Origin: Fragilaria crotonensis
Lineage: Eukaryota > Bacillariophyta > Fragilariophyceae > Fragilariales > Fragilariaceae
Assembly: GCA_022925895.1 (NCBI GenBank)
Contig: JAKSYS010000090.1
Location: 1 to 64,000, forward strand
Length of the DNA: 64,000 bases
Direction of reading: 5' to 3'
In this document: one piece after another, positions 1 through 64,000 of the stretch
How positions within the stretch are numbered: the stretch's first letter is position 1
Layout of the letters: every line of letters starts with the position of its first letter
Program-made: the position numbers and the translations under genes
Notes under the pieces: generated by a model
What the model saw: only the letters and a program-made list of their open reading frames with translations
What the model was told of the DNA's origin: nothing
The model's database searches: none

Positions 1-405
1 CAATAATCCTGGAACAAGGCCTTTCGCCAATCCATTGCCAACAACCTCGAAAATACAGTTCTTCGAGCGACAAGCGGGACAAATCAGCCAGTTGTAACAG
101 CAATCGCAAACAAATTCTACTTCAACGAAGACGAGCCCTGCAGATTCATCCGATTTTGCAATTCACGGAAACTCTGGTATGAACTCTCCTACGACCAAGT
201 GCGTCAAAAGTTGGGGCAGACAATACGCGACACTTTGGTCCAGCAGGACTCCAAGAGGTTGTCAAAGAAGAAACACTACCGCACACTTCGTGAGTCTACC
301 AGACAATGCATCTCAGCAAAGGCACATGCTGTATTTCAAAGAGTGTCACAACCACTTCCCCGCAACCTGATGAGCATGTTTAGCATTCTCAACTTGACGA
401 CCTAA
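1..405 (+). pseudogene. DUF6824-type protein fragment, 5' truncated
   Basis: From base 7 an open frame with no start codon runs to a stop at 405. It contains a stretch typical of the diatom DUF6824 domain: hydrophobic positions, then F-I-R-F-C-N-S-R-K-L-W-Y-E-L followed by V-R-Q-K-L-G-Q-T-I-R-D. The expected upstream N-H-P-G-N-(R/K)-x-F-R motif is also present but split: NNPG is read in frame 2 and NKAFR in frame 1, with one base apparently missing from the A pair at about 13-14. DUF6824 proteins are expanded in diatoms and have no established biochemical role. The C-terminal part is short and ends abruptly. It could be a broken gene, or a gene cut by the window edge plus a homopolymer error. 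Confidence 0.55.
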
Positions 406-1316
406 CAATCTCAGCACTTCCTGTTACACACGTCCGCTCTCTACCGTCGATTGGTCCGAAAGGGCATCCTTTTTGTTGTGTCGCAGTCACTCCTTTATCC
501 CAAGGTACTTCAATTGTTGAACATGCATGGCAAAATGTGAACTAAAGTGGGCAACCCCTTTGCCATGATTTGTCACCAGAAAATCTGGAATGGGTGTCAT
601 CTGTGCCTGAGGCTCTCAAGGAGGCAAACCAAACAAACTCATTTTCAGATAATGGCCAGTATACATTAGATTCTGACACAGCAAGCATATCAAGCTTTCA
701 TTGGTTCGAGGACTGTGATAAAATGAGTCTCTCAAATTGTGATTGGTTGGAGAGCGATCACGGAAACGTCTGGAAGTGATGTAACTGACACTGTTTAACA
801 CTAAGGACTAGTGGAAGGTTCGCATTCAGAGGATGCGTGTTGACTAGGAGAACGCCAAAACCACTCACCACTCCCCGCTCATTGATTCATAAAGACTAAT
901 TGATTTAACCCAAACAGATGAATGATGATGCAACCGTATGGTCATACATCGAACACCACTTTAGCGCCTTCTTTCATATTCCTATCTAATCGAGGTGAGT
1001 TCCGATTGGAATCAGTGCACGATTACGGTCTAACTGTGGGAAACAAACAGGACTCCAGAGGAGATCCTTCCTTTGCAATGCTCACCAGCAGGCAATCAGT
1101 GCAGAATGCTTGCACTCCTTGCACTGATCACAAAACGCGAAGTCACCAAAAATCAAAATTGCTACTCGATCGTCATTAATGCTGTATGACAAGTATATGC
1201 AGGAGTGCGTCAATATTATGAGATCTTCTTTTTACAACACAGAAATTGTCATCCTCCGTAGCTTTTTTGTATATTTGATAAGAAAGAAACTTACGTTCCA
1301 AAAAGGTGTCCTCATT
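406..1316. other. Unassigned stretch
   Basis: No convincing gene. A short + strand frame at 570-779, acidic and serine-rich with FHWFEDCDK, could be a detached C-terminus of the preceding DUF6824 fragment. Nothing else supports that link. Confidence 0.3.
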
Positions 1317-1571
1317 TTAAACAGAGGAGATTCTTATAGCGCCGAATAGCATGTGGACCTGTACAATAACATCAACTGGAGCAAGGGACATGAATCGTTC
1401 ATGAGAGTCAACATTTGTTCGGGTTGCAGTCAACACAGCTGCAAGAAACTGGGTTCCTTTGTATCTGCCTTTTAGATGTTTTGCATCCAATGAGATATTG
1501 ACATCCCAAATTCGAAACACTAGTTCAGAAATTAAGTCATCATTTTGCGTAAAAGGCATGAACCAACACAC
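1317..1571 (-). pseudogene. Mutator-like (MULE) transposase fragment
   Basis: This 84-codon frame on the minus strand contains SLDAKHLKGRYKGTQFLAAV. It resembles the first-aspartate region of MULE transposases (lDgtHLKgxYkGvlLxAtxxDxN). The following residues (ATRTN...SLAPVDVIV) correspond loosely to the usual D-x-N ... P-x-A-x-A-V strand. No flanking transposase sequence continues in any frame, so this is a short relic. It belongs to a different lineage from the complete MULE near 52-60 kb, whose equivalent motif is LDGMKRQLNRVCYPYI. Confidence 0.5.
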
Positions 1572-1589
1572 ATCTTGAGTATCAACATC

Positions 1590-2100
1590 TCAGGGATTAA
1601 GGACCATACAAATACAAATCAGAAAAATGGTGATCAGTGGTGTCAAAGGACTTCTGAAGCAGAGGCCATGATTGCCTTGCATGCTCATGTTGAGTCTCTC
1701 CTTTCCAGTCAGAAGATGTCTGATACTAATGGCAAATCTGCTGCTGGAGGTAGAAAGGTTCAGAAGAAGGCAACAAAGAGATGCAAGAGCAAGGGAAATA
1801 ACAGACCTGAGCAGGATAAGCCTGCCTGCATGAAGACTCCACCCAATGATGATGAGAAAGAGTTTGAGCTTGTTGAAGGCAAGGAATATCATCGGTGTCC
1901 AGTCCAAGAGAGTTGGACAAGGCACAAGCCATAAGAGGCAAAGGCATTCTTGGCTTCATCAGCCAGGGCTCAAGCCAAGGATTTGGACAAGTTTTTGGAT
2001 TCCAAGCCCATGATGAAGCTCTCCTCCAAGTCCCTTGATGCCAACATTACATCTGATGATGAATGGCGGACATGCCCAATGGACTGTGAGTTCATTCGCT
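1590..2100 (+). pseudogene. Ty1/Copia-type Gag fragment (CoDi-like)
   Basis: The + strand frame is lysine-rich and ends near 1934 with GKEYHRCP...SWTRHKP. It matches the zinc-knuckle-like WCPxHxxWTxHxPxEC motif found near the C-terminus of Gag in diatom Copia (CoDi) elements. After a TAA at 1932 the same frame continues with an alanine/lysine-rich segment (AKAFLASSARAQAKDLDKFLD) to about 2100, as in CoDi Gag tails. The second cysteine and histidine are altered (RCPVQE instead of WCPxH). No protease, integrase or RT follows in readable form. I call it a decayed Gag. Confidence 0.5.
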
Positions 2101-5008
2101 GACAGTACCGAATGGTGGCGGAGGACTCTGGCAGCGTACTGCCTGTCACGGTTTTGGAGTGTGTCAAGTCATGGATGCGCAACATCTCCAAACTTCTGGG
2201 GTGTAAACCAGCAAAGACCTGCTGGTTATCAAGGCAATATGGGATCCACACAACCATCCAAACGCGTACGTTGCAACAGTACTGGAAGGAATATTGACCT
2301 TGTGCACAAATGGATCAAATCAGAAGCAAGATGATCCATACTGCAGCACCATTCTGCATGATTTGAATGCGTGACAGCAGTTGTTTCATGAAAGCCAAAC
2401 AAACCCAGTATAATGAAGTGGTAAGGTCTGATAAGCAATCTATACGGACAACTGTGCTTCCTGTTGCATTTTCAATTTTTAATGACAAGAGAGATTTCAT
2501 CACCTGTGTCAAGATGGGCAATACTAAGAGGTTGAATTGTGAATGACAGAGTCAACACCTCCTCATCACAGTTGACACCTGCGCAGATTGGGAAGGCCTT
2601 CAGGCCACACAAGTGCCATCCAAATGACAGGATAGTACTCCTTACGTAGGTGGACTAGTAGCCAACTGCTGGATGTACCTGAGATAGAGGATGGCCCTGA
2701 AGTCCTACCTGGCTGAATGTAGATGGTCTGCTGCTAGCCTGGTTGCACTAAGGATGACTTTTGGCCGCTCGCCGAACTCTTCCCAGTGCAGGAGCAACGT
2801 CACCAATGAGCGAGGTGGTGATGTGGTGACAGACCTCGCAAACAATCTGGTCAGGTGAACCGACTGGACATCTAGTATTCCTGTGGCACTGCTCCTGAGT
2901 GGGCCACTGCGCAACCAGGACGAGAAATAATTGCGCACGCGGGAATGGTGCTGTCTGCTGCCAAGTACTGTGTGGCGCCTTCATCTTCTGCAGACAACAA
3001 CTCTGATGCGGTGCCTTGGGTTAAGGAGAAAAGAACAGCAGACATGAGTGAAGCGGACGATGACAGTAAGTTGGTGCCATCAATGCTGCAGAGCCAAAGA
3101 TGGGCGTTGAGGGCAGTGACAACATGACAGCAGAGTTGGTTGTTGACTTGTCATTTGTCCTCTGTGATCATCGTGTGATGAAAGAGAACAATATTCATTT
3201 GACAACAGATCGGCTACCGCGTGCGAAAAAAGCGTTCAACCTGACAATGATGAAGAAAATGCAGAGCTGAGAAGAATGCAAATTGCAGATTCTCCAGGTG
3301 CAAGCAGGAGACTTGGATGTCAGCCAGAGGTACAAGTTACCAAAGAAGATAATGAGATGTGCCAGTGGGGACAAGTAAGGACTTACATGGTATGCTTATG
3401 TAACTACTACTAGTCCTACTTTGTTGATACGATTGCACTCTTTACTTCTTCCTGTTTTCTTGCTACCTGTCATCACCGGTGGTTTCAAGAGCAGCAGCAG
3501 CACTGAACAGTAGTGCCAGTAGCAACCTGTTCAGCAGGAGAGTTTGTGTCATTATCTATGGTGACAACATTCTCATATTCTTTTTCCAAGGATATGTCAT
3601 CAGCATTGTAAGTGCCATTGATAAAGGAATGAATCCCACACCTGGGGCCATGCAACGTTGCGACGGATCCGTGGAACAGATAGCGCCGCTCGTGCGTGGT
3701 ATGTTTTCTAAGTCACATCCAACATCTGGAATGCCAACTGTTGGTGACCTGCTGCGTGACTCAACATCCACCAGGTGAAGATTTTGCTTTTCAACCTGGG
3801 ACTGGTGATGTATAGTATCACGCGCTATCAGAGTGATCTCGTTGCTCATTTCCTCTTCATCAACGGCATCAAACTAGGAATGAGCAAGTGCATATAACAC
3901 AGCTTTTACTTCCTTGTTCCCCATTGAAAGCATGATGAATATTGAAATTCCTTTTGGAAGTCCATGCAGATCAACAGAGGTATGGATGAATGCAGGAAGA
4001 CCCACCGTCTGCCCTTGTAACAGGGATGCATGGGCGTGGAACACATCATTGTTCACGGAGACAAACTCAGTGAAGCATGGAAGCTGGCCATTGAACAGCA
4101 TGTCCTTGGACAGTCAGGTATTAGCCAGCAGGAACTCTTGTATAGCGAGCGATGGAAAATGAAATACTTTCTCATGTGTACCCCCTGCCTCTGTCTCCTG
4201 TTTGTTGAAAAATTGTGCTTTTGTTGAGCAGCACCTGCTTTCTGAGCAATGTCAATGATGGTGACTGGTACAGACTATGCTTCAATGGTGCAATGATATT
4301 GAGAGAAGATCAACATTTGGAATGCAGTGCTGCATCAGCATAATAGATACAATGTTGTAGTGCAACCTGAAGATCACACTCCTTGACATTTATTATGATT
4401 GGGTCAGTCATATGCTGTGCTAGCTACACCTCTGTCACTTTCCTGCTGGGCCATAAACCCCATCCTTGTTATTGATTTTAGACGTTAATATAAAATTGCT
4501 TTTCCCTCCATCATTGGACGGTACCCGTACAGAGTACTGTTCAATCGTGTGAGTCGAGTTTTCTAGTCAGCGAGAACAGCGGCAGCACGGCCGTTAAATG
4601 ATTTTAGGTTTTTTGCTTTCCTCCATCACAAAAGCAGCCAGCATGTTTGCTCTCTCTTGCTCCTATTCTTGTGAGCTACCAATTTGCGATACTTTCTTGA
4701 AGTGGTTAGCAGCCACCATTAATTTTCAGTATTATGTCCATTAATTTTTGTGAGGTTAGACCTCCTTTCTCAGCCTGTGGTGCTTCTAATACTGATATTT
4801 GCGTAAGCTGTCTGAATTTGCACGTCTATCAGTCCATCATGAGTATCATTGTTTCCTGAAATCAATTGGGACAATCATCTTGGGGGAAGTAACTGTGGTG
4901 AAGTGAAAACGTAAAACGTGAGCTAATTATAGGGTTGGCATCATGGTACGGGCAGGCTGTTCCTGTGCACCGCTTCCGTGGAGTCCCGCGAAAATTATTG
5001 TAGCTGTC
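2101..5008. other. Decayed intergenic / transposon-derived DNA
   Basis: No supported gene. Partly open frames occur (minus strand 3556-4101, plus strand 2390-2550) that look like eroded coding sequence, but I recognise no domain. The minus-strand frame around 3874-4101 (GLPAFIHTSVDLHGLPKGIS) has coding-like composition and is broken by stops. No terminal repeats were found. Confidence 0.35.
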
Positions 5009-6181
5009 TCATGTAGGGCGATACAAATTTGTAATCAGCGTCTGTCTCGTGCAGTCTTTAGTATTAATATCCGCCGATGACTGTTTGACCTTTCTTCTTA
5101 ACCAGCGCCGCCGTGTTGCAGGTGCTGAGCTAGCCAGTAACTTTGGTAAAGGTCCGTGACAGTAGTGTTGATCGTCTATTCTCAGTAGATGTGGTCGACT
5201 GTGATAACATGACATTTCCGCTGCTTCTGCAGATCGGAGCTTGGCCTGATTGTTTTCGTTTGTAGAATGAAGTGTGGCATTCCGCGATAGCCATAGCCTG
5301 CAAGTGTGGGCACCAAGGGCGTTAATTATCTGTTTCATTTGTTGCTCGCCCTTCCGCTGGTCCTGAGCTTGACTGTGCATCTCGAGTTGTGCCATTTCGC
5401 CCCACTGTTTAGCCAGAAAGCCTTTTAACGAATTCAGCCAACCGATTGACGATTGACTTTCTATGGCCTTGCCTATTGCTCGGTGGAAGTGACCTGGAAA
5501 TTGTGTCATTTGTGGAGAGAACAGTATATTGAACACAGTAGCATGGCAGAAACCAGCCATCTGCCAAGAGGTATCGAACCGGATGTGTGTCGCTGTTGAG
5601 GATATCGGATCTCAGTGTGTCGAGACTAGATTCGAGCGCTTTGTTGCTTTGGCACCGAGGAAAATGTTGAGGAGTTTCGTCTGTCGCCCGGCAACATGGA
5701 CACAGTTTTAGTGACTTGTCTTTAACTGTGGCCTCGCGAAACCTGCGTGCGCCGAGTGGAAGGTAGTGGTGAACAAATTTGAAGTGCTGGCTCGTCCGGT
5801 GCGGTTGATGCAACCGTTTAAAGTGGAGCCCAAATCCATGTATGAAAGTCGATGGCTTCCCATGTCCTATTGTCCCAACCATTGTGCTGCTGGACGTAGT
5901 TTCGGTAGTGATACCCATTCACGTGGAAACGAGTGCATTCGTCGTATTGGTCCGTGATAGGGGTGCTGTTGATATATAGATGGATACCTGTTGATTGAAG
6001 TGATGGTCAATTGAGGCAATGGCTTGTCGGAGACGACCATGCTGTCGATAACAAGTTGCAAGAAAGTCAGCATCAATATTGAGACGTGCTGCCAGTGACT
6101 GAGGTGAAGTGCATTCAGATCTGGACTTGTCTTGGCTGACTGTGTCAAGAGTCTAATGTTCCAAACTGCTTCTTTGGTCAC
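5009..6181 (-). pseudogene. Non-LTR (LINE-like) reverse transcriptase C-terminal region
   Basis: Three overlapping minus-strand frames form one decayed C-terminal segment. The first (6181-5867) has a QQHPYHGPIRRMHSFPREWVS segment. The second (5918-5409) has a W-x-x-H-G-x-x-x-H-F-K-x-L-H pattern, LPLGARRF, and a Cys/His cluster CPCCRATDETPQHFPRC. The third (5560-5009) carries a tail with LHSTNE and LLRIDDQHYCHGPLPKLLAS. This order (zinc-like CxxC...H...C, then an amphipathic tail) is what is seen downstream of the RT in many diatom LINE-type ORF2 proteins. The RT core itself would lie upstream, beyond 6181, and is not recognisable. At least two frameshifts are needed. The assignment rests on motif pattern rather than an alignment. 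Confidence 0.5.
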
Positions 6182-7286
6182 ACGTTGGTGGACTTCAAAG
6201 TCTGATCACCTACTGTAGCTGTTTGATTACCGCCACAGCATGCATGGTTACACATGAAATGTCAATTGCAATCTCTAGTGCAACTTACTTTTGTGACAAT
6301 AAATGTCCCACTGGCTTCTTAGGTTGAGCTTGCTCTACGGGCACAAGTACAGCCAGCACTGCGAAAATGGCTACATTTCCATCTTTCCATGAGCAATACA
6401 ACAATCAGCATTGCTATCAAACTTTGGCCTTACCACTGGAGAAAGCAACATCACACGTTATCCACCATATGCATGTTTCTATATAAGTCATGCTTGTAGT
6501 CATGATTGTACTTGCGGTCCCCATATGCAACATTTGCATGACAAAAAGATTTGCTGCATTTTATGCTCTTCTGTCAGCACGAGTTTGGTTGGATTATTCA
6601 CTGACATAGTGACTGCATGATTACCCTGATTTTGTATATGTCTTAAGTGTACCAGACTTCAAACTTCACGACCACCTCTTCACTTATTGTCTTTTGCATG
6701 AGGTGACAAATGAAACTGTTTTATGGTGGGTCCTAACAAATCTGGAGGGCATGTTCTCAAACTTGTTGTCTATGTTTTAAGTGAGTCACATGGAATTCTT
6801 CAGCAAGAATGGCCATAAAAACCTGTTCTGGGAATCTTGCCTTTGGACATTGCTGTACAGCTGCTCCTTTCCCTGCAACAATTGGGGAATAGGTCCTTGC
6901 TGGAGGTAAGGAGCAGGGGGTCCATCTCTTGGTATTGTTTGATGAAATAACAGATCACAGTTGATTTCGGGGCCTTTTTACTCGATGAAAATTCGAAGTC
7001 CATCTCCTATGAAGTGTTGTACAACCAATAATTTGTTTCATTTTCAATCAGGGGATCCAAATCCGATATACATTTGTGATGTGCCAGAATTTTCTCTGTT
7101 CATACTTGTTTTTTTAAGCAACATGAAACATGAATATCAGACAACAATTATTATGCTGCGAGGTATTCGGATTGCGGGGTAAGTTAAATGGTACGATATT
7201 TTCACTAGTATCATAAAGGAAACTAGTGTAAAAGTAATGCAGCGAATGTGACACCACAGTAGCTCTATCTTACTAGAGAGATAGGA
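6182..7286. other. Intergenic, nothing recognised
   Basis: AT-rich DNA with only short chance frames. It separates the LINE-like remnant from the 3' end of the IBA57 gene. No repeats or RNA genes were recognised. Confidence 0.4.
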
Positions 7287-8578
7287 TTACGATTCTTCAT
7301 CCGTTTCCTTAGCTTTTCCTGTCGCGCAGTCCACCGCAGGCCACCAGAGGGGTGTGTAGGGAAGGTAGCGATATTCCTTTTCCACATCTCCTATTAGAAT
7401 CTTGTTGGTTCGGCTCCAGGGCGCTCCGCCTTCGCCAAATCCAACGCGATCTAATCTCATTTGAGCCAGAATGAGAGATGTTCCCGGCGCAGGTGTGGAG
7501 ACAACTTGACCAATTGTCTTGCCGTCAGCAGTATCGATGATTTTTACTCCAGGAGTGACTGCAACTTCGATCTCCTTGACAAAGTCTTCCGCCTTCTTAA
7601 TGAGAGCTTCCACGTCCTCTTCCTTCTTTTCCTCTTCTTCGTGACCAAAGGATCCCATCGTCATCATTGTCAACATGGCACCAACAGAAGGTGACGATAG
7701 ACTTGGCAGTGGAGGTTGACCTTTCAATTCCTCAAGTAAGGCTTGGCGTCCCTCTTGTATTTGATGGGCCAAGATCCACGGTCTAGGTATCTCCTGTAAT
7801 TTATCCACAAGAATCACTGGCATAATGCGCTTTCGAATAACTCCAGTGTGATGTGTCCGAGCTGTCAACTCCTGACCCAAATAGCAGCCCTTGTGGAAGC
7901 TAACAGCACCCAGCCACTCCTGGTTCGCCTCCAGGGCAGTTTTCCCTGTAAGTTCCTCTCCTTCCGCGATGCCTGAGAACTTTCTCAGCACGTTGTAAGT
8001 CCCTGGGCCGTGGGGAATGATTTCGAGATGAGATCAGGAAGATGTGCCGGAGGATGTTCCGTCGACAAGACACGCAAACCCATGTTGGGATGGCGAGGAT
8101 CAAGGCCAGCCACATAGCCTGAAGGCGGACTACCCCCGTTGAGTGTTCCATAAATCACGTGAGAAGAAACCTTCTCCGAGACATCTGAAATATCTACCTT
8201 GGTCCGTCGCAATTTGTACTGATTGAGATGGGATAGCAGCAAGGCGGAAGAGGTTGAGGTGACGTCTATCAGGTAATGGTCTTCTGATTGCTTCCAGACG
8301 AAGGCGTCAGTTAAAATTCTGCCTTTGTTGTCCAGGAAGCATGTGGACCATAGCTTTGGGTTGAACTCAACCACAGGATCATCTTCAGGGAGATCACTAG
8401 ATCCTTCGATTCTTTGGGCGACTGGGGCTGGCGCAAATTTGTTCAAGTCACTAGTTACCAAGCCTTGTAGATAGGTTGTAGCAGCTGGTCCCTTAACAGA
8501 AATGATTTTTCGCAACGACGGGTTGAATGTTTCATGCCCCTTTCCCCACAATCGTCCAAACCGAGAAGCAGTCGTCAT
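7287..8578 (-). CDS. IBA57: IBA57 / YgfZ-type iron-sulfur cluster assembly factor (one frameshift)
   Basis: Folate-binding GcvT-like protein that acts with ISCA proteins in late mitochondrial [4Fe-4S] cluster assembly. The N-terminal half (8578-7985) has [17 protein letters not shown] and [18 protein letters not shown], both typical of the GcvT/YgfZ fold. The second half has the family signature [22 protein letters not shown]. The frame breaks near 8001-8003: one extra G in the minus-strand GGG run makes [15 protein letters not shown] contiguous with the preceding [10 protein letters not shown] segment, at about the spacing seen in human IBA57. The corrected length would be 430 aa. I considered a 71-nt intron instead, but it would delete conserved-length sequence. 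The C-terminus ends in a DEES tail. The first in-frame Met is used as the start. A mitochondrial presequence is not obvious. Confidence 0.85.
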
Positions 8579-10435
8579 GAGCTATCTGATCGACAAAATG
8601 AATCGCTAGTGATCAATTCGTAAAAACGTTCCTGTCCTGTGGCCTGACGTGGATCTGAAATCGATCGTTCCCACCTTTCCCAGAGTTCACAGAATCCGGA
8701 ATCGGGTAATACCGTTATCCGGTATTGGATTCGTAGTGTAGTATTACACGGTATGCCATTGTACAGTACACGTACAAATACCCAGTACCCAGTACTGGAG
8801 TACTAGCAACGCCAGAAACAAGTATTCATATGGATCGGTTTTCACATGCAAAGCGCCAATTATGCCATTGATATTGAGGTGGTCCCATTGTCTACCAAGG
8901 AGCAAGACATGTTTCTCATCAAGGTCAAGTTTGTCCTTGTTGGTAACTGTTTGAAGACACCAGCTACCTTGAAAGTCGCTAAGGTCAACGCATACTGGTC
9001 CCAAGAAGTATCCAAGGAACAATGAACAAAATCAATTCAAACACGTGACTCCACTCATGAGATTGGTCAAGGGTGGACTTGTAGTTTGTAGAGGAAGGTG
9101 TCTCGAACTCGAGCAACAATAAGATTCTTGGGGCTGGAATAGGCTCTCAAATCTCACCACTTCCAATTGCTGCCACAAGTGTCGGTGTCTTTGCCACTGA
9201 AGGCAGCGAGCCGGATCGAATGCATTTATCATGATTGAACTTCAAAGATAGAGGCATTTTTATCAGCTCCTGCCTATCCTTAGTGCATCAGCAGACCATC
9301 GTCACTGCTAAGATGTAGACCTGAAGGACATGATGTTGCCTTCTTGTCCATTGGTGCCACTGTTAACGGTGTGTTGCAATCAGGAATGAGCATCAAGTGA
9401 TACCACATTATTAAATATTCACATCCCTGCCAAATCTGGAGTGACTGTTATTTGGTTGCTGATGCTTTGTAGTAGATGAACCACTGGCTGGCAGCACTGT
9501 TGCAAATGATGTAAACACCCACCAGCACCTCTAAAGTTTTATCAATGTGTTTCATCTGAAGAACCTGAAAAATGTGGTGACAGGTGGTTAGCATAAAGAC
9601 CAATCTCTGGATTAAAACCACCATTAATTAGGTGACATTCTTTGAGATTGTGATCCAAGAATGAAGCTTGAGTGTACCAGGCAGTGGTGGCCTGGCTGGT
9701 GATCAGAATTTGGTTCATCGCACTTCGGACTTGTGTGTGGGCAACCAAGTGCAATTTTGACACCCTTTCCAATGCTTGACATGTAGCCTTCATCATTGGC
9801 TTCCTTCAATGTTGGCTACCAAGGAATTGTATTGCAACAATGACCTCTGTTTGTTGGAGTGGTGACAATGGTAACGCCCTGCAGGCATTGAAACAAGCCC
9901 ATGTCCAGGACTCTATTTAAGCACCATAAACTTCTGTGAAGTCGATTTTGAAGATAATGATGTGCCAACCATGTTAGCTTGGAAGTCAAAATGTTGATGG
10001 AATGATGAAAACAGCGTGGGAACGAGTTGGCCATTCTTGGTGCAGAAATGTACGGTACAGTGGACGACCGGTAATAATGCTATGCACACTCGAGGTTTCG
10101 GAACCCGGAATGTCCAGTGCTCACCGAGCCTTGCACAAAACCAATCAGTCATGTGTCATGTGTCATGTGTCACGTGTCACGTGTCATTTGTCGTGTCTCA
10201 TGTCCAACTATAATGACATTCTCTTATGCTGCAATGACCATGACCGCACTGACAGACCGTAATCCGACATCCGTGACTGGCGTCGTTGGGTGGATTGCGA
10301 CTGAGACTGTATCGCGTTATTGCGTTTCCTTCGTTCTGATTACGCAAAAGCATGAGTCTACTAGAATCATCAGCAACTATGATAGAGGTGACCGCGGATC
10401 GGCGTGTTTTGCAAGCTTCTGGCGAGGTAGTAGTG
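8579..10435. other. Intergenic with unassigned decayed frames
   Basis: The promoter side of IBA57 is followed by GTAC-rich palindromic stretches (8730-8810). Minus-strand frames at 8744-9022, 9032-9232 and 9542-9809 have coding-like composition, but I recognise no domain in them. They may be relics of a transposon. The segment just before 10436 probably holds the undetected 5' exon of the next gene. Confidence 0.35.
10148..10205. repeat. 7-bp tandem repeat, consensus GTCAYGT
   Basis: About seven degenerate copies of a 7-bp unit (GTCATGT, drifting to GTCACGT, GTCATTT and GTCGTGT) lie in tandem, about 290 bp upstream of the membrane-protein gene. This is a simple minisatellite. No function is implied. 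Confidence 0.8.
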
Positions 10436-12919
10436 GAAGATCGAACGCTGGCAGAAGAAGCGAAATGCAAACAATCATCTTCCTTGGACGACTTTCGTCT
10501 CCGATACTCAGGGCTACGGTGTTATGTTTACTGTGACGGGCAAACAAGAGATGCTTCTTGTCGACACCTTGGAGATTAGTGCCGTCATTTTGGCCGACAA
10601 ACGAGGCGTTCATGTCATCGTCTATACGAAGGAGGGTAGCTACGAAAATTTTCAGGGTAACCCTGGGGATTGGGTCCAAGTCGCTGATACAGTCATTGTG
10701 CCGGCACAAGACGGCAGGGGAACCTTAATTCCACCCAGAGACTTCCATCCTGTACAACTTGCCCCCCACAGTCAACGAGCTTTCTATGTGACTTTAGATA
10801 CGACGGATCTTCGTTATTCAAACTCACCAGGGCGACCAGTTGGGAGTGTCTACGTCGAGGACAATTTCTTGCAAATTCATGTTGGAGCCGGTTTATTGGA
10901 GTATCCGTTTTCCAACAAATTATTCGCTCCTCGAGTGTTTTGTGGAGTAGTGCATTACCGGAGGATGGTGGATTGCAACGAAGTTGGGGTGGTGGATACC
11001 AAGGTATCCTACCACTTTGTTGTTCAGCATGATTCCTTGAGCGATGCCGCAATCCAATCCACTTTCAACCCCATCGTTGGTGGAACAATTACAGGGTTAT
11101 TAGGATCCGAACGGGAGCTCGTTGCGTTCAAGGAATCCGCAGGCCTGAAGCTCGACTCAGTCGACACTAAGATAACATCGTCGCCGTTTAATGCGGAAGC
11201 GTATGCAGAATGTACAACGAACACAGTGCGGACGTGCTCAGCAGTGGTATCAAACATGCACTTTACGCACACTGACAAACTGGATCCTGGTGACCTCACG
11301 TATCATATTCTCCAGCAACGTGCAAAAGTCTCTTCCAGCTTAGATACTGGTCATTCCATGGACGTCGTCTACGTTGGCATCATTCCTATCACATCAGATA
11401 CCGTCGTGCGTCTTGAAGGTCTGCCACCCGGCCAAAACATGAACGCGAACCAAGTATCGTTTTTTGAGAAGGCAACGCAAAGGTTCCTGGAGGACAAGCT
11501 TTCCAGACTTTCTTCGCTTAACCTTCTGAACGTTCGTGTGGGTGATCAGGAAATGCACGATCCGCGACGCTTGATTGAACGGAGTCAAATGCAAGCATCT
11601 CAGGCAACATCCTCGGTTGATGTGTTTACCATGATCATGGGATCTGTGAAACCTCCGTCTCTAATTGATTTCGATATTCTTACTGAAGAAGCAATTCAAG
11701 CAAATGCTGTCGCCTACATTCATGAGCTAAAGAGCCGATGCGATTTGACGTTGGAATCCATGGACTGCAATTTCTTTGCGGATATTACCAGGGTGTCGAC
11801 CACCGTGATAAACGGAACCAGCAGTAATATAGATACATCGGCGTCAGATGGGGACGAGCGATTTTTGACGTTGGGAGTCTGTTTTCTTGTCCTGGTTATT
11901 CTTAAAGTGGCGGCGATTGTTTTTTACCTTCGTCGCCGAAGACGTCAAAGGAAACATTACGAGAAAGAAGACAAGCCTACGCAACAAAAAACATTGTCGG
12001 AGGATACAGACTTATTCGAAGCTCAGAATGATGACGATACTTTCGATGATTTCATGGATGAGAACGAAGCAGAACTCTTGAACAGGCCCGCCCGTGGCCG
12101 AAATTGGAGTGGTGTTGGGACGAAGACAGAGCATGCAACGCCCCTCGCTGCGAGTGCAAGCTGGTCGGGTCAGGCCTTAGGCATTCGAAGTATGGGTGCT
12201 GCTCATTCTGGAAATACGCTTAGCCAGCGTAGTTTGATGTCCCAGTATTCAGCGCCAGCCCTAGAAGTTGCTTCTACGACCACGCAGAACAAAGGCACCT
12301 TGATCCCGCGAGGTTTCAGTCCAGATATCAACCATTTTCCTGGATACTAACGAAGTTTGACAGGGCAAAGCTCAGCTGCTGGTCTCAAATCTACCTACAA
12401 GCCTAGTCAAGGTGGCTTTGCTAAGCGAGGTTCAAGCGCAGACGTCGACAGACTTCTTGATCTCTCGTCGAGTCAACGCAGTTTGTCAGTGCACGACTCA
12501 TATGCAATCTCAACCAGCCAACAGACTTGGCGTCGAGAGGTAGCATGAACCAGTCATCCGGATATACATCAAGCCAGCACAGTTTCATGTCATGGATTAT
12601 TCCATCCAGCGAACAAGTTGATGTATCAGAAATGCGTCATCCAGGAAAGCTTGCTCTGGTGCGAGATGACACGAGCTTTGGGACAGTGAGAGGGGATGCT
12701 TCGAGCTCGAACATACCCGAATACATGTCAGGATTCGCCAACGTTTCCGCAGGTCATAGTATCCCCTCACAAGGAAGCCACGTTGGCGACAGTGACAGTA
12801 TGATAGATGTTTCGTTGTTCATGCGATCTGCGGCGACCGTGGACTCAAATCTGACCCACTCGGGCCATTCAGCGAAGCGACAAAACCGAGTTAGCTTTGC
12901 TGATTCCCTTCTTTTCTAA
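10436..12919 (+). CDS. Single-pass membrane protein with an MF-V/FYVTL ectodomain repeat; broken tail
   Basis: Not a named family. The main frame (first ATG 10524, stop 12350) has one copy of a domain of about 150 residues: G-V-M-F-T-V, then a Y-T-K-E-G strand, RAFYVTLDTTDLRYS, and PRVFCGVVHY. The frame is already open upstream with TTFVSDTQGYG, which matches its paralogue at 47.7-51.7 kb, so the true start (with a signal peptide) is probably spliced or shifted upstream. A transmembrane segment (LGVCFLVLVILKVAAIVFYL) followed by RRRRRQRK puts the C-terminus in the cytosol. The Ser-rich tail continues beyond the TAA at 12350 in the same frame (TGQSSAAGLKS...) and then in another frame to 12919. 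The break lies beside a T run (12335-12338) and a second shift is near 12530. It could be a decaying gene or one hit by run-length errors. Confidence 0.6.
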
Positions 12920-13146
12920 TCGAAGTCTTATAGGCGTCGAAACAGGTCCAACAGTATTGACGACGGGTGAGAGGTCGGCGAATGAGTCACGACTGGTCAT
13001 TAATTTTGCGTTCTATGACATGTGTATTGGGCTCATATTTGATCCAGTGGGTACGCAACGATTCGTGGCTTTCGAACATGGCGAGATCGGTCGTTTGCAG
13101 TAGCATAGCATGGTCAATTAATTGTTAACCTGATAATCGGAACACT

Positions 13147-13781
13147 TTACTTGGAACGTTCCAACTTGACGTCGAATAGAATGGTAGCATCACGCCTTGG
13201 ATTCTTGACAACCGAATCAAGAGCTCGTTGATCGAGATCAGTCATTGGCTTGGGTTCTAGATTCGGAAACTTTGAGTAGGCTAAATCAGCGGGGACGATG
13301 ATCCGTCGAACGCCGTTTTCCTCATCCCCAAAATCCCCATCTCCAGTCCAGGGAGAGCTTCGCCCTTGCCGATGGTGAAACTGAGCGGATAGCCCGAAAC
13401 CATCGGGATTATTATTCTTGGTATTGTAAAGACAACTCCATTTAAATTCAGGAGCCTCCCGCTGCATTGAATCGACACTCGAGCTCCAGGTGCCACAGGA
13501 TCACCCGATCCGGGGTTGATATCCTTAATTTTGACTCCACTTTCTAGAGTAACAAACGGAATCTCTCCTTCTTGTACAACAGGAGCTTGAGTCCCGATAT
13601 TTTGGAACTCGGCTGGCTGGGCATCGGTGCGGTCTGGAATAAGTGCGATGACGAAAGCGGAGCCTGTGACACCAGCGAGAAAACCGCGACGACTGTTCCA
13701 AGATGTCGGACTCCACGCAAGTGATGGTTGGAGAACCAAAACGAGAACGACCAAAGCGTACCAGTTGCTGGAGATTGACAT
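13147..13781 (-). CDS. Thylakoid-lumenal FKBP-type peptidyl-prolyl isomerase (three frameshifts)
   Basis: Cis-trans prolyl isomerase of the FKBP family. The Met at 13781 is preferred because it opens a signal peptide (WYALVVLVLVLQPSLA|WSPTS, an A-W plastid-entry motif). This is followed by a twin-arginine lumen signal (SRRGFLAG...DAQP). The FKBP core is split among frames: VSIQCSGRLLNLNGVVF, then YNTKNNN, then YPLSFTIGKGEALPGLEMGI, then NGVRRIIVPADLAYS. Each switch sits on a homopolymer: a T run (13428-13430), a G run (13393-13395) and an A run (13316-13319). With run lengths +1, -1 and +1 the gene reads as 211 aa. The central domain looks well conserved, which argues against an old pseudogene. 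It is one of two lumenal FKBPs in this window. Confidence 0.75.
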
Positions 13782-14172
13782 TTGCAACTCTTCCTGCTCT
13801 GTATATGACTGTAATGTCGAGATGCCAAAGCATTTATGAGGATTTGTTGATGTCTTCCATACATCTCTAAATTCCACATCGAGGCTCCATCAATTCACAT
13901 CACTTTGAGTGTATATATTCATTGATGTATATATGTATTGAAAATAAGTACGTACGTCGAACCGGTATACCCACCGAGTGGACATTACTCAGAGTACCTG
14001 GACTTGTATGCATAGTGGAGCACAACTATGGAAACTTGTCCCAGTAGCCAGTACTCGTACGTGGTACGTGTACAAGGCCGACACCAAAGAAGCGATATCA
14101 CAGAACATCCGAACTCGTCACAAAATCCACTTCAGTCTTCGTTGTTCATCCTTTTCTCGTCGATTGCATTTC

Positions 14173-15132
14173 ATGCCGAAGAACACCTTTAAATACGTGT
14201 TTATTCCTGCCGATTCCTCGGTCCCTGTTGAATCCAAGACAGCCAGTGCCTCCGGTGGCTTGTCCAATGATGAATTGGTAAAGACTGCGAAACAATACTT
14301 TTTTGAACAGTCCGGAGGTGGTATCCAGGCACGGATGCTCCGTGAGGCCTCTCCGGAAGAGCGACAAGCCGTGGCTCAACAATTTCGCGAATCTCAAGGC
14401 AACAATCCTCAACTTCAACAGTTGGAAGATGCTCAAATATTGAGTTTCATAGAATCGCAACATGCCAATCCCAACTGCGAAATCATGGCCTTGACAGTGC
14501 CGACGCAGGGCAATGGTTATTATGCTGTCAGTATGTACGTTTCGGAATCTTCCGACCAGAGAAATGATCGAGCATCCAATCTGTTGGAAGCTTGTGGACA
14601 TCGCCTTCCCGAGGCTGCAGGCCAAAAGACGCCAGGTATCTATGGTGACGTATTTGTGGGGCGGTGCTACGACAACGAAGGCGAAGACGAGTGGCGTCGC
14701 GCCGATTTCGGACCGGAAGATCTGGAAGAGAGATCCGATTGGATTCAAATTGCACGCGCGCAAGGTGGTGGAGGTGGTTCCGGGGCTTCCAATGTCGCGT
14801 CCCTGACGGGTACCATGGGGCAACTCAAACAGCAGCAGGAGCAGCAGAAAGATTTGGGGTACACTTGGAGCCAGACATCGGATGAAATTGAATTGAAGTT
14901 TTCTGTCGCAGCGAGCATCACGAGCAAGACTGTTAGTGTCAAGTTCTCGCGATCATCCTTGACCGTTAAGGTGGGCGGTGAGACGCTCTTGGAAGGGCCC
15001 ACTGGGGGTAACGTTGCCGTTGACGATTCCACGTATACACTCCAAGACGACGACCAGGGCGGTCGAGAGCTATGCATTGTGCTGGGAAAGATCGATGAAG
15101 GACGTAATTGGGCCTATGCAGTTAAGCAATAA
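14173..15132 (+). CDS. CS (p23/NudC-like) domain protein
   Basis: Predicted 319-aa soluble protein. The Met at 14173 (MPKNTFKYVF) is chosen over the upstream Met at 13978, because the extra 65 codons look like untranslated sequence rich in GTAC motifs. The N-terminal two thirds are acidic and glutamine-rich, include a region beginning ELVKTAKQYFF, and I do not recognise them. A glycine-rich linker and a QQQEQQ stretch lead to a C-terminal CS domain: YTWSQTSDEIELKFSV, KTVSVKFSRSSLTVKVGG, and an acidic strand ending GRNWAYAVK. CS domains of the NudC type act as Hsp90-associated co-chaperones. The intact frame contrasts with its neighbours. It ends 3 bp before the convergent SRP-receptor gene. 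Confidence 0.75.
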   Translation: MPKNTFKYVFIPADSSVPVESKTASASGGLSNDELVKTAKQYFFEQSGGGIQARMLREASPEERQAVAQQFRESQGNNPQLQQLEDAQILSFIESQHANPNCEIMALTVPTQGNGYYAVSMYVSESSDQRNDRASNLLEACGHRLPEAAGQKTPGIYGDVFVGRCYDNEGEDEWRRADFGPEDLEERSDWIQIARAQGGGGGSGASNVASLTGTMGQLKQQQEQQKDLGYTWSQTSDEIELKFSVAASITSKTVSVKFSRSSLTVKVGGETLLEGPTGGNVAVDDSTYTLQDDDQGGRELCIVLGKIDEGRNWAYAVKQ

Positions 15133-15135
15133 CTA

Positions 15136-16149
15136 TCATTTTGTCGGATCTACAGCGTCAGATAGAATGCCATCCTCCACATATCTTTGAACGACATCCA
15201 TCCCGGTTTCGGTGACGACCGATGTAGACACGAATCCTAGATGGGCCACTTGTTCTAATTCCAGAGGACCTGTGGGATTCCAACCCTTCAGTTTCGCGTC
15301 TGCATGAGTAGTCTTGAGCAGCCGTTCCATCTCTGTTCTGAGCTGTTGCCTCATTCGTTTCGAATTCAAGGCTCCCGGCTTGTCGGATTGATGGCAAAGC
15401 ACCAGCACAGTTGGCTCATGCGGAATTGCTAAAAGTAGCTGGAGAAATATTTCTGCCGAGGATGCAGCCGGGTGAGTGGCATCCAGTAGTAGCAAGATCC
15501 GACTTGAAGTCAAGAGATCCAACAGCAATGAGGAGATGGGCGCATGTCCTGGATAGTCCACGAAACCAGTCTCTCCTTTGAAACCAACATTGGGTCGGAG
15601 TGAGATAGCAGTTCTAATTCCGATTTCATTGTGGCAAAGTTGGTAGAACAGCCGTGTCTTTCCAGCTCTCGGGGGCCCCACCAAGAGGACACTTTGTTAA
15701 GATGATTTCTGCTGTAGCGATTTCGCGAATGAATCGTCTTCCTCGTCATCAACGGCTTTACCACTGAACGAGGCCGATTTGAGAAAGTAGAACAATATGT
15801 AGGCAATTAGAAGAGATCCCATAATCGTCACGGAGGGTTCGTCACCCATATGCGGCCCTAATATTTGGTCCGCATGATGGATGGTGCGAACCAACGGTGG
15901 TGGAAGATATGGTAACACCGCACGACGGATTGTTGTTCGGATTGGCTCATCACTTGCTACTTTCTTGATGACCGCCTTTTTCATGGAAGGTCGAGTTGTA
16001 GTGGCGAAAGATGGAGGTACTGCGGACGTCGACGACTCTCCGCTCTCTGGCCATGGGAAAGATCGTATTCCGATGTCGGTAAAAATTGACTTGTTTTGTA
16101 CATGTGTATCATAATGATGTTGAAATCCGATGTGGAATCTGGAATCCAT
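15136..16149 (-). CDS. SRPRB: Signal recognition particle receptor subunit beta (in-frame stop)
   Basis: ER membrane GTPase that anchors SRP receptor alpha. The 5' part (16149-15697) encodes a cytosolic or lumenal leader and one membrane helix (VTIMGSLLIAYILFYFLKSASF), then an acidic linker. After a TAA at 15699-15697 the same frame continues as QSVLLVGPPRAGKTRLF, the G1 P-loop. It goes on with a DYPGH switch region, ILLLLDATHP, and CHQSDKPGA, where the last residues sit at the G4 (N/H-x-x-D) position. The stop is a single codon between linker and P-loop with no frame change. A spliced intron removing it is possible, but I found no clean GT-AG pair that preserves frame. An alternative start is Met 15984. 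It is convergent with the CS-domain gene. Confidence 0.75.
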
Positions 16150-16240
16150 ACATCGATAGGATCACAAACGTTCAAGACCCTCTGCTGAAAATGAAATCAT
16201 GCCATCCTCTAATAAAACGCGGACCCGTAGCATGCGTACC

Positions 16241-16400
16241 GGTAACACATTACTCGTAGTACCGTGTACGGTAGTACTGGAGTACTGTTTATTGTACTCG
16301 GAGCGCTTCGAACACTACTACCGGTAGTACTGGACTACAGGCACCGGCAGAACCTACAGTACTCCAGTACCCGATAGCCGATAGCTGATAGTAGCCTCGT
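16241..16400. repeat. GTAC-rich palindromic cluster upstream of CDK5RAP1
   Basis: The stretch between the SRP-receptor and CDK5RAP1 genes is dense in short palindromes built on GTAC/AGTACT (AGTACTGGAGTACT, ACTACCGGTAGTACT). Similar clusters recur at about 8730-8810, 24465-24610, 33830-34180 and 43990-44175. They sit in intergenic DNA, mostly near gene 5' sides. Confidence 0.6.
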
Positions 16401-16445
16401 GGCATCCCATGGCCATACAAAATACATCAGTTGCGGTGTCTGACA

Positions 16446-18179
16446 ATGAAGACCATGCAGCGATGCCTTTCGCAGTCTCATCGCCTGGTACGACACTTGT
16501 CAACCAGTTCTTCTCGTCGAATCCCTCAAGATGGTTTAAGCCTTTCTGATTTCACTCGATCCAACAGTGCTCAAGTTTTGACAGATGTCGCTGCGTGCAC
16601 TACAACTCCTCAAATTGTGGTTGGATCGCCATCGATCACGTTTCATATCAAAACCTATGGCTGCCAGATGAATGTATCCGACAGTGACATTGTCCGTGCA
16701 TTGTTATTGGAGAGCGGCATGACTGAAGTCTTTACCGAACCGGAAGCAGCGGTCCTCCTCACCAACACCTGTGCCATTCGAGAAGGTGCGGAGCAGAAAG
16801 TGTGGCATCGACTTCGGGACATCAAGGCTCACCAGCAGCAAAACCTGAAACAAGCTCCTCCGAGACGGCGTGTCGTCGGTGTTCTTGGGTGCATGGCTGA
16901 ACGACTGAAACACGATTTGCTGCAAGATGGTTTGGCAGACTTGGTAGTGGGGCCCGATGCCTACCGAGATTTACCAAGGCTCATTGACATTTTGCTACAG
17001 GACGATGAAGAGACGGCAGTGAATGTTCAATTGTCATTGGAAGAAACCTATGCAGATGTGAGGCCAGTAAGAACGAATTCACAAGCTGTGTCGGCATTTG
17101 TTTCAGTGATGCGTGGCTGCAACAACATGTGTTCATATTGTGTGGTGCCGTTTACGAGAGGTCGAGAACGTAGTCGACCGTTTGATTCTATTGTCTCGGA
17201 AGTCAAACAACTACTTGAGGAAGGCAATGTTAAGGAAGTGGTTCTATTGGGTCAGAATGTCAATTCCTACCACGATCGATCGGAAGCGGCCATCCAATCG
17301 AAACCTCAAGCAGACTACATCACATCGAATGACGGCTTTTCCAACCTTTATCGACTGCGTGGTGGAGCAGGGTACTACTTTGCGGATTTGGTCGACGCTG
17401 TCTCCAGATTATCGCCCGAACTGAGGGTGCGATTCACCTCACCACACCCCAAAGACTATCCTCCCGAGTTGCTCCAACTCATGGCCGAGCGAAGCAATGT
17501 CTGCTCTCAACTTCACATGCCTGCTCAGTCCGGAAATACCGCGGTGCTGGAGCGTATGAGGCGTGGGTACAGCAGAGATGCGTACCTACAGCTCATTGAG
17601 GACGTTCGTAGTACAATACCCGACGTCGCAATCAGCTCGGACTTTATATCTGGCTTTTGCGGGGAAACAGAGGAAGAGCATCAGGATACGTTGAGCTTGA
17701 TGGAAGCCATTGAGTACGACCAAGCCTTTATGTTTGCTTATTCGATGCGAGGAAAGACACATGCTCACCGAAGTATGGAGGACGATGTGCCAGAAGACAT
17801 TAAGAGTAGAAGGTTGCAAGAAGTTATTGACGTCTTTCGGAATAAGGTTCAACTACGCAACGACCGAGTCGAAGTTGGGCAATTGCGACTTGTGCTGGTG
17901 GAGGGTGAGTCGAAAAAGAGTACGATTGAGAATCCGAGGTGGAGCGGTCGCACCGATCAGAACAAACGGGTCGTCTTTTCTAAAGAGCCTTGCTTTGAAT
18001 CCATCGCTAATGACGTCCGAGTTGACCTGGAACCGGGGGACTACGCAGTGGTGAAGATTAGCGAGGCACGAGGACACACACTTCGTGGACGAGCCTTGTG
18101 GCGCACTACTCTCCAAGAATTCTCGCAATTGTCATGGGACGACGAGGCTGGACTTGCTTCGCGCATCCAATTCATCTAG
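16446..18179 (+). CDS. CDK5RAP1: CDK5RAP1/MiaB-type tRNA methylthiotransferase
   Basis: Radical-SAM enzyme that adds a 2-methylthio group to i6A37 of organellar tRNAs. Predicted 577 aa from the first ATG (16446). The N-terminus (SQSHRLVRHLSTSSSRR) resembles a mitochondrial presequence. An UPF0004 domain follows: KTYGCQMN, NTCAIREGAEQKVW and GVLGCMAERLK supply the three auxiliary-cluster cysteines. The radical SAM motif is C-NNM-C-SY-C within MRGCNNMCSYCVVPFTRGRE. The insert before FADLVDAVSR, and RFTSPHPKDYP, LPAQSG-like MPAQSG and SSDFISGFCGETEEEH, match human CDK5RAP1 rather than bacterial MiaB. A C-terminal TRAM-like region ends with HTLRGRALWRTTL. The frame is intact and no introns are evident. 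Confidence 0.93.
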   Translation: MKTMQRCLSQSHRLVRHLSTSSSRRIPQDGLSLSDFTRSNSAQVLTDVAACTTTPQIVVGSPSITFHIKTYGCQMNVSDSDIVRALLLESGMTEVFTEPEAAVLLTNTCAIREGAEQKVWHRLRDIKAHQQQNLKQAPPRRRVVGVLGCMAERLKHDLLQDGLADLVVGPDAYRDLPRLIDILLQDDEETAVNVQLSLEETYADVRPVRTNSQAVSAFVSVMRGCNNMCSYCVVPFTRGRERSRPFDSIVSEVKQLLEEGNVKEVVLLGQNVNSYHDRSEAAIQSKPQADYITSNDGFSNLYRLRGGAGYYFADLVDAVSRLSPELRVRFTSPHPKDYPPELLQLMAERSNVCSQLHMPAQSGNTAVLERMRRGYSRDAYLQLIEDVRSTIPDVAISSDFISGFCGETEEEHQDTLSLMEAIEYDQAFMFAYSMRGKTHAHRSMEDDVPEDIKSRRLQEVIDVFRNKVQLRNDRVEVGQLRLVLVEGESKKSTIENPRWSGRTDQNKRVVFSKEPCFESIANDVRVDLEPGDYAVVKISEARGHTLRGRALWRTTLQEFSQLSWDDEAGLASRIQFI

Positions 18180-19082
18180 ATTTGTGCAAACACATGTAGA
18201 AAGACTCGGATCGCGTCACTATGGAACGATTGATCGTCGATACATGCTAGGATGCCAGGTTGCTGTACTCCGTACAGTACAAGTATGTAATACGTTATTT
18301 TGCTCCACATCTGTATCCCTGCAATTCATATCAACTCTGGTAGCTTTACTCAATCTGTATGCCTTGTGTAGCATAGCTGGACCGATGTGACATCTTGGAA
18401 TCTTGCGAATTTTATCATCGCCGACAGCCGACGGTTCTCACTATGATGTTGCGCATTTTCGACGCTGAACGACCTACTTTGACTCGTTGACTTGATTCAA
18501 TTACCAAAAATGTTATATCATACGTACGACGTACTGCACATCTTGTGAGACTTCCGCTCGGTCAGGTCCCGCTTTGTTACCAGCGTCACCCCTGGATTAC
18601 AGTTTCGCAGTCCAGTACCCGTATCGGTAGTATGAATAGTATGTGCATGGAGGACATAGGACCATCAGACCAAATCTTGAGTAGTCTATATTCCGAGGAC
18701 GCCCCGTCGGCTTCATCATTCGTGTAAAAACCGGAGAGCGTGTGATACAGTATTTGTTCCGCGCAGATACCTTGATAAATCCGACAGTGGATTACGCGGG
18801 CGGGTTTATCCCTGTATGATTGTACCAGGTACATACTTGTACCAGTGTACACATCTGCATATGCATACATACACACTCTATATTCATAAAAGAGCCTTCT
18901 ACGACGAATTGTACCCAAGCATACTCGAACTCTGAGTATGGATTTTTCTTGTTTCGAATCTGAAATCCGAACATCACATCCTGAGAGTCAAGAGTCAAGA
19001 GTCTCACAACACTTAGAGCCCACACGCCACACCCTGAACACTCCAATTGTGCGTGAACCGCCGATCTCTTTGGAACCATACG
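18180..19082. other. Intergenic, no gene seen
   Basis: Spacer between CDK5RAP1 and the first cysteine-rich gene. It has scattered GTAC-type palindromes (18275-18290, 18835-18855). No RNA gene or repeat element was recognised. Confidence 0.5.
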
Positions 19083-20166
19083 ATGAGGCTTATCGTGTTG
19101 TGTCTTGCCTTTCTCGCCGTCCGAGGCAATGATGGAAACGCGACCAGTGGCGTGCAGGATCTCGCCCCAATGTGCGGAGATTGCTTTTGGTAAGTCTTGG
19201 TTTGTACAGTAGTGCTGCAGAACGCTGATCTGACGGTTTGGTATTTCCCCTGGATTTATTACAGTATTCCTGATCCGGATTGCTTAGCGGACCAACCCGG
19301 TCTGTCGGACAGTATCCCTGAGTATGTTTCAAATCTTTATGCATCGTTCGTGGCGACCAACTCCGTTCCTTTGCAGGCGGAAGGCGGAAGTGCCTGCTAT
19401 CCTTTTGCTGACATCCTACAAGGCACTCTCCCTTCAAACCCCTACGCCGAGACATCCTTGCCTCAGTGTCAGATGCCAAATAGTACAGACGGATACTGTG
19501 CCTTCGTCTTTGAGGATGCCAATGCAAACTTTTCCAGCTATTCGCAGTGTGAGGGACGACGCTACGCCATGCAAACCTTTGAGACGGAGGACGCTGTACC
19601 ATCCACGGCCTCTATTACCCACAAGGGACCGTGTGGCGTGTGCAGCTCCGCTCAAGACTGGTCGCGCCGCATTGCGTTGCGCGATCGAATGGCAAACATT
19701 GGAATAGTTTGCGGAACCGACTATTTCCTTGGCGGAACGTTTGAAGGACTCATCAAATGCTACCAGGAGGAAGGATATACGGCAGAGTGCTCCACTCTGT
19801 GGGCTCACTTTACGGCCACAAATGGGATGTTATGTGCTTCGGTGTGCATCACAACTAAGCCTCCATTCAATGGCGACCCTCCGCAGTGTCCTCTTAATGA
19901 GTGCTTGACGTGTGGGGAGCCATTCCTGGCAACATTTGACCTAATATCGGGTCGCACGTCCAAGAACTCGGGCTTCACGGAGCCGATTGCCCGTAACTGT
20001 TCTGAATTTTATCCCGTGGTGCACGATCCTTGTCCTGGTCAAACGGGTCCACCCCCCGACTCCAGCCCCTACAACTACTACCGGTAGTGATGCAGCACCG
20101 CTCTTGGCAACTTCAGCTGCTTTTACGATGTTGTGGTTTCTCATGGGTTGGGTGGATATCAGTTGA
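19083..20166 (+). CDS. Secreted cysteine-rich protein, family copy 1 (two exons)
   Basis: First of four paralogues of a cysteine-rich family with no function I can name. Exon 1 (19083-19189) encodes a signal peptide (MRLIVLCLAFLAVRG) and ends ...MCGDCF plus two bases. The intron (19190-19264, 75 nt, GTAAGT...ACAG) interrupts a Cys codon in phase 2. Exon 2 starts IPDPDCLADQPG and holds regularly spaced cysteines, including THKGPCGVCSSAQD, GDPPQC, and VVHDPCP. As read, exon 2 stops at 20087, in a C-run of six (20052-20057). With five Cs the frame continues TPAPTTTTGSDAA and a hydrophobic tail (AAFTMLWFLMGW) to 20166, matching the other copies. It lacks the long Ser/Thr/Pro linker found in exon 1 of copies 2-4. 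It may be a cell-surface, possibly GPI-anchored, protein. Confidence 0.8.
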
Positions 20167-22566
20167 AACTCAGGCTGTTTTCTTTACGTGGACTTGCAGC
20201 CTTAAGTTAGAACGTTTGACACCGTAAAGAAGCCGATTAGCTGGGAGGTCCGGTAAAATGACGTTTCTTCTCGTAGCTTCTACATGCAATTAATACCAAG
20301 CAGAGGTGCGTGGCCGGACCTTCCTGGGGTGTCCGGCCATACCTATTTAGGGAATCCTGAAGAAGGCACCAGATATAGTACCCTGGAGGCCTGGAAGTGA
20401 AATGGGTCAACGGTAGATAGTAATGACGCACAGACCGGCGCGATTATCATGCGGATGACGGTCAGTAAAACATTGCAACAAGGTACTGTACACCTTCCTG
20501 TAGATATTAGTACTGTCGTACTGTCAGATGCAAGTACTTTACTATCATACATGATTTGACAGAAAATGTTCAACACTCACAAGTAGCATTAATCTGAGTA
20601 CTGGAGTCAACTACTGTATGATACAATAAAAAAATGTCTCAAGCATGAACACAATTCAGACACACACATTTGTTGGTCAATCTTGCCATTGTTGACTTGA
20701 AGTCAACAACAACAAATCTTTCATTCCAATTACTGTCGTTGTCAATAGAAAATGCGTGGTCTTCACTTTGCACACTTGTCCTCACAGCGTGGTTGTTGTC
20801 ATAGTACTACTTGATAACACCCGTATGCAATGGAGTCTAAAAGCAATCTTGCAGAAATATTATTGCATTCTTTTCAGAATTGGTGGAGAAAGGCTATCCT
20901 TGTTCTTAGTTGGGGGCCAACAAGATAATTCTCTACTAATAAGAATTGTGCATGCGCTTTCGTCAAGAATAAGCAGGGTGAGAAATGACAATAGGGGGAA
21001 ATGCAGCGTTCACAAACAACTAAAACAATCAAAACAAACGTAACTTTAAGAATGATGCATATTTTGTGCTTCAATGCAAATTCAGAGGCCCACGCAGTGC
21101 TTCCTCTGCATGTGTTGAGAGTATTTTTGTAGCCATGATAAACCCTATTCTGCATTAGAATTCAATTCTATCGTCGTCTTTTTTGTAGAAACGCATTGCT
21201 TGGCATCTGGACAGAAGATCATGTGTTCTTGCCTGAAAGACCAACTTGATCTGACAAGAATGTTTGAATGCTGCACAAGTCCCCTTTCTGTTGAAAGTAG
21301 CAAGGTTCAGCAGGGAACTTAGACATGTCCCTAAACTGAATGCGTGGATACTTGGCTAGTAGTACTCCGCCCTTGACATAATACTAGCTGATAGGATCAA
21401 GAGGCAGCATTCCATGATCATGCCACAGCTGAAGAATTTGGCTTCCTAGTACTTAACTGTGGTCAGGGGAACTGATGGACTGATCATGGCTGCTGGAATG
21501 ACATCCACACATAATTAGTTCAGAAACCTGAAAAATGCTCCAACCATAAGACGACCTACCTCCAATCGCCAAGCAACCCATACATGACAACATATCAAAA
21601 GATGTCATCATTGTACTATCATTCATCAAACAATTCACCATATCAGCAAAAACAATGAAAGAATTGTAGTGATCTTTTCATTGCCCCACATAGCAATTGC
21701 AAGAGACATTATTCTTGGCTTTCATGTCCTTTTGGCTGGACTTTCTCAGTCCTTCTCAGCAGCGCCCTAATTAGACTTGCGCAACCCTGAATTCTTCAAG
21801 CATGTTAGTAGTAGAGGTGCTGAAATGAGTGAACAGTGATGTGCTTAGTAGAGGCACCATGGAGTGAATGAGGACATACTAACATATTAGTTCTACTAGA
21901 GTTGCCAAAGTGGAGTGAACGAGGACACAAAACAGAATATTTAGTTTGAAATGAGGGATTGAGAACATGAGGCCACACCAGAATATTTGGTTCTACTACT
22001 CTACCGGTAGAGTTCTAGCTCAAGTAGAGGTGCCAAAATGGAGTGACCACAGTCGACAGGCAATAGAAAAATTAACGAGATGGAGGACCATAGTCCGTAA
22101 TACGATTATCACTTTATGCTTTATGTATACTGGGAAGGAAGAGTTGTCGTTGATTACTACCGGTAGAGTAGAGATTTCTTTACGGACACTTCACGTAAAA
22201 AAGGACGGCTAAATGGCAAAAATGATAGACGGAAATCTGGGTGTTTTAGAACGATCGAAGGAAGCGATGTACATTCTGACTGTCGTCTGTATCTGAGTAG
22301 CGTACAAACTACAAACACACTCGACGGACTATAAATATGCGTACGGGAAATTGCTATTGTACTGTTAACTTTGCAAACACCTTTTATCTTTGTTACAATA
22401 CGACTGTTTTCTACATGGAAAACAGGTGTTTTAAAGTTGTTGCAAAAACGGAAGGTGGAATAACAATTTCCCCATGTTTACCAGTGCATACTATCGGCCG
22501 AACGCGGCGAAGGTCATCAGACGAAATCAAAAGTTGACTGGTGACCGAACGACAAGAATATGTTCG
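20167..22566. other. Intergenic between cysteine-rich copies 1 and 2
   Basis: No gene was recognised in 2.4 kb. The left end contains one arm of a dispersed repeat (20230-20326). A region at 21820-22030 repeats short phrases (TAGAGGTGCC...AAATGGAGTGA with ACTACTCTACCGGTAGAG). The AT-rich stretches have no coherent frames. Confidence 0.4.
20230..20326 (-). repeat. Dispersed repeat of about 95 bp, copy A
   Basis: Read on the minus strand, this segment (AGGAAGGTCCGGCCACGCAC ... GGACCTCCCAGCT) matches plus-strand bases 43,390-43,485 with few differences and small gaps. It is probably a small non-autonomous element or part of one. No terminal duplication was identified. Confidence 0.6.
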
Positions 22567-23779
22567 ATGAGACTGTTGAGACTCCTCACTCTGTGTCTTG
22601 CCTTTGTCGCCGTTCATGGCGACAATAGAAGTTCAAGCATAGTTCAGAAGGCACCATCGGTTTCATTTCTCGCAGCCTCGAATTCGCCCGCATCAATAGA
22701 GCAAAACATCCCAACAATCCCAACGACGTTTCCGATCACCTCATTTTCCCCAATTACAACTACTAGTGGCTTTCAAGATCTGAAACCCAATTGCGGAGAT
22801 TGTTTTTGGTAAGCCTTGTTTGGTGTGTCTCGTGAAGCCGCGCTCCTGTGAAGTCTTACCCTGCTTTGGTGTTTTCCCCTCTCAATCCTATTGCAGTATT
22901 CCCGATCCAGATTGCCTAGCGTCTCAGCCCGGTTTGTCGGACAGCTTTCCTGACTATGTTTCAAGTCTATATGCTTCGTTCGTGGCAACCAACTCCATTC
23001 CATTGCAGACGGACGACGGAGGTGACTGTTATCCGTTTGCAGACGTCCTGCAGGGCCTTCTCCCAGCAACTGCCTACGACGAGACATCCTTGCCTCAGTG
23101 TCAGAAACCAACTAGTACAGACGGGTACTGTGCCTTTGTCTTCGAGGATTCTAATGCAAACTTTTCGAACTATTCACAGTGTGTAGGACGACGCTACGCT
23201 ATGAAAACCTTTGATACAGAGGATGCTGTACCATCCACAGCCTCCATAACCCACAAGGGACCGTGTGGCGTATGCAGTACCGCACAAGACTGGGCTACTA
23301 CCATTTTGATGCGCGATGAAATTTTCAAACTAGCGTTTTCGTGTGGAACAATATACTATACAGGCCAGCGGTCGTTTTCTACTCTCGTTAGCTGCTACCG
23401 GTATGCTGGTTTCACGGAAGAATGTGCAAAACTATGGAGTCATTTGACCGCGACGAGTGCGGAGTTGTGTGTTAAGGATTGTCTCGGAGCGGATTCTCAA
23501 CTCAACGGCGACCCTCCGGAATGCGCTCTCCGAGAGTGTGGCGCATGTGGACAACAATTTCGCCCTGTTTTTGATGAAATTGAGGGTCGCACCACATGGA
23601 AGTCAGGGTTTACAGAGCCACTCGCGCAGTCTTGCAGCGACTTCTACCCCGTTGTGCATGATCCTTGTCCTCTTCGACAGGACCCTACCCCCGCGCCTAC
23701 CCCAAAAACTAGTGGCGCAGCATCCAGCTGGGTATTGTCAGGTGCTTTCACAATTATGTGTCTCCTCATGCAACGGTGA
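22567..23779 (+). CDS. Secreted cysteine-rich protein, family copy 2 (two exons)
   Basis: 374-aa paralogue. Exon 1 (22567-22808) encodes a signal peptide (MRLLRLLTLCLAFVAVHG) and a Ser/Thr/Pro-rich linker ending FQDLKPNCGDCF. The intron is 22809-22896 (88 nt, GTAAGC...GCAG), at the same phase-2 position in a Cys codon as in the other copies. Exon 2 (22897-23779) has the same cysteine lattice: IPDPDCL, GDCYPFADVLQGLLP, STDGYCAFVFED, THKGPCGVCSTAQD, GDPPECALRECGACG and HDPCPLRQDPTPAPTP. It ends with a hydrophobic tail (WVLSGAFTIMCLLMQR) that fits a GPI signal or a short membrane anchor. Both exons are open as given. The Met at 22567 is preferred because it opens the signal peptide. Confidence 0.85.
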
Positions 23780-24890
23780 AATCATTTTGACCTTTCCCGA
23801 AATCTGGAGTTAACGGTATCTAGCTATGAAGGCGTACAAAGTGCTAGGGTATGCCTGGACCAAGTCCTGCGCGTCCATTATGGTAAATGATAACAACCAT
23901 TATTGCTCTACTAAAAATCAGCACACTATCATTGTAATTGGGGGGGGGGGTATATTGTATACTATAGCTGACAACAGCTATTTTTTATTTTCTGCATATA
24001 GCTAATAGGTGCAATAGCAATTTCCCTTTTTAGTGTATGTATGGTACGCCTGATGTTTATGTTTCATCGGACACCTGGCTACTAGTACCCATTGGTTGAT
24101 TGCGACGTAGATACGGTTGTAGTGCGTTACTCGTACAATCGTACTCCGATTATACTCACTTTCGATACCACTTAAAATTTAAAATACCACCCCGTGTAAA
24201 GTGTCGTGAGTTTTAAAATTAAGACCTCATGCGTAACGGAGTACATGTGCAACAATGTACTGGTAATCGTGTCTAAGCAAAAAATATTAATTCAGCCCCT
24301 GAAGTGATTTCAAATTTCAATGTTATTTGTGCAGGATCAAATGAGCCCTTGATCTGCCCTGGAAGATGTGTCAGGTTAATCAAGGCGAACGGAAGTCACT
24401 CAATTAGATGGAGTGAAACAATCTTCAATAGTCTCTTGTCATTCTTGGGAAATACTACGCAGTACTCGTACTTGTACTCCGAGTACAGATCAACGTACTA
24501 GGGTATCAGGTCCTGGAGTTGATATGACGGGCGACAGTACCAGTTCTGTGTACCTGTGTGGTGGAAGTAGTCTGTACACAAGTAAGTAAGGTACTTGTAC
24601 TTGTACTACAGTATGAACATAGCTTTCTTACCATTCCCTCCGTACTCGAATCTCGGAAATCATTCTCGCAGTATACGGACGGTACATACACCAATAGATA
24701 ACACAAAAGTCATGATGACTCTACAGCGATGTTCGGTAATCGGACCCTTCTCTTCGAACACAAAACCCGTTCTCTGTGCCTTCCTCTCTCGTCACCGTTC
24801 GATTTTTGTATTTCATACATGCAGTACTACAAGTTGGGAGGTCACCGCAGTCACAAAGTTGTCGTAGACGAATCAAGGCTAAGAATATGC
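23780..24890. other. Intergenic between copies 2 and 3
   Basis: No gene. It contains a G homopolymer of ten bases (about 23941-23950) and a GTAC-rich cluster (24465-24610). The last 60 bp before copy 3 (CAAGTTGGGAGGTCACCGCA onward) is nearly identical to the sequence before copy 4, showing that the duplicated unit includes upstream DNA. Confidence 0.5.
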
Positions 24891-26113
24891 ATGATGAGAC
24901 TCCTCACTCTATGTCTTGCATTTGTCGCCGTCCATGGCAATGATGGAACTTTATCTGGAGCGCCTTCGAGCACAGTTCAGAACACACCCTCGGTTTCCTT
25001 TCTCCCAGCCTCGGATTCGCCCGCATCTCCAGAACAAGACATCCCAACAACACCAACGACATCGCCAATTACCTCGTTTTCTCCAAGCACGACAAGTGGC
25101 TTTCAAGATCTGAAACCCAATTGCGGAGATTGTTTTTGGTAAGCCTTGTTTGGTGTGTCATATGAACTCACTCGTGCGATGGACCATTCTTACGCTTCGA
25201 TGTTTTTCTCTCACCATCCGATTACAGTATTCCCGATCCGGATTGCCTAGCGCCACAGCTGGGCTTGTCGGACAGCTTCTCAGACTATGTTTCAAGTCTA
25301 TATGCTTCGTTCGTGGCAACCAACTCCATTCCATTGCAGGCGGACGACGGAGGTGATTGTTATCCGTTTGCAGACGTCCTGCAAGGCCTTCTCTCAGCAA
25401 CTGCCTACAACGAGTCATCCTTGCCTCAGTGTACGATGCCAAGTAGTACAGAAGGGTACTGTGCCTTCGTCTTTGAAGATGCCAATGCAAACTTTTCGAA
25501 CTATTCACAGTGTGAGGGACGACGCTACGCCTTGGAAACCTTTGATACGGAGGATGCTGTACCATCCACGGCCTCTATTACGCACAAGGGACAGTGTGGC
25601 GCGTGCAGTTCCGCTCAAGACTTCGCTGCTCGCATCTCGTTGCATGATGAATTTACGAAACTTGCGTTTTCATGTGGAACGATGTACTATACTGGCCGGA
25701 GGTCGTTTACTACTCTCGTCACATGCTTCCGATATGCAGGTTTCACGGAATCTTGTGCAACGCTATGGAGTCACTTGACAGCGACGAGTGGGGAGTTGTG
25801 TGCTGGTGAGTGTCTCGGAGCAAATCCTCAATTCAATGGCGACCCGCCGGAGTGTGCTCTCGAAGAATGCGGTGCATGTGGTATAGAATTTAAGAACGTT
25901 TCTGATGTCCTTGCCGGTCGCGCGCCGTGGAACTCGGGGTTTACAGAGTTCCTCGCTCATCCTTGCAGTAGCTTCTACCCCGTTGTGAATGATCCTTGTC
26001 CTCTTCGACAGGAGGACCGGACCCCAGCGCCTACACCAAAAACCAGTGACGCAACGTCCGGCGGGGCAATGACGGCTGCTTTCTCCATGATATGGCTTCT
26101 AATTCAACTGTAA
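24891..26113 (+). CDS. Secreted cysteine-rich protein, family copy 3 (two exons)
   Basis: 377-aa paralogue, the best preserved with copy 2. Exon 1 runs 24891-25138 (a second ATG at 24894 is equally plausible). It encodes MMRLLTLCLAFVAVHG, a Ser/Thr/Pro linker (TTPTTSPITSFSPSTTS) and LKPNCGDCF. Intron 25139-25227 (89 nt, GTAAGC...ACAG). Exon 2 (25228-26113) carries IPDPDCLAPQLG, GDCYPFADVLQGLLS, THKGQCGACSSAQD, a GDPPECALEECGACG cluster and HDPCP-like NDPCPLRQEDRTPAPTP. It ends in a hydrophobic C-terminus (AMTAAFSMIWLLIQL). The closest relative in the window is copy 4, with which it shares the upstream flank. Confidence 0.85.
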
Positions 26114-29100
26114 AATCATCTTGAAGTGTCGCGTAGGCCGAGTAAACGGTACTGTACAGCTCTAGAAAGGTAGTACGCTGTGACCAGGTCCTGAGCGTCC
26201 ACAGAACCTGATTTTTACGTTTTTGCAGATGCCCTCATTCCAATCAATACTCTACGAACACGACGTAGGAAATCATACGTTGTGCCAATTGCCAAGCTTT
26301 GGCAACGGGCAATGCCTTGTGTAAGGCGATGAAAGGACTGAAGTTTAAATTAATTCTATATACTCTTACTCTCTAGTAGGTAGCCTGGAGTCTCGAGCCT
26401 GAACTCGGAGTACTACCTAGTACTTCATCCATCTTGACGCCACATGACAGGACTCCAATTCTTGCTTTGCCATCCCTTCACAAAACTGCCTCCAGCACTG
26501 GCTTGTCCTCCACTGCGGACCACACCGCTTCTTCTGGATTCAATTAAGTAGTACAGATGATGACTGTTCAGCAGGTTTCTCCTTGTAAATGTGGAGAAGC
26601 CGCCGGTCACATCCCCTGAAATCCGTGCTAAGCACACGCCACTCTCATAGTGACTGAGTCCACATCTGAATACAGCTGTTCTTTTCCTCATCAAACTTAA
26701 CTGGTTTTCTCACATATGACAAGTTGAAATGGATTGGAAGGCATATCATGATACTGTGACGAGGCTTTACCATACCCTTGCAAATTAAGTCAACCCCCAG
26801 CCTCCTCTTGATGTCCCGCAGAGACTGCTGATCATTCCAATTTTAATTCACCGGATAGGTTGGCCACTTCTTTATGGCCTTGTTTGAAATTTCTGCGAGG
26901 ATTCCAGACTGCTTTGTTGACATTTCCTCTCCAACGCTTATTCACAAATCCGGTACTACGGCGGCCATTGTTGAAACAGTCACTTTTCTTCACATTGATT
27001 CTCCATGAGCAAAAATTTTGCATGTGTGTAAAAGACAGATGCAAATGTGATTCGATGTGTTCAATACAAAGACTGCCCCTCACAGGAACATGGTTTTGAC
27101 TCTGAATATTTTGCTGTGGCAATTGTTTTGCATCATGCTGAACAGATTGAGTTGAACCTGGAAACATTTTCACAAGCTAAGAATGCTATTACTTTCATAT
27201 AAACAAACTAATTATTAGGGTTGGCTCCGTCCAGTGACCGGTAGGTCATTGGTGAGTACCCCATAATGCTATTACTTTCAGAAGATCATGATTGGAAGAC
27301 AAGACATTCTGTTCCAAATCTGATGTCATGAGAAGCAACATCATAAGGAACTGGTTTCCCTTGCTTTTTGGTCAAGGTATATTGGAGTCAAAAGTGTGGA
27401 GGTCATCACTTGTGATGTGCACAAGATCTTGTCCATCTAGAATTGAGAAGGATATGGCACAACATGGAAAACTGCAATAATGTCCACAAGTCCCAAGAAA
27501 TCTGCTTGCAAAAAATTCATTAAATAAAAGCAACCAAACCTTAAGTAGTGAATGCTGCACAGAAGAAAAAAGACCATAATGAAATCACTCCTTCTATGGC
27601 AATGATGAGGATGATGGCGGCTTCTTTGAAGAACAAGGATGATGAGCATCGATTGCTTGTTCCAAGGCAACACTGCATGGAAGCAAGGAGGACAAGGAGG
27701 TATCACAACCACAACAAATGCATTGCTTGTGGTAGGAAAAGATGAACGCAAGACAAAGGGATGGCTTGATGCGACCACGATGACATCGACAATTTAGACC
27801 ACAACACCCGGCGCCGTCAAGCAGGATTCTTACGACAACAAACAGTTTCTGACAGCAACAAGCACAGTGACTTTGATGGTTTCAACAGCAATCACAACTC
27901 AGGCACTAGCGGTGAAACTGCATTTATATCGAATTATGAAAGAGAAGCAGTTTGAGTGGTTTAAGGACGTGGATGAATAAGTCAATGTTATCAGTGATGC
28001 CTATTAAGCTGCTCCGCCAGGAAATTGTCTCCTAATCCCAAAGTCACTGAAAGACACAGAGTTGGGTCTATCACTGCTGTCAGCATGTGGATTGCTGTTT
28101 GTAGTCAATTTCTCTTGTCAAAGATTGCTGGATGGATTGTTTGTTCTTTCCAGAATTAAGACAAAGCGCATGGCACTGATGGGAGACAGCTAGACAACTG
28201 GTGATGAAATGAAACTGCAGGCACCAACAACAACTAGTCTGTGCTGTATATAGTTGATAACTTACCACCACAAAAGAAGGCCAGGAGTGTCAAGAACTTT
28301 TGGCTGCTGATTCCTCCTTGTTCTGTCCTTAGAGGAGATGAAAAGTTCAACCGGTTGCCAGTGATCAGGTACATAAGAGGTGACAGAAATGATACCATTC
28401 TTGGAACAATGATGGGAACCGTAATTCAGGAAATGGCTCCAACATGCACAGCCATCAGTAATTGTAACAACGCCGGGGAATGTCGTGAATTGACTATGCA
28501 AAAGAACACGAGTCGTAACTGGTGGAAATAGGAACTCCTGAATTATGTTGACAATTTCAGAATGATGGTGTTGAGAAATTGCAACCAATTTGAGGTGAAG
28601 TACTCCATGCAAGTGGATGATTCCAATACATCCAGAGACCGGGAAACAGGCCTTTGGTAATCCAGTTTTTTAGTTACTCTTGGAATGGTGTAATGCTGCA
28701 CATAAGGGTTGTAAATAAAGCAACCCAACTCAATGACAACTATTCCCCAGTTGCTTGTAGGACACATCAAGCTGTCTGCTTCTTTTGGTAAGAAGACGAA
28801 GAGTAGGTCTTGATGCGCATCGGTTAAGGGCGTCACTCTTGGAATGGTGTAGTAATGATGCTCATAAGTGTTGTACTACTAACTAAAGCAACCCAACTCA
28901 ATGACAACTATTCCACAGTTGTAGGATACATCAAGCTGTCTGCTTCTTTTGGTAAGAAAATGAAGAGTAGGTCTTGATGCGCATCGGTTAAGGGCGCTAC
29001 GGTTGATGGTGGAAACCAGATTCCTGCTGGTGGTGGGTGGTACATCTTTTACTGGTGCCGGTGACGAGCAGACAGGCAACATCAGCAAAGACAGAGATCT

Positions 29101-29685
29101 GCAACGTGAATGTAATTGTTTGCAGAAGTACCATCATGTGTTTATGAAGCGCAGTGTTTGACTCATTGTGGAAGAGTCCGCGATTCAAGTTCTCCGGCGT
29201 GTAACCAAACTTGCTGAGTTCATCCTTCTATCGGAAGCCGATTCTTCCCTGCAAATACTCATTTCTGACACTGCAAATGATAAGCATTGTTGACCTTGGT
29301 CTGGCGAGCTATTAAGCAAACTGGAGTTGAGGTCATGATGACAGGTGCGTTTGCTATTCGTAATGTTGGTGAGTGTTTCTGTTGAGTCCGCGGTAGCGAC
29401 GCTCGTTTGTGAGGATGGCACGTCTTAGTACGTCCACGAAGCTTTGCTTGATTCCAACCCGGCGCAGGTGGAGTCTCTTCTATCGGTACATCAGGCGATT
29501 TCATTAATCGTCAGCATGCACTTGTATCACAAGTAATTACATTGTTGTGTTGGCTACCTTAGGTTCATCTCATGTGGTCGACGTGACACGACGGAGTGGT
29601 GGACAGTGGACAGACGGCACTATCCTTCTTGAATCTTGAATCCTGAATCCTGACCCTTGCCTGTTAATCATCCCGCTTGTAACCT
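26114..29685. other. Long intergenic region with decayed repeats
   Basis: No supported gene in 3.5 kb. Partially open minus-strand frames (26425-26694, 26832-27173) are not recognisable. A 16-bp direct repeat (AATGCTATTACTTTCA) at about 27182 and 27268 flanks some 70 bp that include TAATTATTAGGGTTGG, a phrase also near 4,925. A tandem duplication lies at 28,676-28,997 and is listed separately. Confidence 0.4.
28676..28997. repeat. Tandem duplication of about 160 bp
   Basis: Two adjacent copies (28676-28834 and 28835-28997) both begin ACTCTTGGAATGGTGTA and end GCGCATCGGTTAAGGGCG. They differ by scattered substitutions and small indels. I see no coding content. It is an ordinary local duplication in decayed DNA. 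Confidence 0.85.
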
Positions 29686-29686
29686 T

Positions 29687-30351
29687 AGAGCATTCTCTAT
29701 GGTGAGGGGGGGTACGACAAAATCTGACCCCCCCCCGGGTATATAATGTACCCTTTGTCAACAAAATAAAAAAGTAGGCATTCTCTATCGTGTACCTATC
29801 TACTAATGGCATACTGGCTAGTTTTATACTGTTATAACTGTCGTAACGTCATCATCTTCGAGTTGTTGAAATGTCGACAAACCAACCAACATTTACCGTC
29901 ATTCTCAACTCCTTGTTTGCCATGGAGATTGAGGACATGGCAAGGAGAAGAAAGGTGATGAGAATGGTGAAAAATGCACAAAATGACAAAGAAAGGTGAA
30001 GAGAAGGGCACTAGCAAGGAGGACAGGAGGGCAAAGAAGTGCAAGGATATGTGTGTTGTTGTACTTGAGTGCGAACACTGTTGTACTGTATGGCAGGTAT
30101 GCATCTTGTTTGTACGAGAAATATATACGATGACCCCGTGGAAAGTGCAATGATCAAATGTACCCCCCCAAATGTACATAGGGTCAGATTTCGAAAATCT
30201 GGCCAGATTTTCGAAATCTGACCCTATGTACATTTGGGGGGTACATTTGTGACCCCCCCAAATGTCAAATATACCCCCCCCATAGAGAATGCTTTTTCCC
30301 AAAAACTCCGAAAAAAAATCAAATGTACCCCATGATAGAGAATGCTCTTAA
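29687..30351. mobile_element. Probable PIF/Harbinger-type MITE with TTA target duplication
   Basis: The outer ends read TTA-GAGCATTCTCTAT (29687 on) and ATAGAGAATGCTC-TTA (to 30351). This is a 13-bp perfect terminal inverted repeat with a TTA duplication, the 3-bp TWA-type target typical of PIF/Harbinger elements. A second, inner pair (GCATTCTCTAT near 29783; ATAGAGAATGC near 30282) suggests nesting or an internal duplication of the ends. The interior is non-coding, with runs of C or G (for example 29728-29740) and a long palindrome at 30156-30248. It lies about 100 bp upstream of the fourth cysteine-rich gene, so it may now form part of that promoter region. Confidence 0.6.
30156..30248. repeat. 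Near-perfect spacerless palindrome, arms about 46 bp
   Basis: The arms meet between 30202 and 30203 (…AAAATCTGG|CCAGATTTT…). They match out to AAATGTACC…GGTACATTT, differing only by one base in the C/G run (seven versus six). DNA of this kind extrudes cruciforms or gives hairpin RNA, and is hard to sequence and assemble. It lies inside the MITE. Confidence 0.85.
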
Positions 30352-30451
30352 AGGTTGAGCATGTGCCTTCTGGTCATAAATGCAGCACTGCAAGTTGGGA
30401 GGTCACCGCAGTCACAAAGTTGCCATAGACGAATCAAGGCTAAGAATATGA

Positions 30452-31673
30452 ATGATGAGACTCCTCACTCTATATCTTGCCTTTGTCGCCGTCCGTGGCA
30501 ATGGTGGAACTTTATCTGGAGGGCCTCGAGCTTGCTTGAGATTGCACCAACGGTTTCGTTTCTCGCAGTCTCGGATTCGCCCGCATCACCAGACCAAGAA
30601 ATCCAAACGACCCCAACGACATTTCCAATCACCTCGTTTTCCCCAGGCACAACAGGTGGCTTTCAAAATCTTGAACCTAACTGCGGAGATTGTTTTTGGT
30701 AAGCCATGCTTGGTGTGTCACATGAACGCGGCGCTCCTGTGAAAGTCTTACTTAGCGCTTTGGTGTTCTTTCCAATCACTCCGAATACAGTATTCCCGAT
30801 CCGGATTGCCTAGCGCCACAGCCGGGCTTGTCGGACAGCTTCCCAGACTATGTTTCAAGTCTATATGCTTCGTTCGTGGCAACCAACTCCATTCCATTGC
30901 AGACGGACGACGGAGGTGATTGTTATCCGTTTGCGGACTCCCTGCAGGGCCTTATCCCTTCAACCGCCTACAACGAGACATCCTTGCCTCAGTGTCAGAA
31001 ACCAACTAGTACAGACGGGTACTGTGCCTTTGTCTTTGAGGATTCTAATGCAAACTTTTCGAACTATTCACAGTGTGAGGGACGACGCTACGCCATGAAA
31101 ACCTTTGAGACGGAGGATGCTGTTCCCTCCACGGCCTCGATTACCCATAAGGGACCGTGTGGCGTGTGCAGTTCCGCTCAAGACTTAGCGGTTCGCATCT
31201 CATCGCGTGATAGAATGCTCAAACTTGCGTTTTCATGTGGAACAATGTACTATGCTGGCCGGAGGTCGTTTTCTACTCTCGTTAGCTGTTACCGGTACGC
31301 AGGTTTTACGGAACCTTGTGCATCGCTTTGGAGTCACTTGACCGCGACGAGTGGGGAGTTGTGTGCAAACGAGTGTATCGGAGCAAATTCTGAACTCAAT
31401 GGCGACCCGCCGGAATGTGCTCTTGAAGAATGCGGTGCATGTGGTCAACCGTTTCAACAAGATTTTGATGACATTTCTGGTCGTGCTCCATGGAAGTCTG
31501 GATTTACAGAGCCACGAGCTCATTATTGCAGCAGCTTCTACCCGCTTGTGCATGATCCTTGTCCTCTTCGACAGGACCCAACCCCCGCGCCTGTCACTAA
31601 AACTAGCGATACAGCACGCAGCTGGGGAATGTCGGCTGCTTTCACGATGGTATGGCTCCTGTTTCTAGGGTAA
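30452..31673 (+). CDS. Secreted cysteine-rich protein, family copy 4 (two exons, frameshift in exon 1)
   Basis: Exon 1 (30452-30698) starts MMRLLTLYLAFVAVRG, then loses frame after the GGG run at 30521-30523. Adding one G gives a 248-nt exon, exactly the length of copy 3's exon 1, and links the signal peptide to APTVSFLAVSDSPAS and NLEPNCGDCF. Intron 30699-30790 (92 nt, GTAAGC...ACAG). Exon 2 (30791-31673) is open: IPDPDCLAPQPG, GDCYPFADSLQGLIP, THKGPCGVCSSAQD, GDPPECALEECGACG, HDPCPLRQDPTPAPV. It ends in a hydrophobic tail (WGMSAAFTMVWLLFLG). The 5' flank is a MITE. Either it is recently inactivated or the G run is miscounted. Confidence 0.8.
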
Positions 31674-31881
31674 AGGTGCTCTAGAACTGCCCCGCCATCT
31701 GCAGTACCACAACAATTGCTTTTCGTGTCTACTAATGGTAGCCATTAGGTCATACAATTCGATTAGTCTTGACGAAGACCTGCGCATCCACCGCGGCACT
31801 TAAATTTGTGTTATTGGCCGATGCGACTTTCCCCCCTGCGACCTGTGGAATCGATGCCCTTTTTTTCGAGACGCTTTCATT

Positions 31882-33343
31882 TCATGACAGTGCACTCATG
31901 GGCAGAAGTGTACTTATGGGCTTGGGCTGTTGCTGTCGCTTCACTTTGTAATGAGTGAATGCCAAAAATCCCGACACCGAAACGAGGATGCCCAAGGCGC
32001 CAAGGAATGTGATGGGTATGCTGAAAGCTATGGAAGTCACGATAATGGCAAATATCCGGCGAATGCAATTCAGTGCAGCATGATGGACGACGGATATTCT
32101 CGTCAAGACAAAAGTTGAGGCGAGGCTATACAGCGAAGAATGTGAGACATACTTCTAGTGGAGATGCGAGAATTCCACATGCCACTTACTTATAACTCGT
32201 AAAGGCGAAGCCATTCAACAACGATAGACCAAGGAACTCGAGCGACGGTATCGAAAATTGCGACAGCAACCTCCTTGAATCCCAAAAAATGACGGGCGCA
32301 ATCAGCAGAACAATCCCGACCTGCTGCATCCGAAACTGAAGATTCAAATCGTCAACCAATACTTTGCTCCCATGTGGAGTGGCTCGAAACAGCTTCTGAT
32401 GTAACCCACGAAAGGAAAAACACAGATTTGCAATCATGACCGTCACACAACTCCGTATCGAATCGGACAGACTTGCCCCATCCGCCCCTCCAGTACTGGA
32501 ATTGCCCAAAGTCGACAACAGGACACCGGCAACAATCGCCATAAGGGAGGTTCCTTCTTCTACGGACAAAACTTCAATGCCCCACAAAACTGCAGTTGCG
32601 GCACTAGTAATGGGTTCCGCTGCCTTGACCGTTTCGACAAAGGCTGCGGACGCACCCGAAAATGACAAATTGGTACAGGCAAAACCCATGGCGAAGTATA
32701 TGCCCGATAAGACCAAATCGCGAAGGTGCCAACCCCATAAACTTCCGAGTTCAACATGCATATGAGAGACATGACGTGTGAATCAGAAATGCGACTCGTC
32801 ATTGTGAATAGGAACTTACGAATTCAACTTGCTCGGTTGCTGAGTCCGTCGTACCGGGCTGAGCAAGAGTTGCTCAGGCCACGGAGCCAGGCCGGCAGAA
32901 CCGAGGGCTTTGTACTGTAACAATAAGTGTAAGAAATTGGACCCCAAGAATAATTGCTGAAGCGTTAGGTAGAGAGGGGGGACGCCCTCGTTCAGAAGAA
33001 GTTTCGTGGTTCCGATACTGAGGACTCCGAGAAGGTACCACAGTGATACGGCTGTCATGAGGGCAACATAACTCGAAACCTCTCCATGCACGAGCCGGTT
33101 GTACAACTTAGAGACTGGATCTTCGCTGGTTCTGGTCTGAACAACAGTAGGTCGTCTGCGCTTAAGCTTCTGAATCTTCGTTTGTACATTGTTGGCACTG
33201 TCGGCATCAGAGGACGGAAGGGGACTCGATGGCGACATATACGACGGCACATCTTGACCATCCCAACTGCTAGTGAACGACCCTGAACTCTTGGGAGCGG
33301 CACGCTTACTCATATTTTCGGGATTCCTACTTGGGGAGTGCAT
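31882..33343 (-). CDS. TPT/SLC35-type sugar-phosphate or nucleotide-sugar transporter (three exons)
   Basis: Multi-pass antiporter of the triose-phosphate-translocator superfamily, predicted 439 aa. Exon 1 runs 33343-32820 (start could also be Met 33313), with an intron 32819-32742 (78 nt). Exon 2 is 32741-32190, with an intron 32189-32126 (64 nt). Exon 3 is 32125-31882. Both donors are GTAAGT and both junctions are phase 2. The hydrophilic N-terminus (KIQKLKRRR) has no plastid presequence, so an ER/Golgi membrane is more likely than plastid. Motifs: YLTLQQLFLG in the first half; ACTNLSFSGASAAFVETVKAAEP, the family's signature with conserved K; and NGFAFTSYN joined to LASTFVLTRISVVHHAALN, then IRRIFAIIVTSIAF in the last helices. 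The substrate cannot be told from sequence. Confidence 0.85.
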
Positions 33344-34330
33344 TCAAGCCAACAGATCAGATCAGCAATGCGAGGGTCGTGGACGACATCAGGCCGAGAA
33401 TCTACTCTGAATATCTCTTCGATATATATCATAGGTTGTGCCTTCTTCGAGGAAACTACCGCTAGTATGAATAGTAGAACGGTACTTGTACAATGAAAGG
33501 GTTTGATGAATGACGAATGACGACGGCCGACGGAGGAAAGGAACGAGTAGAGAAGGATGATACTCCGGACGCCAAGTAGATGTAAGAAATGATATGTCAT
33601 ACTGGAGCTAATACCGAAAATCTACTAGGAAGGTCATGCAAACGAGAAATTTAGCTGGTGTCCATTTCTTAGGAACCGTCACGTACTTACAGTAACCCCT
33701 GTAACGTAGTAACAAGGTAACAACACCGCACTCCAAAAATACGGTATGGCAAAATCGCAAAAAAAGTTCTCAACGGAAATCCATTGTTTCTGATGGGACC
33801 TACGCAGTATACGACATAACAGGTCTCTGGTCTCTGGTACTTGTAATATCACATTGGTACCTGGTACTCCATGTCATATGTCGTACTTGTACGCCGGAGC
33901 GTATGATAGGACACATCTCACATCTGACATCTGACATGTGCTTTAGCCGAGTACAAGTACCACAGTCGTCATGCCGGTAGTACCTGCTCAGTACCTCGTA
34001 CCAGTACTCCGGCATGCATGTGTCGATTGTCCACGTGGATAGACTCTATATACGCCTAGTATTGTACATGTAGTATCAGTACTTAGTACGTACCCATACA
34101 GACAACATACAGTCAATATTCGATACACTATGGCGTACGAGTATTTGAAGCATGTACAGTGTACAGCATGTACTGTAGTAACATAAAACACAACCCAAAA
34201 CCGAGATTTTATCGATCTAATGTCTCTATACTTTTCTCTCTATTCTTCCAATGACTATGTATGTAATGCATGTGCTCGTGCGTGAGTGAGCGTCAATAGC
34301 ACGCGTGGTCTAAAAACAAAGAGTTGCACC
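33344..34330. other. Intergenic, GTAC-rich
   Basis: Spacer upstream of the transporter and downstream of the carrier gene, with a dense cluster of GTAC palindromes at 33830-34180 (for example TACCTCGTACCAGTACTCCGG). No gene or element was recognised. Confidence 0.5.
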
Positions 34331-37308
34331 TCAAACGGGTCCTCCATTCTCTTGCAGCGCTCCGCCCAGCACATCAAGGTAAAGCTTCAAATCGTCGGAC
34401 CCAATCCCAAGGCCAATGCGCACAGCATCGTACACCAAGAATTGAAGACTGACGACTAAGGCATAGAAAACCATTCGTAACCTTAGTCCCTTCAGAAGGC
34501 CCGGAGGACCGTCACGGGCAATCAGTTTGCCGGCGGCTTCAATTGGGCCCATGTTTGACTTGGCCTTTTTCATTTCTGCAATGGTTACGTCGGCAGGATT
34601 GCTCACCACAGCGGCAGCAAAGCCTCCTAATGTACCACCGATCAAGCTCACAAGCAGCGAAAGCTGCAAGTCTTCCGTGGCTGCGGGAAAGGTTTCATAC
34701 ATCCATGCAGTAGATACGTCGAACACTGTGAATTTCGCCATGGCGAACGGGACTTCCTTCAGCCAAAAGGCGGGTACCGCACTGAATAGCGATGCTAGTC
34801 CTTCGTCTTTAACCATACGTTGCACAACACCAGCCATGGATGGAGCGAAGTTGGGCTGCGCCACACTCCGGATTCGTACCGATTCAAATGGGGAGAGAAC
34901 GAAGGAACCGGCGACTGCAGCCATCCCAGCTCCAGCCAAAATGATGGGGACTTCGTAGGAAGAGGCAGCACCGCCCGCCAGCTCTGTCAGGTATCGTCTT
35001 ATGAATTCCGTCAGAACATAGCTGAAACCCCCGTACACAAAGAAACCCACGAAGGTAGGTTGCCAACCAGTGAAGAATGTCTCGAAGCCTTCCTCATCCA
35101 ATACCTTTGTGAAGGAGCTTATGATGCCACTGTATTTCACAGGATCGGTTTGAACCTTCGTCTTTATCACATCAATTGGAGTCACGGCAAGGTGTACCGC
35201 GGAACAACAGATAGCTCCAGAAGCAGAGAATCTGAGGTAGGTGGCGAGCCCCAATTGCATATCTCGTTCTATGGGTGATCGACCGCGGGGCCCATACTCC
35301 GGATCTAGGGGCTTGGTTGAAGCTAAGGCTTGAGTCCAATCTGGAAAATCCGGACCAGACGCTAGTCTGTACCGTTTTGAGGACTTATCATACACCAATC
35401 CTATGCCATCAGGTAACAGCGATAGCAGCTGGGTGGAAGGTGACGGTCCTCCACCAAAGCTTGGAAGGGATGGGAGCGACAAATCGGGACCACTGGTAGT
35501 TCCACTCACAACAGGCTTCTTTGGCTTCCTCGGCCTCTTCACCTTCAACTTCATGGTCTCTGCGCTCCGATTTTCGAGAGCAGCTTCGACAGTTGTTGCT
35601 CTGTTTGCTTCGTCGGTACTGCGAAACATATTGTAGCTATCCATCTCTGCCTTCGGGTACGCAACGGCAACAACACTGCTGTCGTAGCAAGCCCTACCGA
35701 TGCAGCCTCCACCACCTCCCTTGCCATCATTAAGGGCCTGTTTCTCAATTTGAGCATTCAAAGACAACGGGCCATTCGCGTTTTTCATCTTGAGCAACAT
35801 TTCCCTTGAAGGAATGGTTGTTGCTGGCAATGGCTCGTTGGGACTGATTATGCGGGCCATCATAGGATCGTTCATATTCACCCTCGCAGTGATTGGAGGT
35901 GGCTCCACATACACGCTTATAGGTTTTTCAACAGCGTACCCAGTTCCATTGTTCACAAGGCGAATCCCGGACACTTCATACTCCAGAACCGCAGTGGCGG
36001 TGGCGACCAAGCCTCCGTCAGCAACCGGCATTTCAGGGGAGACACCTTAATCCGAATAACATCTTCCTTAGTATAGCCAGCTCCTGGATCAATCAGCTGG
36101 AGGCGTTCGACGCGTCCTTTGTTGACGCCCTGTCGAAACAGAACGGCCTTTGCCGTAGCGACAGCGGCAGTGGAATTGGGCATATTTTTGAGAGCAGCCG
36201 GAGGAGACACAGTTACCGTAGGGCCCTTGTTGTAGCCAAACCCTCTGTTGACCAAGTCTATTCTCAAAATCTTGCCATTAGGTGCTAGTATGGCACGCCC
36301 TGTGGCTCTTTCATATTCGTCACCAGCATCAGGAGGTGGGAATTCCACACGTGGAGAACCATATCCGGGAGCATACCCAGATCCTGGATCCAAAATGTCC
36401 ACGTAAGCAATTGATCCATTGTCAATAGCAGCCAGAAGCTTTGATATTTCATCGACGGGTTGATTCATCTCCATCAATCCAAACAGAAGCGCAATTTGCC
36501 GACGGGCTTCTTTGATCTCTCTTTGTTGTTGCGTCCTCGCAGAATCGCTGAGGGGCGGAAGACCCTGAGCCTCTCGTTCCTTGGCTAGCACTTCGGGATC
36601 TGGACAATATCTCTTCAAAAGGGCATTCATCAACTTTACTGGTCCATCCGGACCACGATATTCTTGCAGTCCGACTTCGACGGATGCCGAAAACGCTCCA
36701 AATTGCTTTAGACGCAAGGCATTGACTTCGTCGGAAGATGCGCGTCGTGGAAGGTCACTCGCACGCAAATACCACCATTTTTGGCAATCGGCATCGAAAC
36801 TCAGCAAGAAGCGAGTAAGGTAGGTCACAAATTTAACATTGTAACCGGATCGTTCAGCGTCAAAGACTGTTACTCCCGAGCGTTTATTCACAGGTGATGT
36901 TTCCCACTGCAAGTTTCCGACAGTTTCAAGGGCCATGGGCCCCGAAGCCAAAGCAGCAGAGTGTTTTTCGTCGATGTAGGAGAGGGCACTACCACCAGCA
37001 AATAGTGCTGAGGCGAAAAAGAGACGGCGTGATGTTTCACCGTCCACCGCACCGAACATGCTCGTCATGATGGCATCGGCCTTGGAGACAAGCTTCGACG
37101 GCGATATGAATGATCCCAGCTTGTCGTCGTTTCCTGCGCGTCTTTGCGTCAGGTTTATTCGCGGCGCTCGCCTGGGTTTCGTCATAAACGTTGTTGGAGC
37201 CGACTGAAAGGCTTCGGTCACAGCGTCGAAATGGCAGGGACAGAGACATAATGCAACGACATTGAATAGGAGTGTAGTCCTTTGTGTCCGTGTCCTTCGT
37301 AATGTCAT
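34331..37308 (-). CDS. Phosphate-carrier-like (SLC25) protein with plastid-type N-terminal extension (one frameshift)
   Basis: Two overlapping frames make one gene, about 992 aa once a C run (minus strand, 36039-36036) is lengthened by one base, joining IRIKVSP to PEMPVADGG. The N-terminus has a hydrophobic signal (LLFNVVALCLCPC) ending TEA|FQSAP, an A-F motif used for diatom plastid import. Residues of about 300-500 contain four repeats of a G-x-GY...PP motif (GSGYAPGYG, GFGYNKG, GAGYTKED, GTGYAVEK). The C-terminal third has three mitochondrial-carrier repeats: TPIDVIKTKVQ, SPFESVRIRS and NPADVTIAEMK. The last resembles the SHPAD motif of phosphate carriers (SLC25A3), and the DPVKYSG and GW(Q)PTF neighbourhood also matches. 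The likely role is phosphate or anion exchange across a plastid membrane. Confidence 0.8.
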
Positions 37309-37848
37309 GTTTGGATTCTTGTATGTACTGCTATGTGCTACGCAACAACAAGGACGAGTGAAATGCGATGGTCGCTTTGACCGATCAGGTGAAGCAAGAA
37401 TGGGGCAAAGGCGATGTAATTCCCAGCAAAAATATTACGATCAACGGTCGGCATGATATCGTCGGGGTTGGGGCATGATTCAGTTCACCTTTCTTTGGAC
37501 TGGCCGGTTCCGTCATCTGTTTCCCAATTTTGTTCACAAAGTTCTACTAAAAACCGAGAAAGACACCAATCGGAGTTGCCAACAGATGCCCTTGATGACG
37601 TAGCACAACCAATCAAAGTAGAGTGATTTTGTACTTCCATTGGATCGTGGTTCCGCACTGCTTTGTCACACATCAACTCCGCGCACCTCGTCACTTGAGA
37701 CAGTGGACGGTATTTTATGGTCCAGTTTCCAGTTTGCTCCCGGTTCCCGGTACTGTAGCATGTGACCGTGTGAGCTTTTCCTGTTCCCGTGCCTTACATG
37801 GCAGTACGGTAACGTATCCATGAAGGCACGACACGATGCGATGAGGCC
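37309..37848. other. Intergenic, nothing recognised
   Basis: 5' flank of the carrier gene (minus strand), running into the left edge of the retroelement. No terminal repeat of the element could be identified here. Confidence 0.4.
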
Positions 37849-40396
37849 ATGCAACGGGGACCTCACCACTCAGCGCACGAAGAGTGCTCGTTCGTCTGCG
37901 AAGAGATCCTCGACTTCTGCGCCCAAGGTTATTGGCTGGGCGGTCCTACCATACTCGGTGGTATGACTGTGGAAAGACCTCAGGATATCACCGCTCGGAG
38001 TTGTGCCCCAGCGCGACAGGAGACCAAGATTAATCGTGGACTACAGTTTCTCCAACGTCAACGACGACACCGTTCCCATGGCGCCCAAGGAAGCCATGCA
38101 GTTTGGGAGGGCTCTACAACATGTCCTTGCTAAGATAGTACATGCCAACCCAAGATACGGCCCGGTCCATCTGTCCAAGAAGCTTGACATTGCGGACGGA
38201 TTCTATCGGGTCTGGCTGCAATGGGCCGACATTCCGAAACTCGGCGTCGCCCTGCCCACATCGGCAGGGTGACCAATGCTGGTAGCCTTCCCTTTGGCGC
38301 TTCCTATGGGGTGGGTCAAATCCCCACCATACTTCACTTCGTTGACGGAAACTGCGTGCGATCTTGCCAACATGTCCCTGTGCACCAGCGAACACAATAC
38401 TCTGGAACACAGCACGGTTCATCGGTTGGAGGGGGTGGCCGCCACCCCGCCACCGGAGCGCACCGTTGAGGTTGAGAGTAAGGGCGCAGCCACCCGAGCT
38501 ACCCATCATAGGCAGCGCCAGGGTCGCCCGCCCGCAGCGGCAGTCGATGTGTATGTCGACGACTTTCTTTTGATGGCAGCCACAAACGTGCACTCAGCAG
38601 CAACGGGTTCTACGTGCCTCTCTCCATGCCATCGATCAAGTCTTCCGTCCATTGGAGGCGAGTGACTCGGCCATACGCAAGGAGCCAGCATCTGTGAAAA
38701 AGATGCTACAGGGCGACGCGTGTTCTTGGGTCACCAAGAAACGTATACTCGGTTGGGATGTGGACACCGTAGCTAGTACGTGAAACCTTCCTCCGCCACA
38801 TCGCCTAGACTGCTTATACGCACTCTTGGCCATGATTTGCCCACCAAAGAAGCAAATTTCTGTCAAACTTTGGCACCAGCTCCTCGGGGAGTTGCGCTCT
38901 ATGGCACCAGCCTTACCGGGAGCGCGCGGCCTCTTCTCCGTGCTCCAGGATTCCTTGAGCAAGGCGGATAGGCATCGGGTGAGACTAACGCAGCGCGTAT
39001 GGGATGCGGTGTCTGACTTCACGGATATTGCAGACTCATTGAGGCAGCGCTCGACTCGTTTGCAAGAACTAATCCCGATGGCGCCCACGTGGGTTGGCGC
39101 CTCCGATGCATGCCGCGATGGTATGGGTGGCGCGTGGTTCCACACCACGGATCGAACACAGCCGCCCATCGTGTGGCGTCAAGCCTACCCAAGTGATGTC
39201 CGCGACAACCTCGTGCCTTCCGATAATCCTAAAGGTGAAGTCTCCATCTCCGACCTGGAGGTTCTTGCCATGATCGCCCACAAGGACGTTGTCGCGCAAC
39301 ATTCCGAGGTCGCGGAGCGTACATTGTGGATGGCCACGGATAACAGGGCGGCTCTGTCGTGGTCAGCAAAAGCTTCCACGACGTCGGTAGCGGCCCGCGC
39401 ATATCTACTCCGGTACAATGCCTTGCATCAGCATCGCCATTGCTATGTTGCCACTCACAACCACATTGCGGGCAAGGCCACCAATGTTATGGCGAATGAC
39501 GCCAGCCGGCGCTGGGACCTCCCCGACACGGAACTTCTCTTTCTTTTTAATACTCTCTACCCCCAGGCATTCTCCTGGCAGATGCTGCCCCTGCACTCCT
39601 CAACCAACTCCGATCTGATTGGTGCACTGTTCAGGCGACGTCGAAAAAGCGTGTCACCCACCAACGCATCCATTCCGCCGCCGCGTCCTGGACCCTCTGG
39701 TCCGCTTTCTGCCACGGCCTTGGGGTGGACACCGACAACCTGCCCTCCGACCCAATCCCCCTCCTTCAAATCTTTGCCCAGCACCTCCGAGCGGGCACCG
39801 TTGCCCCCGGCCATGGGCCTGTCAACGAGTCTCGCTCCGTGGAAGATGCCCTTCGTGGCGTGGGCCAGACGTATGCCGGGCTGGGGGCCACAGACCCTCG
39901 CCTGAATGCGCACGGGCAACCTGACTTCCAAAACACCTCCTTGTAGTATCGGGCGTGGGCCAATGAAGATCCTCCCCCGGCTCGGGTCAAACCGTTGCCC
40001 CCATCACTTCTCGCCCAAGTAGTCACCTTGGCTCAACAGGAACACACACCGGCTTCGCTCGCTGCCGCCGTAGTACTCATCTTAGGCTTCTTCGTTCTCC
40101 TTTACCCGGGTGAATACCTAGGGGTACCAAATGACACTACCGACACCTTATTCCGCCTCAAGGACGTCGCATTTTGGGTCGGTTCACGGGCACTACACCA
40201 CCGCGACTGTCCAGTGGCCGACCTCCAGGCGGCCACTTTTGCCACCCTCGCATTCACCCGGCAGAGAAACGGCGTGAGAAACGAGACCATCGGTCACGGT
40301 CGGTCCGGGCATCCTCAGCTCTGCCCCATCCTCTGTTTGGTTGCCCTTGTGATCTCTCTGCGTGCTTCCGCCTTGACCGACGCTTCCACCCAATGA
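37849..40396 (+). pseudogene. DIRS-like tyrosine-recombinase retrotransposon remnant (RT, RNase H, partial YR)
   Basis: Domains run in DIRS order. A reverse transcriptase starts at about 38000 (LGVVPQRDRRPRLIVDYSFS, LDIADGFYRVWL), shifts frame at about 38270 to LALPMGWVKSPPYF, and contains the catalytic VYVDDF near 38550. An RNase H-like region follows (38826-39600: VGASDACRDGMGGAW, ATDNRAALSW, NHIAGKATNVMANDASRRW). A recombinase-like region (39995-40396) has ILGFFVLLYPGEY and RNGVRNETIGH, as in DIRS/Ngaro-type recombinases. It stops before the catalytic HxxR and Tyr. At least four frame breaks and many stops show it is dead. The 3' end is cut where the next transposon begins. Confidence 0.7.
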
Positions 40397-40418
40397 AGAT
40401 GGTTGGCGAAACGTCATT

Positions 40419-42857
40419 ATGGGAAGAGATGCAGACAATTACTGCACAAAGGCCGAGATTTTTGAGATACGACAAAGGGCAACATTTTTATGTCACGCTT
40501 ACCAATTGGCACTCGCCAACATGAACAAATGGACATGGCACCGCTGTTGCAATGAAACTTGCAGGCTTTTGAATGGCCTTGCTGGCATGAATCAAGCCTC
40601 TTTCTGCAAGACGGTTGCAATCTGGAATCAGGTGTTTAGAAAGTTTGAGTGCTTTCCACACCCGAATCCATACGTACAATGTGGAAAGCGACCTCTTCCT
40701 CGACTGCTCAAAGTATTTCCTGATGCTAAAGATCAGATTATTGCATTCGGAATCACAAATCTAGCGATGCTAACGATAGAAAAGGTTCATGATCACATCA
40801 TTGTTTGTAAAGTTATTCCGAGATTGACGAAGACTTAGATGCAGGAGAATGATGACACGACGAACGAATCGACTTCCTTCCCCAACGACAACGATACAGC
40901 CGAGGAAAAAAGGGTCCATTCATTTCTAAATAAGCATGGACTTAAGTCCATGAGCTTAAGTACTACTTGGCGGTGGATGCGTCTTCTGGGCTTTCGCTAT
41001 GACACGCGAAGGAAACGTTTCTACGTCGACGGACACGAACGTGACGACGTCGTTGCGAATCGCAAAGAATTTTGTAAGCGCTACTTAACAGAGTATGAAC
41101 CCCGCTGCAAGCATTGGGTTCAACTTTCTGTTGTTGAAGCAAATACCATCAAGGATCTGGATCTAAGATTTGGATATACCTATTTCAATATTATTGCTGA
41201 CGAGCAAATGGTCGAGTTTCATATTGACTATTGGAGTCGAGTTACAAGGAATACTACCAGCAGCGTCAGTAGTGAAGGACTGCAGACGGATTCACAACCG
41301 CAGCAACTCCATCAAAAGCAAGCAACAACCAGTGTTCGTGTTTCCTTAAAAACAAAACCAATAATGATAGTAGGACAGGATGAGAGCGTGTTCGCGCAAT
41401 ATCTCCTTGGGTCCAAGACTTGGGTTGGCCCAAAAGGCCAACGCCCTCTATTGCCAAAGTCTGAGGGCGATGGCTAAATGTTGAGTGCATTTGTTTCCAG
41501 AGAATTTGGCTTCGGAAGACAATTAACCGAGGCTGAGTTGGTGAAAATTAATTGCGAAAGAAGGCGTGGAATCAACAAGACTTACACAGATACCCAAGCT
41601 GCGATGGAAGTTTTAAAGACAACAGAAAAACCTGAGCTGAAGGAATCGCCATTTATAAAATACTTGTTCATCGGAGCGAATAATGAGGGATTTTGGAATT
41701 CCTATCACATGAGCCTGCAGTTTGAAGATGTTGTCGACCGCTTGATGGTCCTATATCCAGAATATGAGTTCGTGTTCTTGTTTGACCATAGCCAGGGACA
41801 CGCTCGTAAACGACATGGTGCACTCAACGCCCAACATATGTCCCAAAACTATGGAGGAGCACAACCAATCATGAGAGATACGACCATCATGAACACAATT
41901 GGGTACCTTGGTACTCACTTACCATGTATGTTGGATGTCGGACAAGTGCAATCATTGGTTTACAAAGCCGAGGACATTGGACCATGGTATCTTTCTCCTG
42001 AGCAGAGAGAATCGCAACGACACAACAAACCCACAGGGCGTAGCAGAACAGTTGAACGATCAAAGAAGCTGCTAATCAAGGCTCTAACCGACGCTGGAGT
42101 TGAATTTCAGCAGAACCGGAGTTTCACAAAAAAAGAACTTCAAGATTTTGCAAGGATGCGAGGTATTGAGCTTTCTGAACAGAAAGAGCAAATCATTACC
42201 GGATGGGAGGGACAAGCTAAAGGGCTTCTACAAGTTCTATGGGAACAGGGGCTTATTTCGGAGGCATTGTTAGATAAATACACACTCGATGGGAGAAAGG
42301 ATCCAATCACAGGAAACATTGACTTACAATTTTCACTCCGACATCTAATTTCAGAGTGCACCGATTCTAAAGAGGAAGAGACAGCTCTTCAATACTTGGT
42401 GACACAGATGGGAGTGACAGTTCAGCTAACTCCAAAGTTTCATGCAGAGCTTGCCGGGGAAGGAGTAGAGTACAGCTGGGCACATGCAAAAGCCTTCTAT
42501 CATTGTGTTCCCGTTTCCAAAAAGAAAGGTAGTGACAACTTCAAGCAGTTGGTAAAAGAATGCACGTGTCCTGTGACGGTCCTTACAAGAGACAGGATTG
42601 AGAAATTTGCTTCTCGTGCAAGAAGGGCATACATTTGCATTTACCATTATCTTGAACAATGTGCCGGTGCTGTGTCCGAGTGCAACGACTCCAGAGTTGC
42701 GGCTGTTGGTCCCACAATCAAACAAGAACTCCTCTACTCTGAGATACTAGAGAGGCTAATGAAAGCCTTCAAAGGGCACAGGTGTGCCCTTGATTTTGAC
42801 CGCGGCTTTGTGATTTCACAGTTGATTGAAGTGATGAAGATGATGAACGATGAATGA
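40419..42857 (+). pseudogene. DDE transposase (YVDGHER family, Tc1/mariner-like catalytic pattern) with two nonsense codons
   Basis: One continuous frame is interrupted by TAG at 40836-40838 and TAA at 41475-41477. Each is followed at once by ATG. The N-terminal part resembles a helix-turn-helix region. The middle has STTWRWMRLLGFRYDTRRK and FYVDGHERDDVV, the hallmark of a transposase group common in fungi and diatoms. The catalytic triad is likely the D of VGQDESVF, the D of FLFDHSQGHARKRHGALNAQ, and the E of GEGVEYSWAHAKAF; the order and spacing are like IS630-Tc1-mariner enzymes. No frameshift is present, so inactivation by point mutation appears recent. It abuts the truncated DIRS recombinase, suggesting insertion into it. 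I could not define its terminal repeats. Confidence 0.7.
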
Positions 42858-42944
42858 TGATGAAATATAGTGGAGCTGTTTTATGAAGATCGTGAAGTGA
42901 GTTTTGGATTTCAGAACAATCTCACTCTAGGATTTTGTATGGGA

Positions 42945-43140
42945 TCCGATTAACTGTCACCTATTTTTCGTCATCGTACGACACGTTACTTAAGGACCTT
43001 GTAGAAAATTTAGCTACAAGTGGAAGCTGTTCAAGATGGGAATTTTGTTTCCTTTCCTCGACTTATTATCTCAATCAATTCACCACGCCTGCCCTCCCTG
43101 CTCTGAATTTGAATTTGAATTCATGCACATATTCACGTAC
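42945..43140 (+). repeat. Dispersed repeat of about 190 bp, copy A
   Basis: It begins GGATCCGATTAACTGTCAC, continues with a TCGTCATCGTACGACACG motif, and ends near GAATTTGAATTCAT. The same series occurs in direct orientation at 60,930-61,130 with an estimated 70-80% identity. It starts about 90 bp after the DDE transposase frame. I cannot say whether it belongs to that element. Confidence 0.65.
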
Positions 43141-44295
43141 ATAAATCTGATTTAAAATAAGAATAACTCAACATTTTTTCACCATACTGCAGCACCATTC
43201 CATTCATTGTTCCCTTGTTGTTGCCATCGTGCTGTCATCACATTCTCCCTCCTCATAGTGCTTGTCTCACTTTTAAGAAGATTACTTTCATCCCACTCCT
43301 ATTGTATTTACTAAATGTTCCTTCAGATAGTCATGAGTGCGAGGCTCGTGTTCTGAGTTACTTGTAAGGAATTCAAATATGTCAACGATACAGGAAGGTC
43401 CGGCCACGCACCTATGCTTCGTATTGCTAAAATTGTATGTGAGAAGAATCGTGATTTTGCCGCACCTCCCAGCTCCCAGCTCCCAGGAGAATCTGTGCGC
43501 ACGACTTGAAGTATTGGATTCATTCTGGCGGTATCTGACAGTTATCATTGATTTGAAGATTTATCATATTCCTGTAGAATTGTACAGTATTGTACCTGTT
43601 ACTCGGAGTATCCTATCCCAGATACCCAGATCCCGATAGGGGTTGTCAGTTGTCAGTGATCCCACAGTCAGGGTGTGTTAAGTCACTACGGCACTACGGT
43701 AGCACGTACTCCGAGTACCAGGTAAAACTTTCAACTTTCAATATATGCGAAAATATGATACGACATATGAATACATGGATATCAAAACAACGTTAGTAGA
43801 GTGCTAGTATGGTAGTAACTAAAAAAATAAAGGCCGGTGCCTGCAGCGAACGGAACCGTCCCGCAAAACAGAACGGGGAGGCCGTGTATCGAGCCGATCG
43901 AGCTTTTCTAAAAAAATCGACTCCATAAATTATACTGCAAATTAGGTTACACATCCACTTTACCTACAAATCTCAGACAGCTCCTCTGAGGGTCAGAAAA
44001 ACCGTACAGTGTACCAGTAGTAAGTAGAACTCAGTACTCCCGTACACTACAGCTGGTGATGGCTGGCTCGATTAGGGGACATACGTACACGGGCTCCCCT
44101 GTTTGCAAAAGCGTTAGTCCTTATGTAGACCTTAGACCTACCCTACTGTAGTACTGCCGTCTACGGAGTACATTTACGACGTATGATACCATGCACCGAC
44201 TCGCGGAAATGTTGTGCCCTGCACTTGCGCCAATGGTCGGCCTCCTAATATAAAACCTTCAACTGTGGTCCACTTGTCCACGCACCACAACCGCA
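43141..44295. other. Intergenic with repeat arm and GTAC cluster
   Basis: No gene. It contains copy B of the roughly 95-bp dispersed repeat (43,390-43,485, plus strand) and a GTAC-rich palindromic cluster (43,990-44,175) shortly upstream of the FKBP gene. Confidence 0.5.
43390..43485 (+). repeat. Dispersed repeat of about 95 bp, copy B
   Basis: Matches the minus strand of 20,230-20,326 (AGGAAGGTCCGGCCACGCAC ... CACCTCCCAGCT). Differences are mainly substitutions plus one short gap near the middle. Confidence 0.6.
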
Positions 44296-44913
44296 ATGAC
44301 AAAAACTGCAAAGCGCCTCCTCGCGGTCAGCGTCCTCTCCTTCGTTGGAACGACACGTGCATTTAGTTCAATCGACGTTATTGAACCGACCCTTTCCCGA
44401 CGCGATGCATTTCGAGTCACCACTGCGACTGGGTTGGTTTCAGCTATGCTCAGCGTCGTGACTTTGCCGGCATTGGCCGAAACAGATCTCTCTCAGTTCA
44501 AGGATGGTCCTCGTGGACTCAAGTATTTTGTGACTAGTGAAGGCACGGGAACAACCAAGCCGCAACGTGCGCAAAAGGTCAAGACGAGCTATTCATTATT
44601 TCTGGGAGGCTTTCCAGAAGATGGAGGAAAGCCTGTCGATAGCAGTAAGGGTATTTTTGGAGACAAGCCATTCGAATTTCATGTGGGTGTTTCGGAAGTG
44701 ATCAAAGGGTGGGATTTGGCCTTGATGGACATGGTAGAGGGTGAGGCTCGTCGTCTGGTTATTCCTTCGTCCCTCGGATACGGAGACAAAGGGGCGGGCG
44801 GACGAATCCCAGGAGGGGCTACTCTATATTTTGAAGTGCAACTGACTGAGAATGGCATCATGCCAGAGTTGAATGATGGACAAAGAAAATGGTTGGAAGA
44901 GCATCCATTGTAG
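44296..44913 (+). CDS. Thylakoid-lumenal FKBP-type peptidyl-prolyl isomerase
   Basis: 205-aa intact protein. The N-terminus is a tripartite targeting signal: a hydrophobic signal peptide (LLAVSVLSFVGTTRA|FSS, with the A-F plastid motif), then a twin-arginine lumen signal (SRRDAFRV ... LPALAET). The mature part is a single FKBP domain: KVKTSYSLFLGG, FEFHVGVSEVIKGWDLALMDM, ARRLVIPSSLGYGDKG and GATLYFEVQLTE. It therefore should act as a prolyl isomerase or chaperone in the thylakoid lumen. Several residues of the canonical drug-binding pocket are present (the GWD and the GYG loop). It is convergent with the DHX35 gene, only 106 bp apart. It differs enough from the FKBP at 13 kb to be an old paralogue. 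Confidence 0.9.
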   Translation: MTKTAKRLLAVSVLSFVGTTRAFSSIDVIEPTLSRRDAFRVTTATGLVSAMLSVVTLPALAETDLSQFKDGPRGLKYFVTSEGTGTTKPQRAQKVKTSYSLFLGGFPEDGGKPVDSSKGIFGDKPFEFHVGVSEVIKGWDLALMDMVEGEARRLVIPSSLGYGDKGAGGRIPGGATLYFEVQLTENGIMPELNDGQRKWLEEHPL

Positions 44914-45019
44914 TCCGTATGAGAAGCTAGCTACACGACGAAAATGTCGAAGCTTTCTGAATCGTCCCATGCGTGTGCCACTTCATCAACCGTTTGCCGG
45001 GATACTCACTTTCCCGGGT

Positions 45020-47092
45020 CTATTCCCAATAATGAGGAGCCAATTCTCGCAGCCACCTTGCTTGAATTGTGCTGCAATGGCGTACTTCTATTCCTCCTCG
45101 AGATCCGTCGTAGGTTTCCCCAAAAACAATGTATTCGCTTGCGTCTCCGTGTGCATGCAACACACTCGTCTGACTCGGAATTACCAAATGTTTTCCCCGA
45201 AGTGTATAGTACCTTCCATCGTTGGCCAGTTTTGCTGTATTGAAGAAGAAACCAGCTGTGACGCATCTGCGAATAGCCTTGGAACGCTCCTCCTGGTCTA
45301 TTGTTCCAAGGCTCGCCACCTTCCCATAGTTCCGAAGGAATCTCGCGAGCTGATCTCGAACTTCTCCAGCTCGCTTCAATGCAACGTAATTGACGAACTT
45401 TTCCCGACACTCCTCTTGGCTCATGTTGCGGTCGTCCAGCTCTGCCAATACGTTAGCATAAGTCACGTGATCACCACTCCGGTCGGCCGTTTCTATCATG
45501 GCTGCATCGTAGTCCAATCGCTGTCGTTGCGATCGAGGCTGCACAAAGAGCGCCCTGACCTGGAGAGCGCTCGCTACCCCCAAGACTTCCCACGAACAAT
45601 TGGTGTCCAAAGCCTCCAGCAACATACGAGACACACGTGGCTCCGTTGGAAAAGATGACATCTTTGTTCCCAAATCCGTCAGGTTTGTTTTGTCGTCCAA
45701 ACCTCCTAGAGCGTATAGACTCTCTAGGCCGTGCGACAGAGCTTCAACACTTGGCAGATTCATCAAATCGAACGCGAGAATGTTGTGAATGCCCAAAGCT
45801 TTAAGTGTCAGAATGAAGGAAGTTAGATTCGTCCGCATAATTTCTGGCGAAGTCGCTGCCTCCATCTTTTCCATCATGAACTTTTCCGTATAAAGTCGAT
45901 AGCACTTTCCCGGTCTTACTCTTCCAGACCTACCTGCTCTCTGCTGAGCACTGGCGCGGCTAATTGGAGACACAATAAGACGCTCAAAGCCAGTTTTGGG
46001 GTCGAAATATGGGATTTTTGCGTAACCACAATCGATCACGTGTGTAATGTCCGGAACTGTTACCGATGTCTCGGCGATATTCGTCGCAAAGATTATTCGT
46101 CGCGCGTTTCCATCAGTCTTGGGTTGAAATATCCGCGCCTGCATTTGCTGCGGCAGCGATCCGTAGAGCGGCAATAACACTAGCTGCTTCTTACTCGAAG
46201 AGGTATTTTGTTGCAACGTGTCTTCTGCCAGTTTGATCGCTTTGTCAATATCTTCCCCTGACGACAGAAAGGCAAGAATGTCCCCGCCTCCCTCTGAGTA
46301 ATGTATTTGCAATGCAGTTTCAACTGTGCATCGGATATAATCTGATACTGCTTCGGTTAGGTACAATAAATCGACAGGGTGTAGCCTTCCATCAACAGAG
46401 ATAATTGTGCCTCGGTCAGGATCGTCCCATCTTCGTTTCTTCCCGGAGCGATTATTTGGTACAAAGAAATCTAGAAAAGCTTGAGCATCGATGGTAGCAC
46501 TGCAAATAATAACTCGGAGGTCTTTCCGCTTTCGCCGAATCTTCTTGACAATCCCCAACAACGCATCCGAATTGAGACTCCTTTCGTGCGCTTCGTCAAT
46601 CATGACGACCGAGTAATTAGACAGCAAGGGATCTGAAAACGTCGCTTCTCGAAGAAGCATCCCATCTGTCACGTATTTGACCCTGGTAAGTGGTGATGTA
46701 CAGTCATCGAAACGAACGCTGTACCCGACTTCGTCCCCCAGGCGCTTGCCAGCCTCTTGGGCTACGCGTTGAGCCAGGGATTGAGCCGCGATCCGCCGAG
46801 GCTGCGTGCATACAACCTGAAAACCATTATCAGCCCATCCGTTTTCCCACAAAAATGCAGGAGTTTGTGTTGACTTTCCTGATCCAGTCTCTCCCACAAT
46901 CACAACAACATGATATTCTTCCAAAGCGTAGAGAATCTGTTTTTTGTGCTTGTAGATTGGAAGGAGCATACGTTGTTGAGCCAGCGGTGCGACGGAAAAA
47001 TTGAATGGAGTTAGAATCGACTCTCCATTCCCATCTTCAACTAACACCTGGCGATGTGAGACTGGCTGAGGCTTCCAGAAACCAGCAGACAT
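45020..47092 (-). CDS. DHX35: DEAH-box RNA helicase, DHX35 type
   Basis: 690-aa ATP-dependent RNA helicase of the DEAH family, intact and without visible introns. Motifs in order: I GETGSGKST, Ia TQPRRIAA, Ib VTDGMLLRE, II DEAH, III SAT, IV-V region (IIFATNIAETSVT), VI QRAGRSGR. These are followed by the winged-helix, ratchet (HA2) and OB-fold regions (CVTAGFFFNTAKL). The short N-terminus (GFWKPQ) and the ending ELAPHYWE match human DHX35 closely in layout and length (about 700 aa), rather than the longer DHX8, DHX15 or DHX38 splicing helicases. DHX35 is found with late spliceosomal complexes. It starts at the first in-frame Met, MSAGFWKP. Confidence 0.92.
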   Translation of the reverse strand: MSAGFWKPQPVSHRQVLVEDGNGESILTPFNFSVAPLAQQRMLLPIYKHKKQILYALEEYHVVVIVGETGSGKSTQTPAFLWENGWADNGFQVVCTQPRRIAAQSLAQRVAQEAGKRLGDEVGYSVRFDDCTSPLTRVKYVTDGMLLREATFSDPLLSNYSVVMIDEAHERSLNSDALLGIVKKIRRKRKDLRVIICSATIDAQAFLDFFVPNNRSGKKRRWDDPDRGTIISVDGRLHPVDLLYLTEAVSDYIRCTVETALQIHYSEGGGDILAFLSSGEDIDKAIKLAEDTLQQNTSSSKKQLVLLPLYGSLPQQMQARIFQPKTDGNARRIIFATNIAETSVTVPDITHVIDCGYAKIPYFDPKTGFERLIVSPISRASAQQRAGRSGRVRPGKCYRLYTEKFMMEKMEAATSPEIMRTNLTSFILTLKALGIHNILAFDLMNLPSVEALSHGLESLYALGGLDDKTNLTDLGTKMSSFPTEPRVSRMLLEALDTNCSWEVLGVASALQVRALFVQPRSQRQRLDYDAAMIETADRSGDHVTYANVLAELDDRNMSQEECREKFVNYVALKRAGEVRDQLARFLRNYGKVASLGTIDQEERSKAIRRCVTAGFFFNTAKLANDGRYYTLRGKHLVIPSQTSVLHAHGDASEYIVFGETYDGSRGGIEVRHCSTIQARWLRELAPHYWE

Positions 47093-47662
47093 GGTTCGAT
47101 TGATCGATTTATGATGGTGTGAAGTGTGAAGTGTGAAGGGACATCACCGGGTTTCATAGCTCATTTGTAGAAACCGTAGTAGGCTACTGTCTACTGTACA
47201 GAAATGTCAATCTTAAAAGCTACGATACTCCGAGAGCTGTGAGCTGTGACATGCGAGTACGGATATGTACTCCAAGAACAACTCCAAAACAACCTCCTTA
47301 ATTATCGGCGATTGTAACGCAAGCTGACGGGTCGATTGTTGCCATTAGAAAAGGGGAGCGCAGCTAGTCGCCATCGGCGCAGGTTGACGGTGCCCCGACT
47401 GGGGCGACTTGGAAGCGCGGCTGTGAACTGCCTTTTGCACGGGAGGACCGGACTCAGATCCTGTCCCAACTCATGCCACTTAGATTGAACTACCGTAGGC
47501 CTCTCCGAGCCCGATGGTGGTAGGCTACATTATTGACTTTATGCACCACCCTGAGCTCCAATCTTCTCTTTAATTCTTTTGAGCTCGAAGAGGAACAGGA
47601 GGGGAAATCCCCGCAACCGCAAGCTTCTTGTTCAGTGCGCCTCAACCTCTGGTCGATCAGAG
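47093..47662. other. Intergenic between DHX35 and the large membrane-protein gene
   Basis: The 5' flank of DHX35 meets the 3' end of the membrane-protein gene. Nothing recognised. Confidence 0.4.
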
Positions 47663-50600
47663 TCAAAATCTGCCGGAGGCACTTCGTCGGTCCAAACGAT
47701 CCCTTGCTATCCCTTGTCCTGCGCTGCGACTCCTTTCAAGCGCCATTGACGGCGCAATCGGGTTCGTTTCATTCTTCATTAGGCTTCTACGATTGATTGG
47801 GGGTACCATTGTGGATTGCATTCTCCCATTGTTATACAAGCTTCCCGTGCTCCTGTCAAAGTTTGTTCTTGGTAATAATTCACCACCTCCATCACTCTCA
47901 ACTTTCGCCATACTATCGCTCGTCTCGAATGCTGCTCTCGGCGGCATTGGGCTTCGTGAACCAATACCAATACTTGTCGTACTTTGGTTTGGTCCAGTAT
48001 CACCCATCACTGGCGCAATTGGGAAATGCATCCTACCTGCGCTGCCGAGATTGCTCATGCTCCTATTGAAGGCTGACCTAGGTGCCCCTGGGCTTCGTCC
48101 ATCACTGCCAAAGCTTGTCATGCTCATCTCTCGCAAGACAGGATCGGTGATCGGAACCGTAGGGAAAGATGCCATCGTTGATCCGGGCTCGACAGCGCCC
48201 ACACTCCTGTTGACTGAAGTACTCCGCGGCATTGAACGTCGTCCTCCATTGCCAATACTCGCCATACTCTTCTCATGATGACCCATGGAGGGAGCGCTGT
48301 TGACACTGCCCATGCTTCTATTAAATGCTGTCATCGATGCCCCGTAACTCATACTCTTCTCCAGCACATTATTGAAATCCAGGCTGTCGTCGTTGCGGCC
48401 GCCAATTCCCATACTGCGTTGGCTTCGTGTCCCTGTGAGCGACATCTCTGGCTGTGGCCTGCGGCTTTCGGCTGACTGGTCATACTCTCCCCGCGACTTC
48501 GGGAAATTCCCCCGAGGGTGCGGGGACAAATCAGAGTCATTTGAAACACCATTGGCTGGTAGGCTTCGAATCGAGGCGTACCTTTGAATGCCATCTTCTG
48601 ACGTTGGGAATGGGCCTTGTGTCCAGTCCGTTCTCAACTCGGCACTATTCTCAAAGGTACTAGCCGTACAATCGCCATACCTTCCCGAAAGATGGTGCTT
48701 GTGCACAAGGTGTTCCTTCATGTATGGGTCATCATCTATAAACGTGCACTCAGCTTCCAGCGCATTTTCGTCAAGCAATTCACTTGGGCTCGTGTGGTTT
48801 AGCTTGCCGAATTTCAAATAGGAACGAATCCCGCCCACGCTGACAACATGTGCAGACTTTTTACCTTCTTTGCGCCGTCGACGATAGTACCACAATGTGA
48901 CGAGGAAGGCAACTACAAGGAAGCCAAGAACCCCTCCAAGTATTGCCGTGCTTGAGTTTCCACTAGTTGTCTCGCGTACAGGTGCAATAGAATTTTGAGT
49001 GACTACCTTGGATTCGACACCGGTGACTGTCTTCAAGGCTCCAGCATTCTTCACTATGTCTTCAGGAATATCTCTACGACCCGAAACAAGGTCGTCTCTG
49101 AACTCTTTCCCACCTTCAGCGCCAAGTGCGTCGTCGACTTCACCTCCAAAGTCTATTTCTGGAGGAGGTCTATACGCGCCATCGACGATTGTTGTGACGT
49201 CTATCGAATTTGAAGATCCTGTACCGTCGTCGTCGCTTCGCTGGAGAAACCTTGCATGTGCTGAATGACGCGCTTGCACGTCAAGAATGTCGACTCCAAT
49301 GTCTGCAAGTTTGGCCTTCAAATACGCGCGAGCAATGGCCTGAAAGTACTTGAGTTCAGAATCGGAAAGACCAGTTGTGAAATTTCCTTGCAGGCTAACG
49401 ATGATCTCAGATTGAACGGGGATGTCACCGTCGTAGGCAGCCTGAATTCCAGCGAGATTCAAATTGCGCTCAATTGTATCCCGATATTTAAGCATTGTGT
49501 CCAAAAGCTTACCGGGGTCCAATGTAGTATTGTGAGAGAATAGAACCTTTGTTTCAAGAGGCATACATATTCCATCTGCACTCAAAGCATTACAGGTAGC
49601 TTCGGCGGACATGTTAGCAATATCAAGGCATCACGAACGCTTAACCCAAGTCCACTTACTCGATTGAGAAGGTAGTGTCGTACTATTCGTGAGCGCTAGT
49701 CCTTCTCAGAGGTGAACGCACGAAGCGTTGAATCCATTGTCATGATGTCTCTTACAGTTCCAAGAACATTCTCGTTAACAGCATCCCCAATCTCACTCTC
49801 GGTCGCCGACCCAAGACGTTGTATGTTGAAGATGAAACCAACAGACGTGAAAAGATTGTCGTTACAATCGTCGTTATGGAGGTAATGCAGCGCTCCATTG
49901 AAACTTCTGGGGGAATGAGCTGAGCCTCCAAAGTCAGGGCAGCAAGCCCAGCCCCGGAGTTGATTGTGATATAATCATCTGCAATCTGGGCTTTTCCCAC
50001 TTGGACACTTGACCGCGAGTATTTCAGGTAGGCAGTCGACGTTGTGACATAGTAAGCGCGGGTTTCATTGGCTGCCATGGTGACATCTTCAAAGTCTGCA
50101 TCTGGAATGGAGGTCAGCTTCCCTTCGCCGGCACCAACAACGTTCACAGCGGCCACAGCTCGCCAACTGGAAGGATCTTCTTCAAATCCTCTATAGTCGC
50201 CAATCTTCGTGTAGACTTCGACATAGACTTCATCAGTTGTAGCCACGTGAATATCGATCGACGTGATGTTGACATGCGCGGATGACGTGACAGTAAACAT
50301 AGTGCCATACGACTCCGTTCCTCCGTCTAAAGCTGTTTCCAAAGTGGCAAGATCAGTACAGTTTCCGAAGTCAGGAAGTACTCCTATCGAAGGCGAGCTT
50401 GTCGGTTCTTGCGATGGTGGAATGCTGGGTGGGAGTGAAGGCATTTGAGACGGCGCCTCTGAGGGGCATTCACGCGACGCATTGTAAAGCAAAGCACCAC
50501 TCCACAACCGAGGCCCGAAGTAGACTGATGTTGCAGGATATGTTCCAACACTCACTCCCACTAAAATGTCCATGTCGTCATTATCATAGTAGGTATCCCA

Positions 50601-51718
50601 ACAATCAAATCTGGCGCAACACGTTCGATATCTTGGTAGCGCAGATCTGGTGTCGTCAAGGTGACATAAAATGCATGCCGAGAAGCGGGCGGAATTGTAA
50701 ATGGAATGAAGTCTCGTATCGGAGTGCCTCGACCAGAACCCCTTCCGATCACACTACCTCGTTGCACCAACGTCCAATTGAGGGATAGCATGTTTTGCAC
50801 ATTCGTTGCATTGCCGACCGACAGAGCACGTTCATCGGCATTCGCTGTACTATTCGATTTGTGAGGGAGGCGCATACCATCTTTGTAGGTCCCCACGCGG
50901 GTATATATTTCATATGTTACCGACGATTTGACATCGGTATAGATGTCGACACCGTGTATCAGAATCGACGAATTGTGAGTTACCACATCAAACATGTTTC
51001 CAAATGATCCTAGGTCGTCGTCATACGACGTTGCAAGGTGTGTTTCGCAGGACGCAGAGGCATCCCGCGGGATTGCTTGGTCATCGTCCGCAACCTGATA
51101 CTTAACCACACCATTCCAAACTCGAGGAGTCTCAAAGGCTTGAGATTCACCTCCGAAGAATCCCCCCACCCCGGTTCCTTCGTGTATGCTGAGAAACGTC
51201 GACGACGAGTAGATTTGTCCGACTGCGTTACCATCAGAGTACCTCAAGCTTGGGGTAGCCATGAGAGTGTAAAATGCGTAGGATTCCCCACTCCGAAGCG
51301 TAGGATTCTTTCGAAACAACGACGATGGAATCACTGTTCGCTCCCCAAATCCTGCACATTTGACAGTGGCGTTTACGAGCAGCGACCAACCCTTGGTTAC
51401 GTTTTCGAATCCAACATGAGTTCCGGGTCTGCCTAAAACCATCACAGGACAATCGTCTTGAACGATACTTGTATGAATGTCAAGCGAGACAATCTTGACC
51501 ACGCGATCTATCACTCGGGTCGATACATCAAACATCGCGCCGTTGCTGGTGTAAGTTCCGTTAAAAGTGGTACCAAGCGAGAGCAATTTATTGCTCGCTG
51601 CTGTCGCATTGTCGGGCGTCATGTCTGGATCTGATGCATTTCCAGGGGTTCCCCAGTTGTCCGGTGAACCCTGTCCTGTTGTCTGGTCAACTGTGCTGTT
51701 GGCACGTCGGCGCTTCAT
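47663..51718 (-). CDS. Large single-pass membrane protein with MF-V/FYVTL ectodomain repeats (frameshifted)
   Basis: Paralogue of the gene at 10.4-12.9 kb. Three minus-strand frames form one gene. 51718-50561 carries two copies of the domain of about 150 residues (GAMFDVS...HAFYVTL-like, LRYSDGNAVGQIY, PRVWNGVVKY). 50573-49752 carries a Pro/Ser linker (PSQMPSLPPSIPPSQEPTS) and a third copy (YGTMFTVTSS, YTKIGDYRGFEEDP, RAYYVTTSTAYLKYS). 49612-47663 carries a juxtamembrane region, one helix (AILGGVLGFLVVAFLVTLWYY), RRRRKEGKK, and a long cytosolic tail with repeated NRSMGS/RSMSNLGS motifs. Frame changes coincide with a G run (minus strand, 50599-50597) and a T run (49853-49850). A short intron with a GTAAGT donor near 49658 may lie between the last two frames, but I could not resolve it. 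No signal peptide is visible at the Met used, so the true start may be upstream. Confidence 0.65.
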
Positions 51719-51912
51719 CTGGAAACTCTCTGGCGACGAACGATTTTTTTGTCTTCAAGAAACGCCGATGTAGCAATCGCAATTTTGCAGATCTGACAGA
51801 ACGCTTGTCAGAGCTGTTGGATTGCTGATAGCTAGTTTCTTTGGCGTAAGATCGATGAATATTGCAGGGTCTCAAGAGTCAACAGGAGCGGGATCCTTTC
51901 CTCGATGGAATG

Positions 51913-51987
51913 GGGAATGCTTAATGCACTAACGATTAAGGCGCTAACTAAAGCCCTAACCCAATCAGAATCCGCTGAGACGTCATC
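51913..51987 (+). repeat. MULE left terminal inverted repeat
   Basis: Begins GGGAATGCTTAATGCACTAA and ends at GACGTCATC. It matches the reverse complement of 60716-60789 at roughly 88% with one gap. It carries two imperfect inner inverted motifs (GCTTAATGC, TTAAGGCGCTAA). Confidence 0.88.
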
Positions 51988-52257
51988 GAGGGGCGGGGTC
52001 AAAATAGTCATCGAAGGTGATCCAGATCTTACACATGCATTGAAATATGTATTCGAATCGCACGCCGGCATCGCCACACGCACGTGTTCAATGTCCGCGC
52101 CCAACTTTTGAAATGGAATTGGAATAAAAAGTATTACCAGGTACTTGTACCTGTACTGCAGTATCAAGAATACGTAGCTTACGATTTGTTACATTTTACA
52201 ACCCTCACTGCCTATCCTAACCGTATCAACACGTCTCACTAACATCCAGCCACAACC

Positions 52258-55200
52258 ATGGATAACATTACCGCCCCAGACGAGGTGGACAATAACCTCT
52301 TCTACTCTCCTGCAGAGAAGGAGAATTTGCTTGTTATCAAAAAGGAATTTGACGGAGAGTTCCCAATCGGCACTGCGTTTGCAACTCGAAGGCATGCCAT
52401 CGATGCAATGCGTCGTAAGGCAGCCACGTTCGGATTCTTTATCGTCGACCGCGGTATGGCTGCTTGTTGCTCTGAGACAACTTCAAGAGATTCAACTAAC
52501 ACAAGAAGACAGCATGCTCGCGAATTGCTTGCTCAGGAAATGGAAAAATAGATATGCCTCGAAAATGCGCGCGATCAAAGTGTGGGTGTGAGTTCAAGGT
52601 TAACTTTTACTGCAGCAATGAAGGGCAGTCAAGAAGTTACAATCACTAAAGTGCAATTCATGCATGGAAAGGGGTGTAAGCCTTCAGGAGAGCAATTCAA
52701 GGCTGCATGGACCACTGGTGGACATGCATCAAGGCATCTAGCCCGTACACAGAATTTGAAGCTTCACACCATTGTCCAGCTTTTGGCCAGTGAACAGAGA
52801 CCAAGTGCCCGCATGATGAGAAGCTTGCTTTGCGATATGTTGCCAAAAGATTTCAATGTTTCCAGCCAATTCATCCACAATGTGAAGACCAAGGTAAAGT
52901 TGAAGCTCATGAACGGAGACTTTTATCTTCTCCTTTCAGAGGGAACAGTCTCAGAGGGAGATGCTGAGTTCATTTTAAGTCCTAGTGACAATCTACCTCC
53001 CGAGTATCAGTCTATTGCACAGGAAATTGCCAATGATGTCTTAAAGGAAGCTCTTTCTGATCCTGGAAGTATGTGTTTGGTGGTTCAATTCCTCTGTCGA
53101 CTGCACCAAGAGGATCCATCTTTTGTTTTTGACATTCAACGCAATTAAGAATGATGCAATGGTGGGAATTTGCTGGCAGACAGGTACAATGAGGTTTGAC
53201 TGGGACACCTGTGCCACGTCAATTGCATTAGATGGTATGAAACGGCAGCTCAACCGTGTTTGTTACCCATACATTTCTGTAACTGCTGTTGATGGATACG
53301 GCCAAATGGTTGTATGTGCCGAAGCAATTGTGATATCTGAGCGTATTGAGGCATATGCATGGCTGCTTCGGTGCTGCAGTGCATTTTCATGCAAGAGAAA
53401 GCTTGGTGACATTTGCGCTGTCTTTGGTGATGGACTAGTAACTTGCGATACACTGCTCACATCCCTTGGCATTCAAGACTCATGCACTCTCCTTGACGAT
53501 ACCCACCATCTATTGTCTCCAGAGTGTGGTACATGGTATAAACACTTTGGAGTCAGCAGGTGGAACCATTACGGTGGATTGCTGAGAGCCTTGGTGTTTG
53601 AGTCGTACTCATTGGAAGCGTATGAGACGATAAGATTAAAGATTTTGACACTCATGGAATGTCGTGCGGAGCCTCAAAGTCTCCAAAATTACTTTCACCA
53701 GGTCATTCATGCTGCAAGGAAACGATTTGCTCGCTACTCCGTCCTTGCTACACCGTGTAATGAAGGACGTCTTGGGTCATCGATTGCAGAGGCAAATCAC
53801 TCCTCTTACGTCGCTCGAATTGGGGGTGATAGCTGGGATGATCCTGCAACTCAGGTAAAGGACTGCATTCTTCGCATGCAAGAGCTCAGCAATAAGAGGG
53901 CCAGTTTCCGTGACCAGCACAGACGTCAGTCTGCGGCAAGGAGTCACACCACATCCAACAAAACCCTTGCTTGTATGCTTGTTAAGCTGTCGAAGCGCGG
54001 ATTCAAGATCTGCAAAGAAGAATACACAAAGTCTTCAGAGTACTACTGCTGCGAAGTGCTGATTGATGGCCAAGAACATAAAGAAGTGAGACGGACCGGA
54101 GAATCATCCCATAGTGCTCGCCTTACAAATGGCAAGAACTGCTCATGTGATGTGTTTATTGCATACCAGGTTCAATGCCGACACCTCTTTGCATTTCATA
54201 ACAGAGAATTCAGGATTGAGCTTGTCGATTACAAGTTCCATGCCCAGCCACTCTCAGCATCCCCCCAAACCCAGATTACACCGATATTCTTTCGTCATGG
54301 TGTGTCACCAGGGACTCATATGTTGGCAGTCTTGGGGATAAGTTATTTGGTCAGCACCAGTCTATAGTGCCGCTGTCAATTGCACCAAGCATTCTTCCTA
54401 CTAGCCTACACCAGGCAGGTGAGGTCGGTTGTGACGATGATGAACCTTCTCAAGATTTCGACGATCTTGGTGAAGGCGACGATGTTGTGATGTGCATCAA
54501 CACACAGCCTGACCAGGAGGAGAGTTTCCAACAGGAACGCCATACTGTCAATAACACAGACTCGGTGTGCATCAACAACCGGAAGGTGACTTATCGTGAC
54601 TTTACAGATGTTGCGAACAGTGTTGCAAACCTAGCACTAAGTCTTCCAACTGAAGATGCCAGAATGGAATGCCTTGGTATCTTAGTTTGCTTGAGAGATG
54701 CATTGAGTATGTCTGCCAGTGGTCACCAGACATCTTTCCCATTGAGTGGATTCATGTCATCTGCGGAAGAATTCTTGAGCGCTTTGGGCCAAATGCCGAC
54801 TCAAGGAAAGAAGGAATTTTTGCTGATCACTGCAACAACAGCTTTGAGATGCAGCGACACAATAAAGGCAAAGTGCGACACAAGCGACTTACATCACAGA
54901 ATAAGAGAAATGCTTGCAGAGCAAAAAACAGGCCACCAGCACTGAACGAGAGGATTTCTCAAAACCTCCATTTAATTGATGCACGTAACAGGCAAGCACA
55001 ATGTTCATATTGTGGTTCCTGCGAGCATACCATAAAGCGGTGTTCTGTGATGGACAAGGCAGCTTGGGTTGGGAAGAAGAATAGTGATTCTTGGAATCTA
55101 TGGTATCGTACTTTGGGGAATCCAAGTCACCATGAAGTAGTTATGACTAGTGCTGGGGTCACCTTGAACCTGAGTCGAGAGCTCCTGCAAGACATTCCGC

Positions 55201-55526
55201 TTCCCTCCCATACTATTCGCCATCTGTCTATCAAGGCAGTCTTCTATTCCTCTGAGACTGCTCAGTACTTATCACGACCCCCCGGCATATACAGATCGAT
55301 AAATCAGGAGAACATACAGATTCCATCTCCAGATAACAATATTGTGGAACTCCAGCTCATCGAGCGTGGTGGGAACTTTGTTGCAAAGCAATATGATACA
55401 GCTTCCAGGATAGAGAGGGAAGCTAACACCACATTTTATACGCGAGCAAAGACAGTTCAGAAATGGATGGAAAAGGCATCCTGTGATTCCCATCTGTTTG
55501 TGTATGTCAAGAGAAATGGAACGTGA
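52258..55526 (+). CDS. MULE transposase with FAR1-type zinc finger, DDE core, SWIM and CCHC knuckle (five frameshifts)
   Basis: Domain order is complete. A FAR1/WRKY-GCM1-like zinc finger comes first (GTAFATRRHAIDAM...; KCARSKCGCEFKVNF; FMHGKGCKPS). The MULE core follows: D in SIALDGMKRQLNRV, D in AVFGDGLV, E in SSIAEANHSSY. A SWIM finger (CSCDVFIAYQVQCRHLFAFH) and a CCHC knuckle (CSYCGSCEHTIKRC) complete it. The frame changes at five places, each in a homopolymer: A run 52544-52548, G run 52623-52625, T run 53126-53130, G run 54334-54337, A run 54923-54928. One-base adjustments give a single frame of about 1,089 aa. It is probably a functional autonomous transposase with miscounted runs. The alternative is several compensating indels, which is less likely. 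The start is the first Met after the TIR. Confidence 0.82.
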
Positions 55527-56159
55527 CCAAGGTGTATCGATTGACTCGTTTTGGTTTCTGGTGCAATATGTGAGCAGTATCCGACCAACAAGAACTCCCG
55601 CAACATGTGCACATGTAGGGATTCTGTTTGCGTGTCCAACCACCACCAAATGTGTCCAAAATGTGAATTTCTGGTGATTCTGTGTACGTGTCCGAATCTG
55701 TCCGAAATGTGATCTTGTGGCGATTCTGTGCGCATGTCTGACCATCGGATCCATCCGACATGCTATGCACTTGAGGCGATTCCGAGTGCTCTTCGTCCAT
55801 GTCCAATCAACAACTGGAATTGCGCTTCCAACCAGGTATACTTCCTCGCATATTCTCCCCATCACGGTCCTATTCGTTCCGTTGCGGCCAATGACTTCGT
55901 CCAATGAGATCCCTCCAGCAGTTTTCATAGTTGTCATTCACGGTGCAGATTCATTATGTTTATGAATTACGGATTAGTGATTATTTTTGTTCCCAAGGAG
56001 TACTTTATTAATACATGACTTGGGCGAGTACCACGCTACATTTTAATGGAAACCATCATAAATGTTTCCTATAGAAAGAATTGTGTCGGTTGTTAGCAAA
56101 AACTATCAATAGCAGCTATGATAAAGTGACAACAAACAACAGCATGACAAACCAAAAAC
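55527..56159. other. Spacer between convergent MULE genes
   Basis: It contains imperfect copies of a phrase (GTGTCCGAAATGTG..., GGCGATTCTGTG) spaced about 60 bp apart at 55,600-55,800. No gene was recognised. Confidence 0.45.
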
Positions 56160-59100
56160 TCACGTTGTTACATCCATGTCTGTGACCAACGATTCTTCAA
56201 ACAGATGCATTACCTCTTCGAGAGGTTTTCCAACGGCATACAATCCAAACTCCCCGCCAACAGATATACCGTCATCAAGACTTTCCTCATCCGCATTAGC
56301 ATCACCATCCTCTTCGTCTTCTGAATCTGCAACAATAGTTGTACTAGCCAAACTATTGTCATCATCATCGATCGGTACATCAATCAACAAAGTTTTCTCC
56401 TCCTCCTTTCTCTGTAAATCAAGCATACCATGCTTGATAACTTTCGTCTTTGCTGCAAAGAATGAGCCAAAAACATTACCATGACGATTCATCACAGAAG
56501 TACCATGCCGGATCAGCCGACCATCCCAGCTGATGAGCACTCCATGAGTTAACTTAACAGCAATACCATAGTATTCTCTGTCTGAATCAGGAAAGGTACC
56601 AACCATGTTTGGCAAAACAAAATACCAACCACTTGTTGTTCCAGGTTTTTCTTCTGTCCAAATTGTGAACCCTTGGCACGCATCGTTGACATCATAATGA
56701 GAAGAATTGGATAAATTCACACTCAAATCCATGGTGTGTGTCACACGACACATACCACCATCACCATCCATGCCCTCCAGAGCTGTCATGGAAGCATCAT
56801 TTTCCAAATCCTGAGCTACCCTTAGCACACCAGGGATGGTCACCGAAGCCAGTTTTGACACTGCCACCACCGCCTTGGACAGAAGGTGGACAGAGGATGC
56901 ATCTGATGAGGTACGGTACCGAACCTTGTTTCCAGATGTATCGATCCGACTGCCAATTGGATGCATTTTTCCAAGGTCACCCATTCCAGCTCTGGCACCA
57001 GAGCTGCTGAATTTCTTAACCGCATTGCAGTGATTGTTGATGTCTTGCATAAGTGACTTACAACCCTTGCCAACAACAACAGGTAGGTAAGAGATCCGAA
57101 CAACCGATTTGCGGTGCAATGCCACCTTATTGTTGCCATGTCCTGCTCTGATGAGTACATCAACAAGCAAGTCGATCTCCGCACACTTTGTTGGGTCAAT
57201 TACATAAGTTGTTTTAGGATCAATGTTCTTGTGCAGGAAGCCTCTGGCATAGTGACGACAACCACGTCTTGCGGAATTTGATGTGCAATATGCAAAGCGG
57301 TACAATCCTGTCAGTCGATTGCAGTCATACCGAGTAGACAAATCCTCGCCGTCAACAAAATCAGGTGGGAGTGCAGGACCATCCTCGTCAGTTAGCTGAT
57401 GCGTTTTGTGAACAACTCTTCCCTTCAACCGAGGCGGCATTCCCACACTGCCACAATTGGGAGCCAGAAGATTTGTTTCTGATCGTCGCACACCCCATTT
57501 CCAAACACAGCAGTCACCATCAGCAATCCTCGAAATGTAGGATCCTTTGGAAAACCAGTTGTCAATGGTGCTACGAGAATTGCAACGTAACCTTAGCCAG
57601 TTCATGTCGATGGGAATATGAGAGTTCTTCAAACCGGCCATTTGCTTCCTCCTCTCCCGGTGGCAATAGAACACTCCCGCATCAGGAATAAGGACAACAC
57701 AGGCTCGGAAGAAGTCATCCTCCGGCAGTCTCTTCGGAATTAAACCCACACAATTTTGTTCTTCCCGATAATTCTTATGGGTTTGCTCCTCCTCCCCGAT
57801 GGCAGGTATATAATCAGTTGTTCCCTGCCGAGCCAAATGGAGAGAAACATAGGAATACATCTTCACTGGTGTGTCTAGCAGTTTTGCGGCCTTCTTTCTC
57901 TTAACTTTGTGGAGCTTGATGGTCCGCGCAAGAACACAGTCCATCACCACAATTTCAAAATTGGATTCACCATCAGAGGCGTCATAAATTTGAGCCGGAG
58001 AGTTGCACCTTGAAAAAGAGACATGCTGCAAACCAAAAGTATGCTCAAGGGCCGAAGTAATCCAATCAACCGGGGTCTTCATGATCTTCTCCCTGTACGA
58101 CAGGCTGTGAAAGTAAACTTGGTTTCGTTCCTTTTTTGGAGGTGGTGGCACAAATGAATTGAATGTGGTGAGGAATGTGTCAACAGAATGGAGAGGGAGA
58201 CTCTTCGCAATGACATGCGCCACTTGGGCATGAGTAGCAAGGGAACGGGACGGATGATCGCGAAGAATACCAACAATCGATTCCTTGTTTTCCCATGCCG
58301 CTATCCTTTCCGCCTGACGACACTTGCGTGTGGTGGTCACACCATGCATTTCTTCCGTTTGAGGGTCCATAGGAGTATCCACCCCAAACAGGGGAGGTAC
58401 CTTGTGACAAACAACACGCTTGCAATGAAACCCTCCAGCAACAATTATACTCCTAGCCAAGTCGCATGGCAGCGTTCGTCCGAACGGCCCATTCACACCA
58501 ATGCGACAAGGATTAAGCACTTTCTTTCTCCGCGTCAACTTCGCATCATCATCACAAGGAGTGGAGGACTTGCCAACCTCCTTCCCTTTCGACTTCGTCT
58601 TGGTACTCTTGTTGTGGCGACACCCACTCGTTGACTTGAGAGCAACCAACTTCCCCTCATTGGTCTTTCGTTCCTCGCCGCGCACCGCCCTCACGACATT
58701 GTCATCACAAGACGAGTCGTCAAAAGGAGTGGAGGACTTGCCAACCTCCTTCCCTTTCGACTTCATCTTGGTACTCTTGTTGTGGCGACACCCACTCGTT
58801 GACTTGAGAGCAACCACCTTCCCCTCATTAGTCTTTTGTTCCTCGCCGCGCACCGCCCTCACGACATTGTCATCACAAGACGAGTCATCAAAAGGAGTGG
58901 AGGACTTGCCAACCTCCTTCCCTTTCAACTTCGTCTTGGTACTCTTGTTGTGGCGACACCCACTCGTTGACTTGAGAGCAACCACCTTCCCCTCATTAGT
59001 CTTTTGTTCCTCGCCGCGCACCGCCCTCACGACATTATCATCACAAGACGAGTCATCAAAAGGAGTGGAGGACTCGCCAACCTCCTTCCCTTTTGACTTC

Positions 59101-59385
59101 ATCTTGGTACTCTTGTCGCCGCGACATTGACTTGAGAGCAACCACCTTCCCCTCATTAGTTATTCGTTCTTCCTCGCCGCGCACCGCCCTCATGACATTA
59201 TCATCAAAAGAGGAATCGTCAAAAGGAAATGCGGAATTGACAACCACCTTTCCTTTCCTCTTCAGTTCATTGTCACACACTGTAATCATTTCATTGTCAT
59301 CGGAAGAGGAGACGTCAACATGCGAGGAGCAGGATGCCTCCCCCCACTTGGCACAAAGACGAGGCTTTTTTCCAGAGCGAGCCAT
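56160..59385 (-). CDS. Large MULE-borne protein with HxD...H (dioxygenase-like) C-terminal region
   Basis: No family was recognised for the whole protein. The main frame (59156-56160) has 998 codons. Its N-terminus is four near-identical 56-residue basic repeats (KSTKMKSKGKEVGKSSTPFD). The natural start is probably Met 59385 (MARSGKKPRLCAKWGE), but an 8-bp deletion at 59126/59127, relative to the other repeat units, shifts that frame. Numbering from 59156, residues 810-910 read SNSSHYDVNDA, GFTIWTEE, GWYFVLPN, GIAVKLTHGVLISWDGRLIRHGTSV. His820-x-Asp822 and His884 fit the Fe(II) triad of a double-stranded beta-helix 2-oxoglutarate dioxygenase, with the ISWDGR strand just before the distal His. 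An acidic tail follows. A homologue at 62754-64000 keeps these residues. The activity is inferred from pattern only. Confidence 0.6.
58560..59230 (-). repeat. 168-bp intragenic tandem repeat, four units
   Basis: The phrase TACTCTTGT recurs at 58604, 58772, 58940 and 59108, exactly 168 bp apart, encoding 56-residue repeats in the HxD protein. The unit nearest the 5' end of the gene lacks 8 bp (CCCACTCG on the plus strand). Confidence 0.9.
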
Positions 59386-59399
59386 AACATAAATATAGG

Positions 59400-60375
59400 A
59401 GGCATTAAGATGGCAGTAGTGCCGTGTCTTTGCAAATGCAGCAAGCAGTTGAAGGAATTTAATGCCGATCGAGAAAGGTACCGAAACAAAATCCGCAATG
59501 GCCCCGGAAGCTCGCAAGGATGGCAACACTTCACAGCAGTCCAAGGGAGATAATTCGGATACGTCTCGAAACCAAAAGGTATCGCCCAACAATAGCAGAA
59601 GCTTGTGGTAGTACCGTTGTGCCTTTGCAAGCACAGCAGGCTGTTGAAGCGATTAAATGCCGATCGCAATAGGTACCAAAACAAAATCCGTAATGGACCA
59701 CCACGGAAGCTTGCAAGGATGGCAACACTTCACAGCAGTCCAAGGGAGATAATTTGGATACGTCTTGAAACCAAAAGGTATCGCCCAACAATAGCAGAAG
59801 CTTGTGGTAGTACCATCGTGCCTTCGCAAGCACAGCAGGCTGTTGAAGCGATTAAATGCCGATCGCAATAGGTACCGAAACAAAATCAACAATGGACCAC
59901 CGAAGCTTGCAAGGATGGCAACACTTCACAGCAGTCCAAGGGAGATAATTCGGATACGTTTCGAAACCGAAAGGTATCGCCCAACAATAGCAGAAGCTTG
60001 TGGTAGTACCATCGTGCCTTTGCAAGCACAGCAGGCTGTCGTAGTGATTAAATGCCGATCGCGAAAGGTACCGAAACAAAATCCGCAATGGACCACCGAA
60101 GCTTGCAAGGATGGCAACACTTCACAGCAGTCCAAGGGAGATAATTCGGATACGTTTCGAAACCGAAAGGTATCGCCCAACAATAGCAGAAGCTTGTGGT
60201 AGTACCATCGTGCCTTTGCAAGCACAGCAGGCTGTCGTAGTGATTAAATGCCGATCGCGAAAGGTACCGAAACAAAATCCGCAATGGACCACCGAAGCTT
60301 GCAAGGATGGCAACACTTCACAGCAGTCCAAGGGAGATAATTCGGATACGTTTCGAAACCGAAAGGTATCACCCT
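59400..60375. repeat. Tandem array, five units of about 196 bp
   Basis: AATGCCGATCG recurs at 59461, 59656, 59855, 60051 and 60247, i.e. intervals of 195, 199, 196 and 196 bp. The last two units are almost identical, so the array has grown from the right. It lies between the start of the HxD gene and the right terminus of the MULE and may hold promoter or transposase-binding sequence. It is followed by a short GCT microsatellite (about 60409-60423). Confidence 0.9.
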
Positions 60376-60715
60376 ACCAAACGATATGCTGTGATTTGTT
60401 AGGTAGCACTGCTGCTGCTGCTGCGTGCCGCAAATTCGAGCAAAAAATGAACACAACGACGAGGAAATGAAAAAGAGTAAAGGAGGACAAACACGGCTGG
60501 CAAAATCTGTACTACCAAGTACTACAAGTACACCCTGGTACTCGGAGCACACGGGCTACATGTACAAAGAATAAATTTTTGGCACGTGACAGTAACACAT
60601 GCACTCGTACATGTGCCTAAGAGTATGTTTCATATCGAATATGTATAATCCAATTTTTCACACCTCGATTGAATTATTTTATATAGAGAGGGGGTGCAAA
60701 GAACCATCTAGGAGT

Positions 60716-60789
60716 GATGACGTCGTAGCGGATTCTGATTCGGTTAGGGATTAGTTAGCGCCTTAAATTTTAGTGCATTAAGCACTCCC
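60716..60789 (-). repeat. MULE right terminal inverted repeat
   Basis: Read on the minus strand it begins GGGAGTGCTTAATGCACTAA and ends GACGTCATC, pairing with 51913-51987. The outer 20 bp differ at one position. Confidence 0.88.
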
Positions 60790-60798
60790 GATGGAATG

Positions 60799-61306
60799 AA
60801 ATGATGTATTTTCGCTGTAAAACTGTCACAGGTGTTCGCGGATGCGCCACGCTGAACATGCCAGATGCCAGCATGCACACACTTGGCAGAAATGCCGCTC
60901 GCTTGAACGTAACAACAGATCCGAACTGCGGATCCGATTAACTGGCACTCCAATTTCGTCATCATACGACACGCTACTTAGGACCCCCTCTAGAAAATTT
61001 AGCTCCACGTGAAAGCCATTCACAATAGGAATTTCACTTTTGTTTTTTTGGTGTTTTAATCCAACTTAATTTGTCGCAGGCGCTGCCCTCTGACAATTCA
61101 AATTTGAATTCATATTCATAAACAGCTATGTATACTTCCATAGATTCAAGCAACTCAGTCACTAATTGTCACATCTGTTGGCAAGAACATCGGCAATAAC
61201 ACACCTATTCTGATGAATGGTTGAGCGAATTAAATTTCTTCTCTTCACACCATTGTGCACAGGATTGGCCCAGTGAAGGGATTACAACATCACCAGCATG
61301 CAACCA
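60799..61306. other. Right flank of MULE, containing dispersed repeat copy B
   Basis: Between the MULE and the Ulp1-like gene. Bases 60,930-61,130 (CGGATCCGATTAACTGGCAC onward) match 42,945-43,140. No gene was recognised. Confidence 0.5.
60930..61130 (+). repeat. Dispersed repeat of about 190 bp, copy B
   Basis: Direct-orientation match to 42,945-43,140, sharing GGATCCGATTAACTG, a TCATCRTACGACACG block, TAGAAAATTTAGCT and GAATTTGAATTCAT-like ends. It may be a small element or the terminus of a larger one that also carries the Ulp1-like gene. Confidence 0.65.
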
Positions 61307-62185
61307 TTACAGGCAAGCCAGGTCCTTCCGCAGATTAGTAATAGAACTCTGATCAAAAGTATTCTTTTCTACCCCGATACTGTCAATGAGATGGAGTATT
61401 ACTGCCACAGCAAAGAGGCCGCAGTCAATGTCGTTCTGTTGACTGGGACAGGGATAGTACATCACGTCTTGTGGTGGCAAAAGAGCTCTCTCAAGGTGAA
61501 CCGATTCAAGAACGCCGTCACACACTACAAAGTTCAGTACAAACTGGTGGAAATCTTGAAGGAAGACTGCCAATTCGCTGTGCAGCGCCATCGTTTTTCT
61601 TGTGAGGCGAGTGCATGTCATGTTCAAATCATGGCACTGTATGGAGTTGTAAAATCCAACAGTGCGGCCCCAACATTCCAGAACCACCACAAAGAAATGT
61701 TTTGAAAAGATCAGTGGGATTGCAAGCTTTGAGCCATTGGATATAGTATCGTCACTGTAGCTCTTCATCTTCGCCTTGATGCCATCAATTTTCTTTGTTG
61801 ATTGTTTTGTTTGCACGCCAAGTAGGGCATTCGCTTGCTTAATGAGGAAGGTATTAGTGCCAAGACTACCAACATACATCCGGTCATTGCCCTTTGGCTT
61901 GACCTGAGAAGCAGAAATGGCAGATGGTGATGGAGTAGGATGAGGAGCTCCTCTTTGAATCACGAAGTCCAAGAGGCGAGTACTTAGCATTTTGTTTTCA
62001 CGAAGAGCCCTGACATCGTCTTTTAGCACAGACAGCGAGGCACCAAACCTTGGGTCCCCTGGGAAGTGATAAGGACCAACTCTCGAAGTTTTGTTACTGG
62101 GGTGCATGATGAGTGCTGATGAACTACAACAGAGAACTTTGGCACTTTGAAACTGGTGGCGTGAAGGGAAAATGGTGTGTGGCAA
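61307..62185 (-). CDS. Ulp1-like (C48) cysteine protease, transposon-associated
   Basis: 292-aa frame. The C-terminal half fits the SUMO-protease fold: KHFFVVVLECWGRTVGFYNS supplies the catalytic His and, 17 residues later (the Ulp1 spacing), an Asn where Asp is usual. PSQQNDIDCGLFAVAVILH supplies the oxyanion Gln and the nucleophile Cys. The N-terminal half has a short helical region (LSVLKDDVRALRENKMLSTR), perhaps coiled coil. Ulp1 genes are known passengers of plant MULEs (Kaonashi-type) and of other large transposons. The next gene upstream on the same strand is a homologue of the HxD protein. The Asp-to-Asn change may weaken activity but keeps a hydrogen-bonding side chain. Confidence 0.72.
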   Translation of the reverse strand: MPHTIFPSRHQFQSAKVLCCSSSALIMHPSNKTSRVGPYHFPGDPRFGASLSVLKDDVRALRENKMLSTRLLDFVIQRGAPHPTPSPSAISASQVKPKGNDRMYVGSLGTNTFLIKQANALLGVQTKQSTKKIDGIKAKMKSYSDDTISNGSKLAIPLIFSKHFFVVVLECWGRTVGFYNSIQCHDLNMTCTRLTRKTMALHSELAVFLQDFHQFVLNFVVCDGVLESVHLERALLPPQDVMYYPCPSQQNDIDCGLFAVAVILHLIDSIGVEKNTFDQSSITNLRKDLACL

Positions 62186-62281
62186 TGCAGTAGCTACAAC
62201 TACTACGGAATGAGTAGAAGAGAGAATTTAGTTGGTAGTGGCAGCGAGTAGAGAAACGACTCAATTGCTAAATACAATGCT

Positions 62282-62720
62282 GCAGAAAGATAACGAGGGT
62301 TTTTGCAAACGACGTGCAAAAAGATAACGAGGGTTTTTGCAACATGGTGAAGAATATAGATGATTTGTCCAATGAGCGTGCAAAAAGAAAACGTGGGTTT
62401 TTGCAAACAGCGCGTGTAACGAGGATATGTCCAACGAGCGTGCAAAAAGAAAACGTGGGTTTTTGCAAACAGCGCGTGTAACGAGGATATGTCCAACGAG
62501 CGTGCAAAAAGATAACGTGGGTTTTTGCAAACAGCGCGTGTAACGAGGATATGTTCAAATAGCGTGCAAAAAGATAACGTGGGTTTTTGCAAACAGCGCG
62601 TGTAACAAGGATATGTCCAAATAGCATGCAAAAAGATAACGAGGGTTTTTGCAACATGTTGAAGGATATAGAGGATTAGTCCAAAGAGCGTGCAAAAAGA
62701 TAATGAGGGTTTTTGCAAAC
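62282..62720. repeat. Tandem array, about seven 62-bp units
   Basis: GTGCAAAAAGATAACG... recurs at 62316, 62378, 62440, 62502, 62564, 62626 and 62690, with a partial unit before them. The core GGGTTTTTGCAAACAGCGCG is strongly conserved. The open frames it produces on the minus strand are a by-product of the repeat. It lies between the HxD homologue and the Ulp1-like gene. Confidence 0.9.
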
Positions 62721-62753
62721 TGCGGGAAAAGTAACAAAAACTTGCTCAAGAGT

Positions 62754-64000
62754 TTACTTGAGGGCCTTACCGGCTGCCAAAATTTTCTGCTTTGCCGAAG
62801 TGAAGGTCCCGAAAAGATTGTTTTTGAAGTGCTGTCGGTGTTTCCCCACCCTCTCACCATCCTGACCATCAGGCATGGAGATGGAGGTGCAGTGACGCAA
62901 TGCTCTGCCATCCCAACTGATTGCTGCCCCATGACTAAGGCGAACCGCAAGACCAGAAAATTGTACTCCATCAGGACGCTTCCCATGCACGTTTGGCATC
63001 ACAAAGTACCAATTGGAGCCCATGGACGGAATTTCCTCAGTCCACACAGCAAAGCCCTGTGATGCATCATGGACGTCAAAATGGGATGAATTTCCCAAAT
63101 TAACACTCGTATCAATGGTAAAGCCAACTCGTTTCCCATCAGCTCCATCCATTGGCTCTACCGGTTCCAATCCAGAATCTGCCTCTGTGCTCAGGATCAC
63201 GCTTAGGACATCTGGGAAACATAAATGACCAATTTCATGCATCGCAACAACCATATCGCGAAGTGTTTGGTGTGGAACACAGTCATTGGTGACAAATGGG
63301 ACGGCGACAAGGTCGCCATTCTGCACCCTGGTACCTAGAGCATGCATTGACCCGACATCGCCTGTGTTATTCCGTACGCTTGGAGAGGAAAGTGCCTCAT
63401 GAATTGCAGAATTGCAGCTAGTGATACTCTGCAACCATCCCTGAACTTTCTGACCGCCAGAACTTTTAGTCTTGCCAAGCTTGACAGCGTGCCTGACTTG
63501 GAGAACAGTGTGCATGTTCAGGCAATTTCCTGAGGGTTCCCCATCAATCATCACATCAATAATTGGATTGATTGTGGGGTCGAGGACCCAACACGTGCTG
63601 GGCAAATTGAAATGGTGGCATCCTGTTGCGTAGTTACGACCACCCTCTCTTGCCGAGTTTGAAAACGCCAATTTGTGGTTGTATAACAATTTAAGCTCCT
63701 CTAGTGGCCATGTGCCAGCATCCTCTCCTGAAAACACATCTGGTGGCATTTTCGGGCCATTGCTGTCGAGACAATGGCCTGCCCGGTAGATGAGACTGTG
63801 GTCGTCAGGTTGTAGCCCCAAAAAGCCAAGTTTCCACACAGAAATAAGCTTTTTGTCATCCTGGAACAAACCCTTGACATAACTATCTTCTCCAAACGTA
63901 TAGTAGGGGGTACCGTCCGGATTATGACAACGTTTGAGGCGTAGCCAACTCATCGGAAGTGGGATCAATGATTTGTCAGAACCAACATCGGGATGCACTC
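62754..64000 (-). CDS. HxD...H protein, second copy, truncated by window edge
   Basis: Partial gene, 414 codons visible, open to the right edge. It is clearly homologous to the C-terminal half of the MULE protein at 56160-59385. Shared blocks: PLPMSWLRLKR versus PIDMNWLRLRC; FSNSAREGGRNYA versus TSNSARRGCRHYA; SVNLGNSSHFDVHDASQGF; NWYFVMPN; GLAVRLSHGAAISWDGRALRHCTS. The HxD (HFD) and distal His (RHC) are kept, and a second His before ISWDGR is conserved in both. It lacks the acidic C-terminal tail and ends soon after TSAKQKILAAG. It sits upstream of the Ulp1-like gene on the same strand. The element's own transposase, if any, would be beyond the window. Confidence 0.65.
   Translation of the reverse strand, partial: VHPDVGSDKSLIPLPMSWLRLKRCHNPDGTPYYTFGEDSYVKGLFQDDKKLISVWKLGFLGLQPDDHSLIYRAGHCLDSNGPKMPPDVFSGEDAGTWPLEELKLLYNHKLAFSNSAREGGRNYATGCHHFNLPSTCWVLDPTINPIIDVMIDGEPSGNCLNMHTVLQVRHAVKLGKTKSSGGQKVQGWLQSITSCNSAIHEALSSPSVRNNTGDVGSMHALGTRVQNGDLVAVPFVTNDCVPHQTLRDMVVAMHEIGHLCFPDVLSVILSTEADSGLEPVEPMDGADGKRVGFTIDTSVNLGNSSHFDVHDASQGFAVWTEEIPSMGSNWYFVMPNVHGKRPDGVQFSGLAVRLSHGAAISWDGRALRHCTSISMPDGQDGERVGKHRQHFKNNLFGTFTSAKQKILAAGKALK

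Follow-up and report, generated by a model that had tools for sequence, protein, structure and literature searches.

A candidate Fe(II) oxygenase carried as a passenger by Mutator-like transposons of the diatom Fragilaria crotonensis

The window analysed here, a stretch of 64,000 nucleotides from the Fragilaria crotonensis assembly (62.1 Mb, 881 contigs), contains a complete transposon in which a transposase gene and a second, 'passenger' gene are read towards each other; the passenger belongs to a family that is under purifying selection between its diverged copies, and in which an HxD...H triad is invariant. We regard the protein as probably an Fe(II) oxygenase. The fuller reading—that a passenger of a Mutator-like element (MULE) is an Fe(II) oxygenase that modifies DNA bases and has an anti-silencing role—appears to us evenly poised between right and wrong.

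The element and its parts are as follows (positions are those of the window):

51903..51912, no strand: left target-site duplication, CGATGGAATG, with exact 10-bp identity to 60789-60798 at the ends of the terminal inverted repeats (TIRs)
51913..51987, plus strand: left TIR, 88-89% complementary to the right TIR
52582..55526, plus strand: transposase region, with ORFs 52582-53148, 53123-54367, 54367-54945 and 54669-55526 in differing frames and a PF10551/SWIM match
56160..59156, minus strand: passenger protein, proposed Fe(II) oxygenase, an open frame of 998 aa
56421..57719, minus strand: conserved region, residues 480-912, as defined by alignment A1 and used for Ka/Ks
58549..59264, minus strand: N-terminal coding tandem repeats (Tandem Repeats Finder; 168-bp, 56-aa unit, 4.3 copies, 91% matches)
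59157..59385, minus strand: upstream stretch in a different reading frame, with an ATG at 59385 and the N-terminal repeat motif of the passenger
59423..60374, no strand: tandem array 5' of the passenger, between its start and the right TIR (196-bp unit, 4.8 copies, 93% matches)
60716..60788, minus strand: right TIR, partner of the left TIR
60789..60798, no strand: right target-site duplication, an exact copy of the left 10 bp

The complete element spans 8,876 bp (51913-60788), with TIRs of about 75 bp and a perfect 10-bp target-site duplication (TSD), expected by chance at about 1.6e-4 given the 169 offset pairs tried at 10 bp. Inverted-repeat detection placed the paired ends at 51910-51987 and 60716-60792, with the passenger ORF between them, and at least 40 matches to the left TIR were found in the genome, both TIRs of the window element counted in. 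As TIRs and TSD enclose the ORF, the passenger is transposon-borne by structure and not by mere proximity, which bears out the first-pass annotation on this point. MULEs have long TIRs, a TSD of 8-11 bp and a MULE transposase domain; the TIRs and the 10-bp TSD of the element fit this description, whereas the match of transposase ORF 53123-54367 to the PF10551 MULE profile (E 6.3e-4, 20.6 bits) lies under the cut-off of 27.6, so that the earlier assignment to a MULE stands for the ends of the element and less firmly for its transposase. The same ORF matches SWIM at E 0.027, and none of the 26 related loci of this transposase type appears in the genome-wide PF10551 list of over-cut-off MULEs. 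Taking TIR length, TSD length and the weak PF10551/SWIM matches together, the carrier is best taken as a divergent MULE. Its two genes are convergent, each starting near its own TIR.

Within the passenger, the SSHYDVNDA and GWYFVLPN motifs, the numbering of H820, D822 and H884, and the 62 residues between Asp and distal His were all found exactly as first annotated, and the N-terminal repeats are real. The gene had also been drawn to 59385; the 998-aa ORF itself reaches only to 59156, and 59385 is indeed an ATG but of another frame. The frame opening there carries the N-terminal repeat motif first and meets stops after it, so that the window copy is probably frame-disrupted in its N-terminal repeats, with the 998-aa frame taking over thereafter.

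The passenger is one of many. Genome searches with the family returned at least 50 and at least 123 matches, clustering to at least 128 loci with fragments counted; within alignment A1, identity to the window protein is 33-77%. A family member lies within 5 kb at 15 of the 26 loci of the window element's transposase type, convergent in all 15 and at a distance of 1.3-2.2 kb, against an expectation by chance of about 2.5% per locus; the other 11 have none within 5 kb. At one further locus (C592) the whole arrangement recurs—TIR, transposase, then the opposed passenger—with both TIRs present, and at three others (C776, C218 and C63) it recurs with one TIR found each. In a wider count, made by adding the 91 PF10551 matches of the genome to the transposase-type loci and using a 6-kb radius, a MULE-type domain lies near 37 of the 128 clustered family loci—21 convergent, 16 divergent and none on the same strand—and is absent within that radius from the remaining 91. 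An Ulp1-type C48 peptidase lies within 5 kb at 15 of the 16 divergent MULE-linked loci; conversely, a family member lies no further than 5 kb from 25 of the 76 C48 loci (19 divergent, six same strand), and around 88 of the 128 clustered family loci a 5-kb radius takes in no C48 locus and no transposase of this type. The window itself also has a C48 peptidase next to a family member:

61307..62185, minus strand: Ulp1-type C48 peptidase adjoining the B-type family member (PF02902, E 1.8e-5, above cut-off)
62754..63998, minus strand: second member of the family, of B type, with 414 aa inside the window out of a 751-aa frame that crosses the window end; 38-39% identical to the first

We also built a tree of 44 distinct members (the 53 family ORFs minus L010 and minus eight identical rows). 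Eight of its rows lie beside the transposase type described here, and these fall into two clades of four, with 100/100 support for the split between them. The main transposase matches at those eight loci are 63-89% identical to the window transposase, whilst the two passenger types share about 38%; this difference suggests that passengers have been exchanged, with faster passenger evolution, or 'other' rows whose transposases have decayed, as alternatives.

What argues for an oxygenase is the pattern of conservation at the proposed iron site:

56682..56699, minus strand: H820-x-D822-x-x-D825, proposed metal ligands and base-reading residue, from row conservation
56505..56507, minus strand: H884, proposed distal metal ligand, invariant in 51 of 51 rows
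56448..56450, minus strand: K903, possible co-substrate anchor (K in 50, R in one of 51)

The motif taken alone was rejected as evidence, being no better than chance: an HxD followed by a His 40-80 residues on occurs in 828 of 1000 shuffles of the protein. In alignment A1 (27 sequences) H820, D822, D825 and H884 are invariant; since the paralogs of A1, like the 53-ORF set, had been chosen by the motif pattern, conservation was recounted by running a profile over the six reading frames of 60 paralogous loci (L009-L068), with no requirement for the motif. This gave 83 hits, 59 of them covering the site, with H820, D822 and H884 each present in 59 of 59 and D825 as 57 D and two N. Once two duplicate loci and the identical rows are dropped, 51 distinct rows are left, amongst which near-identical copies remain separate; the three residues do not vary freely in homologues, being present in all 51, and D825 is D in 50 and N in one. 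The invariant HxD/E...H triad of Fe(II)/2-oxoglutarate oxygenases is thus found in every distinct row, and the distance from Asp to distal His is 60-71 residues across the 53 ORFs. Among the 17 His in the conserved region full invariance is confined to H820 and H884, with H635 following at 50 of 51; no Cys reaches 98% conservation across the 51 rows of the region. H871, which a phmmer register with CMD1 would make the distal ligand, was dismissed as such because it varies (H 48, D 8, N 2 and Y 1 in 59 hits). The conserved set as a whole, HxDxxD and one distal His after a G..hhhW....H stretch, follows the usual oxygenase order. The Arg or Lys for 2-oxoglutarate that had been anticipated nearby may be K903, which could anchor the co-substrate.

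One further position may bear on the substrate. The residues CMD1 Asp350, NgTET1 Asp234 and TET2 Asn1387 are described as reading N4 of 5-methylcytosine (PMC7854593). In the sequences of CMD1 and NgTET1 this residue can be seen to lie five residues after the first His. The same spacing would hold for TET2, given the number of its first His. The TET/JBP trait of D or N at this place is found in all 51 rows (50 D and one N), and it is this shared +5 arrangement that makes D825 a candidate N4-reading position.

Saying this, a relationship to TET/JBP enzymes is not established by sequence comparison. A Pfam scan of the 998-aa window protein gave nothing at E <=10; the 27 members of A1 gave seven weak, unrelated Pfam matches, the best at E 0.079; and Pfam, NCBIfam and PHROG gave no match of the family to an oxygenase. 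The suggested Tet_JBP profile search returned nothing, either for the family or elsewhere in the genome at E <=10; it is a weak test, as the model scores even pieces of NgTET1 and CMD1 at E 0.05 and 0.004, below cut-off. For PF20515 there was likewise no match in the genome, nor did the controls match. In searches of the PDB, CMD1 was found with the window protein at E 0.55 and with its residues 601-927 at E 0.074, the HxDxxD in register, and was absent for four other members (the second window member, L021, L012 and L035). Profiles A1 and A4 gave no TET match, the best for A4 being an unrelated synthetase at E 0.043. The hhalign score against the CMD1 piece is 16.7, where 300 shuffles give 12.1 +/- 2.7 with a maximum of 24; one of two global runs aligned H345/H820, D347/D822, D350/D825 and H397/H884, whereas the other global run, which used the longer profile, aligned only the first part to CMD1, as did the local runs. 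In triad-anchored comparisons with 100 shuffles the z-scores were 1.4 for AlkB, 0.7 for TauD, 0.0 for CMD1, -0.2 for a phage P4H-like protein, -0.5 for GlaH, -0.8 for YbiX and -1.0 for NgTET1, so that none of the seven reference sequences stands clearly above its own shuffles. CMD1 was accordingly set aside as a proven relative, the match being unreproduced in four of five members and two profiles and the scores lying at shuffle level; for the same reasons we make no claim of TET/JBP membership, which we judge somewhat unlikely. The earlier Fe(II)/2-oxoglutarate dioxygenase reading is supported in part: the HxD...H is invariant in homologues, and the D/N at +5 and the basic K903 also speak for it, while the double-stranded beta helix stays a proposal.

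Phage sequences were considered for a TET profile and not adopted: an NgTET1 search gave 66 records, of which two were examined and neither taken as TET, and the best 20 of the 66 (E 0.5-7) are labelled 2OG-Fe(II) oxygenase, oxidoreductase, queuine transferase or hypothetical. Scanning A1 against viral and prokaryote collections gave nine and 32 pattern matches, respectively, none confirmed. TETs have their 2-oxoglutarate Arg some 10-16 residues after the distal His; position 894, which we aligned with it by eye (an uncertain alignment), is H in 33 rows, N in 17 and D in one. The family shares with CMD1 the HxDxxD and an FVLP between the first and distal sites, and the window copy also its HGT at the distal His, where most other members have HCT; it differs in its D-to-H distance, which is 50 in CMD1 against the 60-71 of the 53 ORFs.

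Fold prediction adds little to this picture. AlphaFold2, run with two inputs each of two window sequences only, gave pLDDT values of 26.9 and 36.1, too low in both cases for a usable model. A propensity plot over the family places strands before and after HxD and at FVLP, GVLIS, the distal His and VFGSFF; such a pattern around the triad may be compatible, if weakly, with a double-stranded beta helix.

Selection was assessed as Ka/Ks over the conserved region in 25 chosen pairs. Ten unsaturated pairs with Ks >=0.3 (two of them with Ks >2) give Ka/Ks of 0.11-0.23; ten lower-Ks pairs range over 0.11-1.01, six of them at 0.41-1.01; the other five comprise four saturated pairs and one identical pair. 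Comparing diverged with young pairs, we see purifying selection between diverged copies: the protein has been kept during subfamily divergence, while some recent copies are decaying.

The non-coding parts of the element have their own repeats. At full length the 196-bp array occurs only in the window element and at C592, with partial matches at C63 and C776. Arrays with units of >=90 bp (mostly 94-224) are found 5' of 18 of the 53 family ORFs and 3' of three, a count made over median flanks of 1092 (5') and 1338 (3') bases, with near-identical copies counted separately, and in which the 5' arrays may include coding repeats or remnants (as at L010). As readily as targets of the passenger in the manner of VANC, they could be transposase-binding or promoter repeats. 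The genome has cytosine-C5 methyltransferase domains (13 PF00145 matches, some being pieces of one gene), and the CpG ratio is 0.52 in the transposase, 0.60 in the dioxygenase region and 1.01 in the 5' array, compared with 0.84 +/- 0.25 in the DNA to the left of the element, taken in 1-kb windows; as a methylation footprint this depletion is suggestive only.

Three other explanations of the passenger have to be weighed against the one we favour. That it is a host gene lying beside a transposase by accident, or a dead remnant, draws on the state of the window copy, with its disrupted N-terminal repeats and a transposase split over several frames; for the family it is contradicted by TIRs and a TSD that enclose passenger and transposase together, by the convergent linkage at 15 of 26 transposase loci and by the selection on diverged copies, and we consider it very improbable. 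It is unlikely, though distinctly less far-fetched, that the protein is no oxygenase at all but an accessory transposition protein in the mudrB position, its His and Asp serving some other metal site or the structure. Maize MuDR has two convergent genes, mudrA and mudrB, reading inward from its two TIRs, and the diatom element resembles it in this respect, by layout alone; the low pLDDT values, which make the fold only a proposal, and the failure of Pfam, NCBIfam and PHROG to recognise the family as an oxygenase point the same way. Against this stand the oxygenase-like order of HxDxxD and distal His, and the poverty of other candidate metal ligands, there being no conserved Cys and H635 being the sole other His at >=98%.

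An Fe(II) oxygenase from another beta-helix branch, whether AlkB-like or a protein or RNA hydroxylase, would act on alkylated or N6-methylated bases, RNA or chromatin proteins and not on 5-methylcytosine; this we rate as quite unlikely. The triad alone has no power to separate oxygenase branches, E. coli AlkB heads the seven anchored comparisons (with 9% of 100 shuffles scoring as high), and the stretch HG....W.G..RL..HG is AlkB-like by eye. AlkB, however, has a conserved Arg pair after its distal His and acids at both +4 and +5 of the first His (HQDKDE), the one at +4 being a feature of that protein, whereas +4 in the family is N in 41 rows, H in nine and G in one, only +5 being fixed; and the Arg pair is missing, since no Arg after H884 reaches 98% conservation in the 51 rows.

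Returning to the passenger as a base-modifying oxygenase, we infer the following course of action. The protein would be a mononuclear Fe(II) oxygenase with a double-stranded beta-helix fold: H820, D822 and H884 would bind the iron, K903 or a neighbouring residue would hold the co-substrate, and D825 would recognise a flipped base by its amino group. Its targets would be methylated bases within the element or close by, which it would oxidise or modify in some other way; the element's promoters and ends (TIRs) might then escape methylation-based silencing, leaving the convergent transposase gene expressible. A more specific and decidedly tentative version is that of a diverged TET-like MULE oxygenase, perhaps with 2-oxoglutarate replaced by a different co-substrate (in CMD1 this is vitamin C), targeted by its fast-changing N-terminal repeats and the promoter-side arrays, and exchanged as a module from one MULE lineage to another: an enzymatic counterpart of VANC.

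Two known kinds of passenger invite comparison. VANDALs are MULEs. Those of Arabidopsis encode the anti-silencing proteins VANC, which act on motifs forming tandem repeats in non-coding VANDAL DNA (PMC5735166). The diatom family is similarly the second gene of a Mutator-like element, with a proposed role related to silencing, and its elements too have tandem repeats in their non-coding DNA; it differs in that VANC has a DUF1985 domain, found neither in the window protein (Pfam, E <=10) nor among the matches of 27 members, and in that the repeats targeted by VANC hold short motifs, while the link between array and passenger is here only a candidate. Fungal DNA transposons encode TET/JBP dioxygenases of PU, AG and PE types, with exchange between transposon lineages reported; for the PE types, too, similarity to CMD1 is barely detectable (HHpred E 1.4; Kojima 2025, PMC12730594). 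In both cases a dioxygenase-like passenger lies within DNA transposons and has apparently been exchanged among their lineages. The diatom case is unlike the fungal one in its Mutator-like carrier (the words 'mule' and 'mutator' are absent from PMC12730594), in its HxD, where the PE types have HxE, in its host, a diatom, and in the sequence comparisons, which gave no significant link to TET/JBP. Of the parallel drawn in the first-pass annotation, the passenger within a complete MULE-like element is supported. CMD1 itself, from Chlamydomonas, is homologous to TET enzymes and uses vitamin C to make 5-glyceryl-methylcytosine (PMC7854593).

Among the papers listed by the literature searches, judged on titles and abstract openings, none describes such a MULE passenger. 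If the proposed activity is true, the family would be the second case, after the fungi, of transposons with an eraser or modifier of DNA methylation, and in another transposon superfamily; even with another substrate, it is a passenger that selection has kept, with some 128 loci and a fixed orientation towards the MULEs it is linked to, and one that the libraries used do not name.

The C48 peptidase of the Ulp1 type adjoins the B-type family member, and the frame lying between them, built from repeated KNPRYLFARSLDIS-like units, is probably not a gene but a tandem repeat in translation:

61307-62185 (-), Ulp1-type C48 peptidase
62203-62718 (-), repeat-made ORF
62754-63998 (-), B-type family member

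Comparing loci genome-wide, we see a divergently arranged family member at 19 of the 76 C48 loci (within 5 kb), and the peptidase is present at 15/16 divergent pairs of family locus and MULE-type domain (within 6 kb).

Some family members are themselves extended C-terminally by ~480–550 amino acids; the two extensions appear alike by eye, sharing a PCPHLQ stretch, with a Pfam search at E <= 1 returning no match for them:

L021:2863-4521, C-terminal extension
L024:2965-4395, C-terminal extension

Within the element (stretch 52582-60374), the transposase and the dioxygenase region have low observed/expected CpG ratios, 0.52 and 0.60 respectively; the 5' array, at 1.01, shows no such dip. The reference is 1-kb windows to the left of the element (0.84 +/- 0.25).

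Elsewhere in the assembly (G000), contig C592 carries a sister element together with a B-type copy (95% protein identity to that of the window); the relative arrangement of the two differs from the window's. The passenger region of the sister element matches the window copy at 97% DNA identity, across 3105 of 3226 bases. Among the TIR matches scored, three further contigs hold the element's TIRs in opposite orientation, spaced 1–2 kb apart; these pairs are probably short, non-autonomous derivatives of the element:

G000 C592 65869-76319, sister element, 10.4 kb
G000 C385 27114-29072, opposed TIR pair
G000 C387 29361-30365, opposed TIR pair
G000 C689 25644-26655, opposed TIR pair
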